From NCBI GenBank assembly GCA_903847975.1, contig CAINFC010000125.1, forward strand, positions 1-49,855: DNA of 49,855 nucleotides, read 5' to 3'. The notes under the pieces are model-generated. The model made no database searches, was not told where the DNA came from, and worked only from the letters and a program-made list of their open reading frames with translations. Positions 1-49,855 of this stretch are shown in pieces. The position numbers were made by a program, and so were the translations under genes. Source of the DNA: an uncultured Acidobacteriota bacterium (GTDB lineage: Bacteria > Acidobacteriota > UBA6911 > CAINFC01). The number at the start of each line of letters is the position of its first letter. The stretch's first letter is position 1.

Positions 1-104
1 CCGGGGCAGGCGCGAAACGCGCCAACCCCGGGCTGTGTTACGAAGATCCATACGGGCTTTCCCCAACGGAAATCCACAGGTGTGGGACTTTTTGCCGGAC
101 CATC
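1..104 (+). repeat. Composite palindromic repeat, copy A (left end cut by window)
   Basis: This copy aligns almost base for base with the reverse complement of 18825-18950 and continues the sequence with which the window ends (49641-49855). It holds the hairpin CCGGGG..GCGCGCC..CCCCGGG and the degenerate hairpin GAAG..GGGCTT. It ends in the terminal motif ACTTTTT-N8-ATCA (87-105). The same terminal sequence, with one or two changes, bounds both sides of copy B. No open frame of note is present. The left part lies outside the window. Confidence 0.85.
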
Positions 105-109
105 AGAAA

Positions 110-269
110 TGATAATCTCGCAAAAAATCTTTGCTCAGAGTACAAGCTTTAGCTTGCCTGGCACAAGCGGAAACCTGCTTGTAGCACGCAGCCTGAAGGC
201 TGTACTCAAAACGGTTTTCGTGTGTAAGTTTGTTTTCGGGTTTTTTTAGGACTTTTTGCGAGATTATCA
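110..269. repeat. MITE-like element with 17-bp terminal inverted repeats and a cloverleaf core
   Basis: TGATAATCTCGCAAAAA at 110-126 is repeated as a perfect inverted copy at 253-269. Inside, GAGTAC (138-143) pairs with GTACTC (202-207) and encloses three hairpins: AAGCT/AGCTT (144-155), ACAAGC/GCTTGT (163-182) and CAGCCT/AGGCTG (189-202). Both outer edges sit in ATCAGAAATGAT (102-113 and 266-277), which could be a target duplication but is itself partly palindromic. There is no coding capacity, so a non-autonomous element or a structured repeat is the likely reading. It abuts copy A. Confidence 0.75.
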
Positions 270-363
270 GAAATGATGAAGCGGCAAAAATGGTTCTCGC
301 AGAAGCACTTGCATGGCTTTCCGGACTTTTTATGAACGAATCAGGAATGCGAAGGGGTAAAAG

Positions 364-1029
364 ATGAAAAAGCTTTTCGGCTGTCTGTTCCTGCTGGGGT
401 TCGGGGCTGTGATGCTTCTGGCCGTCTGGCTTTTCCCGTCGGCGTTTCTTCCCTTCCTCGGCCGGATGCTGGTGGCCCAGGATGCGCCCGCGCAGGCCGC
501 CTTTATTGTGGTGCTGAGCGGCGATTCCCCCGCCCGGGCGCTGGGCGGTTGGGAGCTTTACAGGCAGGGCTTGGCGCCGACTATTCTTCTGACCCAGCCC
601 ACCCGGGGAGCGGCAGAGCTGGCTCTGGAGCGAAAAGGAATTCGCTACCCCGAGTTCACGGAAATCGACCGGAAAACCCTGCTGGAGCTCGGGGTTCCGG
701 AAAAGAGAATCCTCCTTCTCTCGGAGCGGGCAGACAGCACCCTGTCCGAAGCGCGCCTGACCCGAGCTTTCTTCGGCAATGAACCGCCCCAAAGGATTCT
801 CCTGGTGACATCCCGATACCACTCCCGCCGGGCGAAAATGACCTTTCAGCAGGTTTTCGGATCCGCCACGGAAATCCTGTCCGCCCCAACCGCCTACGAC
901 GATTTCGATCCCGACCGCTGGTGGCAAAGCCGTAACGGAATCCGCAACCTGGTCTTCGAATATGAAAAGGGGCTGCTTTATATGGGCCTGATTTTCTGGG
1001 ATCGCTTCAGGCCCTGGAAAACGGATTAA
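364..1029 (+). CDS. YdcF/SanA-family (DUF218) membrane-anchored protein
   Basis: A 221-residue protein with one N-terminal hydrophobic segment (about residues 4-28) followed by a DUF218 domain. The domain starts with an IVVLSGD strand and contains LLTQPTRG, SERADSTLSEA and ILLVTSRYHSRRA, which match the conserved nucleotide-binding-like loops of this family (YdcF, SanA, ElyC). Members act at the cell envelope in cell-wall or vancomycin-barrier roles, but the biochemical activity is unproven. AAGGGG precedes the ATG. The leader is made of repeat DNA, with an ACTTTTT-N8-ATCA end motif at 325-343. The stop overlaps the convergent gene at 1026 by a few bases. Confidence 0.8.
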   Translation: MKKLFGCLFLLGFGAVMLLAVWLFPSAFLPFLGRMLVAQDAPAQAAFIVVLSGDSPARALGGWELYRQGLAPTILLTQPTRGAAELALERKGIRYPEFTEIDRKTLLELGVPEKRILLLSERADSTLSEARLTRAFFGNEPPQRILLVTSRYHSRRAKMTFQQVFGSATEILSAPTAYDDFDPDRWWQSRNGIRNLVFEYEKGLLYMGLIFWDRFRPWKTD

Positions 1030-1751
1030 TTTCCGGATCCCTTCTTTGCCGACCAGGAACCGGGCCCCATGTCGTTATAGGTAAAGGAGCCGGTCATGCG
1101 CTCCGGATTTTCGATATCCCCGCTGCACTTGATTTTCATCGGCTCCCCCTGATATACCACCTGGAAGGAAAGCTCGATCTTTTTCTCTTTGACGGAACCT
1201 GTAATCTGGGTCTCGCCCATGTTGCTTTTGGCGGTTCCGGTCAGCTTTTCCCCTTCCTGGGCCAACTGGAAGTCCGCCGTCTGCAAGCCATTGGGAGTAT
1301 CGAATTCGAATTTCCATGGCCCGGTCAGACCCGACGATCCCGCGGACTGGGCCGGGGCTTCCGCACGGCGGGTCGCCGTCCAGTTCCCATTCCCGTAGGA
1401 TGCCAGGTCGGCCTCCCCCTTCATGGATGTCCCCTGAATTTTCCCTTTGAAATGAAAGGTCTGCTCCTGGCCTTCGATGGGCATCTTGAGGACTATTTCC
1501 ATGTCTTCTCCCTTCAGGGAAACGCTCTGAAACGGCAATTCCCCGCGGGAGTGACGCAGCGCCCCGCTCCAGGCTTCTCCCTCTTTTTTAAAAGTGACGA
1601 CCACCTGGCGTTCGCCGGCCGGGGCGCTGACATTCATATCCCAGGTGCCGGCCAGCTCGGCCGCCCCCTGAGCGAAAATCGCGGGCCAAAGGACCGCCGA
1701 AAGCAAAAGGCAAAAAAACAAACCGGTCCAGAGACGGCATAATGAGTTCAT
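1026..1751 (-). CDS. Exported protein of two tandem lipocalin-like repeats, function unknown
   Basis: A 241-residue protein starting at 1751, where GGGAGGATT precedes the ATG; a longer open frame upstream has no ribosome site and overlaps the next gene. A signal peptide ends near AIFAQGA (about residue 28). The mature part is two copies of a domain of about 90 residues. Each copy opens with a G(T/P)W(D/K) motif, has alternating polar beta-strands with K-G-E-D or K-E-K-K turns, and ends in a G-W-(T/S)-A tract. This suggests an internal duplication of a beta-barrel or sandwich domain. No catalytic motif was recognised. It probably acts in the periplasm. Confidence 0.7.
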   Translation of the reverse strand: MNSLCRLWTGLFFCLLLSAVLWPAIFAQGAAELAGTWDMNVSAPAGERQVVVTFKKEGEAWSGALRHSRGELPFQSVSLKGEDMEIVLKMPIEGQEQTFHFKGKIQGTSMKGEADLASYGNGNWTATRRAEAPAQSAGSSGLTGPWKFEFDTPNGLQTADFQLAQEGEKLTGTAKSNMGETQITGSVKEKKIELSFQVVYQGEPMKIKCSGDIENPERMTGSFTYNDMGPGSWSAKKGSGN

Positions 1752-1849
1752 CCGAAATCCTCCCAGAAAATGGATTAGAAAAAAATAAAAACGTTTTATT
1801 CCCGACCGCAGCCCGGCATGGAGCCGGACTTGGGCACCAAGGTATCCGT

Positions 1850-2638
1850 CTAGCCGGCGGAGCTTGCCGTGGGAACCTCGTCTGCGGCGTGGGATGCCTC
1901 CCGGCCGGCGGGTTCCGGAACCGGAGGCTTGGGGCTGGGAAGGCGGTACAGTATACGCCCGCAGCTGTCGCACTGCCGCAGGACATCCCCGTTGCGGATA
2001 TCCGTGTAAACCTGGGGCCGCAGTCGGACCCGGCAGACCATGCAGCATCCGCCCTGGGCTTCCGCCAGTCCGATGCCGTTGCGCCGTTCGGCAATGCGCC
2101 GGTACTGGCTCAGCCAATCGCGGTTCACCTTCCCTTCCGCCTCTGCGCGGATGGCCAGCAGCCCGTCGTGGGCCTGCTGATGGTTGGCGGCAATGGCTTC
2201 CAGTTCGCGCCGCTGGATCAGGAGCTTCCCTTCGTCCTGCTTGAAAACGCCTTCCGATTCCTTGATTCCGTTGAGACAGGCCTCAATGGTTTCCATGCTC
2301 TCCAGAATCCGGTCTTCCGTTTTGCGGATTTCCGTTTCGCAAAGCTCGATTTCCTTGAGCATGGCAGAATACTCGCGGTTGTTTTTCACCGCCATGAGCT
2401 GTTCTTTATATTTGGCAAGCTTGATTTTGAGGGACTCAACTTCCAGCTCGTCCTGGCGGCGTTGTTTCTGCTTTTCGGCGAGCTGTTCCTTGAGGGAATT
2501 CAGCTGTTCGGCTGCTTTTTCGATGGAGGAATCAATTTCCTGGAGTTGAAGGGGAATGCTTTGTATCCGGCGATCGGATTCGAGGATATTGAGGTCGATT
2601 TGCTGTAGATCAATCAGCGCTTGCAAGTCCGCAATCAC
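1850..2638 (-). CDS. Coiled-coil zinc-ribbon protein (CdsZ/DUF164 family)
   Basis: A 262-residue protein beginning with GTG, seven bases behind a clear AAGGAGA. Residues about 5-170 are heptad-rich coiled coil. The C-terminal third carries a C4 zinc ribbon: CCMVC, then QCDSCG about 25 residues later. This architecture is that of the DUF164/zf-RING_7 family, which includes Helicobacter HP0958 (FlgZ) and chlamydial CdsZ. In those organisms it serves as a chaperone or stability factor for flagella or type III secretion. No flagellar or secretion gene is nearby, so the partner here is unknown. A short acidic Pro/Ala-rich tail follows the ribbon. Confidence 0.85.
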   Translation of the reverse strand: MIADLQALIDLQQIDLNILESDRRIQSIPLQLQEIDSSIEKAAEQLNSLKEQLAEKQKQRRQDELEVESLKIKLAKYKEQLMAVKNNREYSAMLKEIELCETEIRKTEDRILESMETIEACLNGIKESEGVFKQDEGKLLIQRRELEAIAANHQQAHDGLLAIRAEAEGKVNRDWLSQYRRIAERRNGIGLAEAQGGCCMVCRVRLRPQVYTDIRNGDVLRQCDSCGRILYRLPSPKPPVPEPAGREASHAADEVPTASSAG

Positions 2639-2924
2639 GCCCGTTCTCCTTGAATTTGTTCATGCGCTGAAAAAAGAGGCGCGCTCTCTTGGGCTTTCAA
2701 TTTTCTCGTCTGCATTACCCCCATATCTTAGCGTCAGCCTTCGGAGATGTCAACTTCTTTCCTGAACTCCTGTGGGAGCCCAATCATTTCACAGGAAGAC
2801 GGGAAGGTCGGGAAGGAAGATTGGAGCAGGCAGGGCCTTCCCGCCGTGGAGCAGGACTTTGTACCAGGGCATCACGACGGATGGAGGCGCATCTGCCCCT
2901 GCTTCCGGCGATACGGAGGCTCCC
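2639..2924. other. Intergenic stretch, nothing recognised
   Basis: It lies between the start of the zinc-ribbon gene and the stop of the M48 gene, both on the minus strand. No convincing reading frame, RNA or hairpin terminator was seen. It probably holds the promoter of the zinc-ribbon gene. Confidence 0.5.
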
Positions 2925-4187
2925 CTAATCCTGCGGCGGCGTCTTTTCGGTGGAGGTCTCCGTCGGCGGGGGCGGCGTGTCCGTATTTCTCTTCAGGGTA
3001 GGTTTTTCCTTTCCGGAGCTGCTGGTCGATTCCGGCGCCGTCTGCGTGGAATCGGGCTGAGGATCGGTGCTGTCCTTCAGCGTCGGCTTTCCGCTGTCCG
3101 TGGAAGCGGGCGTTTTTTCCGGAGCGGGATCCCCGGAGTCGGCCGGCCCTTCGTTGGGCCGCTTCAGGGTAGGCTTGCTCTTCTTGGGCTCCTGCTTGCC
3201 ATCCGGATCGGAGGGATCCGATCCGCCATCGTCGCCTCCGCCCGAGCGCCGCTTCAAGGTCGGCCGCTTTCTTTCCAGAGGAGACTTGGATCCCTCCGCA
3301 TTCATGGCTACGTTATCGATCGATTTGATACGCGATTTGATCCGCTGGAACTCGGAGGTGTCCACCATGTAATCGTCTTTTTCCGGCAGGAACCGCTGCT
3401 CGTCGAGCGCCGCCACAATCCGGTCTTCCGTGCTGGGATGGGTTCGGAACCATCCGGCAAAAGTCCCCGGCTTCTTCTTCTCGTTGGCCATCAGCTTTTC
3501 GAAAAAAGAAACATAAGCGTTCGGGTCATACCCCGTGTTCCACATGTACTGAATTCCCAACTGATCCGCTTCCCGCTCCGACTCCCGGGTAATGCCCAGC
3601 AGACTCAGGTTGATCCCCAGGCCCATCCCGTTCTGGGCCGCCATGCCGATCCAGCCTCCCATGAACAGAACCGGGATGGAGGCAAACTGCATGATCTGGG
3701 CCTTGCTCAGCCGCTCGGTGGCATGCCTGGCCGTGACATGAGATATCTCATGAGCCATGACCCCCGCCAGTTCGGATTCATTTTCCGCCGAAAGAATCAG
3801 CCCCTTATTCACATAGAAATAGCCTCCGGGGAGGGCAAAGGCGTTCACCTCATCGGTATCCACCACCTTGATATGAAAAGGTACGCGGGCATCGGAGTGC
3901 CGGACGATGTTCTGGCCGATGCGGTCCACGTATTCGGAAACCACCGGGTCGTCGTACATCTTGGCTGTCTGCTCGAACTCGGCGGCAAACTGCGACCCGA
4001 TCTGGATTTCCTTGTCGAAGGAGACAAAGTTGGGGAAAAGACCGAATATTCGCCCGTTGATATCCCGATTTCCAATCTTGTCGATATCGCCCAACTTCCT
4101 GCTGGCTTCCACAATGCCCGTGAAACCGAGAATAAGAGCCATCAGGGTCAATGTCCACCCTAAAGATTTGATTCGAATCTGGCTCAT
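2925..4187 (-). CDS. M48-family metalloprotease with a PTLKR-repeat tail
   Basis: A 420-residue protein. The ATG at 4187 is preceded by AGGAGA; an upstream in-frame start at 4262 lacks one. An N-terminal hydrophobic segment (about residues 7-27) anchors or exports it. The M48 domain carries the zinc motif HEISH (about residue 143) and ESEREAD further on, which supplies the third ligand, as in periplasmic BepA/LoiP-type quality-control proteases. After about residue 285 the protein becomes a low-complexity Pro/Ser/Asp/Lys tail. It contains four copies of PTLK(R/D) spaced 30-40 residues apart, plus a related PLERK. The tail is not part of the known protease fold. Confidence 0.88.
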   Translation of the reverse strand: MSQIRIKSLGWTLTLMALILGFTGIVEASRKLGDIDKIGNRDINGRIFGLFPNFVSFDKEIQIGSQFAAEFEQTAKMYDDPVVSEYVDRIGQNIVRHSDARVPFHIKVVDTDEVNAFALPGGYFYVNKGLILSAENESELAGVMAHEISHVTARHATERLSKAQIMQFASIPVLFMGGWIGMAAQNGMGLGINLSLLGITRESEREADQLGIQYMWNTGYDPNAYVSFFEKLMANEKKKPGTFAGWFRTHPSTEDRIVAALDEQRFLPEKDDYMVDTSEFQRIKSRIKSIDNVAMNAEGSKSPLERKRPTLKRRSGGGDDGGSDPSDPDGKQEPKKSKPTLKRPNEGPADSGDPAPEKTPASTDSGKPTLKDSTDPQPDSTQTAPESTSSSGKEKPTLKRNTDTPPPPTETSTEKTPPQD

Positions 4188-4263
4188 GACCGTTTCTCCT
4201 GCTACAATAATAATCCTGAAAAAGGGTTTCCGGCCTGCAGCCGTCGTGGCGGCAGGCAGCAAA

Positions 4264-4289
4264 TATCATTATTATAGACTTCACAAGTC
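4264..4289 (-). promoter_or_regulatory. Putative promoter and small operator of the M48 gene
   Basis: On the minus strand a perfect TATAAT lies at 4276-4271, which would give a leader of about 75 bases before the ATG at 4187. Immediately upstream is the inverted repeat GACTT-CAC-AAGTC (4277-4289), which could bind a regulator. The -35 box is weak. The region is shared with the divergent nnr gene. Confidence 0.4.
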
Positions 4290-4354
4290 CATAAAAGGTT
4301 CCAAATTAATCGTAATACAGCCCGGCAGCCCCGTCAATCCATCACGAGGTGTTT

Positions 4355-6010
4355 ATGAAAATTCTGACCGCCCGACAAATGCAAGAGGTCGACCTTTCCA
4401 CCACAAAGAAAGTGGGAATCCCCGGACTGCTGCTGATGGAAAACGCCGCACAGGCGGTGGTTCGCGCCCTGGAATTCGGGCGGGAGAAAATGCAGGGGGC
4501 CAGGATACTGATCGTTTGCGGGAAAGGGAACAATGGTGGGGACGGTCTGGCCGCTGCGCGCCTGCTGGCCGTACGGGGAGCCTGTCCGGAGGTCTGCCTC
4601 CTGGCCGCCCCCCAGGACATGCAGGGGGATGCCGCTCAGAACTACCGGATGACCTCTCTCTCCCGGATTCCCCTGCATTTCATGGCCGGCAGGCCGGCTG
4701 CCGATTGGCCGGAAGACTGGACGAATTTCGACGCGGTCATCGATGCCATCCTGGGAACGGGACTCAAGGGGGCGGCTTCCGGCAGGGCCGCCGAGGCGAT
4801 CGAGTGGATCAACGGCAAATTTAAGGGCCAGGTCCTGTCTGTCGACCTCCCTTCCGGAATGGAAGCCGACTCCGGAATGCTGTCCGGTCCGGTCGTTTGC
4901 GCGGATGCTACAGTGACCTTCACCTCCCCCAAGCTCTGCCATGTATTGCCCCCCGGCTGCGTCTGCTGCGGAAAGACTTGGGTGGCCCCGATCGGAACGC
5001 CTTCCTTTCTGCTGGATTCCGTCCCCGCCGGCCCGGAGTGGATCACCCCTTCCCTGCTGAGTCCGGTCGTGCAAGCCCGGGAGATCGCGGCGCACAAAGG
5101 CTCCTTCGGGCGCGTCCTGATCCTGGCCGGCAGCTCCGGCAAGTGCGGAGCCGCCGCTATGGCCGGCATGGCGGCCTTGCGCAGCGGAGCCGGACTGGTA
5201 AAAGTGGCGGTTCCCAGGGGGATCCAGAGCGTGGTCAGCAGCTTCTCGCCGGAATACATGACCGAGGGCCTGCCGGAAACAGCAGCCGGCTTTTTTTCCG
5301 GCGACGCCCTGCCGGAAGCCGTCGATCTGATTCGGGCGCATGACACGGTGGCCATCGGGCCGGGAATCGGGCAGAATCCGGATGTAGCTCGCTTTCTGGA
5401 GGGAGTCCTCCGGGAAACCCGCTGCCCGGTGGTGCTGGACGCGGATGCCATCAATTGCCTGGCCGCCTGGCCGATCGAAATTCCCGGAGCGGAGGAACGG
5501 ATCGTGGTGATCACGCCTCATCCGGGGGAAATGTCACGGCTCACAGGAAAAAGTGCTGCGGAAATCCAGCGGGACAGGATTGGAATTGCCGTGGAAGTCG
5601 CCGTCAGCAGAGGCTTTTACACCATTCTCAAGGGTGCCAGGACCATTCTGGCCAGTCCGGACGGCCGGGTGCACATCAACCCCACCGGCAATCCCGGAAT
5701 GGCCACAGCAGGCTCCGGCGATGTGCTCACCGGCCTGGTTGCCTCCCTCCTCGGCCAACAGCTGCTGCGCAGCGCCGGAGGCCGCCTGGAACCCGCGGAA
5801 GTCCTCCAGGCTCTGGATACAGCGGTATACTGGCACGGCCTGGCGGGCGATGCCGCCGCTGCTGCCGGCGGGCAGATGTCCGTGACCGCAACCGACCTGA
5901 TCCGGTATCTCCCGGAAACCCACAGCCTGCTTCTTTCCCCGGAGACCATAGATCCCGGAGGGCTTCTGCCGCTGCATCCGGAGCCGGCCTCCAGAAAAAA
6001 GGTCTCATGA
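4355..6010 (+). CDS. nnr: Bifunctional NAD(P)H-hydrate epimerase / ADP-dependent dehydratase
   Basis: A 551-residue fusion that repairs damaged NADHX and NADPHX. The N-terminal YjeF_N domain (about residues 1-215) has the Rossmann motif VCGKGNNGGDGL and epimerises the hydrates. The C-terminal ribokinase-like domain (about 225-510) has VLAGSSGKCGAA, ITPHPGEMSRL and the nucleotide loop TAGSGDVLTG, and dehydrates them using ADP. The length is normal for Nnr. ATG 4355 follows ACGAGGTG at good distance; a GTG two codons earlier is less likely. The stop overlaps the start of tsaE (ATGA), as in many bacteria where nnr and tsaE are paired. Confidence 0.95.
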   Translation: MKILTARQMQEVDLSTTKKVGIPGLLLMENAAQAVVRALEFGREKMQGARILIVCGKGNNGGDGLAAARLLAVRGACPEVCLLAAPQDMQGDAAQNYRMTSLSRIPLHFMAGRPAADWPEDWTNFDAVIDAILGTGLKGAASGRAAEAIEWINGKFKGQVLSVDLPSGMEADSGMLSGPVVCADATVTFTSPKLCHVLPPGCVCCGKTWVAPIGTPSFLLDSVPAGPEWITPSLLSPVVQAREIAAHKGSFGRVLILAGSSGKCGAAAMAGMAALRSGAGLVKVAVPRGIQSVVSSFSPEYMTEGLPETAAGFFSGDALPEAVDLIRAHDTVAIGPGIGQNPDVARFLEGVLRETRCPVVLDADAINCLAAWPIEIPGAEERIVVITPHPGEMSRLTGKSAAEIQRDRIGIAVEVAVSRGFYTILKGARTILASPDGRVHINPTGNPGMATAGSGDVLTGLVASLLGQQLLRSAGGRLEPAEVLQALDTAVYWHGLAGDAAAAAGGQMSVTATDLIRYLPETHSLLLSPETIDPGGLLPLHPEPASRKKVS

Positions 6011-6507
6011 GCGCCCGGACACCATCGGCAAAAGGACTGCCGCCCGCCGGACAGCCGGTGGCCGGCCTGTTCCCGGACAAGGCCACGGAGGTGTTCCTCA
6101 GCCGGTCCGTCGAGGAAACCATGGCCTGGGGGAAAACCCTGGGGGCCAGGATTTCCCCACCACTGGCAATCCTCCTGACCGGGAGCCTCGGTACCGGCAA
6201 AACCACCCTGGTCAAGGGCCTGACGTCCGGGATGGGTGTCGAGGAGCAGGAGGAGGTCAACAGCCCGTCTTATACGCTGATGAACATGTACCAGGGACGC
6301 TTTCGGATCTATCACCTGGACCTGTACCGCCTGTCCTCCGACCGCGACCTGGATAACATTGGCTTGTTCGACCTCCTGGAGGACGGGTCGGGAGTGGTCC
6401 TGATCGAGTGGGGTGAACTCGCCTCACCCTGGATTTCCCACGGATGGCGAATCCATATCGACGATCTGGGAAAGGACGAACGACGCCTCACACTACAATT
6501 TTTTTGA
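6007..6507 (+). CDS. tsaE: tRNA threonylcarbamoyladenosine biosynthesis ATPase TsaE
   Basis: A 166-residue P-loop protein needed, with TsaB, TsaC and TsaD, to form t6A37 on ANN-decoding tRNAs. GSLGTGKTT is the Walker A loop. NSPSYTLMN, HLDLYRL and LIEWGEL are the other family signatures. The first 30 residues (Pro/Ala-rich) extend beyond the usual N-terminus. The ATG is inside the nnr stop (ATGA), implying coupled translation. A longer upstream frame lies inside nnr and is not used. The other tsa genes are not in this window. Confidence 0.95.
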   Translation: MSARTPSAKGLPPAGQPVAGLFPDKATEVFLSRSVEETMAWGKTLGARISPPLAILLTGSLGTGKTTLVKGLTSGMGVEEQEEVNSPSYTLMNMYQGRFRIYHLDLYRLSSDRDLDNIGLFDLLEDGSGVVLIEWGELASPWISHGWRIHIDDLGKDERRLTLQFF

Positions 6508-6532
6508 CTTGGGACCGGAATTTAGGTAATTT
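6504..6532 (+). promoter_or_regulatory. Putative sigma-70-type promoter before the DD-peptidase gene
   Basis: TTGACT (6504-6509), a 17-base spacer and TAATTT (6527-6532) lie at the tsaE stop. The following 70 bases are unusually AT-rich for this window, with a second TATAAA-like box near 6553. The leader to the ATG at 6607 would be about 70 bases. Confidence 0.45.
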
Positions 6533-6606
6533 CTAGAGAACACTACTTAAGATATTATAAATATTAGCTAATTTTTAAATTTAAAAGGAATAAACCGAAG
6601 CGAATC

Positions 6607-8085
6607 ATGAACTCGAACCGTAACAAACATCTTTCGCTTTTTCGAAGTCTGTCCCTGCTTCTTATCCTCTTCCTGGTGCCAGGTCCGGGACTTTCCAAAG
6701 GAAGAACCAGGACATCCCGGCAGGAGCCGGCTCCCGCCGATATCCGTACCAAAATCGATTCTCTGATCCGACTGCGACACATCGGCAAAAACGGGCTGGG
6801 GATCAAGGTTGTATCCCTGCAGGATGGTTCCACCCTTTATTCCCTTAATAATGAAAAGAATTTTGCACCTGCCTCCACCATGAAAATTCTCACCATGGCG
6901 GTCGCGCTGGAGAAGCTGGGTGCCAATTATCGGTGGAAGACCGAACTCTGGGCAGACGGACCCATCACCGAGGGAACGTTGAACGGCAATCTTTACGTCA
7001 AGGGATACGGCAGCCCGTATTTCCTGGAATCCGACATGCAGGCCCTGGCCCAGATGGCACGAAATGCCGGAATCGGCCGGATCCGGGGTCAGCTCTATTT
7101 TGACGACAGCTATTTCGACGGGGTGCGGAACGGCCCGGGCGTGCTGCCCGAGAGCACCAGTTACTACGATCCGATCATATCCGCGCTCTCCTATTCCTTC
7201 AACTTCCTCTCGGTGATCGTCTCTCCCGGCTCCCGGCTCGGCAGTCCGGTGCTGGTGGAGCTGTCCCCGACCAGCAGTCAGATCCAGGTCTCCAACCGGG
7301 CCCGGACCGCCAAAGCCCGCTCGATGGTTTCGGTCGCCTACCGGAAATCCACCGACACCCTGGCCATTTCCGGAAATCTATCCCTCTCCTCGCCTTCCGT
7401 GTATAGAACCTACAAAGTCTTTTCTCCGGAAAATTTCTTTGCCTGCGCGTTTTCAGATCACCTGCAAAAGGAAGGCGTTAAAGTGAGCAGCCAAAGGCCG
7501 GAAGCCAGGGAAGTCGAGCCGGAACGTAGCGGATTCCACCGGGTTGCCGTTCACTATTCCACGCCCCTGATGGAAGTCATGCGGATCATCGGAAAAAACA
7601 GCAATAATTTCATCGCCGACCAGCTTTTCAAGACGCTGGGAGCCGAGATTCTCGGCGCGCCGGGCAGCTTCGAAAAAGGGGCACAGGCCCTGGGCAGATA
7701 TCTGGGGGAGCTGGGATTCAAACCGGGCACTTTCCAGATCAAGGACGGCTCCGGTCTTTCCCACGAAAACCAGCTGTCGGCCGATATCCTGATGGCGGTG
7801 CTGCAGAGAATGTACTTTTCCGACCAGCTGCGCCCCATCTTCGTCGACTCCCTGGCTTGGGCAGGCATGGACGGCACGCTCGGGGAGCGGCTGACTTCGA
7901 CGGAAACCCAGGGCCGTATTTTCGCTAAAACCGGAACTCTCTCGGGTGTCAGCTGCCTTTCGGGCTATGTGGCCGCGCCCCGGCGCGGAGACCTGGCCTT
8001 TTCGATCTTCATCAACGAAACTTTGGGCAGAATCCGGGCCAAGCGGATGGAAGATGCCATTGTCAGCGTTCTGGCCGACGAATAG
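6607..8085 (+). CDS. dacB: D-alanyl-D-alanine carboxypeptidase/endopeptidase (PBP4, S13)
   Basis: A 492-residue exported penicillin-binding protein that trims or cleaves peptidoglycan cross-links in the periplasm. A signal peptide covers about residues 1-31. All three active-site motifs are present: SxxK as STMK (Ser90), SxN as SNN (Ser332) and KTG (Lys441). The long insertion between SxxK and SxN, with GYGSPYF and DDSYFDG, is typical of the S13 class. A ribosome site (AAAAGGAA) is about 15 bases upstream, farther than usual. It starts a same-strand series of four genes reaching 10867. Confidence 0.93.
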   Translation: MNSNRNKHLSLFRSLSLLLILFLVPGPGLSKGRTRTSRQEPAPADIRTKIDSLIRLRHIGKNGLGIKVVSLQDGSTLYSLNNEKNFAPASTMKILTMAVALEKLGANYRWKTELWADGPITEGTLNGNLYVKGYGSPYFLESDMQALAQMARNAGIGRIRGQLYFDDSYFDGVRNGPGVLPESTSYYDPIISALSYSFNFLSVIVSPGSRLGSPVLVELSPTSSQIQVSNRARTAKARSMVSVAYRKSTDTLAISGNLSLSSPSVYRTYKVFSPENFFACAFSDHLQKEGVKVSSQRPEAREVEPERSGFHRVAVHYSTPLMEVMRIIGKNSNNFIADQLFKTLGAEILGAPGSFEKGAQALGRYLGELGFKPGTFQIKDGSGLSHENQLSADILMAVLQRMYFSDQLRPIFVDSLAWAGMDGTLGERLTSTETQGRIFAKTGTLSGVSCLSGYVAAPRRGDLAFSIFINETLGRIRAKRMEDAIVSVLADE

Positions 8086-8120
8086 ACCCACATCCCATTT
8101 TTTCTCCCACGGAAAATCGA

Positions 8121-8558
8121 ATGAAAACACCCTGCTTTGATCGCGCCCTGGACCTGGCCCGGCGGCGGCATGCCGGCCAGCTTGACAAAGCCGGCCAGCC
8201 GTATATCGGGCATCCCGAGCGTGTGGCCTCCGGATTTGAGGACGATTTCCTCAAAACCGTCGCCATCCTGCATGACCTGGTCGAAGACACCGAAACCACC
8301 TTGACGGAGATCGAACAGGAGTTCGGCCATGAGGTTGCCGCCGAAGTGGACGCCCTGACCCGGAGAGGAGGCGAGGTCTATATGGATTACGTGAAGCGCT
8401 GCGCCGGACGTCCCGCCGCCCGCCAGGTCAAAAAAGCGGATCTGAAGGACAACCTCGATTTGTCGCGGCTGCCGGAAGTGCTGGCCCAGGATATTCACCG
8501 GGTGGAACGATACAGGGAGGCGATGGAATTCCTCCTGCGATGGGAAGGCCCGCAATGA
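8121..8558 (+). CDS. Small HD-domain hydrolase, RelA/SpoT-type (alarmone hydrolase-like)
   Basis: A 145-residue single-domain protein. H31 in YIGHP, the metal pair H51-D52 followed by E55-D56 (HDLVED), and a distal KKADLKDN motif match the HD hydrolase half of RelA/SpoT and the stand-alone MESH1/SAH enzymes that degrade (p)ppGpp. No synthetase, TGS or ACT domain is attached. Substrate assignment is inference from family resemblance; another nucleotide is possible. The gene lies 35 bases behind dacB, and its stop overlaps the next ATG (ATGA), so the two are translationally coupled. Confidence 0.8.
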   Translation: MKTPCFDRALDLARRRHAGQLDKAGQPYIGHPERVASGFEDDFLKTVAILHDLVEDTETTLTEIEQEFGHEVAAEVDALTRRGGEVYMDYVKRCAGRPAARQVKKADLKDNLDLSRLPEVLAQDIHRVERYREAMEFLLRWEGPQ

Positions 8559-9436
8559 ACAGAATCGTGGTCACCGGAGCCGCCGGGCTGGTCGGACACC
8601 GCCTGATGCAGCAATTGCAGGAAAAAGGCGAGGTATTCGGATTCTACCATTGCGCCAGGCCGGAGATTACGCCCGGATCCTGGCAGTCGGTCGACCTGCA
8701 AAAAAGAGAGGAAGTGCACCAGGCGCTGGACGGCATCCGTCCTGCGATCCTCATTCATTGCGCCGCATCCTGCCAGCCGGTGCATTGCGAAAAGTATCCC
8801 ATGGAGACCCTTGCCGTCAATTATGGAGGAACCCTCCACCTGGCGGAATGGGCGGCAGAGCACTCCTGCTTTTTCCTGCATGTCTCCACGGACCTGGTAT
8901 TTGACGGTACCCGCGGCCATTACTCCGAGCAGGATGCGGTGCGCCCCATCAGCGTCTACGGCTGGAGCAAGCTCGCCGCAGAGGAAGCGGTCCGCTCCCA
9001 CGGAGGAGAATGGTGCATTGCCCGCACGGCGCTGGTTTTCGGCCGCAGCCGGGGCGGAAACCGCGGGGCCGATGAGCTGCTGGTGCAAAGCTGGAAGCAG
9101 GGGAAAACGACTCCCCTGTTCCAGGACGAGTACCGGACGCCGACCTCCGTGGGAGAGCTGGCCGAAAAGCTGATCGAGGTCGCCGATGAGCGGATCACCG
9201 GGCTGGTCCACATTGCCGGCAGCGAGTGCCTCAGCCGCTACGAGTTCGGCTGCAAAATCGCCGGGCATTTCGGCTTTCCTCCTTCGCTTCTTTCGGCCCG
9301 GAAAATCGAGGATGTAGTTTCCGTTCCGCCGCGGGCCCCCAACGTATCCATGAACATTACCAAAGCCAGGGCTCTTTTCCGGTCCCCTTTCCGCTCGATC
9401 GAGGAAAACCTGCGCCGGGAGCACCCGGCCCCCTGA
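8555..9436 (+). CDS. SDR-family sugar-nucleotide reductase (RfbD-like)
   Basis: A 293-residue protein with the NAD(P) loop GAAGLVGH (about residues 8-15), an STDLVFDG strand and the catalytic YxxxK as YGWSK. These are the hallmarks of dTDP-4-dehydrorhamnose reductase (RmlD/RfbD) and relatives such as MAT2B. No rfbA, rfbB or rfbC lies nearby, so the dTDP-rhamnose pathway cannot be asserted. An earlier in-frame ATG at 8540 is unlikely because the start at 8555 overlaps the preceding stop. Its role with the HD protein is unknown. Confidence 0.8.
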   Translation: MNRIVVTGAAGLVGHRLMQQLQEKGEVFGFYHCARPEITPGSWQSVDLQKREEVHQALDGIRPAILIHCAASCQPVHCEKYPMETLAVNYGGTLHLAEWAAEHSCFFLHVSTDLVFDGTRGHYSEQDAVRPISVYGWSKLAAEEAVRSHGGEWCIARTALVFGRSRGGNRGADELLVQSWKQGKTTPLFQDEYRTPTSVGELAEKLIEVADERITGLVHIAGSECLSRYEFGCKIAGHFGFPPSLLSARKIEDVVSVPPRAPNVSMNITKARALFRSPFRSIEENLRREHPAP

Positions 9437-9466
9437 CTTACTCCATCATTGTAAAGGACATGTGCC

Positions 9467-10867
9467 ATGAGCTCACCCCTAGCCACGCTCCAGTTTCTCG
9501 GCGCCACCAAAACGGTCACCGGCTCGAAATACCTTCTGGACCTCGACGGATTCAAGGTTTTGATCGACTGCGGCCTCTACCAGGGCTTGAAAGAACTCCG
9601 CCTGCGGAACTGGGAGCCATTCCCCCACGATCCGCAGTCGATTCAGGCGGTGGTCTTTACCCATGCCCATGTCGACCACTGCGGATTTTTCCCCCGCCTG
9701 GTGAAGGAAGGCTTCGAGGGTCCGGCCTACTGCACTCCCTCTACCCGGAATCTCTGCCGCCTGCTCCTGCCCGATACCGGGCACCTGCAGGAAGAAGACG
9801 CCCGCCTGGCCAACCAGCGCAAGTACTCCAAGCATGAGCCCGCCCTGCCCCTGTTTACCGAGGAGGACGCCGAGCAGGCCCTTCCCCTGCTGAAAACGGT
9901 TCCCTTTCACACCGAAGTGGAGCTGCGCCCCGATCTGCGCTTTCAGTTCCTGCACGCCGGCCATATCCTGGGTTCCAGCTCGGTGCACTTCACCATCGGC
10001 CGCGGAGACCGGCAGCGCCGGGTTCTTTTCAGCGGTGATGTCGGGCGCTACAACCGGCCGATCCTGGAGGATCCGGAATCGGTGGAGGAAACCGACACCC
10101 TGCTGGTGGAATCGACCTACGGAAACCGGCAGCATGATCCCGCGGAGCCGAAAGAGGCCCTGGGCGAGGTCATCCGGGAAGGACTGGCCCGCGGAGGCAA
10201 GGTCATCATCCCCTCCTTTGCCGTCGGACGGACACAGGAGCTCCTCTATCTTCTTCACGAGCTGGAGCAGGAGGGGAAGATTCCCGCGGTTCCGGTTTAC
10301 ATCGACAGCCCGATGGCCATCGATGCCACTACCATTTACAGCAATCACCGCGAAGAGCATGACCAGGAGATGCAGAGAGAAGCCAGAAAGAGCAACCCCC
10401 TGAAGACCTCCAACACCCAGTTTGTGCGCCAGTTCCAGCAGTCCCAGACTATCTGTCGCGATCCGCGCCCGGCGGTCATTCTCTCAGCCAGCGGCATGCT
10501 GGCCGGAGGCCGGGTCCTCAACCACCTGGAGGAGTGCCTGCCCCAGGCACACAACACCATTCTGTTCGTCGGCTTCCAGGCCATCGGCACCCGCGGGCGC
10601 CAGCTGCAGGAAGGAGCCTCGGAAATCAAGATCCACGGGCGCTACATTCCCGCCCGGGCCGCCATCCGGACGATCGAATCGCTGTCGGCGCACGCCGACT
10701 GCGAGGAGCTGATCCGCTGGCTTTCCCCGATGCGCAAGGCGCCGCGCCAAACCTTCGTGGTGCACGGCGAGGAGGCGGCCAGCCGGGGGCTGCAGAGCCG
10801 GCTGAAGGAAAAGCTGGGCTGGGATTCCGAAATACCGGACTACCTCGATACCGTGGAACTTTCCTGA
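9467..10867 (+). CDS. MBL-fold beta-CASP ribonuclease-like protein
   Basis: A 466-residue protein with the metallo-beta-lactamase motif HAHVDHCG, a second metal loop HAGHILGSS and SGDVGRYN. A beta-CASP domain with SFAVGRTQE follows, then ILSASGMLAGGR and a C-terminal RMMBL domain (SAHADCEELIRWL, FVVHGEE). This is the layout of bacterial homologues of CPSF73, which cut RNA. AAGGA precedes the ATG. It is the last gene of the plus-strand series and is followed by degraded DNA. Confidence 0.92.
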   Translation: MSSPLATLQFLGATKTVTGSKYLLDLDGFKVLIDCGLYQGLKELRLRNWEPFPHDPQSIQAVVFTHAHVDHCGFFPRLVKEGFEGPAYCTPSTRNLCRLLLPDTGHLQEEDARLANQRKYSKHEPALPLFTEEDAEQALPLLKTVPFHTEVELRPDLRFQFLHAGHILGSSSVHFTIGRGDRQRRVLFSGDVGRYNRPILEDPESVEETDTLLVESTYGNRQHDPAEPKEALGEVIREGLARGGKVIIPSFAVGRTQELLYLLHELEQEGKIPAVPVYIDSPMAIDATTIYSNHREEHDQEMQREARKSNPLKTSNTQFVRQFQQSQTICRDPRPAVILSASGMLAGGRVLNHLEECLPQAHNTILFVGFQAIGTRGRQLQEGASEIKIHGRYIPARAAIRTIESLSAHADCEELIRWLSPMRKAPRQTFVVHGEEAASRGLQSRLKEKLGWDSEIPDYLDTVELS

Positions 10868-11156
10868 GATCCGGAAACCAGGGCACCCGCCTTTCGGGTT
10901 ACGCGGAAACAGCGGATCATACGGATTACAGCGGATCGGTCCCTGATCCCCCAGGCCCTTCTGGATTTCGCTGTCGCACTGCCGTATCATAACGCGGTGG
11001 TAGGAAAGACGAACTGGGGAACCGCATCGATGAACTCGCCGCGCTTCTGCGCGTGTCCGTGCCGACGGGCGTGCTCGATTCGGATGCGGGCCCGCCGGCG
11101 GATGGCGTCGAAGCGGATCTCGCCGGCACCTGGTTCGCCACCTCGGCACCGAGCGT
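10868..11156. other. Degraded intergenic DNA
   Basis: No intact gene is visible. At 10903-10930 the block GCGGAT/CGGAT is repeated several times around GGAAACAGCGGAT, a string that recurs near 37975. A frame at about 11000-11170 is open but cannot be matched. It may be an upstream part of the thioesterase relic that follows. Confidence 0.4.
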
Positions 11157-11423
11157 CCGATTTGTTTCCTCGAAGCCCCGGGCCGCAACCGGGAGGAGAC
11201 GCCAGGCAGGGTCGAGGACCTGGCCGAGCGCCTGCCCGGCGAGATTCGCGCCGTCGGCAGGAAGGCGCCCTGCTGGATCGGCGGCTACTGCGGCGGCGGG
11301 CTCATCGCCTGGGAAATGGCTCGCCAGCTGGCGGCGCAACGGGCGAGGGATAAAAAGAGCCGCGGAGGGTTTATCTCTCCGGTCAGCATCGGAGCGGCGG
11401 ATTCGAAAGCGCTGAAGGATGCC
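11157..11423 (+). pseudogene. NRPS/PKS-type thioesterase domain remnant
   Basis: Translating from 11157 gives FLEAPGRN, then RVEDLAERL, EIRAV and GGYCGGGLIAWEMARQLAA. That order is the core of type I thioesterase domains that release peptides or polyketides (RVEDMA..Y..EIRAVQPEGPY..GGY.GGG.IA.EMA.QL). The nucleophile position reads Cys (GYCGG), as in many such domains. There is no start codon, the lid, catalytic His and flanking carrier domain are missing, and a stop follows at 11424. It is a relic of about 90 residues, and no biosynthetic module remains nearby. Confidence 0.65.
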
Positions 11424-11426
11424 TAG

Positions 11427-11690
11427 GCCGCTGTTGGCCTCGTCGGACCCCACGTGGAGGGAAAGACCACTCTTTTTCGGATGATCACCGGACAGAAAAA
11501 CTACCCGATTCCGGGTAGTTCCGCCTGGAAGAAACGGTGCGGCAGGCCTATGTGGACCAGACCCGCGACGTGCTCGATGCCGATAAGAACGTCCGGGAAA
11601 TGATCAGCGAAGGATTGGATACGGTCCTTCCGGGAACCCGGGAGGTCAACTCCCAGTGCTTACGCGGCCCGCTTCAACTTCGATTTTCCT
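11427..11690 (+). pseudogene. EttA (ABC-F translation factor) second-ATPase fragment
   Basis: From 11427 the same frame reads VGLVGPHVEGKTTLFRMITGQ, a decayed Walker A region. After a frameshift near 11515 comes ETVRQAYVDQTRD, then LDADKNVREMISEGLD and REVNSQ. A second frameshift then gives AYAARFNF. In EttA the second nucleotide-binding domain runs in exactly this order (GPNGAGK, LFRMITG, VKLAYVDQSRD, EISGGLD, REVNSRAY, RFNF). The fragment ends just before the stop of the convergent gene at 11697. No intact ettA is in this window. Confidence 0.75.
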
Positions 11691-11696
11691 TTGTGG

Positions 11697-12491
11697 CTAG
11701 CGTTTCATTAAGAAAAGCGTAGAAGTCAATCCGAACATCGCTCCCAGCAGGATCAAGCCCCAGTCGGTGAGCACGGGCGTGTTATAAGATCTGGTCGGCG
11801 TAGACGCCACCCGTGCGGCAAAGTAGGATATCAAATTACCGGACAGGGCTGATTCTGCAGGAGTGCGGGCGTTGTCCAGGAAGTTTACATCCCAAACCAC
11901 GATGAGAGCTCCCGCTGTTGCTGCGGAAAGACTCCCTGAGCCAAAAACGATGGCAGCCCCCACATTCGAAGCATCCTTGGTTATGAAGGAGCCTGTACCG
12001 GCTGTGGTCGTGCCGTAGCAGTCCCGAAAGGTTATGGCGGTCACACTGTTCGGGCTATTGAAGGGCGCTTGAACGGTCTGATTGAAAAGCGGCGCAGAAT
12101 AGGTGATCGAACCTCCACCCAGAGCGGCGATAAACGCTTTAATGGAATTATTTCGTTTCATGAAGCCGACATGTTCGCCGGTAAGAAAGAGCGATCCCCC
12201 GGCCGCCAAATAGGCTGTATAGGTAGTGATCTCGGCATTGGACAACTCTTGATCGTACCGGAGATCCCAGACCTGGTTTACGCCGGTCAGGCTGGCGGGA
12301 ACGGTTGCGGGAGTAATGGTTACGGTGTACCCCGCACTCTTCAGTTGTGCGGCCAGATTGGCCGCCGTACCATCGTACGGAATGCTTTGATCTACAACGA
12401 TTGCCTGGCCGGTGGCCGCGTGGAGGGCTTGCCCAAAAAGAAAAGAGAGAACAAAAAGCATGGTAGGAAAAAAACGCGGCTGCAGTTTCAT
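11697..12491 (-). CDS. Exported protein with IPTL-CTERM-like sorting tail
   Basis: A 264-residue protein; ATG 12491 has AGGAA upstream, unlike the ATG five codons earlier. A signal peptide ends near ALHAATG. Residues about 25-215 look like a class I glutamine-amidotransferase-like or DUF4350-like alpha/beta domain (DLRYDQELS, GGSLFLTGEH, ITFRDCYG), but no catalytic triad is certain. The C-terminus is PVLTDWGLILL, a hydrophobic span, then KR. This matches the IPTL-CTERM/PEP-CTERM plan (P-T-L-x-x-W-G, membrane segment, basic end). No exosortase lies in the window. Cargo of an envelope sorting system is the inference. Confidence 0.7.
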   Translation of the reverse strand: MKLQPRFFPTMLFVLSFLFGQALHAATGQAIVVDQSIPYDGTAANLAAQLKSAGYTVTITPATVPASLTGVNQVWDLRYDQELSNAEITTYTAYLAAGGSLFLTGEHVGFMKRNNSIKAFIAALGGGSITYSAPLFNQTVQAPFNSPNSVTAITFRDCYGTTTAGTGSFITKDASNVGAAIVFGSGSLSAATAGALIVVWDVNFLDNARTPAESALSGNLISYFAARVASTPTRSYNTPVLTDWGLILLGAMFGLTSTLFLMKR

Positions 12492-12680
12492 GTTTAAATT
12501 CCTCATGTGAGTAACAAGCTAATAAAATAATGAGATCCTGATCTCCTGATATTAAAGATCGGCCCTGAGTATACAATAGATAGGCAGTCACTTTTCTACA
12601 TTTTCTTGGTATTTTGCAGGTTTACGATCCGATTGGAATCTCACCGTGGAATTCCCGCGAAAACGAAGTGGGGAGTGGAA

Positions 12681-13400
12681 ATGCAATCTGAATTTCTTTT
12701 TCGGTCCGCAAGGTCGATTCTGCTGGGCGTTCTCTGCCTGTGGTTGCTTTGCTTTCCCGCAGCAGCAGCCCCGGCGGGCGGCTACACCGTCTTCGTCGTA
12801 CCTCACAGCCACATCGATGTGGAATGGTTCTGGACCTACGACCCGACCCGCGCGACGGCCATCCCAAATCTTCGTCAGGCCCTGGTTATCCTCCGTCAGG
12901 ACCCCCACTATGCCTTCCTGCAGGACATGCTCTCGGTGCTGGAACCCTTTTGGGATACCCTTCAGGCTGAAGACCGCCAGTTCCTGCAGCGGATGATTCG
13001 CGAGGGACGCCTCGAGGTAGCCACCGGGATGCCGGTTCAGCCGGAGGTGAATGAACCGGATTTCGAGTCGCTCACCCGGCAGTTTCTGCTGGGCAAGCCT
13101 TGGCTGGAACAGGTTCTCGGTTCGGATATCCGCACCTGCTGGAACATCGATACCTTCGGTCAGACGGTGCAGATGCCGCAGCTGGCCTGGCAGGCGGGAT
13201 TGAAGTACCTGGTGTTCGCCCGGGATGTGCCTGCCCCGATGCAGCCCCGGCGGCGCAACCTCTTAACCTGGAAATCTCCCCATGGGAGCCGTATCCCGTT
13301 TTTCATCGTTAAGGAAAATGGATACCCGGGTTCGCTCGGTTCTCCGCGGGGCAGGTTCTTTATATTTCCCGCAGAGACCCGGATACATATTTGTGAATGA
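12681..13400 (+). pseudogene. Truncated GH38 alpha-mannosidase (N-terminal fragment)
   Basis: The frame codes 239 residues: a signal peptide (about 1-32) followed by the GH38 N-terminal motifs HSHIDVEWFWTY and WNIDTFGQT..MPQLAWQAG, which includes the nucleophile-region Asp. Family members are about 800-1000 residues. Here homology ends around residue 215, and an unrelated tail runs to a stop. From about 13335 another frame reads SLYFPQRPGYIFVND..DLHLIEIL, which looks like the end of some other protein and may mark a deletion junction. The enzyme is very unlikely to be active. 13401-13580 holds nothing else recognisable. Confidence 0.75.
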
Positions 13401-13580
13401 TGCTGGATACCAAAGTCTGGTAAGGGATGCATTCCCGGGCTGCCAGGACCTGCACCTCATCGAGATCCTTCGATGAAATGCGGCTGTTGATCCGCTTATC
13501 CTTTTACAGCATGCTTCGGGCGTATTGCTGCCGTTTCTTTTTTTCCTTGTGTGCCTTTTGTCAACAACATCCGGGCCATT

Positions 13581-14489
13581 TTATTTACGGCGGGTGGCGA
13601 CAAACTCCGCCAGCTGCTGCAGCCGCCGGCCCTTGTCTCCCCAGGGCGCCAGGGCGGCAAGAGCCAGGCTCAGGTAGCGCTCCACCCGGCGGCGCGATTC
13701 CTCCAGGCCGAGAATCGCCGGGTAGGTGGCCTTCTTCTGCGCGCGGTCCTTGCCAGCGGTTTTGCCGAGCTCCTCGCTGGTTTCCTCAATGTCGAGAATA
13801 TCGTCGGTGATCTGAAAGACCAGGCCGAGGTTTTCGCCGTAGATTTCCAGCCCGTGCAGCGCTTCCCGCGATCCGCCGGCCATCAGGGCCCCGATGCGCA
13901 GCGCGGCGGTAATCAGCGCCGCCGTTTTCCCCTGGTGGATTCGCTGCACGGTCTCCTCGGTGATGTGCTCGTGCCCCTCCCAGGCCAGATCCTCCGCCTG
14001 CCCGGAGATCATCCCTTCCGGCCCGCAGGCGCGGGAAAGCACCCGCAGGGCCTCGACCTTGCGGGCATCGAACTCCCGGCCCTCCGGGTGGTCGGCCAGC
14101 ACCTGAAAGGCCCGGGTCAACAGACCGTCCCCGGCAAGGATGGCCACCGCTTCCCCGAAAACCTTGTGGCAGGTCGGCTGCCCCCGGCGTAGGTCGTCGT
14201 TGTCCAGGGCCGGCAGGTCGTCATGGATCAGCGAGTAGGTGTGCACCATCTCCAGGGCGGCAGCCGCCGGCAGCAACTGTTCCTCCGGTGCCTCCAGGGC
14301 GCGTCCGGCAGCCAGCGCCAGAATCGGGCGGAAGCGCTTTCCCCCGGCAAAAACGCTGTAGTGCATGGCCCGGCTGACGGCCGATTCCGAGGAGGGATCG
14401 ACCGTCAGGTATTCCCGCAGGGCGCGGTCGATGCGCTCCTGCTCGGCGGCCATGTATTCGCGAAGGCCGGCCGGCCCGCAATCAGCCAT
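13581..14489 (-). CDS. ispA: Polyprenyl (farnesyl/geranylgeranyl) diphosphate synthase
   Basis: A 302-residue trans-prenyltransferase making short-chain isoprenyl diphosphates from IPP and DMAPP. GGKRFRP, the first Asp-rich motif DDLPALDNDD, GDGLLT, GKTAALI and the second Asp-rich motif FQITDDILD are all present. Two residues between the paired Asp groups of the first motif are as in bacterial farnesyl or geranylgeranyl enzymes. The start at 14489 overlaps the xseB stop by eight bases; ATG 13 codons in is an alternative. It is third in a xseA-xseB-ispA operon, a conserved bacterial order. dxs, often next, is absent. Confidence 0.93.
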   Translation of the reverse strand: MADCGPAGLREYMAAEQERIDRALREYLTVDPSSESAVSRAMHYSVFAGGKRFRPILALAAGRALEAPEEQLLPAAAALEMVHTYSLIHDDLPALDNDDLRRGQPTCHKVFGEAVAILAGDGLLTRAFQVLADHPEGREFDARKVEALRVLSRACGPEGMISGQAEDLAWEGHEHITEETVQRIHQGKTAALITAALRIGALMAGGSREALHGLEIYGENLGLVFQITDDILDIEETSEELGKTAGKDRAQKKATYPAILGLEESRRRVERYLSLALAALAPWGDKGRRLQQLAEFVATRRK

Positions 14490-14727
14490 GGGCCGGATCC
14501 TTCTCGAACGGGACGGCCGCCAGTTCCCCCTGGTCATTCTTGAGAAGTATTTCCACCTTGCGCTCGGCTTCTCCCAGCCGGGCCTGGCAGAACCGGCTGA
14601 TCTTCACTCCCTGCTCGAACAGGGACAGAGACTCCTCCAGCGGAAGATCCCCCGCTTCGAGCCGGCTGACGATCTCCTCCAGCGACTGCATGGCATTTTC
14701 GAAATCCTTTGGTTCCTTGTTTTCCAT
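14482..14727 (-). CDS. xseB: Exodeoxyribonuclease VII small subunit
   Basis: An 81-residue protein with the XseB pattern FENAMQSLEEIVSRLE, then LPLEESLSLFEQGV and CQARLGEAERKVEIL. These are the two helices that bind the large subunit. It lies 16 bases behind xseA, and its stop lies within the ispA start region, so the three genes are co-transcribed and probably co-translated. Confidence 0.95.
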   Translation of the reverse strand: MENKEPKDFENAMQSLEEIVSRLEAGDLPLEESLSLFEQGVKISRFCQARLGEAERKVEILLKNDQGELAAVPFEKDPAHG

Positions 14728-14743
14728 AATCGTTCCATTAAGG

Positions 14744-16102
14744 TTAAAAGGCGGAATCGGCCTCCACTCCCTCCACCCGGCACTCCAGCTGCCCCTTGGC
14801 CAGCCGCACCCGGACCTGCTCGCCGACCGCCGTCCGGGCCGCGTCGGTCAGCACCGCCCCGCGAACGTCGCGGCAGATGGCATAACCCCGGCCCAGGCTT
14901 CCCAGGGGGCTCAAGGCTTCCAGCTTTCCGCCCAGCTGCGCCAGGCGGCGGCGGCAGGCCTCCAGCCGCCGGCTCATGCCGTGCTGCAGCCGGGCCAGGT
15001 CGAGCTCCACCAGCGACTTCTGCGCCTGAAGCTTCTGCCGCGGGTTCTGGCGCTGCAGCCGGTCGCTGCAGCCGGCCAGGCGGGCCCGCTTCTCCGCGCC
15101 CATCCGCAGCACGGCATTCGCCGAGCGCAGCAGCAGCTCATCCAGGCGCTGGTCCAGAAACCGGATGCGGTTGCCCATCACTCCGAAGGCGCGGGAGCGC
15201 GACAGCAGCTCCCAGTCCCTTCGGCAGCCGGCCAGCAGGGCCGCCATGGCTTTCTGCAGGCGGCTGGCCAGGACCGCCCGCTTCTGCAGCAGCTCCTCTC
15301 TTCGGCCCGAAACCAGCTCCGCGGCGGCCGAAGGCGTCGAGGCGCGCACGTCGGCGACAAAATCGGCAATGGTGACGTCGGTTTCATGTCCGACGGCGGA
15401 AATAACCGGCACCCGGCACGCGGCAATGGCCCGGGCCACGATCTCCTCGTTGAAGGCCCACAGGTCCTCGATCGATCCGCCCCCGCGCCCGACAATCATG
15501 GCGTCGATCCCCGGCTGCCGGTCCAGGTAGCGGATCGCCTCGGTAATCTCCTCGGCGGCTCCTTCCCCCTGCACCCGCACCGGATAAAGCAGCACGTGCA
15601 GCGTGCTGTTGCGCCGCCCGAGGATGTTGAGAATGTCCTGGATCGCCGCCCCGGTGGGAGAAGTTACCACCGCGATGCGCCGCGGCAGAAGCGGAAGAGC
15701 CTTTTTCCGCGCCGGATCGAAAAGCCCTTCCTTTTCCAGGCGAAGCTTGAGCTGCCCGTAAGCCAGCAGCAGCGATCCGGCCCCCCGCGGCTCCATGGCA
15801 TCCACCACCAGCTGGTACTCGCCGCGCGGCGTGTAGACCGTGATCATCCCGTGGGCCAGCACGGACAATCCGTCTTCCGGGCGAAAGCGCACGCCGCGCA
15901 GCGAACCCTTGAAGCATACCGCCCGCAGCTGGGAATCCCGGTCCTTCAGAGAGAAGTAGGCGTGCCCGGAAGAGTGCAGCTTGAAGTTGGAGATCTCCCC
16001 CTCCACCCAGACGCTCCCCATCCGGGCTTCCAGGACCCCCTTGATCTCCGCATTCAGCTCGGAAATCCGATAAATGCGCCGCTCCGCTGCCTGCAATTTC
16101 AT
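14744..16102 (-). CDS. xseA: Exodeoxyribonuclease VII large subunit
   Basis: A 452-residue protein: an N-terminal OB fold (VWVEGEISNFKLHSSGHAYFSLKD, residues about 31-54), then the nuclease domain with VVTSPTGAAIQDI, VGRGGGSIEDLWAFN, SAVGHETD and FVADVRASTPSAAAE. A long coiled coil (about 270-400) and a short C-terminal segment follow. It degrades single-stranded DNA to oligonucleotides with XseB. Length and motif order are normal. It is the first gene of the operon; the promoter should lie in 16103-16235, shared with divergent pckA. Confidence 0.96.
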   Translation of the reverse strand: MKLQAAERRIYRISELNAEIKGVLEARMGSVWVEGEISNFKLHSSGHAYFSLKDRDSQLRAVCFKGSLRGVRFRPEDGLSVLAHGMITVYTPRGEYQLVVDAMEPRGAGSLLLAYGQLKLRLEKEGLFDPARKKALPLLPRRIAVVTSPTGAAIQDILNILGRRNSTLHVLLYPVRVQGEGAAEEITEAIRYLDRQPGIDAMIVGRGGGSIEDLWAFNEEIVARAIAACRVPVISAVGHETDVTIADFVADVRASTPSAAAELVSGRREELLQKRAVLASRLQKAMAALLAGCRRDWELLSRSRAFGVMGNRIRFLDQRLDELLLRSANAVLRMGAEKRARLAGCSDRLQRQNPRQKLQAQKSLVELDLARLQHGMSRRLEACRRRLAQLGGKLEALSPLGSLGRGYAICRDVRGAVLTDAARTAVGEQVRVRLAKGQLECRVEGVEADSAF

Positions 16103-16235
16103 ACCGCCAATAATAAACGATTCATCGGGGCAAGGGAATAGTTTCCGGCCGATGGGTTAAAATAAAGGGGTATGGTCGTCATACAGAAACCAAGATGGAT
16201 GACCTGCCAACACCAAACATCAATGGACACATAAC

Positions 16236-17837
16236 ATGCAATCGATCGGACCGAGCATCAGCAGCTATGGCCTGGAAAACCATGGCATCCGCAACGTCAA
16301 CCTGGTTCACTGGAACCTCTCCACCCCGCTGCTGTACGAGGAAGCCATCCGGCGGAGAGAGGGAAGAGTGGCCCACCTGGGACCGCTGGTGGTGCGCACC
16401 GGCTCGCACACCAACCGGGCGGCCAACGACAAGCTGATCGTGCGGGATGCCAGCGCCATCGACAAGGTCTGGTGGGGCAAGGTAAACCGGCCGATGGATC
16501 CGCATCATTTTTCCAACCTTTTTCCCCGGCTGCTGGCCTATCTGCAGGGCAAGGACCTTTTCGTCCAGGACTGCTTCGCCGGCCATGACCCGGTCTACCG
16601 GCTCCCTTTGCGGATCATCACCGAAACCGCCTGGCACAGCCTTTTCGCGCGCAATCTTTTCATCCAGGCCCCCGCCGAGCAGCTGCAGAAGCATGTGCCG
16701 GCGTTTACCCTGATCCATACCCCCAACTTTCACGCCGTGCCGGAGCTGGACGGAACCCGCTCGGACATATTCATCGTGATTCATTTCGGCCAGAAAATCG
16801 CCCTGGTGGGGGGCACGCAATATGCCGGGGAGATCAAGAAATCGATTTTCACGGTTCTGAATTTCCTGCTGCCGCAAAAGAACGTCCTGTCGCTGCACGG
16901 CTCGGCCAACATGGGGCGCGAGGGGGACGTGGCCGTTTTCCTGGGTCTCTCCGGCACGGGCAAGACAACTCTCTCCTTCGACCCGGACCGCCAGCTGATC
17001 GGCGATGACGAGCACGGCTGGAGCGACCGCGGCGTTTTCAACCTGGAGGGAGGCTGCTACGCCAAGGTGATCCGCCTGGATCCGCAGGCCGAGCCGGACA
17101 TCTACGAGAGCACGCGGCGCTTCGGAACGATCCTGGAAAACGTGACCTACGATTCCATGACCGGCCGGCTGAACCTGGAAGACGATTCGCTCACGGAAAA
17201 CACCCGTGCCGCCTTCCCCATCAGCCACATAGCCCAGTCCATTAAAGAGGGATTCGGCGATCATCCCCGACATATCTTCATGCTCACGGCCGACGCTTTC
17301 GGAATCCTGCCGCCCATTGCCCTGCTGAATCCGCAGCAGGCCATTTATCACTTTCTTTCCGGCTATGCGGCCCGGGTCTCCGGCAAGGACAAGGCCGCCC
17401 GGCCGCAAGCCACCTTCAGCGCCTGCTTCGGCGCGCCGTTCATGGCCCTCTCTCCGCGGGTTTACGCCAATCTGCTCGGAGACAGGATCGCGCGGCATAA
17501 AGTGAAAGTCTGGCTTCTGAATACCGGATGGACGGGCGGCCCCTATGGAATCGGCCAGCGTATTCCCCTGGCTCTTACCCGGGCCATGGTGCGGGCCGCC
17601 CTGAACGGGCAGCTCGATTCCGTCCCCATGCAGGAGGATCCGCTTTTCCGCTTTCAGGTGTCGACGACCTGCCCCGAGGTTCCCGCGGAAATTCTTCTGC
17701 CCAAGGGAACCTGGGCGGATGCGGCGGCCTACGATGCCCAGGCCCGCAAGCTGGCCATCCTGTTTACGGAAAACTTCAAGTTCCACGAAGACAAGGTATC
17801 CCCGGAAATCCGCAATTCCAATCCGGTCGTCCGGTAG
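16236..17837 (+). CDS. pckA: Phosphoenolpyruvate carboxykinase (ATP)
   Basis: A 533-residue enzyme converting oxaloacetate and ATP to PEP and CO2, the entry to gluconeogenesis. The kinase-1a P-loop is GLSGTGKTTLS, the metal loop is GDDEHGWS, and HTPNFHAVPE and EGGCYAK are ATP-PEPCK signatures, not GTP-type. NTGWTGGPYG lies near the end, as expected. The ATG at 16236 has no strong ribosome site; an ATG at 16195 is in another frame. A TonB-receptor relic begins directly after the stop. Confidence 0.96.
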   Translation: MQSIGPSISSYGLENHGIRNVNLVHWNLSTPLLYEEAIRRREGRVAHLGPLVVRTGSHTNRAANDKLIVRDASAIDKVWWGKVNRPMDPHHFSNLFPRLLAYLQGKDLFVQDCFAGHDPVYRLPLRIITETAWHSLFARNLFIQAPAEQLQKHVPAFTLIHTPNFHAVPELDGTRSDIFIVIHFGQKIALVGGTQYAGEIKKSIFTVLNFLLPQKNVLSLHGSANMGREGDVAVFLGLSGTGKTTLSFDPDRQLIGDDEHGWSDRGVFNLEGGCYAKVIRLDPQAEPDIYESTRRFGTILENVTYDSMTGRLNLEDDSLTENTRAAFPISHIAQSIKEGFGDHPRHIFMLTADAFGILPPIALLNPQQAIYHFLSGYAARVSGKDKAARPQATFSACFGAPFMALSPRVYANLLGDRIARHKVKVWLLNTGWTGGPYGIGQRIPLALTRAMVRAALNGQLDSVPMQEDPLFRFQVSTTCPEVPAEILLPKGTWADAAAYDAQARKLAILFTENFKFHEDKVSPEIRNSNPVVR

Positions 17838-18335
17838 CACTCACTTCCTGGCCAGCTACACGCTTTCGAAATCGCTGGAAGCGGTCGGCTACCTGAAGGC
17901 CCAGGACACATCGGAACCCCGGGCGGGGCCTGCTCCACCGGGATCGACCCGGGCATACCGGATGATCAGCGGACCCGGGACCACTGGTTCAACACCTTTA
18001 CCCTGAGCCTTGCCGGAGTTCGCCAGAATGGCATCCGCGCTTCCGAGCCGGTGGCTTTCACGGTTCAACCGTCCGATATCCAGCGCACCTTGCGCACCCG
18101 CTCCCCCAACATTCGCACTCTGCGCGCTCCCCAGGTCGACTTTTCTCTGTTCGAGACGTTCCGGATTTACGAGCGGATAAACCTGCAGCTCCGCGCCGAG
18201 GCCTTCAACCTGACCAACAGCCCCTGGTTCGTCGCGCCCAACAACAAGCCGGGCGGCTCCTCCTTCGGCGTGGTTTCTTCGGCCCAGGCCAACGACTCGC
18301 GAAACGCACAGCTGGCGCTGAAGCTGGTGTTCTGA
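17838..18335 (+). pseudogene. C-terminal remnant of an Oar-like TonB-dependent receptor
   Basis: Immediately after the pckA stop one frame reads FLASYTLSKSLE, a typical barrel strand of these receptors. After a frameshift near 17930 another reads HWFNTFTLSL, then VDFSLFETFRIYERINLQLRAEAFNLTN and GSSFGVVSSAQ, ending in LKLVF. The final barrel strands and the terminal Phe match the intact receptor ending at 34214. About 150 residues survive of more than 1000. It has no start and at least one frameshift. GC-rich inverted repeats (CCCCTGCCGGCCGGCGGGG near 18343) follow and may be its old terminator. Confidence 0.8.
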
Positions 18336-18529
18336 CCGTTTCCCCTGCCGGCCGGCGGGGCCGCTTTCAGGCAGGAGCCTGCTCTATTACCTGGATTGGC
18401 TCACAGAAAGAAAGGACGAGCGGGTAGAAATGCGGAATCGCCTGTCGCCGGCAGACGGGGACTTTTACACCTGTCAGAAAAAAAAATGATTTGTATTGGG
18501 CAAGGCGAGCGGAAGGCCCGCTGACACAC

Positions 18530-18749
18530 CAGCCTGGGGCGGAGCGCAGCGGAGCCCCAGGTCGGTGTGCCTAAAAGCCTGAGGGCTGAAAGCCCGGGAC
18601 GAATCATCTGTGATCGATCCCTTACAAAAATTTTTTCCCGGGACCTTCCCTTGGCCTTGGGAATAGAACGAAAGAATGTCTCGGGCTTTCAGCCCTTATG
18701 TTTATCTTAACTGCGCACCTGGGGCTGCGCTACGCTCCACCCCAGGCTA
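18530..18749. repeat. Inverted pair of CCTGGGGC-type palindromic repeats
   Basis: The left arm has CTGGGGCGGAGCGCAGCGGAG (from 18534), then GGGCTGAAAGCCC (18583-18595). The right arm has GGGCTTTCAGCCC (18683-18695), then CCTGGGGCTGCGCTACGCTC (from 18719), so the two arms are diverged inverted copies. Each holds two internal palindromes. The arms flank about 85 bases of less GC-rich DNA. No reading frame is supported. The sequence differs from the composite repeat that starts 75 bases further on. Confidence 0.7.
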
Positions 18750-18824
18750 TTATGTGCCGGGCCTTTAGCCCTTGGCTTTTTCCGGAAAAAATATGGTTTG
18801 TGTTTTTGCGACGCCATCAACAAA

Positions 18825-19113
18825 GATGGCCCGGCAAAAAGTCCCACATCTTCGGATTTCCGTTGGGGATAGCCCTGAAAGGGCTTCGTAACACAGCCCG
18901 GGGTTGGCGCGCTGCGCGCCTACCCCGGGCAGGGACACCCGCAGGCGACAACCCTGAAAGGGTTGCGCAAAATCCAGGAATGTCAGGTGTGTGCGCAGCC
19001 CTTCCAGGGCTGCCAGTTAAAAATTCGCCTACCTGGGGTAGCGCCTATGCGGCGCAACCCCGGGCTGTGATCCGGAACCCCTTCCGGGGTTCCATACTTT
19101 TTACCGGGCCATC
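18825..19113 (-). repeat. Composite palindromic repeat, copy B (complete, with terminal inverted repeats)
   Basis: GATGGCCCGGCAAAAAGT (18825-18842) and ACTTTTTACCGGGCCATC (19096-19113) are inverted copies with one mismatch. Between them are five hairpins built on AGCCCTGAAAGGGCT, CCCGGGG..GCGCGC..CCCCGGG, CAACCCTGAAAGGGTTG, CAGCCCTTCCAGGGCTG and GGAACCCCTTCCGGGGTTCC. Read in reverse complement, it matches copy C and then copy A. There is no coding frame. The size (289 bp) and ends suit a non-autonomous, MITE-like element; a structured RNA is the other possibility. Confidence 0.85.
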
Positions 19114-19658
19114 AACAAAGATAATCTCGAAAAAGTATGGAAAGACCTGAAGGGGCGAAACGATTCCAGCCAGGAGTGAAGCCCCGGGAAGCGATGTTGT
19201 ATTGGGTGTGGAGCCCTGTAAGGGCGGCCTGAAACGAACGAACAATCGGGTACAGCTCGACCCTACAGGGCTTTGATTTCAAAATGCCATCCTTCACGGG
19301 GCTTTGCCCCGGGCTGAGGATGTGAGAGGCTTTCAGCCTCCTTCAAGACTTTTTACCGCTGCATCAGATCAGAAAAGAGGGAGGCACAATAAGTCCTCGA
19401 AGCTCCGACCGACCCGGTTTCCAAAACCGAGTCGGTCGGACGGGACTTTGCTTCGGAGTACAAGTCCTGTGCCGGTTTACGCCGAGCCCACCAGGGCCAT
19501 GGCGGTGCGCCACGGTACGATGTCCGCTATTTCGCTCCGTACGGCACACACGCAAGTCCCGCAAGGGACGCCAGAACTTAATGAAACATCGTCTTTTGCG
19601 AGAGTACCATGGGCTTGAAGGGCTTCGGATCGCAGCCCGGGGATGCGTCCCGTAGCGG
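19114..19658. other. Gene-free DNA with repeat fragments and a long hairpin
   Basis: No supported gene. It contains an ACTTTTT-N8-ATCA repeat end (19348-19366), short GGGGCTTTGCCCC and AGGCTTTCAGCCT palindromes, and a hairpin at 19404-19440. The hairpin has a 17-bp stem with one mismatch (TCCGACCGACCCGGTTT) and a three-base loop. No T-run follows the hairpin, so it is not an obvious terminator. Short reading frames here have the low-complexity look of repeat DNA. Confidence 0.6.
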
Positions 19659-20570
19659 CTACAGCTGGCGACAGGTCACCCGATTCCTTCCTTGCGTCTT
19701 GCTTTCATACAACATCTGATCGGCGGCATCCAATAGCTGCTGGGGCGAGGACCTGACCGCATCGGGAACCGTAGAAGCGACTCCCAGGCTGATGGTTACA
19801 CACGGAGCGGCGGTATTTTGGATGTGGGGAATACCCAGCGATTCCACTCCTCGGCGCAACCTTTCGGCCACACCCGCGGCACTGTCGCTTTCGGTCACGG
19901 GGAGGATTCCCAGGAATTCCTCTCCGCCGTACCGACCGATAAAATCGCTTTCCCGAAGTAAGCCGCTCTTCAACTGCAGGGCGACTTGCCGCAGGCACTC
20001 GTCGCCGCTACGGTGACCGTATTGGTCGTTGAATTTTTTAAAAAAGTCGATATCGATGAAAATAAGGGAAATCGGCTGAAGGGTTCGCTCGGAGCGCTTC
20101 CATTCCCCCAGCACCGTTTCATCCACCTTGCGCCGGTTGGGAAGGCTGGTAAGGGGATCGAGGGAGGCCAGTTTTTCCAGCAGTAATCCCTTCCGACGCA
20201 AATCCATGTGCGTTTTCACCCGGGCGCGGACGATGGGAATATTAAACGGCTTGCGGATATAATCGGCCGCTCCCAGCTGCAGTCCGATGGCTTCATCCTC
20301 CACTTCGCTTTTGGCGGTAATAAAGATAACAGGCACGTCCAGCCAGGAATCCCGACCTTTCATGATCTTAATGATCTCAAATCCGTCCATGCCGGGAAGA
20401 ACAATATCCAACATCACCAGATCGACCCGGTTGGATTCCAGGCGCTGCAAGGCTTGCCGTCCATCCTTGGCGACCAGCACACGGTATTCGTTACGCAACT
20501 CCCGGGTAAGGATGTCGAGGTTCAATCGCTCATCATCCACAATCAGGATGGTCTGTTTTTCCAAATCCAT
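19659..20570 (-). CDS. PleD-like response regulator diguanylate cyclase (REC-GGDEF)
   Basis: A 303-residue protein. The REC domain (about 6-122) has DDE, phospho-acceptor Asp55 (MLDIVLPGMDG) and the KPF loop. The GGDEF domain (about 135-300) has SLDPLTSLPNRR, IDIDFFKKFND and the active-site GGEEF (about 214-218). RESD exactly five residues before GGEEF is an intact inhibitory I-site, so the enzyme should make c-di-GMP and be limited by its product. It lies 49 bases downstream of the hybrid kinase gene and is probably co-transcribed, making that kinase its likely phosphodonor. Confidence 0.93.
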   Translation of the reverse strand: MDLEKQTILIVDDERLNLDILTRELRNEYRVLVAKDGRQALQRLESNRVDLVMLDIVLPGMDGFEIIKIMKGRDSWLDVPVIFITAKSEVEDEAIGLQLGAADYIRKPFNIPIVRARVKTHMDLRRKGLLLEKLASLDPLTSLPNRRKVDETVLGEWKRSERTLQPISLIFIDIDFFKKFNDQYGHRSGDECLRQVALQLKSGLLRESDFIGRYGGEEFLGILPVTESDSAAGVAERLRRGVESLGIPHIQNTAAPCVTISLGVASTVPDAVRSSPQQLLDAADQMLYESKTQGRNRVTCRQL

Positions 20571-20619
20571 AGTTATTTTCCCGTAATTCCCGAAACAAAT
20601 CGAAACGGCAAAAGGATGC

Positions 20620-23600
20620 TCACTTATTCTTTTTCGGGCTCAATCGGTCAGCGACGATCTGCAAGTGCGACAGAGCGGAATCGAAATCGTAATTTTCCAT
20701 TTCGGTGTGGATTTTCCGGGAGATTTCCGTCCACTCCGATCCGCGGAGCATGGGCTTAAGCTCTTCCCATTTTTGAAAAGCGGAGCACTCCCCAAGGCGC
20801 ACCAGCTCCATCAACTCGACGAGCAGCGGATGAAGGTTCGCAGGAGTTTCGCTGTCTGCGGCGGAAGGCTGGAACTCTCCTTCGCTCGGTCGGCTGTACA
20901 GAGTGTCTTTCCAGGTTTGAATGGCCAGGAGAACTTCCGAGAAAACGGAGACAAAATCCTGGAGAGCGGTGCAGCCCTCCGATTCTCTGCCCGGCTGCGT
21001 GCCGCTTTCCAACGCTTGGGCCGCCTGGAATAAGCGCGGATAGCCGATATTCCCCGCCAACCCTTTTACCGTATGGGCCGCTTTCCTCAGGTAATCGTAG
21101 TCCTGCTGTTCGAAGGCCTGTTCCAGAGGCTTCCGTATCTGATGGTATTCCTCCCAAAAGGTAATCAGGATCCGGCGGTACATGGCTCGATTGCCACCTA
21201 AGCGTCGGATAGCCGATTCCACATCGAATCCCGGAAGAACCGGCGAACTCTCCTCTCCGCAATGGTCCTCCTTTCTTTCGTAAGGACAGCTTTCCCCGGC
21301 GGGGTTGCGGGGTTTGATCCACCGGCTTAAGGTTTCACGAAGCAGATGCGGTTCGATCGGTTTGGTAATGTGGTCGTCCATACCCACCGCAAAACACTTT
21401 TCTCTTTCCTCCGGAAAGGCGTGGGCCGTCATGGCGATCACGGGTATTCCGCTGCCTGGCAATCCGCCCGGAAGGGTTTGTTCCTGAGCCCGGATCCGAG
21501 CGGTGGCTTGAAATCCATCCATAACCGGCATCTGAATATCCATCAGAATGACGTCCCATTCACGCGGACTGCGAAGGAACCGATCGACCGCTTCCTGCCC
21601 GTTATTGGCCACATCAGCTTTCAGTCCGAAGAGGGCCAGCAATTCCACGGCGATTTGCTGGTTCAGACGATTATCTTCGACGACCAGGACCTTGCCTCCA
21701 CGAAATCGCTCCTTTTCCACCATGGAAATCAGAGATTGAGACTCACCTTGGGAACGAAGATTCGCTTGACCGGAGAAAAGCTCTTCGATGGTCTCCCTTA
21801 AAAGTGCGGAATGCACCGGTTTGGCCAGAAAGGCTTTTATCCCCAGCTGTGCCGCTTCGCGAAGTACCTCTTCACGGCCGAAGGCGCTGACCATGAGAAT
21901 ATTGGGCACATCCTGCAGTCCGGCTTTCTGAATCCGCCGGGCGGTTTCCATTCCATCCCATTCCGGCATTTTCCAATCCATTAAGACCAGGCGGATAGGA
22001 CGTCTTCTTTCTCCAGCCAACAGGAATTCCATGGCTTCCATTCCCGAAGCGGCACAAGTAACTTCCAGGGAAAACGATTTTAATATACCGCTGAGGATTT
22101 CCCGGGCCACGGGATTGTCATCGACTACCAGGACGTGGTCCCCGGGACGCAGTCCTTTTATGTTCGGGACGGAATCATCAGCCCGCCCGTCGATGCGCAG
22201 CGGCAGGGAAAACGCAAAGCAGCTTCCCTTCCCCGGCACGCTATGGACCTCGATGGAACCGCCCTGCAGCTCAATCAGTTTTTTGGTAATGGTCAGGCCT
22301 AAACCGGTACCTCCATACTTTCGGGTCGTAGACCCGTCGGCCTGGGTGAAACTCTGAAAAAGGCGGGACTGCTCCTCCGCACTGATACCGATGCCGGTAT
22401 CTTCCACGGAGATCCGCAGCCGGATTTGAAGACCGTCCTCCGCTTCCGGCGCGGTACTGCGCACCCTCACAATCACGTGCCCTTCCTCGGTGAATTTCAC
22501 CGCATTGGAAACCAGATTGGTCAGGATTTGACCGATGCGCAAGGGATCTCCGATCAGAGCGTCCGGGACCTCCGGGGATATATCAAACAACATTTCCAGC
22601 TTCTTCTCTTCCGTTTTGATGCTGAGCAGACAACTCAAATGGTTCAGTACCTCGGAAAGACGAAAAGGAATGGCTTCCAGCGTCAGCTTGCCCGCCTCCA
22701 TCTTGGAAAAATCCAGGATGTCATTGATCAGGCCCAGCAGGCTTCGGGCGGCAAAGAGGATTTTGTCCAGGTAGTCTCGCTGGCGGGCGTTCAGGTCGGT
22801 CTGCAAGGCCAGCGAGGACATGCCGATAATGGCATTCATCGGCGTCCGGATCTCGTGGCTCATATTGGCCATGAAAGATCCTTTGGCTTGTGCGGCTTCG
22901 GCCGCTTTTCGGGCGTGGATCTCGGTTTGCTCCATAGCCGCCAGCAGCTCACCGCGGCTCTTGCGCAGATCCAGATGTTTTCTTATAAGGAAAGTCAGGA
23001 AAACGAGTGCCAGGGAAAAAAAAGTTCCTACGGGAATCAGAAAACCCGGCTTTCTATAAAAATAAGGTTCCACCACCAGGGCCGCGGTAGCCGGGGAAGG
23101 ATCGACATTCCTTTCCTTGTCCGCCGCCCGGACTTCGAAACGATAAGAGCCGGGAGGTAAAGGCTTCGTGCTGACCGATGTCTCCGCGGAAAAAGGGGAC
23201 CAGTCGCAAAATGGTTTTCGGAGTTCTTCATCCATGATCCGCCAGGAGTAAGCTAACTCCACGGATTCGGTATTGTTCCAGACGTCCCGGCCCCCGAAGG
23301 AAAAAAAACCTTGCCCAAAGGGCACCAGGTTTTGGGGGGCTACCTTTATTTCGGTTATCGGGGCTTCTTTTTCAGGGCGATAGCGAACCAGGCCCGAAGG
23401 TCGCAACTTAAACCAAAGAGCTCCCTGAGGGTCTTCCGTAATCGATTCGACCTTGCCTTCCAGTTGCAGAGCCTTTTTGTGAAATTGGATCCATTGTCCA
23501 TCCCGAAGGGAGGAGACCATGGAATCGTCCATCCCGAACCACAGGCTGCCGTCGGCGGCCTCATAGACGCAATGAACCACATCGCTGGAAAGGCCATCCC

Positions 23601-25206
23601 GATGGGTATAATTTCTTGCCAGCCGGTCTTTCAGGGCAAACACGCCGGAACCGCTGGTTACAATCCAGATCGTGCCGTTGGAAGAGACCAGGATGTCGCT
23701 AAGGTTACGACCGCGAAAGTAAACCGGCTCGATCCTGCTCCAAGGCTGCTTTCCCTTGCTTCGTTGCAGAAGAAAACTGCCAAGGGAAGCCCATTGGGTT
23801 CCATCGGCGGTCACCTTAAAAGAAGGTCGCGAGGAAGAAGCATCCCGGAGAATCGGAGGGGGCGTCGGGTCGGGATTCCATTGGCGACCATCCCAATGAA
23901 ACAAACCATCAAAGTTGAGAACCCAAAGAGTGCCGTCGCGAGCGTAGCCGGGAGCATTTGCGTTTCCCTTGGGCAGTGGAATTTTGTTGCGCAGTTTCAG
24001 GGAAGGGAAGTCGTATTCGCAGATGGAGGCCATGTCCGACAGTATCAAACGGTCGCCGCTGAAAAATAAAATGGTCGACAAGTCGGTTATCGAGGGCAAC
24101 AGGCCGACCGGTTTCCATCGCTCCTCGGAAAACATCTCCACCTGCCCGTCGGAAAGAATCCGCAGGGGTTGAGAGTCGAGCGAAGCGGTGAATAGGAACG
24201 GTCCGTTGTTTTTGTTTCGATAGCAGGACCAATAGGAAGGATGGATAAGAAATAGACCGGTCCGGGTGGCCACCCAAACGTCCTCTCCCAGTTGGCGAAT
24301 GGCATCGATATTAGGGAAGGAATAATCGGGCGAAACGGGCACCTCGGTCCATTTCCCGTCATGAAATTGCTGCAATCCTACGGTGGTTCCTACATATACG
24401 GAACCATCGGCCAGAGGGAGGATTCCCTGAATCGATTCTTTCTTGGGAAAAGCCCAGTTTTTCCAGACTCCATTCTTATACTGGTAAATGGAAATCAACC
24501 CGGCTATCCACAAACTGCCGTCGGGACCGAAATCAAGGGCGAACACCCTTTCTTCAGGCAGGTACCCGGTCCACCCATGATTGTCGTAATGATATACACC
24601 ACGGCTCATACCCACCCACATTTTGCCGTCCGCCGACTCCCGGAAGGCGCGGATATCCTGTTTGCCGAAAAGTTCCGGCCCGACAAGCAGACTCCATCGT
24701 TTGTCCGGGTCGGCTGATCGATTGAAAACCTGGATATATCCGCCCGACATCCCAAACCAGACGGTTCCATCCTTTCGAACGGCAATACAAAAGACGGAGT
24801 CGTTTTTCAGTGCCGGTGTGTTCCGGGAATGAAAGGTGGTCCATGCCTTTCCGTCGAAATAACCGATTCCCTGGGGCGTGGCCGCCCAGATGCCTCCCTG
24901 AGGTTCCACCGCCAGGGCGCGAACCAGATTGTCGGTCAATCCATCCTTGGTGGTGATGGTCTGCCAGCGGATGCCGTCATAAACGCTGATCCCTCCTCCC
25001 CAGGTGGCAATCCAGACTTTTCCATCGGCGGCCTGAATAACGTCACGGGTTCCCTGATAAGCGAGACCGTCTGCCGGGGTAAAGCGCCGATAATTCAATA
25101 TCGGCTCGGAACGGAGGTCCGGCCAACCGAAAAAAAACAGGAAAAGAATCGCGCCTCGGAGCGGATACCCGAAATACTTTATTATCAGCATAAAGAATAA
25201 AGACAT
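20620..25206 (-). CDS. Propeller-sensor hybrid histidine kinase with two REC domains and HPt
   Basis: A 1528-residue protein; ATG 25206 follows GGAGTAT, while a GTG 16 codons earlier has no site. Order: N-terminal membrane/signal segment, about twelve Reg_prop propeller repeats (DGxxWxG pattern, about 50-620), Y_Y_Y domain (about 640-715), one membrane helix (about 722-742), HisKA with His784 (SHEIRTPMN), HATPase, REC1 (Asp about 1077, [10 protein letters not shown]), REC2 (Asp about 1222, [10 protein letters not shown]) and HPt with His1378 (AAHTVKGL). It should sense an external ligand and relay phosphate out through HPt. No DNA-binding domain is present. The downstream REC-GGDEF protein is the likely acceptor. 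Confidence 0.93.
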
Positions 25207-25380
25207 TATACTCCGTAAGCGGCGGCAAAAGGAGCCCCTTTTCCTGTTCCGCACCTTGCATCCCGCTCCGTTGAAGCCAATAAAATTTGTGGTACGCCGC
25301 CGAAACGCTCTCGCCAGGGAACATTTCCGCCAGGCGCAATCTGCGAGTGAAAACGATTGGTCCGACCTTTTTTGACACTC

Positions 25381-25409
25381 TTGACCCAGGATTTCCTATC
25401 AAGTATATT
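25381..25409 (+). promoter_or_regulatory. Putative promoter in the divergent kinase spacer
   Basis: TTGACC (25381-25386), a 17-base spacer and TATATT (25404-25409) point toward the PAS-domain kinase at 25577. The spacer between the two divergent kinases (25207-25576) otherwise holds only a 33-codon open frame from ATG 25420 with no ribosome site. Confidence 0.5.
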
Positions 25410-25576
25410 CTCCTTTTATATGAATAACCGATCGGCTACCCCTTCCTTCCGGGCATCGGGCAAATCGATTCCGCGGATGACGCTGTCCGTGCCGCAGGCC
25501 GGACCGCAGGTCTCGCTTTGAGCCCATCCAACCGCCCAGGGAAGGGGCGCTTCTGAACGTTGAAGCGGCCCCCGTC

Positions 25577-28500
25577 ATGGTTAATATCCGGCACGACATT
25601 ACCGACAGCCAACGGGTCGCGGAGGTCCCCCCCGCGGCGCACGGCGAATTCGAGCGAGTCTTCGACTTCGTTCCCGACCTGCTGTGCATCGCCGGTGTTG
25701 ACGGCCGCTTTCGCCGCGTGAACAGGGCCTTCTGCAACACCCTGGGCTACACCGCCGAGGAGCTCACCGCCGTACCTTTCGCCATGTTCGTTCACCCGGA
25801 CGACCGGCAGGCCACGGCGCGCGAAATGGCAGCGATTGCGGGAGGAACGGCGACGCTCGCTTTTGAGAACCGCTACCGACACCAGGACGGCACCTACCGC
25901 CTGCTCTCGTGGCGCACCACTTCGCCAGGGCCCGACGGCCTTCTCTATGCGGCGGCGAGGGACATCACCGCGCACCGCCAAGCCCATGAGGACCTCCGCG
26001 CCAGCGAGGAGAGACACCGCACCATCCTGGAGACGGCCATGGACGGCTTCTGGCTGACGGACATGGAGGGGCGGCTGCAGCAGGTCAATCAAGCCTACTG
26101 CAACATGAGCGGCTACAGCCGGCAGGAACTCCTCTCCATGCGCATTGCCGACCTGGAAGCTCTGGAGACCGAAGAGGCGGTAACCGCCCACTTGCGGCTG
26201 CTGCGCGAACGAGGATGGACCCGCTTCCAGAGCAAGCACCGCCACAAAGACGGGCACGTCTTCGATGTCGAGATCAGCGCCCAGTACCGTCCGGAGGAGG
26301 GCGGGAGAAGCGTCGCGTTCCTGCGCGACATAACCGAGCACAAGCAGTCCGAGCGGGCACTCCGCGAGAGTGAGGCCCGCTTCCGCGATGTGGCTATGGC
26401 CCATGCGGGCATCCTCTACGAGGTGAACGCGGAGTTTGTTACTACCCATATCTCCGGTCGGGTCCGGGAAATTCTCGGTTATGGGCCGGACGAGATCCTC
26501 GGCCGCAACCCGGCGTTTGTGATCGATACCGAGGACGGAGAACGGATAGGTAAGCTTATCCGGGGGATCCTCACGACCGGCGCGCCTGTTCGCGACCTCG
26601 AGTACTGGTGCCGCCACAAGGACGGCCGGCGTGTCCGCATCTCCTCGAACGCCCTACCCTTCTTCGCTCCCGAAGGAGGTCTCCTCGGCTTCCGCGGCAG
26701 CCATCTCGATGTCACCGAGCGCTACTGGTCGCGGCACCGGCGGGAGGTGCTGCTGAAAATCCAGGAGATGCGTAATGAACCCGACGAAGTCATATCGGCG
26801 GTGCTGTGCGAAGCGTGCGCTCTCCAGGCCGATAGCCCTATGGGATTTTTCGGCATGATCGAGCCGGACGGGGCAGCCATGATCGCCCACGTGTGGTCGC
26901 CCGGCGCAATGGCCGACTGTAGCGTGCCGGAGAAGCCTCTCCGCTTCTCGCTCAAAGGGGCCGGATTGTGGGCCGATCCCATCCGCCGGCGCGAGCCGAT
27001 CATCGTCAACGACTATTCCTCGGCGCCGGGGAGGGGCGGGGTGCCGGAGGGCCATGTGCCGATTTCCCGGTATATGGGCGTACCGGTTGTGTGGGACCAG
27101 CGGGTGATCGCTGTGGTGGGCGTCGCCAACAAGGCCGTCCAGTACGAGAAGAATGACATGGCTCGGGTGGGGCTGTTGGCCGCGTCTGCGGCCGACTTCC
27201 TCGCCACCCGCCGCGCGGAGCGCGAAATGCGCCACAACGAGTACCTCTTCCGCACTTTCGTCGACTTTACCGCCGACTGGGAGTGCTGGTGCATGCCCGA
27301 CGGATCGCACATCTACGACTCACCGTCGTGCGAGGCCATCACGGGTTACACGGCGGCCGAGTTCGTTGCGGATCCTAAATTGGTGGCCCGCATCGTCCAT
27401 CCTGAGGACGGCGAGTTGTTTGCGGCCCACAGGTGTTTGGCGGGAGAAACTTCCTGCGGCGATTTATCGCTGGAGTTCCGCATCCTCCGCCGTGATGGAG
27501 AGGTGCGGTGGATCCAGCACGTCTGCCGGCCGGTGTTCGCCGAGGACAGAACCGTCACTGGTCGACGTATCTCCAACCGGGACATCACCTTACAGAAGCA
27601 CCAGGAGGCGGAGATACGCCTTCAGGCACTGGTCCTCGACCAAATCCACGACCAGGTGATTGTGACGGACACAGCCGGCACGATCACTTTCGTCAACCAG
27701 GCACAAGTCCGCGCCCTCGGACGACCCAAGGAGGATTTCCTGGGCCGCTCGATCGTCATGTTGGGCGAAGACTCCGCGAAGGGCGCTATCCAGCGGGAGA
27801 TTCTGGAGGCCACTCTCCGTGACGGTTCCTGGCAGGGCGAAGTCGTGAACTTCGCCGCGGACGGTAGTGCGCGCCACCTGCTGTGCCGAACCGATGCTGT
27901 CCGCGATGCCTCGGGCGCTCCGGTAGCCCTCTGCGGTATCGCAACGGATATCACCGAGCGCAAGCGGGCCGAGGAGGCCTTGCAAAAGAGCGAGGCCAGC
28001 CTGCTGGAGGCGGAGCGCGTGGCCCACGTCGGGCATTGGACGTGGGATTTCGGATCGAGCCGAGTTAGCTGGTCCGACGAGATGAAGCGCATTTTCGGGC
28101 TGGACCCAGCCGACTATGGCGGCGATCTCGAGAAGGTCATCGCCCATTCCATCCACCCTGACGATCGCGCCGCGGTCCGCCACGCCAACGAGGCGGTCTG
28201 GCATGGCGGCGGACCCGAACCCCTCGAGTACCGTGTGGTTCGGCCGGACGGGTCGGTTCGGGTCGTGCTGGCGACACCGGGCGAGCGCGTCGCGAATGAC
28301 GATGGCAGGATCCTCCGGTTATCCGGCGTGGTTCTCGATATCACGGACATGCGGCGTGCCGAGGAGGCACTCCGCCGGAGCGAGACGCTCCACCGGGATC
28401 TCTTGCAGGCAATGCCGGACGTCGTCATGCGCTTCGACCGAGAGGGCCGCCACCTCTATGTTTCGGACAACGTAGGGGAGGTCGCGGGAATCCCCGCTCC

Positions 28501-30262
28501 GGCTTTCCTGGGCCGGACGCACCGAGACCTTGGCTTCCCCTCGGAATTGTGCGAGTTCTGGGAGGACACCATCCAGCGCGCCTTCGATCTTGGCCAGCGG
28601 GTCGAGACTGAGTTTGTCTTTGCCGGAGTCTCCGGGGATATGGCTTTCAACTGGCGCCTGGTACCCGAGCGCGACTCCGACGGTCAGGTTCGGTCGGTGC
28701 TCTCGATCAGCCGGGATGTGACGGCCCATCGAAAGGCCGAGCGCGACTATCAGACACTCGTACGGGAGATGCCATCGGGTATCGCCCTCCACGAGATGCT
28801 CTTCGACGACCAAGGCCGGGCCGTTGACTACCGTTTCCTGGCCGTGAACCCCGCCTTTGAGCGCATGACGGGCCTTCACGCCGACGACGTGGTCGGCAAA
28901 CGCGTTCGGGAACTGATTCCCGGGTTGGAGCCCCGCTGGATCGAAACCTACGCCCGGGTGGTTGCCACCGGCGAGCCGACCCATCTCACGGATTACAGCC
29001 AGGACCTGGACCGCCATTACTCCGTGACCGCCTTTCGCCCGGCACCAGGCCAGTTTGTGTGCGTCATCGACGACATTACGCAGAGCAAGCGGGTCGAGGC
29101 CGAGAGGGCCGATCTGGAGGCACGCCTCACCCAGGCCCAGAAGATGGAGTCTATCGGCCGGCTCGCCGGTGGAATTGCCCACGACTTTAACAATCAGCTC
29201 ACCGTCATCATGGGCCTTGTCGAGATGGTCCTGCAGGGCATGCCGCCGGACAACCCCATCGTGTCCGACCTTCACGACGTCCTCAAAGCGTCCGAGCGAT
29301 CTGCCGCTCTCACGAAGCAACTCCTCGCCTTCGCACGCAAGCAGGTCATCAGCCCTAAGGTCATCCTCCTGGATGAGACGATCGAGGGCCTGCTGAAGAT
29401 GATCCGCCGCCTCATCGGCGAGGACATCGAGCTTGCCTGGCAGCCCGGGTGCAGTCTCTGGCGGGTGAATATGGACCCCTCCCAGATCGACCAGGTCTTG
29501 GTCAACCTGTGTGTGAACGCCCGAGACGCCATCGCCGGCGTGGGCCGGATTACCATCGAGACGGCGAACGTTTCCGTGGGTCTGGACCAATGCCTGCGCA
29601 ACCAGGACGCCATCGAAGGCGACTATGTGCGACTGAGCGTCACCGACACCGGATGTGGCATGAATGAGGAGACCCTGGCGCTGATTTTCGAGCCCTTCTT
29701 CACGACGAAGGGGCTCGCACGGGGTACGGGATTGGGGCTGGCGACGGTATACGGAATCGTCCGGCAGAATACGGGCTTCGTCGAAGTCCGTAGCATGGTG
29801 GGAACGGGGTCGACCTTCGAGGTTTACATCCCAAGGCATTTCGGGGAGGGAGGCGCGGCATCCCCGACAGAGGCGACCGCTCCTGCGCCTCGCGGTCGGG
29901 AGACGCTGCTGTTTGTCGAGGACGAACCCAGCCTTCTGGCTCTGTCGGAGCGGCACCTCCGATATCTGGGCTACACGGTCCTTTCCGCAGCCACGCCGGA
30001 GGCTGCCCTTGCCCTGGGGCTGAAACACGGCACCGAGATCCGCCTGCTGGTCACCGATGTAATCATGCCGGGAATGACGGGACAGGAGCTGGCCACGAGG
30101 CTGCTTTCCCAATTTCCGGAGTTGCGATGCCTCTTTGTATCGGGCTACACGGCCGACATTCTCGACAGGCGCGGCCTGCTTCCCCCGGGCATGCACCTCC
30201 TAACGAAGCCGTACAAGGTCCGGGACCTGGCGGCGAAGGTCCGTCAGATTCTCGAAGCGTGA
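25577..30262 (+). CDS. Soluble multi-PAS/GAF hybrid histidine kinase with C-terminal REC
   Basis: A 1561-residue cytoplasmic protein with no membrane segment. By motif spacing it has three PAS domains (about 21-128, 148-256, 271-381), a GAF domain (393-541) and five more PAS domains (556-671, 681-795, 814-928, 938-1054, 1058-1171). A HisKA box HDFNN (His about 1201), HATPase and REC (Asp about 1493, VTDVIMPGMTG) follow. The first residues, NIRHDITDSQR, already look like the end of a PAS domain, so the N-terminus may be truncated or start upstream. Codon use is richer in GCG/CGC and GAG than in neighbours, suggesting transfer. No dedicated partner adjoins it. Confidence 0.88.
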   Translation: MVNIRHDITDSQRVAEVPPAAHGEFERVFDFVPDLLCIAGVDGRFRRVNRAFCNTLGYTAEELTAVPFAMFVHPDDRQATAREMAAIAGGTATLAFENRYRHQDGTYRLLSWRTTSPGPDGLLYAAARDITAHRQAHEDLRASEERHRTILETAMDGFWLTDMEGRLQQVNQAYCNMSGYSRQELLSMRIADLEALETEEAVTAHLRLLRERGWTRFQSKHRHKDGHVFDVEISAQYRPEEGGRSVAFLRDITEHKQSERALRESEARFRDVAMAHAGILYEVNAEFVTTHISGRVREILGYGPDEILGRNPAFVIDTEDGERIGKLIRGILTTGAPVRDLEYWCRHKDGRRVRISSNALPFFAPEGGLLGFRGSHLDVTERYWSRHRREVLLKIQEMRNEPDEVISAVLCEACALQADSPMGFFGMIEPDGAAMIAHVWSPGAMADCSVPEKPLRFSLKGAGLWADPIRRREPIIVNDYSSAPGRGGVPEGHVPISRYMGVPVVWDQRVIAVVGVANKAVQYEKNDMARVGLLAASAADFLATRRAEREMRHNEYLFRTFVDFTADWECWCMPDGSHIYDSPSCEAITGYTAAEFVADPKLVARIVHPEDGELFAAHRCLAGETSCGDLSLEFRILRRDGEVRWIQHVCRPVFAEDRTVTGRRISNRDITLQKHQEAEIRLQALVLDQIHDQVIVTDTAGTITFVNQAQVRALGRPKEDFLGRSIVMLGEDSAKGAIQREILEATLRDGSWQGEVVNFAADGSARHLLCRTDAVRDASGAPVALCGIATDITERKRAEEALQKSEASLLEAERVAHVGHWTWDFGSSRVSWSDEMKRIFGLDPADYGGDLEKVIAHSIHPDDRAAVRHANEAVWHGGGPEPLEYRVVRPDGSVRVVLATPGERVANDDGRILRLSGVVLDITDMRRAEEALRRSETLHRDLLQAMPDVVMRFDREGRHLYVSDNVGEVAGIPAPAFLGRTHRDLGFPSELCEFWEDTIQRAFDLGQRVETEFVFAGVSGDMAFNWRLVPERDSDGQVRSVLSISRDVTAHRKAERDYQTLVREMPSGIALHEMLFDDQGRAVDYRFLAVNPAFERMTGLHADDVVGKRVRELIPGLEPRWIETYARVVATGEPTHLTDYSQDLDRHYSVTAFRPAPGQFVCVIDDITQSKRVEAERADLEARLTQAQKMESIGRLAGGIAHDFNNQLTVIMGLVEMVLQGMPPDNPIVSDLHDVLKASERSAALTKQLLAFARKQVISPKVILLDETIEGLLKMIRRLIGEDIELAWQPGCSLWRVNMDPSQIDQVLVNLCVNARDAIAGVGRITIETANVSVGLDQCLRNQDAIEGDYVRLSVTDTGCGMNEETLALIFEPFFTTKGLARGTGLGLATVYGIVRQNTGFVEVRSMVGTGSTFEVYIPRHFGEGGAASPTEATAPAPRGRETLLFVEDEPSLLALSERHLRYLGYTVLSAATPEAALALGLKHGTEIRLLVTDVIMPGMTGQELATRLLSQFPELRCLFVSGYTADILDRRGLLPPGMHLLTKPYKVRDLAAKVRQILEA

Positions 30263-30644
30263 GGCGCTCTGTGCCGGCCCTCTGAGATTCGAGGATCCGG
30301 ACCCGACACGAATCTCCCGTTACTTTCCGGACAGGCTGCCGGGAATCCAGCCGGGCAGGCGGCATTTTTCGCACCCGCCCCGGGACACCGTTTGACGCTC
30401 GGCAGACCGCCGAATCTCTTCCGACGCCCCCCCTTCTTCTCCTTGGATGCTTGATTTCGTTGGCAAGAGGTCGTATACTTGAAGCACGGACAAAAGACGT
30501 GGATAACCGAAAAGTTATCCATTATTGACTTCCCGGCAGACAACAGACAAAGCGACTCAGAAATCGGTGGGCGACCTTCCTGAGCTCCGTTCTGTTTAAT
30601 TCACAGGGAGATGGGATTTTGAATCCCAGGGATTTTCCAGGACA
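30263..30644. other. Intergenic region with an operator-like palindrome
   Basis: There is no gene. TGGATAAC-CGAAAA-GTTATCCA (30500-30521) is a perfect eight-base inverted repeat 124 bases before the TonB-receptor start. Each half resembles a DnaA box, but the symmetric layout is more like a regulator site. A GC-rich imperfect hairpin followed by ATTTTT lies near 30330-30366 and could end the kinase transcript. Confidence 0.45.
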
Positions 30645-33600
30645 ATGAAACGCTGGCTGGTCAAGTTACTTCAAAGCAGTTGCTGGACTGCCTTACTGGT
30701 CATGACGGCCGCCTCATTTTTACCGGGGCAGGTTGTCTCCATCCGGCTGGAAGGGGTGGTGAGCGATCCGAGTCAGGCTGTGGTCCCGGGCGCAGCGGCC
30801 ACCGCCAGAAACGTCGCCACCAACATCTCCTACCAGGCCGTCACCAACGAGGCGGGGCGGTATGTCTTCGTCACGCTGCCGCCGGGACCCTACTCCCTGA
30901 CCGTATCCCTGCCCGGCTTCAAGAAGGCCGTGCGCGACGGCATCGCTTTGAAAGTGGGCGACGCGATTACCATCAACATGATCCTCGAGCCGGGAGGGAC
31001 CCACGAGATCGTAACCGTGACGGAGCAGGCCCCCTTGCTGGACCAGACCACGGCCAAGCTGGGAGCGGTAATCGAACATCGGCAGACGCAGGAATTGCCG
31101 CTGCCGGACCGCAACACCCTCATGTTGTACTACCTGGCGTCCGGCATGAACGTTTACGATCGCATGGCAGGCAGCGGCAGCCAGCAGCAGGTCGGCGGTG
31201 CGGATGGCCTGGCGCCCCACACCGGCAACACCAAGGTCGAAGGGGTCTTCGCGAGTCATGCCGACTTCGACTTCTCGCCGGCGGACATAGCAGTTCCCAT
31301 ACCGCAGGAAGCGATGGGAGAATATCGCATTACTACCTCCGGCGGGCTACCCGATACCGGTCGCGGATCGGGCGCACAGGTTTCCGTTTCCCTCAAATCC
31401 GGGACCAACAATTTTCACGGCTCGCTGTTCGAATTCAACCGCAACGAGGCCTACAACGCCAATACCTTTTTTAATAATCGGGCCGGCACTCCGCGGTCGT
31501 CTTTCAAGCGCAATCAATTCGGGTGGAGCCTCGGCGGGCCGATCATCCGGAATCGCACCTTCTTCTTCGGCACCATGGAATGGGACCGTCGCAAAGCGTC
31601 TTCCGTCCAAAACTACACCGTCTACACACAGACTTTGCGCGACGGCATTTTCCGTTACCATACGCAAGGTCCAAACTCCGGGTCGAATGTCGACGGCAGC
31701 GGAAATCCGCGCGTGCCTTTCGGAACCATCAACCTCCTCACGGTGGACCCGACGCGCCAGGGCAAAGACACTTTCTTCCTGCCGAAGCTATTGGCAGCCA
31801 TGCCTCTGCCCAATAATTACGATGTCGGCGACGGCTTCAATCTGGGCGGTTACCGTTTTCTGGCGCCGGCCAGCACCCCTTCCGACCAACAGTTGTTCAA
31901 GATCGATCATAAGTTTTCGGCCCGTCATCAGCTGGCGATTTCGGCCTCAAGATCGGTGATCACGGTTCCCTACAACTTTCTGATTACCGGGAAACCGGGA
32001 GAAATTTACCAGACCCGCAAGAGAGGCATACAGCTGCGCCTGGTCTCAACCTTCACGACCCGGTTTATCAACGAGTTGAGCGTCGGCGGCAATCGCGTGT
32101 GGTTCAAAAGCCGGGTGCAGACGGATCAGGAAACCCCGACCGGCGGTGTTTACCCCAGCGGATTGAGCGGCAATTACCTTTATGTACAAAACCGCGGGCT
32201 CCAAAGTAATCCCGGTGTCAACCTGGGTTTCTCCGACGGAGTGACCTGGATTAAAGGGAACCACACCATGAGCTTCGGCGGAGAAAGCTGGCTGCAAACC
32301 CTGAATATCAAGGTTGGCGCCGGAGGATGGCCATCCATAGACACTTCCAATGCGAGCAATCCGGCCAATGTACCCGCGCTGCCCGGCCTCAACCCTACGG
32401 ATCGAGGCCGGGCTCAGCAACTGACCAACGACCTCACCGGCGCCATCGGCAACATCCGCCAGAGTTTCTTCCTCACCGATAAAACCGGTTACGCTCCCTA
32501 CGGTCCTTCGTACATGCCCATCCATAATGTCGAATGGTCCCTGTACATGCAGGACCTCTGGAAGGTAATGCCGAATTTCTCGTTGAGCCTGGGCTGGCGT
32601 TTCGAGGTGCTGCCCCTCGGATACATGGCCAACGACATCTACATACAGCCGGTGGGCGGCGTTGCCGGGGCGCTGGGCATCCAGGGACCGACGGGACAGC
32701 CGACCCGCTTCGGCCTGGTTGCCGATAAGGGCCGCGCGGCCCATCCCACCGACAGGAATAACTTTGCGCCGTATCTGGGTTTCTCCTGGGACCCATTCGC
32801 AAAAGGCAGGACGACGATCAGCGGCTATTACCGGATCTCCTATGACCGCTCCATGTTGATTACCCAGGCGTTATTCTCCAGTATCAATTACGGCGCCACC
32901 ACCACGGTAACTCTCAATCCGTTCGCGCGACTGTCGGATCCCAACCTCTATAAAACCATCCTTCCGATTCCCGTACCGCAGGTCTTTGCTCCCCTGGGCT
33001 TCACGCGCGACAGCACGGCTTACGCTCTGGACCCCAACCTGGCAACGCCTTATGTGCAGGGCTGGTCTCTGCGGATCGGACAGCAGGTGGGCAGGAATTG
33101 GAACGTCGAAGCGGCTTACGTCGGCAACCACGCTGTCGGCCAATGGCAGGCTCCGAACCTGAATCAGGTCGAAATGCGGAAAAACGGTTTCCTCGACGCG
33201 TTCAAGATCGCCCAAGGCAACCTGGCCCAAAACGGCAGCCCCACCAAAGGAGCGAGCCTGGGCAGCCTGACATCCCTGTTTACCCTGATACCCTCCAGCC
33301 AATTTACCTTGATTGCCCAGGGGCAGGCGGCCGCACTGGCCAACTTTCTCGACACAACCCCTCTGACGACCGGGAATCGAGGCGGATTGATCGAGCTGGC
33401 CGGGCTTCCGGCGACCTTCTTCCGCTTCAATCCTCAAGTCCTCCATTTGAACGTGATCGGCAACACCTCCCATTCCACCTATGATGCTCTGAAACTGAGC
33501 GTTACCAGGCGGTTCGCCGCCGGTTTGTTTCTGCAGGGAAACTATACCCTCGCCAAGGGCTTTACCAATTATGTTCCCAACCAGAGTGTCCAATTTGCTT

Positions 33601-34214
33601 ATCGCGATAATGCCAATCCGCATCTCGACAAGGCGCTCTCGCCCTATAACGCCCTTCACACAGTGGTCGCCAACTGGCTGTACGAACTGCCTTTCGGCAA
33701 GGACAAACGGTTCCTCCATGGGACGTCCCGCCTCCTGCAGGGCTTCCTCGGCGGATGGCAGGTCAATGGGATCTTCAACTGGGCTACCGGCCGCCCGCTA
33801 GCGATTACGACCAACAGGGCCTACCTCAATCAAAATGTCGCCAGCACTCCGAACTTCAGCGGCGATCGCTTCGATCTGTCGAAACCTTTCGACGACGGAT
33901 CCCGGATCATTACCCTTACGCCCGCCCGGCAGGCGCAATTGAGCAATCCGGGTCCCGGCGAGGCCGGGAACCTGCCGAGGTACTCTCTACGCGGTCCCGG
34001 AATCGTTACTTTCGACATGAGCATGTTTAAGAACTTCCCGGTGGAACTGGCCGGCCGAGGGATAAAGGCTCAATTCCGCCTGGAACTGTTCAATGTTTTC
34101 AACAAGGTGAACTTCCTGAATCCCAACGTGGATATCAATAGCGGAAGTTTCGGCGTGGTCACCAGCGCCTGGTCGCCCAGAATGGGACAGATTGCACTGA
34201 AGATCCTGTTCTAG
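30645..34214 (+). CDS. Oar-like TonB-dependent outer-membrane receptor
   Basis: A 1189-residue protein. A signal peptide (about 1-29) is followed by a carboxypeptidase-regulatory-like domain (about 33-115, with GVVSDPSQAVVPGA and YVFVTLPPGPYSL). Then come a plug (about 125-250, with QELPLPDRN and VSLKSGTNNFHGSLFEF) and a long beta-barrel ending in LKILF with terminal Phe. This layout is abundant in Acidobacteriota, where such receptors are thought to import oligosaccharides or peptides. No SusD-like lipoprotein is beside it. The ribosome site is weak. The palindrome at 30500-30521 may regulate it. A GH78 relic lies downstream. Confidence 0.93.
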   Translation: MKRWLVKLLQSSCWTALLVMTAASFLPGQVVSIRLEGVVSDPSQAVVPGAAATARNVATNISYQAVTNEAGRYVFVTLPPGPYSLTVSLPGFKKAVRDGIALKVGDAITINMILEPGGTHEIVTVTEQAPLLDQTTAKLGAVIEHRQTQELPLPDRNTLMLYYLASGMNVYDRMAGSGSQQQVGGADGLAPHTGNTKVEGVFASHADFDFSPADIAVPIPQEAMGEYRITTSGGLPDTGRGSGAQVSVSLKSGTNNFHGSLFEFNRNEAYNANTFFNNRAGTPRSSFKRNQFGWSLGGPIIRNRTFFFGTMEWDRRKASSVQNYTVYTQTLRDGIFRYHTQGPNSGSNVDGSGNPRVPFGTINLLTVDPTRQGKDTFFLPKLLAAMPLPNNYDVGDGFNLGGYRFLAPASTPSDQQLFKIDHKFSARHQLAISASRSVITVPYNFLITGKPGEIYQTRKRGIQLRLVSTFTTRFINELSVGGNRVWFKSRVQTDQETPTGGVYPSGLSGNYLYVQNRGLQSNPGVNLGFSDGVTWIKGNHTMSFGGESWLQTLNIKVGAGGWPSIDTSNASNPANVPALPGLNPTDRGRAQQLTNDLTGAIGNIRQSFFLTDKTGYAPYGPSYMPIHNVEWSLYMQDLWKVMPNFSLSLGWRFEVLPLGYMANDIYIQPVGGVAGALGIQGPTGQPTRFGLVADKGRAAHPTDRNNFAPYLGFSWDPFAKGRTTISGYYRISYDRSMLITQALFSSINYGATTTVTLNPFARLSDPNLYKTILPIPVPQVFAPLGFTRDSTAYALDPNLATPYVQGWSLRIGQQVGRNWNVEAAYVGNHAVGQWQAPNLNQVEMRKNGFLDAFKIAQGNLAQNGSPTKGASLGSLTSLFTLIPSSQFTLIAQGQAAALANFLDTTPLTTGNRGGLIELAGLPATFFRFNPQVLHLNVIGNTSHSTYDALKLSVTRRFAAGLFLQGNYTLAKGFTNYVPNQSVQFAYRDNANPHLDKALSPYNALHTVVANWLYELPFGKDKRFLHGTSRLLQGFLGGWQVNGIFNWATGRPLAITTNRAYLNQNVASTPNFSGDRFDLSKPFDDGSRIITLTPARQAQLSNPGPGEAGNLPRYSLRGPGIVTFDMSMFKNFPVELAGRGIKAQFRLELFNVFNKVNFLNPNVDINSGSFGVVTSAWSPRMGQIALKILF

Positions 34215-34291
34215 CCCGCCGCCATTCCCTGTCGTGGCTCGGCAAACCGGCGCTTCGGCATAGCCAATATCTTCCTGGTTTTACAGAGGAA

Positions 34292-34345
34292 TCCTGGACA
34301 TCCAAAGGACTCCTGGACATCCAATAAGGCCTCCTGGACATCCAA
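34292..34345 (+). repeat. Three tandem copies of TCCTGGACATCCAA
   Basis: Identical 14-mers start at 34292, 34311 and 34332 (periods 19 and 21 bases, about two helical turns). The third ends on the A of the ATG that opens the GH78 relic. They could be regulator sites on one DNA face or a local duplication made during the deletion of the rhamnosidase gene. Confidence 0.8.
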
Positions 34346-35178
34346 TGACTAAGGTGAACCGGCTGTGGTCCAACCTGGTCTGGTCCAATATCGACAGTTT
34401 TCCGACCATTCCCACCGATTGCCCGCAGCGCAACGAGCGCATGGGCTGGTCGGGGGACATCAGCGTTTTTTCCCGGACGGCAACTTATGGTTCCCAGGCC
34501 GGGCCGTTCCTGGCGCGCCCCATGAAGGCCATGCGCGATGTGCAGTCTGCGGCCGGACGCTTTGCGGATGTGGCCCCGGTCGGGGACAGCTTCGGAGGCC
34601 TCCTCTGGGGCAGCGCCGGCATCGTCGTACCCTGGGAAGCCGGTCAGCATTGCCGGGACCGAAGGCTGCTGGAGGAAAACCATAAGACCATGGCGGCTTG
34701 CCTGTCTTACCTGGAAACCGCCGTCGATCCCAGGACAGGCATCAGCTCCGACTCGCAGCCTGGAGACTGGCTCGGACCGCAGAATAATCAGCTGGGCTCC
34801 GCCTTCCTGGCGTCCGCCTATCGTGTCTGTGACCTGGCGATCATGGCCCGGGTGGCCGGCATTCCTGAACTGCCTTCGGAGGAGTCGAAATACCGGGAGC
34901 TCTATTTACGGCGCAAGGAGCTGTTTAACAGGACCTTGTTGAGCAGAGACCGGAAAGCCCCGGGGCTGATCGGCGGCCGGCGCGGCTTCGGCGGTCAGGT
35001 GGCAGTTCCGCCGGAACGGAAGCCGGCCGGATCCGCCGAGGAGATCATGGAAGAAGGCCGGGCGGCATCCGGGGCGGTGGCAGTGACCTTCCGCAAGTAC
35101 GACCGCGGCAAGGCGGTGTTTGAGCTGCAATCCGGAGAATACCGGTTCACCGTGCCCTACCGGAATCCGGGCCGCTGA
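34345..35178 (+). pseudogene. Internally deleted GH78 alpha-L-rhamnosidase
   Basis: The frame stays open for 277 residues but covers only parts of the enzyme. It opens in mid-domain with NLVWSNIDSFPTIPTDCPQR and ERMGWSGDISVFSRTATY, a GH78 core signature. It continues through DVAPVG.., LWGSAGIVVPWEA and QPGDWLGP to about residue 210. It then jumps to the C-terminal beta-sandwich end, AVFELQSGEYRFTVP. The N-terminal domains, much of the (alpha/alpha)6 barrel and the signal peptide are missing. Because the frame is open it might be translated, but activity is very unlikely. Confidence 0.75.
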
Positions 35179-35288
35179 GCCTTGCTTCGACAACAGCCAT
35201 CTTTGTGGATTCGCTCTAACAGGTAAAACGATTCCCGCAAGGGAACAGCCACAGGATCAACCTGGCTGCCCTTCCGCTAAAAAACCAG

Positions 35289-35318
35289 TTGACGGCTTTT
35301 CGTGTCTTGGGTTAGATT
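35289..35318 (+). promoter_or_regulatory. Putative promoter of the AAA_14 ATPase gene
   Basis: TTGACG (35289-35294) and TAGATT (35313-35318) lie 18 bases apart, 20 bases before the ATG at 35338. A start at 35368 would leave a 50-base leader. Confidence 0.4.
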
Positions 35319-35337
35319 ATGCCGAGGCAATTTGCAT

Positions 35338-36507
35338 ATGGACTTTAAATCTGCCGAAGCAAAGACGATGCGTTACCTTAAACCATTCATAGAAAAAGAT
35401 CTATCGAAAAAAATGGTCTTCCTTGGAGGGCCGCGACAATGCGGGAAAACAACTCTTGCCCGGCATATCCTGGGCCAGGATCCTGAAGCGTACCTGAGCT
35501 GGGACGACCCGGATCACCACGGCAGAATTCTCAAACGCCGCTGGGCCTCAGCATCCAGGCTCGTGGTTTTTGACGAACTGCACAAATTTCCCAAGTGGAA
35601 GTCATGGATCAAGGGGATCTACGATTCACGGCCGCCCGGCCAGTCTTTCCTGGTCACCGGGAGCGCGCGCCTGGACCTGTACCAGCGGGGAGGGGATTCC
35701 CTTTTGGGGCGGTACCACTATTGGCGGCTTCACCCGTTTTCGCTCTGGGAACACGCCGGGGGATTCGATCCGCCGGAAGCGCTCCGCCGGCTGCTCACGG
35801 TGGGCGGTTTCCCGGAGCCGTTCCTGGACGGGGACGAACGGGAAGCGCGCCGCTGGCGTCGTGAAAGATACCAGCGCATCGTCCGCGACGACATCCGGGA
35901 CCTCGAACCGCTGCGATCCCTGCCGAGTCTCGAGCTCCTGCTATCCCTCCTGCGGGAGCGGGTGAGTTCTACGGTCACCCTGAGCGGACTGGCCCGGGAA
36001 ATCCAGGTCGCACCCCAGACGGTCGGCAACTGGATCGAAATCCTGAGCCGGATGTACCTGATTTTCGTGGTGCGGCCCTATGTGGAAAATGTGGCCCGTG
36101 CCGTTCAGAAACCGTTCAAGGTTTACTTCTACGACAACCTCGACGTGGACTGCCCGGAAGACCGTCAGTCGGGCGCCCGGTTCGAAAACCTGGTCGCAAC
36201 ACACCTGCTGAAAAAAGTACAGTTCCTGGAGGACTATACCGGAGAAAAATGGGAACTGTCGTTTCTGCGGGATAGGGACGGCCGCGAAGTCGATTTCGTG
36301 GTCGTCCGCAACGGCGTGGCCGAGGAGCTGGTCGAGGCGAAGTGCTCGGGAAGCGACGTTGCCAGGCCCCTGGTCCATTTCGCCGAGAAACTGAATCCGG
36401 CCGGGGCCGTGCAGGTGGTAAAGGATCTCCGCGCACCTTTCAGCCGCGGCAGGTTGCGGGTGACCGATCCGATTACTTACTTCGCCAGCCCGCCCTGGTC
36501 AGCCTGA
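35338..36507 (+). CDS. AAA_14/DUF4143 P-loop ATPase
   Basis: A 389-residue protein from ATG 35338; the ATG at 35368 (MRYLKPF) is an equally good start by family comparison. The N-terminal AAA_14 domain has Walker A GGPRQCGKTTLA, Walker B LVVFDELHK and sensor FLVTGSARLDL. The middle has a winged-helix-like SGLAREIQVAPQTVGNWIEIL. The C-terminal DUF4143 domain has GARFENLVATHL and the nuclease-like RDGREVDFVV plus LVEAKCS. The family is widespread and mobile but its role is unproven. The stop codon lies inside an 18/19 copy of a repeat fragment (36500-36518), so the last codons may have been altered by an insertion. Confidence 0.88.
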   Translation: MDFKSAEAKTMRYLKPFIEKDLSKKMVFLGGPRQCGKTTLARHILGQDPEAYLSWDDPDHHGRILKRRWASASRLVVFDELHKFPKWKSWIKGIYDSRPPGQSFLVTGSARLDLYQRGGDSLLGRYHYWRLHPFSLWEHAGGFDPPEALRRLLTVGGFPEPFLDGDEREARRWRRERYQRIVRDDIRDLEPLRSLPSLELLLSLLRERVSSTVTLSGLAREIQVAPQTVGNWIEILSRMYLIFVVRPYVENVARAVQKPFKVYFYDNLDVDCPEDRQSGARFENLVATHLLKKVQFLEDYTGEKWELSFLRDRDGREVDFVVVRNGVAEELVEAKCSGSDVARPLVHFAEKLNPAGAVQVVKDLRAPFSRGRLRVTDPITYFASPPWSA

Positions 36508-36518
36508 AGTCTGTACTC
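36500..36518 (+). repeat. Fragment of the cloverleaf repeat at a gene end
   Basis: The 19 bases equal positions 189-207 of the element at 110-269 except for one base (CAGCCTGAAG-T-CTGTACTC against G). It supplies the TGA stop of the ATPase gene and lies just before the AGGAGG of the next gene. Confidence 0.6.
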
Positions 36519-36543
36519 GGAACGGATAGTCCAGGAGGAAACG

Positions 36544-37773
36544 GTGCGGACCCAATTCAGAAACATCTCGAAAAGGATTGCAGGCATAAGGTTTCGAGCG
36601 TATTTCAGAATAATTATGTGTTCGGTTGTCCTGTTCGGAGTCGCAGGAGGGATTCCTGAACGATACCCCCCTGTGGTTTTATCCGCAGAGGAACCGGAAG
36701 GAAGCGGCGGTGGAGAGTTGATCTTTAAGAACGATCTTCCGCCTCTTACGGAGCGACAACGCGCGGACATTCAGGCACGGATCGATCTGAATATCCTGAC
36801 GCTGCAGACGCAAGGCAGATTGCCTGTTCATCCTGCCCCCGGCCTGATCCGGATGGATTGGCCACTCGAAGCCGCAAACGGGATGACCGATCCGGGCTAT
36901 TACGGCATCTCCGCTTTCGTCGATCACGATCCCGTTATCGGTCAGTTGAAAGATTACATGTGCGGCACACGTTCGTACGATTTAACATCGGGTCATAATC
37001 ACACCGGTACGGATTTCTTTCCTACTCCGTTTCTCTGGAACAAGATGGATAACAACCACGTGGCGATCATCGCCGCAGCGCCGGGCACAATCGTTTACAA
37101 GCAAGATGGTAACTACGATCGCAATTGCGCCATGAGCAGCACCCCCTGGAATGCCGTTTACATCCAACATGCGGATGGTTCCGTGGCATGGTACGGGCAT
37201 ATGAAAAATGGTTCGGTCACCACCAAAGCGGTGGGTGATTCGGTGAACGCCGGCGAGCGCCTGGGATTTATCGGCAGTTCCGGCGGCTCGACGGGACCGC
37301 ACCTCCACTTTGAGCTGCACGATCCGGCAAGTCAAATCATCGATCCGTACAGCGGGCCCTGCAACAATATTCCGTCATGGTGGTCTGCGCAACGCCCCTA
37401 TCGCGATTCGGCAGTAAACAAACTCACCACGGGAATAGCGGCTCCCGTTCTTCCCGATTGTTCCCCGGAAACTTCGAATGCTTCCACGACTTTTGCTCCA
37501 GGGAGCAAGATTTACTTTTCGACATACTACCGCGATCAAGTAACGGGGCAGACCAGCAAGTATACGATTTACCGACCGGACTCGTCGGTTTATTCGACCT
37601 GGAACCACAATTCCCCCGGTACCTACAGTGCATCTTATTGGTACTGGTGGCTTACCATGGCGGCATCGGAGCCGTTGGGAGTCTGGCGGTTCGAAGTATT
37701 CTATAACGGTCAGACCTACAGCGTCGATTTCCATGTGGGCAGCGTCGTGTTCGTTCCGTTGACCCGAAAATAG
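36544..37773 (+). CDS. Exported M23-family peptidase
   Basis: A 409-residue protein. GTG 36544 sits six bases behind a strong AGGAGG, which decides the start. A hydrophobic segment at about residues 20-37 exports it. The M23 (LytM) domain spans about 140-280: zinc ligands H..D in HNHTGTDFF, YGHM, and the catalytic HLHFE. The spacing is that of active lysostaphin-like endopeptidases, which cut peptidoglycan bridges. The C-terminal 130 residues (Trp/Tyr-rich, with STYYRDQ, WYWWLTM and GVWRFEVFYNG) form a beta-sandwich-like domain that I do not recognise. It could bind glycan. Confidence 0.88.
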   Translation: MRTQFRNISKRIAGIRFRAYFRIIMCSVVLFGVAGGIPERYPPVVLSAEEPEGSGGGELIFKNDLPPLTERQRADIQARIDLNILTLQTQGRLPVHPAPGLIRMDWPLEAANGMTDPGYYGISAFVDHDPVIGQLKDYMCGTRSYDLTSGHNHTGTDFFPTPFLWNKMDNNHVAIIAAAPGTIVYKQDGNYDRNCAMSSTPWNAVYIQHADGSVAWYGHMKNGSVTTKAVGDSVNAGERLGFIGSSGGSTGPHLHFELHDPASQIIDPYSGPCNNIPSWWSAQRPYRDSAVNKLTTGIAAPVLPDCSPETSNASTTFAPGSKIYFSTYYRDQVTGQTSKYTIYRPDSSVYSTWNHNSPGTYSASYWYWWLTMAASEPLGVWRFEVFYNGQTYSVDFHVGSVVFVPLTRK

Positions 37774-37967
37774 CGCGTGGCGCAGGGCAACAGACTCCTG
37801 GCCGCTGCCGGAGAAGGAGAACTTTTCTGGAATCGAAAAAAGGTTAAGGTCCGCGGTTTCCTGGAGAAACCGGGATTCCTGCTTTATACTGTTGCGGTCA
37901 CCCTGCCCCCCCCGGGGGGGAGGTGCGCTCTTTTGCTCTTATTCAGGAATCCGGGACTGGCTGAAAG

Positions 37968-39326
37968 TTACACGGAAACAGCGGATGGGACGGAGGAAGG
38001 ATGGGGGCCTTCCTTGTTGAGCGGGAGGCGGCGGATGAGGATCACCGTCTGGTCGTCCTGCTGGACATCCGATCCGCAGTGCTCGCGCACCGCGCAAAAA
38101 ATCCGCTCGATCAGCCGGGGGGCGGGCTCGGCCCGGTGCTCCTGCACCAGGCGGACCAGGGCTTCCACCCCGAATTCGCACTCTGCGCCATTCTGCGCTT
38201 CCGGAATCCCGTCGGAATAAAGCAGCAGCATTTCCCCCGGCTGCAGCGACACCCCTTCCTCCCGGTAGGCGGCGTTATCCATCACTCCCAGTACCAGGCC
38301 TCCCACCGAAAGCTCCCGCGGCGCGCCGTGCACCGGGAAAAGCAAAGGAGGATCGTGCCCGGCGTTGGAATAGAGAAACCGGTGATCCTTCACATCCAGG
38401 GCGCCATACACCAGAGTGACGAACTTGGCGTCGCTGGTCGAGGCCAGCAAAAGCCGGTTGGACACCTGCAAAGCCACCGCCGGCGAAGCGTCCAGCAGGG
38501 CCTGCCCGCGGATGGTAGCCTGCAGGTTGGCCATGAGCAGGGAAGCCGGCAGCCCTTTCCCGGAGACATCCCCCAGGGCCACCGCCAGTCGCTGGCCGCC
38601 GAGCGGAATGAAATCGAAATAGTCTCCTCCCACGGTGAGGGCCGGCTGGGTATAGCCGGCAAGGTCGTAGCCTTCAATCCGCGGAGCAGACTGCGGCAGA
38701 AGGTCCCGCTGGATGCGCGAGGCCAGGCGCATCTCCTCCTGGATCCGCAGCAGCGCCTTTTCCTCTTCCCGGCGCTGGCGATGGAGGCTGTCGTTCTGCA
38801 GGGCCAGGCTGGCCATGGTTCCCAGGACATTGGCCAGCTTGGCTTCCCCGGAGGTGAAGAACCGCCCCGGCGCATTCCAGCCCACGCACAGGAAACCATA
38901 CACCTCCTGCTCCGATTTCAGGACCTGGGCGTGCAGCCCGCAGGGCGACGCCGGCTCAAAGTCCGGGACATCCGACGGCAGCGCGTTCAGGGTGAACGTC
39001 CGGCCTTTGGGCATTCGGCCTTTCAGAATGCGGTCATGAAGGATATCCAGCAGAAAAGGCTGCGGCACCCGACCCGGAAAGACCTGCGCCGAACCGTGCA
39101 CGTCCGGCAGGTAAATCCAGCTCCATTCGGCTTCAAAGACCTGGCTGGCCTCTTCCACAATCAGCTGCAGCTGGCGGTGAATCTCCGTATTAACCATGAT
39201 CCGCTCGGCGGTCCGGTAGATCAGGTCCAGCTCCTCGTAGGAGTCCAGCAGATTGACGGTCAGGCTCTCCAGCCTGCGCCGCAGGCTCTCCGCCTCCTTC
39301 TTGTCTTCAGGTCCGAGAGGGTTCAT
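37968..39326 (-). CDS. GAF-linked PP2C-type (SpoIIE/RsbU) serine phosphatase
   Basis: A 452-residue protein. A short coiled coil leads into a GAF domain (about 45-185), a second coiled linker (EEEKALLRIQEEMRLA) and a SpoIIE domain (about 205-440). The metal-binding motifs are GGDYFDF, LGDVSGKG, GHDPPLL and QQDDQTV. Such enzymes dephosphorylate anti-sigma-factor antagonists in partner-switching pathways, but no STAS or anti-sigma gene is in the window. The start overlaps the preceding REC gene by 20 bases. It is the last gene and the probable output of the five-gene operon 44609-37968. Confidence 0.92.
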   Translation of the reverse strand: MNPLGPEDKKEAESLRRRLESLTVNLLDSYEELDLIYRTAERIMVNTEIHRQLQLIVEEASQVFEAEWSWIYLPDVHGSAQVFPGRVPQPFLLDILHDRILKGRMPKGRTFTLNALPSDVPDFEPASPCGLHAQVLKSEQEVYGFLCVGWNAPGRFFTSGEAKLANVLGTMASLALQNDSLHRQRREEEKALLRIQEEMRLASRIQRDLLPQSAPRIEGYDLAGYTQPALTVGGDYFDFIPLGGQRLAVALGDVSGKGLPASLLMANLQATIRGQALLDASPAVALQVSNRLLLASTSDAKFVTLVYGALDVKDHRFLYSNAGHDPPLLFPVHGAPRELSVGGLVLGVMDNAAYREEGVSLQPGEMLLLYSDGIPEAQNGAECEFGVEALVRLVQEHRAEPAPRLIERIFCAVREHCGSDVQQDDQTVILIRRLPLNKEGPHPSSVPSAVSV

Positions 39327-39693
39327 CTCCGCGAATCATTTCCTCAATCAGCTGCCGCAGCCGGCGGGGGCTGAACGGTTTGGTCATGTAGCGGTCCGCG
39401 CCCGATTGCATCCCCTGCACTTCGTCGATCTCCTGTCCCTTGGCCGACAGCATGACCACCGGGATAGCCGCCGTGTCCGGATTCTGCCGCAGCCGGCGGC
39501 AGACCTCCAGGCCCGTCATGCGCGGCAGCATCACATCCAGAATGATCAGCTGCGGCTTTTGGCTGCAGGCCAGCTGCAGTCCGGTCTCCCCGTCTTCGGC
39601 GGTCAGGGGCTCAAACCCGGCGCTCCTCACCACGTAGCTCACCGACTCGAGAATATAGAGCTCATCATCCACGATCAACACCCTGGCGGTCAT
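39307..39693 (-). CDS. Stand-alone response regulator (REC only)
   Basis: A 128-residue single REC domain: DDE near the N-terminus, phospho-acceptor Asp53 (ILDVMLPRM), the Ser of MLSAKG and the KPF loop. Its ATG overlaps the stop of the hybrid kinase (ATGA), and its own stop lies inside the phosphatase gene, so it is translationally wedged between the two. The arrangement suggests it carries the kinase signal to the SpoIIE phosphatase. Confidence 0.92.
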   Translation of the reverse strand: MTARVLIVDDELYILESVSYVVRSAGFEPLTAEDGETGLQLACSQKPQLIILDVMLPRMTGLEVCRRLRQNPDTAAIPVVMLSAKGQEIDEVQGMQSGADRYMTKPFSPRRLRQLIEEMIRGDEPSRT

Positions 39694-42600
39694 TCCGACT
39701 CCTCCTCGCGGGAGAGCGAGGCCGATTTCAGAACCCGCTTCAGCCCCTCCATGAATTCTTCCCGCGGGAAAGGTTTCTGAAAGTAGTCGGCGGCACCCAG
39801 CAGAAGCGACTTGGTCCGGCTGCGCCCCATGTCGGAGGCGGTCAGCACGATCACCGGAATGTGACGGGTGCGCTCCTCCTCCTTGAGGCGCTTGATCACC
39901 TCGTACCCGTCCATCCCCGGCATCTTGATGTCCATGAGGATCAGGTCGGGAACAAACTCCCCGGCCAGGCGCAACGCCAGCTTACCGTCGTATGCTTTGT
40001 AGGTGACGTACCCTTCGGCCGTCAGCAGCGTCTCCAGAAGCTCGACGATGGAGGGATCGTCATCGACAATCAGAATCCCTCCGGATCGGCCTTTGGAGAG
40101 CTTTTTCATCAGCTGCGACACCGTCTGCAGCAGCCGCTCCTTGTCCAGCGGCTTGCAGTAGTAGTCGTAGGCCCCGAGCTGAAAGCCGCGCTCTTTGTCG
40201 TCCATGATCGAGACGATGACCACTTCGATGTCATGGGTTTCGGGATCCTCCTTCAGGCGGTGAATCACCTCGAAGCCGTCGATGCCCGGAAGGAGCACGT
40301 CCAGCAGCACCACCGCGGGATGCTCCTCCCGGGCGATCGCCAGGGCATCCTCGCCGCTGGAGGCTTCCAGCACGCGGTAGCCGACCTTCTGCAGCTCGTA
40401 GCGGATGAATTCCCGGATATTCGGCTCGTCGTCGACGACCAGGATCTTGGGATAGGGCGCCCCGGAAGGCGAAACCGCGACCCGACCTTCTTCTCCGGCC
40501 GCCCCGGTCTCCAGAGGCAGAAAGAAGTGGAAGCGGCTTCCCTTACCCAGCTCGCTTTCCACCCAGATCCGGCCGTGGTGGTGGAGGATGATTTCCCGGC
40601 AGATGGCCAGTCCGAGCCCGGTTCCGCCCTTGGTCCGGGTAGCGGTGCTGTCCACCTGGTAGAATTTCTGGAAGATGGCCTCCAGCTGGTCTTCGGGAAT
40701 GCCCTCCCCGGTATCGGCAACCGTGCAGTAAACGCCGGTTTTCCCCTCTTCCTGGCGGGCTTCGGCGGACAGGACAATTTCTCCGCCCTCCGGTGTGAAC
40801 TTGATGGCGTTGCTCAGCAGATTGGTGACCACCTGCAACAGCTTGTCGAAGTCCCCGACGATCACCGGCAAATCGGAAGGCAGATGGGTCCGTACCCGCA
40901 GATTTTTTTCCGTAGCCAGGCCGATGATCGATTCCATGGAACTTTCGGCCACATCGGCAAAGCGCAGCGGCCGCATCACCCACTTCTGCTTTCCGGACTG
41001 GATCCGGGAAAGATCCAGCAGGTCCTCGATCAGCCGGGTGAGGCGCTCGCTTTCGTCGTTGATGATCTTGACGAACCGGGTCCGGTTTTCCTCCGCCTCC
41101 CGGGGATTGTCCAGGAGGATTTCCGAAAAAGCGCGAATGGAGGTCAGAGGGGTGCGCAGCTCGTGGGAGACAGTGGAAAGAAAATTGGTTTTAAGCTTGT
41201 CCAGCTCTTCCAGCCGCTGGTTGGACTCCTGCAGCTCCTGGGTCTTGGCTTCCAGCTCCCGGGTGCGCGCCTGGACCAGCTGCTTGAGCATCAGGTTCCG
41301 CTCCCGGATGCTGCGGGTCTCATACCAGCGGTACGCGACCAGGGCCAGAACCAGCGAAGTGAGCAGCGCTACCCGGAACCACCAGGTGGCCCAGAAAGGG
41401 GGCAAAATGGTGAAGGAGAGGACCGCCGGGTTGCGGTTCCAGACGGATTCCGCGTTGCAGGCGTTCACCGCGAACGTGTAATCTCCCGGCGGCAGCTTCA
41501 CGTAGGAAACGGACCGCAGCGAGGTCTCCACCCAGTTCTCGTCGACTCCCTCCAGGCGGTAGCGGTAGCGTACTCCCTGCGGAGAAGTAAGGCTGATTCC
41601 GAAAAAATCGAACCGCAAAAAATTCTGGAAATGCCGGAACTGCAGCGGCTGTCCCAGGCCGGCCGGGTTGTCGAACACATCCACCCGGGAGATGAAGACC
41701 GGCGGAGCCACCGGGTTCGGCCGGTCCAGCCGCGGGTCGAATTGCACCACGCCTCCGCAGGTCCCGAACCAGAAATAGCCGTCGCGGTCCCGGAAGGCGG
41801 CTCCCTGGTTCATTTCGCTGGCGGGCAGGCCGTCGCGGGCCGTATAAATCTTGAATTGCCGGCCATCAAAACGGCTCAGCCCCTTGTTGGTGCCGACATA
41901 TACAAAATCGCGATCGGGAATCACAAAATAGCAGTAATTATTGGCCAGTCCCTTGCGGGCATCGAAAACCTGCCATTTCCGGCCGTCCCAATGGCAAATG
42001 CCGCCGCCGAAGGTGGCAAACCAGAAATGGCCCTGTTCATCCTGGGTGATTCCCATGATGTAGTTGTGACTCAGGCCGTCCCGGACGGAAAAGGCCTTCC
42101 AGCTGGTCCCGTCCCAGACACCCGCACCGCTGCTGGTTCCCACCCAGATCCGGCCTTCGCGGTCCCGGAACAGGCAGTGGGTCTCGTTTCCCGGAAGACC
42201 GTCCTTCTTTCGTATCTGCTTCCAGGAGCTCCCGTCGTAAACCAGCACGCCGGCGCCGGTACTGAACCAGATCCGCCCCCCGCGGTCTTCCAGGATGGAG
42301 AAAACCGCCGGGCGGGCGCCGCCGAGCTCCTGGCTGGAATCGGCCCACCGGCCCCCGGTACGCACCGCGATGCCTCCGGCATGGCCCACCCAGAGACGCC
42401 CCCGGCTGTCCAGAAAAATGGCCCGGATGGCGGCATTGTCCAGGACCGGAAGGGTTTCCATCTTACGCCACTGCCGGCCGTCAAATTCCATGAGACCGCC
42501 GCGGTTGAGGCCCATCAGGATCCTGCCGTCGGCATCCTGGTGGACGCCCCAGACCAGGTTGTCCGGCAATCCTTCCCGGGCCGTGAAGCTCCGGAATTTA

Positions 42601-43562
42601 AGGCTGGTCAGCTTGGCCAGGCCTCCTCCGGTGCCGATCCAGATGTTCCCTTCGCGGTCCTGGCGGATCACCTGCACCGCATTGTTGGGCAGCCCGTCGC
42701 GCTCCGTCAGATGCACCCAGCCCCGCTCGGAGTACTGGGACAGTCCGGCCAGGGTACCCACCCAGACATTCCCCTCGCGATCTTCATACAAGGCCAGAAC
42801 GTAAGCGTCCAGCGGGCTCGGACCGGCCACCTTCACCGGCTCGGTTCGCTGCCCGTCCCATACCCAGAGCCCCTGCCCGTTGGTGGCAATCCAAACCCGC
42901 CCCTTGCTGTCGGGCAGAATGCGAAGGATCAGGGCTTTGGGGAGATCCTGAACTCCGATGATTTTCTGGAGAGATTTCCCGTCATACTTCAGGATTCCCT
43001 CGTCCGGGGTGTTGAACCAGGCGTGCCGGTTGGAGTCGACGGCCAGGTTGAGGATCGTTCGATCCTGCAGCTCCAGGGGGAATTGATAGGCAGCAAAGCG
43101 TTCCCCGTCCCGGTACACCAGGCCGCCGGCCATGCTGGCGACGAAATCCCCGCCGGGCAGCGGGAAAAAGCCGCGGAAGGCGTTGCTGGGAAGTCCGTCC
43201 TGAGTGGTGAACTGCTTCCAGCCCTTGCCGTCAAAGCGGAAGAGACCGTCGGCCTGCGCCCCGGCCCAAATGTGACCCTCCCGGTCTTCATACAGTCCAT
43301 AAATTCGCCCCTCGGAAACCCGGTCCTTTTCGTAGCTGTACGCGGTAAACTCGAAGCCGTTGAACCGGCACAGGCCGTTCTGGGTTCCGAACCACATATA
43401 CCCCTGCCGATCCTGCAGGGCGGAGAAAATGGTGGACTGGGGAAGTCCGTCATCCACCGAGTAACGCTGCAGGGGGATCTGCACGGCCCGCAGCCCGGAT
43501 ACCGCCGCGAAAAAAAGCAGGGCCCGGCCGAATATAGGTAAGAACGCTTTCATGGAATCCAT
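39690..43562 (-). CDS. Propeller-sensor hybrid histidine kinase with two C-terminal REC domains
   Basis: A 1290-residue protein. A signal/membrane segment is followed by about fourteen Reg_prop propeller repeats (GxxWxGT pattern, about 35-650), a Y_Y_Y domain (about 665-735), one membrane helix (ATWWFRVALLTSLVLALVAY) and a coiled linker. HisKA with His800 (SHELRTPLT), HATPase, REC1 (Asp1088, LLDVLLPGIDG) and REC2 (Asp1211, LMDIKMPGMDG) complete it. There is no HPt and no DNA-binding domain, unlike Bacteroidota HTCS proteins. Two in-frame ATGs (43562 and 43553) both have AAGGG-like sites. It starts 14 bases after the LytS-like kinase gene. Confidence 0.93.
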   Translation of the reverse strand: MDSMKAFLPIFGRALLFFAAVSGLRAVQIPLQRYSVDDGLPQSTIFSALQDRQGYMWFGTQNGLCRFNGFEFTAYSYEKDRVSEGRIYGLYEDREGHIWAGAQADGLFRFDGKGWKQFTTQDGLPSNAFRGFFPLPGGDFVASMAGGLVYRDGERFAAYQFPLELQDRTILNLAVDSNRHAWFNTPDEGILKYDGKSLQKIIGVQDLPKALILRILPDSKGRVWIATNGQGLWVWDGQRTEPVKVAGPSPLDAYVLALYEDREGNVWVGTLAGLSQYSERGWVHLTERDGLPNNAVQVIRQDREGNIWIGTGGGLAKLTSLKFRSFTAREGLPDNLVWGVHQDADGRILMGLNRGGLMEFDGRQWRKMETLPVLDNAAIRAIFLDSRGRLWVGHAGGIAVRTGGRWADSSQELGGARPAVFSILEDRGGRIWFSTGAGVLVYDGSSWKQIRKKDGLPGNETHCLFRDREGRIWVGTSSGAGVWDGTSWKAFSVRDGLSHNYIMGITQDEQGHFWFATFGGGICHWDGRKWQVFDARKGLANNYCYFVIPDRDFVYVGTNKGLSRFDGRQFKIYTARDGLPASEMNQGAAFRDRDGYFWFGTCGGVVQFDPRLDRPNPVAPPVFISRVDVFDNPAGLGQPLQFRHFQNFLRFDFFGISLTSPQGVRYRYRLEGVDENWVETSLRSVSYVKLPPGDYTFAVNACNAESVWNRNPAVLSFTILPPFWATWWFRVALLTSLVLALVAYRWYETRSIRERNLMLKQLVQARTRELEAKTQELQESNQRLEELDKLKTNFLSTVSHELRTPLTSIRAFSEILLDNPREAEENRTRFVKIINDESERLTRLIEDLLDLSRIQSGKQKWVMRPLRFADVAESSMESIIGLATEKNLRVRTHLPSDLPVIVGDFDKLLQVVTNLLSNAIKFTPEGGEIVLSAEARQEEGKTGVYCTVADTGEGIPEDQLEAIFQKFYQVDSTATRTKGGTGLGLAICREIILHHHGRIWVESELGKGSRFHFFLPLETGAAGEEGRVAVSPSGAPYPKILVVDDEPNIREFIRYELQKVGYRVLEASSGEDALAIAREEHPAVVLLDVLLPGIDGFEVIHRLKEDPETHDIEVVIVSIMDDKERGFQLGAYDYYCKPLDKERLLQTVSQLMKKLSKGRSGGILIVDDDPSIVELLETLLTAEGYVTYKAYDGKLALRLAGEFVPDLILMDIKMPGMDGYEVIKRLKEEERTRHIPVIVLTASDMGRSRTKSLLLGAADYFQKPFPREEFMEGLKRVLKSASLSREEESE

Positions 43563-43576
43563 CCCTTGACCTTGGT

Positions 43577-44218
43577 TTATTGCGGCAACCGCCCTTTCCC
43601 GGGAATTTCAACGGAAACTGTGGTTCCTTTTTCCGGAGCGCTTTGCAGAAGCAGATCGGCTCCCAGCTTCATCCGGACCAGCTCGCGCAATCGGGCCACC
43701 GAGTTTTCCGGGGCGCCGGCTTCGAAAAGTCCGCGCTGCCGGTCCTCCGGGATCCCGACGCCGTCATCCGAAACCAGAATGCGGATAAAGTCTCCGCAGG
43801 GCAGGACGCGAACCACAATCCTGCCGCCGGCCTTTCTTTTCATGATCCCGTGGCGCAGCCCGTTGTCCACCAGCTGAAGAACCAGGAAAGGAGGCAGAAA
43901 ACAGCCCGGGACCGGTTGGACTTCCCATTCGACCTGCAGGCGGTCTCCGAAACGCACTTTCTGGATGTCCAGATAGGCGCGCACCGTGTCCAGTTCCGCC
44001 TCCAGCGGGATCAGTTCCTTTTCATCCTCCAGGACTGCGCGCAGGCAATGGCTGATCTGCACCAGCAGGTCAGCCGCCCGCCCCGGATCGATCGAGCAGA
44101 GCGACACCGCGCTGTTCAGGGCGTTAAAGAAAAAATGCTGGAAGGAATGCTGCCGCAGCAGGCAGCCCTCCCCTGGCGCGCAGTCGCGCCTTTCCCAGGT
44201 GCCGGATCGGTCTTTCAT
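43577..44218 (-). CDS. Small soluble LytS-type histidine kinase
   Basis: A 213-residue protein holding just the His_kinase domain (QHFFFNALN, His28, where LytS proteins have PHFLFN) and an HATPase domain (LVDNGLRHGI as N-box, DDGVGIPE as G1 box). There is no membrane segment or sensor, so its input must come from a partner, perhaps the REC protein encoded 10 bases upstream. ATG 44218 follows GAAGG; a longer frame overlaps the upstream gene. It lacks a LytTR regulator, the usual partner of this kinase class. Confidence 0.88.
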   Translation of the reverse strand: MKDRSGTWERRDCAPGEGCLLRQHSFQHFFFNALNSAVSLCSIDPGRAADLLVQISHCLRAVLEDEKELIPLEAELDTVRAYLDIQKVRFGDRLQVEWEVQPVPGCFLPPFLVLQLVDNGLRHGIMKRKAGGRIVVRVLPCGDFIRILVSDDGVGIPEDRQRGLFEAGAPENSVARLRELVRMKLGADLLLQSAPEKGTTVSVEIPGKGRLPQ

Positions 44219-44228
44219 AAGTCTGCCT

Positions 44229-44609
44229 TCAGGCCTTGATTCCCAGAACCTTCTGGACCGTGTCGACAATCGTCAGGACCTTGAAGGGTTTGTAAATGGT
44301 CATATCGGCACCGGCATCGGCGGCTTTCTGGTGGATGGAATCCCGGCTGCGGGCGGTCAGCAGGACGATGTAGACCTGCGTCAGGCCATGGGTCTTCTTG
44401 GTCCGGGAGCACACTTCGTAGCCGTCCATCTCCGGCAGCATGATGTCCAGGAAAACCAGATCCGGCTTTTCCCGGAGGATGAGTTCCAGTCCCTCTTTGC
44501 CATCCACCGCATAAAGAATTCCGACTCCCTTTTCCTGAAACACCTTCAGAATCACTTCCAGCAGGTAGCGGTTGTTCGGTTCGTCGTCAACCACCAGAAT
44601 TTTGGCCAT
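44229..44609 (-). CDS. Stand-alone response regulator (REC only)
   Basis: A 126-residue REC domain with VVDDEP, phospho-acceptor Asp55 (FLDIMLPEMDG), the Thr of LLTARS and the YKPF loop. ATG 44609 is chosen from family length and AGAGGG upstream. It is first in the five-gene operon (REC, LytS-like kinase, hybrid kinase, REC, SpoIIE phosphatase). The divergent spacer 44610-44721 must hold promoters for both this operon and the next gene. Confidence 0.92.
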   Translation of the reverse strand: MAKILVVDDEPNNRYLLEVILKVFQEKGVGILYAVDGKEGLELILREKPDLVFLDIMLPEMDGYEVCSRTKKTHGLTQVYIVLLTARSRDSIHQKAADAGADMTIYKPFKVLTIVDTVQKVLGIKA

Positions 44610-44721
44610 CCCAATCCCTCTCTTTCCCGGGCTGCTTTTTTCCAAGCCGGATCGGTTTTACGATAGGCCCGATGCGATTATCATACCCTACAAATGTACT
44701 TCTGTGATATATTTCGCCGCC

Positions 44722-46755
44722 ATGATTCTGTTTGCGGCAACGACCTTTTTATCCTCCATCCTCCTGTTTTTCGTGCAGCCCCTGATCGCCCGGATGATCC
44801 TGCCCTGGTTCGGTGGGGCGGCTGCCGTCTGGATCACCTGCCTGGTTTTTTTCCAGGTGGTTTTGCTCCTGGGCTACTTCTACGCCCACCTGCTGGTGTC
44901 GCGGCATTCCCCGGCAAGACAGCGCCTGGTACACGCCTCCCTTCTGCTCTGCGCCCTGTGGCTCCTCCCTCTGGCGCCAACCCTGGCAGGAAGAATGCCG
45001 GATGCCGGCACACCGGTTCCCGACATCCTCCGCGTGCTGTTCGGCTCCGTCGCTCTCCCCTTTTTCCTGCTTTCTTCCACCAGCCCCCTCCTGCAGTCCT
45101 GGTATGCGAAGGAAAAAGGGAGCCGGCTGCCGTATCGCCTTTACGCCCTTTCCAATCTGGCCTCCCTGGCCGGCCTGGTCTCCTATCCTTTTCTTATCGA
45201 ACCCTATTTTTCGCTTTCCGCCCAGTCGCGATTCTGGTCCGCGGGCTTTGCCCTGTTCGTCCTTTCCTGCCTGGCGGCCGGGTATCTCGGCGGCCGCGGA
45301 ACGTACTGCGCGGATCCGCGGGAGCCGGGCCCGTCCGGGGACGGCGCCGAAATTCCGTCGCCGGCGGTTTCCGACCGGATTCTCTGGCTGCTGCTTTCCG
45401 GCTGCGCCTCCATCCTGCTGCTGGCGGTAACCAACCACCTGACCCAGAACGTCTCCTCGGTCCCCTTTTTGTGGATACTGCCGCTCGGGCTGTACCTCGT
45501 CACCCTGTCGCTGGCCTTTGACCGCCCGCTCTGGTATCCGCGCCGGATCTACCTCTTGGCGGGCCTGGCGGCCGTCGGGGTCATGTCCTATGGCCTGCAT
45601 TACTGGGTGTCCAACGCCAAGCTCTGGGTTCTGGTACCGGCCTACGGCGGGGGGCTGTTCGTGTGCTGCATGATCTGCCACGGAGAGCTGGCCCGCAGCA
45701 AGCCGGCGGCAGGACATCTCACCTCCTTTTACCTGCAGCTTGCGCTGGGAGGGGCTCTGGGGGGAATCCTGGTCGGCCTGGCCGCCCCGACTTTCCTCTC
45801 CGGCTTTTACGAGCTCCCCCTCGGCCTATTGCTGTTTGCCGGAATTCTCTTTCTGGTGCACCGGGGGAAGAGGATCCTGCTTGACCTCTTCCTGGGGGCC
45901 GCATGGATTGCCGTGCTGGCCGCCACGGTCGGACATATACGCGCCCACCGGCTGGACACCATCCACCAGGTGCGGAATTTTTACGGCACGCTGCGGGTCT
46001 ATGTGGAATTCAAGGGAACCAGCCTCGAGTACCGCAAGCTGGTCAACGGCGAGATCAACCATGGAGAGCAGTTCGTGGCCGCCGACCGGCGCCGCCTTCC
46101 GCTCACCTATTACAGCGAAACCTCCGGCGTGGGGCGTGCCATACGCTGGCTGCAAAAGCGGGGGGCCATGCAGACGGCGGTCATCGGCCTGGGGGTCGGC
46201 ACTCTGGCTTCCTACCAGCGCCCGGGAGACGAGCTGACTTTTTTCGACATCAATCCAGCGGTGGAGCCGATTGCCCGGAAATATTTCAGCTACCTGGCGG
46301 ATTCCCCGGGGCGAATAGGCATCGTCGAGGGAGACGGCCGCCTTTCCCTGCAGCAGATGGCCGGCCGGACCTTTGACCTGATTGCCGTCGACGCCTTTTC
46401 CAGCGATGCCATCCCGGTTCATCTGCTTACGCGGCAGGCCGTCGATCTTTACTTCCAGCGGCTCAAGCCGCATGGCCTGCTGGCCCTGCACATATCCAAC
46501 AAGCATCTCAATCTGCAGCCGGTGGTGGCCGCCATCTGCCGGGCATCGAAAAAGTCCTGCCTGCTGGTGGATGATGCTGAGGAAACCGACCGGATGGAAA
46601 ACTTCGGAACCGACTGGGCGATCGCCGCCCGGGACATGAGCTTTGCCGAATCGACCGAATTCCGCGACGTCTCCGAGCCGCTGGAGTTCCGGAGCACGAT
46701 CGAGCCCTGGACCGACGATTTCAACAACCTGATCACCATCCTGAAGCGCGACTGA
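44722..46755 (+). CDS. Membrane-fused spermidine-synthase-like protein
   Basis: A 677-residue protein. About thirteen hydrophobic segments fill residues 1-430, beginning LSSILLFFVQPLIARMILPWFGG, a hallmark of the fused MFS/spermidine-synthase family. The C-terminal 240 residues form an aminopropyltransferase-like Rossmann domain with GLGVGTLASY, FDINPAVEP, EGDGRLSL and VDAFSSDAIPVHLLT. Real spermidine synthase activity has not been shown for most of this family, and the substrate here is unknown. ATG 44722 is chosen because the first membrane segment starts there; the ribosome site is poor. It lies 160 bases before two exported enzymes on the same strand. Confidence 0.88.
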   Translation: MILFAATTFLSSILLFFVQPLIARMILPWFGGAAAVWITCLVFFQVVLLLGYFYAHLLVSRHSPARQRLVHASLLLCALWLLPLAPTLAGRMPDAGTPVPDILRVLFGSVALPFFLLSSTSPLLQSWYAKEKGSRLPYRLYALSNLASLAGLVSYPFLIEPYFSLSAQSRFWSAGFALFVLSCLAAGYLGGRGTYCADPREPGPSGDGAEIPSPAVSDRILWLLLSGCASILLLAVTNHLTQNVSSVPFLWILPLGLYLVTLSLAFDRPLWYPRRIYLLAGLAAVGVMSYGLHYWVSNAKLWVLVPAYGGGLFVCCMICHGELARSKPAAGHLTSFYLQLALGGALGGILVGLAAPTFLSGFYELPLGLLLFAGILFLVHRGKRILLDLFLGAAWIAVLAATVGHIRAHRLDTIHQVRNFYGTLRVYVEFKGTSLEYRKLVNGEINHGEQFVAADRRRLPLTYYSETSGVGRAIRWLQKRGAMQTAVIGLGVGTLASYQRPGDELTFFDINPAVEPIARKYFSYLADSPGRIGIVEGDGRLSLQQMAGRTFDLIAVDAFSSDAIPVHLLTRQAVDLYFQRLKPHGLLALHISNKHLNLQPVVAAICRASKKSCLLVDDAEETDRMENFGTDWAIAARDMSFAESTEFRDVSEPLEFRSTIEPWTDDFNNLITILKRD

Positions 46756-46915
46756 TTTCCAAAAGTGCACCTCGCATCCGCCGCCGGTCTGCGGCACGGG
46801 AAAGCGGGAAGGCCCGGAATCCCTTCGGTTTTTTGCGAAAAACGGTGATAATCTTTCCCGGAAGTCCGGATCTTTTTTCATCCGCAGCCCGGGGTTGCGG
46901 ATCGGGGAGGTACTG

Positions 46916-48280
46916 ATGCAGATGCGGAAACGACTGGGTAGATCTACCCTTATGATTTTGCTGGCCTGCGCTGCCGCGCACGCCGTCTTCGGCCAGTCCG
47001 AGAGGATTCGTAATCCCGGCCTGCAGATGGCCGAGGGATCCGTCCTTCCCGTCGGGTGGACGGAGTGGAAGCCGGAGGTGACCTCTGCCGCCTGCCGGCT
47101 GCAGAGGTCTGCGGACGGGCTGCAGATGGATGCGCCGGATGCTCCTTTCGGTGTCGGCGGAATCCACCAGGAGATCGAAGGGATCGAGGGCGGGAAATCC
47201 TATGCGGTCGAGGTCAATTCTTCCTTCCGGAATCTTTCCAGCCCCTACCGTTCCGTCCTGGTCCGGCTGACCTGGCGGCGGGGGGCCAGATCCCTGCATC
47301 CCGCGGGGGACATGTTGAGCGGGAAGACGCTTCCGGGAGGCAGGCTTCTGTTCCAGGGCTTGCGGACGGCACCCGCCGGGGCGGACCGGGCGGAAATCTC
47401 CCTGGAGCTGAAGTGGCCCCGGGGCGGATCGGTGACCTGGGAGAAGGTCAGCCTGAAGGAGTCGGAGCCCGTTCCCTCGAGGAAAGTGAAAATCGGCACG
47501 GCCTACCTTCGGCCGCAGCAGAGCGACCCGGAGCGCAACCTGGAGCTCTTTGCAGAGCAGATCCGGGAGGCCGGCCGGCTGGGCCTCGATATTCTCTGCC
47601 TCGCGGAAGCCATTCTGGCTGTGGGCACCAGGCAGAGCGGCCCGCAGACAGCCGAGCCTATTCCGGGGCCGTCGACGGAAAGGCTGGGGCGGGAAGCGGC
47701 CGCCAGTCGGATCTGGGTGGTCGCCGGGCTTTACGAGAAAGAAGGCGCTGCCATTTACAACACCGCCGTGCTGCTGGATCGCCAGGGCCGCCTGGCCGGA
47801 AAGTACCGCAAGGTGCACCTGCCGCGGGAAGAGTGGCGTCTCGGGATCACCCCGGGAACCGACTACCCCGTGTTCCGAACCGACTTCGGGGTGGTGGCCA
47901 TACAGATCTGCTATGACTGGTTTTTTCCGGAGGTCGCTTCCATCTGGAGGCTCAAGGGAGCGGAAATCGTGCTGGCTCCCACCTGGGGAACCACCTTCCC
48001 GGACCAGGAAGGCCGGGTGGAGGGGGAGAGCGTATTTCGCGTGCGGGCCCGCGACGGCTCCGTTTACCTGGTTCCCTCGGTGTACGACGGCAGCAGCATG
48101 GTCATCGATCCGCTGGGGCGGGTCCTGGTGTCCAACCGCTGCCGGACCGGGGTCTTCTGGGCCGAGGCGGATCTCTCCCGGAGAGAACCTTTGCCCTGGG
48201 TGGGAGACTGGCGCGATGTAGGGCCGCGGGACCGCATGCCTTCCGGCTATTCGCTCCTGCGAGAGGATCCCCATAAATGA
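46916..48280 (+). CDS. Exported carbon-nitrogen hydrolase (nitrilase superfamily) with N-terminal sandwich domain
   Basis: A 454-residue protein; ATG 46916 lies five bases behind GGGGAGGT. A signal peptide ends near AVFGQ (about residue 26). Residues about 27-185 resemble a CBM4_9-like jelly roll (RNPGLQ..LPVGWTEW at its start). The C-terminal domain (about 190-445) is an amidase/nitrilase with the catalytic triad Glu231 (LAEAI), Lys299 (YRKVHLP) and Cys332 (QICYDW). Most nitrilases are cytoplasmic, so export plus a possible binding domain is notable. The substrate is unknown. The stop overlaps the next start (ATGA). Confidence 0.87.
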   Translation: MQMRKRLGRSTLMILLACAAAHAVFGQSERIRNPGLQMAEGSVLPVGWTEWKPEVTSAACRLQRSADGLQMDAPDAPFGVGGIHQEIEGIEGGKSYAVEVNSSFRNLSSPYRSVLVRLTWRRGARSLHPAGDMLSGKTLPGGRLLFQGLRTAPAGADRAEISLELKWPRGGSVTWEKVSLKESEPVPSRKVKIGTAYLRPQQSDPERNLELFAEQIREAGRLGLDILCLAEAILAVGTRQSGPQTAEPIPGPSTERLGREAAASRIWVVAGLYEKEGAAIYNTAVLLDRQGRLAGKYRKVHLPREEWRLGITPGTDYPVFRTDFGVVAIQICYDWFFPEVASIWRLKGAEIVLAPTWGTTFPDQEGRVEGESVFRVRARDGSVYLVPSVYDGSSMVIDPLGRVLVSNRCRTGVFWAEADLSRREPLPWVGDWRDVGPRDRMPSGYSLLREDPHK

Positions 48281-49560
48281 AAGCCGGGATCGGCGCTCTG
48301 CTGCTGCTCCTGCTCTGTGCCGGCACGGGTCGCGGGCAGACGGCCCGCCGCATCCGCTTTGCCGATCTGCCCCCCGGCTGGGAGGAATCGGAATCTTCCC
48401 TGGAAAGCACGCTCCGGGATCTGGAGCAGCGCACCAGGGAGCGGTTCCGGGAAGGTGAAAGCGATCACCTGGTCGCCTATCTGCTGCAATCGAAACAGTT
48501 CACGGCTGAGCCGGCCATCGAGCCCGCGCTCAGCGCATGGGAATATCTCGGCGATGGGCGCCGGGAAGCGATGCTGCCGGCCGGAGTCGAGCGGCGCGCA
48601 GACGATTTCCTGAGGGCTTCTCCCGGCAAAGACCCCCGCCTGGCGTACTTTCAGAAGCTCGCCGGCAGCGGGGGGAAAGACTTCCTACGCTCCGCGTATG
48701 ACCGCTGTATGCGCTTTCTCCTGGAAAAGGAGCAGCGCCAGGAGAGGGGCCAGGCGCCGGCCGATCTCTACCGCGAGCGCGGGCTGTCGGTCGACACCCA
48801 GGTGGAGGCGGGCTTTGCCGTCTGGACCGGACTGGCGGTTCAGCAGTCGCTGCAGCCCGAATGGCGCGCCGACCGGGTCCTGATCGTCGGGCCCGGTCTG
48901 GACCTGGCCCCGCGCACCGGGATGCTGGAGCTCTTCCCGCCGCAGAGCTATCAGCCCTTTGCCGTCGCGGATGCCCTGCTGTCGCTGGGCCTGGCTCGCC
49001 GCGACCGGCTTCGGATACACTGCCTGGACATCCATCCCCTGGTAGTCGATTTTTTCGGGGGTTTTTCGAAGCGCTCCGAGCCCCTGCTGCATCTCGTCTC
49101 GGGGCTGCGGCGCGAGCAGCTTTCCTCCGACTTTGAGGAATACTTCCGCCGCCTGGGCGGAAGTATCGGCCGCGAGCAGAGCCTGCGCCTTCCCCCGCCG
49201 CTGGCCGGGCACCTGGGCAAAGCCCTGCGGATCGAGAATGACGTCGCCCGGGGGGTGACCGCCGACCGGATCAATATCCTCACCGGGCGGCTGGATCCCT
49301 CGCCGGGGTACGACCTGGCGGTGGCCACCAACATCCTGGTCTACTTCGACGCCCGGGAACTGCGGCTGGCTCTGGCCAATATCGGCTCGATGCTGCGCCC
49401 GGGGGGCATTCTGCTGCACAACGAGGTGCGTCCGGAAATCGACGCCATCGCCGCGGCACTGGGGCTGATCCCGGTGCAGGGCCGCGTGGTGAGGCTTTCG
49501 CCGGAAGCCGGGTCCGGAAAACCGCTCCTCGACTCCTTCGTCCTCCACCGCCGCCGCTAG
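48277..49560 (+). CDS. SAM-methyltransferase-fold protein with signal peptide
   Basis: A 427-residue protein. The first 20 residues (GIGALLLLLLCAGTGRG) are a clear signal peptide or short anchor. Residues about 40-190 are helical and unrecognised. The C-terminal part has methyltransferase-like motifs: VLIVGPGLDLAPRTG (motif I region), HCLDIHP, LAVATNILVYFD (CheR-like motif) and LRPGGILLHNE. A methyltransferase outside the cytoplasm would lack SAM, so it may be anchored facing inward, bind another ligand or be catalytically repurposed. Translation is coupled to the nitrilase-family gene. Confidence 0.72.
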   Translation: MKAGIGALLLLLLCAGTGRGQTARRIRFADLPPGWEESESSLESTLRDLEQRTRERFREGESDHLVAYLLQSKQFTAEPAIEPALSAWEYLGDGRREAMLPAGVERRADDFLRASPGKDPRLAYFQKLAGSGGKDFLRSAYDRCMRFLLEKEQRQERGQAPADLYRERGLSVDTQVEAGFAVWTGLAVQQSLQPEWRADRVLIVGPGLDLAPRTGMLELFPPQSYQPFAVADALLSLGLARRDRLRIHCLDIHPLVVDFFGGFSKRSEPLLHLVSGLRREQLSSDFEEYFRRLGGSIGREQSLRLPPPLAGHLGKALRIENDVARGVTADRINILTGRLDPSPGYDLAVATNILVYFDARELRLALANIGSMLRPGGILLHNEVRPEIDAIAAALGLIPVQGRVVRLSPEAGSGKPLLDSFVLHRRR

Positions 49561-49640
49561 GCCCCGCGGTTTTCGTTGAGAGGGCGGGTCACGGGTCTGC
49601 CGTCCCTGGCGGAACTGGTATGTGTGCCGCGCGGGACGGA

Positions 49641-49855
49641 GGAACCCCAAAGGGGTTCCGGAACACAGCACGCGGTTGCGCCGCATAGGCGCTACGCCGG
49701 GTAGGCGGATATTTCACATTCAGCCCTGTATGGGCTGCGCAATACCTGGTATGGCTGGATTTTGCGCAACCCTTTCAGGGTTGTTTCTTCCGAACATCCC
49801 TACCCGGGGTAGGCGCGAAGCGCGCCAACCCCGGGCTGTGTACCGAAGCCCTTTC
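49641..49855 (+). repeat. Composite palindromic repeat, copy C (right end cut by window)
   Basis: It aligns with the reverse complement of copy B over its whole length: GGAACCCC..GGGGTTCC, the GCGCCGCATAGGCGC block, CAGCCCT..GGGCTG, GCGCAACCCTTTCAGGGTTG and the CCCGGGG..GCGCGC..CCCCGGG hairpin. It stops at GAAGCCCTTTC because the window ends. The 80 bases before it (49561-49640) hold no gene, and the left terminal inverted repeat seen in copy B is not recognisable here. Confidence 0.85.

Follow-up and report, generated by a model that had tools for sequence, protein, structure and literature searches.

Gene Organisation at the Contig End

The window, i.e., the whole 49,855-nt stretch of DNA analysed here, is contig C125 of an 8.13-Mb genome in 326 contigs, and this genome is the sole representative of its family among the genomes compared. 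Three ORFs lie on one strand at 44722-49560: a gene for a fused membrane/spermidine-synthase-like protein of 677 aa (44722-46755, +), a gene for a carbon-nitrogen (CN) hydrolase of 454 aa with a predicted signal peptide (46916-48280, +) and a gene for a CheR-like protein of 427 aa with a class I SAM methyltransferase fold (hereafter MT; 48277-49560, +), which is also predicted to be exported. The ATGA overlap reported in an earlier note on this DNA was found at 48277-48280 (+), where the TGA stop of the CN-hydrolase gene shares its bases with the ATG start of the MT gene. That note had also linked the spermidine-synthase-like gene to the other two as lying just upstream; it is indeed on the same strand, but 160 bp separate it from the CN-hydrolase gene, and this gap contains a terminator-like hairpin (46814-46828) followed by TTTTTT (the whole element at 46814-46835, +). 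Two such sites occur in the region, compared to a mean of 0.4 in shuffled sequences. Because of the 160-bp gap and the hairpin with its T run, the spermidine-synthase-like gene is probably a separate unit from the CN-hydrolase and MT genes.

The Membrane-Fused Spermidine-Synthase-Like Protein

A topology check of the 677-aa protein gave 11 predicted membrane (hydrophobic) segments followed by a C-terminal soluble Rossmann domain, which confirms the membrane fusion described previously; the length of 427 residues that had been assigned to the membrane protein is that of the MT. The protein belongs to NF037959, "fused MFS/spermidine synthase" (57.5 bits vs. a cut-off of 40), and scores 13.7 bits against the SpeE equivalog TIGR00417, the cut-off of which is 249.55. 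Relatives of the spermidine synthase were found in 62 of 297 genomes. It is an ordinary NF037959 member with no notable difference from that family, lies outside the conserved pair formed by the MT and a transporter (see below) and is probably unrelated to it.

A CN-Hydrolase with a Signal Peptide

The likely start of the CN-hydrolase is the ATG at 46916, which closely follows a GGAGGT. The N-terminus, MQMRKRLGRSTLMILLACAAAHAVFG followed by Q, has the usual features of a Sec signal peptide (46916-46993, +); similar N-termini are found in the homologues L083-L085 and L087-L089, and most hydrolase homologues begin with a signal-peptide-like sequence. Behind it follow an N-terminal beta-sandwich and a CN_hydrolase domain (PF00795, E = 4.8e-39, 134.7 bits vs. 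a cut-off of 23.2), with the Glu-Lys-Cys triad of the superfamily (47606-47911, +) present as E231 (47606-47608), K299 (47810-47812) and C332 (47909-47911), all three of which are invariant in the alignment. In the structural model (pLDDT 73 overall), the beta-sandwich is of modest confidence; the C-terminal domain resembles the amidases of the nitrilase family. The protein has the triad and the fold in common with the nitrilase-superfamily CN-hydrolases (N-carbamoylputrescine amidase, Nit2), but, unlike these, it carries a signal peptide and an N-terminal beta-sandwich, and no equivalog model scores it above its cut-off. The protein resembles a secreted amidase, which would scavenge amides or ureido compounds. 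Amidase relatives are present in 154 of the 396 same-phylum genomes, about 10 of which also have the N-terminal domain, and no common partner gene was found in the neighbourhoods of the amidase homologues.

A CheR-Like Methyltransferase-Fold Protein with a Signal Peptide

The N-terminus of the MT, MKAGIGALLLLLLCAGTGRGQ followed by T (48277-48339, +), is clearly of the Sec type. Its closest relative, L111 (56% identity), begins with MIAGRPILALMLCLCGSLHGQT, aligns co-linearly with the window MT from the first residue onward and shares its ...GQT junction. A scan of the genome contigs with the single window MT sequence gave no match, and an alignment-based search of the contigs retrieved 154 MT relatives, from which 80 loci were kept. 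The family comprises more than 80 loci, nearly all of them acidobacterial. Within the phylum, relatives at E ≤ 0.001 occur in 39 of 396 genomes, about 20 of them matching over most of the protein and the others being weak matches to the MT domain; in the same class (38 genomes), those searched contained no second MT homologue. A hydropathy rule called signal peptides in 64 of 78 family members, a count that is biased upward by our having picked the starts of the homologues by hydrophobicity and that hinges on the start codon chosen. On average, the N-termini in the family carry a charge of +3.1 on the N-side of the hydrophobic stretch and of +0.3 behind it, and an AxA-like site is found in 90%. 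The signal peptides reported for the amidase and the MT thus recur in the homologues of each.

We then examined the fold of the MT. Its Pfam matches are weak (CheR and Methyltransf_12), with 21.6 bits for CheR (PF01739) against a gathering score of 27; the all-alpha CheR_N domain gave no match at E ≤ 1, and the N-terminal half of the protein is helical and matches no Pfam family. The AF2 model (pLDDT 89.4) is that of a class I methyltransferase with a Rossmann-like fold, and a structure search with this model returned 992 of 1000 chains at Z ≥ 8, the best match being CheR (5ftw; Z 15.7, 193 residues, 3.0 Å). The catalytic half contains SAM motif I, GPGLD (residues 205-209; 48889-48903, +), the acidic residue D251 ending strand 2 at the canonical ribose-binding position (49027-49029, +) and motif IV, DLAVATN (residues 346-352; 49312-49332, +). 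G205, G207, D251, T351 and N352, as well as Y356, are found in 81 of 81 aligned sequences; these SAM-site motifs are thus intact throughout the alignment. Fold and motif order are those of the CheR protein-glutamate methyltransferase (PF01739; 5ftw, 1bc5), and the likeness extends to a D-x-S-type motif II and an FDLxxxTNhhhYYD-type motif IV. Unlike CheR, the MT is predicted to be exported, lies under the Pfam cut-off and has its own all-helical N-terminal region bearing an RGLSxDT motif; it is linked to a TonB-dependent transporter, whereas CheR is linked to chemoreceptors. To our knowledge, no source of SAM outside the bacterial cytoplasm has been established, and the export of an MT is odd for this reason.

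A Dedicated Clade of Oar-Type Transporters as the Partner of the MT

The transporters adjacent to MT genes are Oar-type TonB-dependent proteins with CarboxypepD_reg and OMP_b-brl_4 domains. In the closest subfamily (L111-L134), such a transporter immediately adjoins the MT in 16 of the 18 loci with enough flank, and transporters account for 44% of the sequence up to 2 kb from the MT, compared to 3.4% beyond 5 kb (binomial, 3e-17). The more distant MT subfamily is also enriched, with an adjacent transporter in 21 of 43 loci. Since 17 of the 18 adjacent transporters fall into one clade (median mutual identity of 48%, vs. about 27% to other Oar-like proteins), this adjacency is not a mere consequence of receptor abundance.

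Presence and absence across the genomes agree with the gene order: among 396 genomes, seven have both a close MT and a member of the transporter clade, one (G275) has the transporter without a close MT, none has the MT only and 388 have neither (Fisher, 2.8e-14 by genome and 1.8e-9 by genus, values that ignore phylogeny and are drawn from genomes that are not independent). A mirror-tree comparison, treated as secondary evidence, showed only a weak correlation between the MT and transporter distances (r 0.25), which was reached by 34 of 5000 permutations. In G325, 1.3 Mb separate the two genes; as the orientation of the pair differs between loci, it is not always an operon. Overall, gene order and co-occurrence indicate that Oar-type TonB-dependent transporters of one dedicated clade are the conserved partners of the MT.

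The MT diverges much faster than the transporter, e.g., the transporters of L111 and L123 are about 77% identical, and the MT branches are several times longer. At L131 (7820-10059), the MT gene shares a four-base overlap with an enolase-superfamily (mandelate-racemase-like) gene and follows a dihydrodipicolinate-synthase-like gene.

The Candidate Partner Transporter in the Source Genome

No member of the partner clade adjoins the MT inside the window, and the receptor present there (30645-34214) is outside the clade (about 25% identity). Directly after the MT, the contig ends in a dispersed repeat of about 215 bp (49641-49855, no strand assigned), of which the genome has at least 40 copies. 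The repeat is imperfectly palindromic, with 83-93% identity between copies, some of which are arranged as tandem pairs with a spacing of about 290 bp; contigs end in it, and it is also found at the start of the window contig (1-80).

The clade member of the source genome lies on another contig (C323:1660-5328) and has 72-73% identity to the partners in relatives, compared to 37% for the next paralogue. Its PF25183 barrel (C323:2413-5304) scores 572.7 bits vs. a cut-off of 30, which places it among the Oar-type proteins. C323 is a contig of 6,108 bp with the dispersed repeat of about 215 bp at both ends, and, when it is reversed, the MT (+) would be followed by the transporter (-), the order found in L111, L119 and L123. 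As there is no exact overlap between the ends of C323 and those of the window contig, and as the repeat has so many copies, we infer, rather than read from the assembly, that C323 joins the window contig beside the MT.

Oar-type receptors are very greatly expanded in this genome, with 65 above the Pfam cut-off among those scored and 140 first-look candidates. A GH27-like alpha-galactosidase gene (L207; C323 of the source genome, 200-1640) lies beside the C323 transporter, and another lies beside the transporter-MT pair in L132 (3449-4523). When the synteny of the alpha-galactosidase and a small ORF at the C323 transporter was examined, the galactosidase recurred only in L132; this neighbour may hint at a glycan context.

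Possible Roles of the MT outside the Cytoplasm

We consider it fairly probable that the exported protein with the class I SAM-MT fold acts outside the cytoplasm together with its dedicated Oar-type TonB-dependent outer-membrane transporter. The MT would enter the periplasm through Sec, would bind SAM or a SAM-like ligand and would either modify the cargo of the transporter or be itself the cargo, as is PopC for Oar in Myxococcus. A more specific version, in which SAM-dependent methylation takes place outside the acidobacterial cytoplasm by means of an exported CheR-like enzyme, with its own Oar-type transporter moving the substrate, the cofactor or the enzyme, is conceivable, and we regard it as doubtful.

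The closest known parallel is the Oar/PopC system of Myxococcus xanthus, in which an Oar-type transporter (CarboxypepD_reg, Plug, OMP_b-brl_4) is likewise tied to a non-cytoplasmic protein: PopC, a protease with no signal peptide, is secreted by M. xanthus only when Oar is present, and in E. coli its secretion needs both Oar and the Ton system (PMC6434023). By analogy, the MT could be cargo that the Oar-type transporter secretes across the outer membrane, and it could then act on an extracellular target or on another cell that supplies SAM. The requirement of PopC secretion for Oar, the dedicated transporter clade and the longer branches of the MT tree are consistent with such a role; however, PopC has no signal peptide, whereas the first step of MT secretion would be Sec, and we judge this explanation to be rather unlikely. 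The MT pair also differs from Oar/PopC in that the partner is a signal-peptide methyltransferase and that the two genes are genetically linked.

The fold might also have been recruited for binding an adenosyl-type ligand brought in by the transporter, with no methyl transfer. The dedicated transporter would suit a binding protein or pseudoenzyme of this kind, as would the invariance of the ligand-site residues when no periplasmic SAM is known; but T351-N352 of motif IV and Y356 are kept along with the ribose-binding acid, as they would be in an enzyme, which makes a pure binding role quite unlikely.

For the favoured reading, i.e., action of the MT-fold protein outside the cytoplasm with its transporter, the point of interest is that an exported family, linked to a single transporter clade, retains the SAM site in every aligned member, despite the lack of an established SAM source there. 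The pair defines a two-gene target for asking about SAM chemistry in the envelope, or about protein partners of Oar-type transporters beyond PopC, and gives a lead to the function of one of more than 65 Oar-like receptors in the source genome. The MT family and its dedicated transporter appear to be undescribed in the open papers searched, which cover part of the literature. Our search of the open literature found no paper on a "periplasmic methyltransferase", and the literature on secreted methyltransferases, as searched, concerned pathogen effectors only. The secreted methyltransferases of Plasmodiophora brassicae and M. tuberculosis are likewise sent out of the producing cell and are discussed as hitting host targets, whereas the MT family is mostly from environmental acidobacteria with no known host.

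The Relationship between the Three Genes

The overlap of the amidase and MT genes could mark a true two-enzyme operon of this lineage, in which both exported enzymes would act sequentially on one envelope substrate. A four-base overlap suggests translational coupling, and both proteins are predicted to be exported. However, full-length amidase homologues (10 genomes) and MT homologues (about 100 loci) never adjoin, and in L131 a four-base overlap of this kind joins the MT gene to an unrelated gene of the enolase superfamily, which implies that such overlaps arise opportunistically; we find this operon improbable. Among the loci compared, the amidase adjoins the MT in the source genome only, and, as judged from this comparison, the overlap couples an otherwise separate secreted amidase to the MT in this lineage only.

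The linkage of all three genes was searched for in 396 genomes of the phylum, 38 genomes of the class and 80 named loci. Two of the three genes were not found together in any of 30 flanking regions of up to about 10 kb per side, nor in the 80 named loci or the shorter amidase and spermidine-synthase loci. The earlier note had proposed an envelope system in which the spermidine-synthase-like protein makes an amine that the exported amidase and MT then modify; one strand, the ATGA overlap of two signal-peptide genes and recognisable active-site motifs in all three proteins speak for it, but the lack of a homologous locus with two of the three genes in the 396 same-phylum genomes, the lack of another MT homologue in the class genomes searched and the terminator-like site with the 160-bp gap make it very improbable indeed. 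The modification of a polyamine from the first protein is without support. The MT has a different conserved partner, the Oar-type transporter, and comparison across genomes, the test that the earlier note had itself named as a refutation, indicates that the three neighbours are not a conserved system. The predicted export of the amidase and the MT, with recurring signal peptides and intact motifs, stands, and the joint role of the three genes does not; the observation of export was right, and is more interesting than the three-gene system, which was wrong. TPR proteins adjoin the MT or its transporter in L065, L073, L078 and L216, and some of them have a carboxypeptidase-regulatory-like N-terminus.
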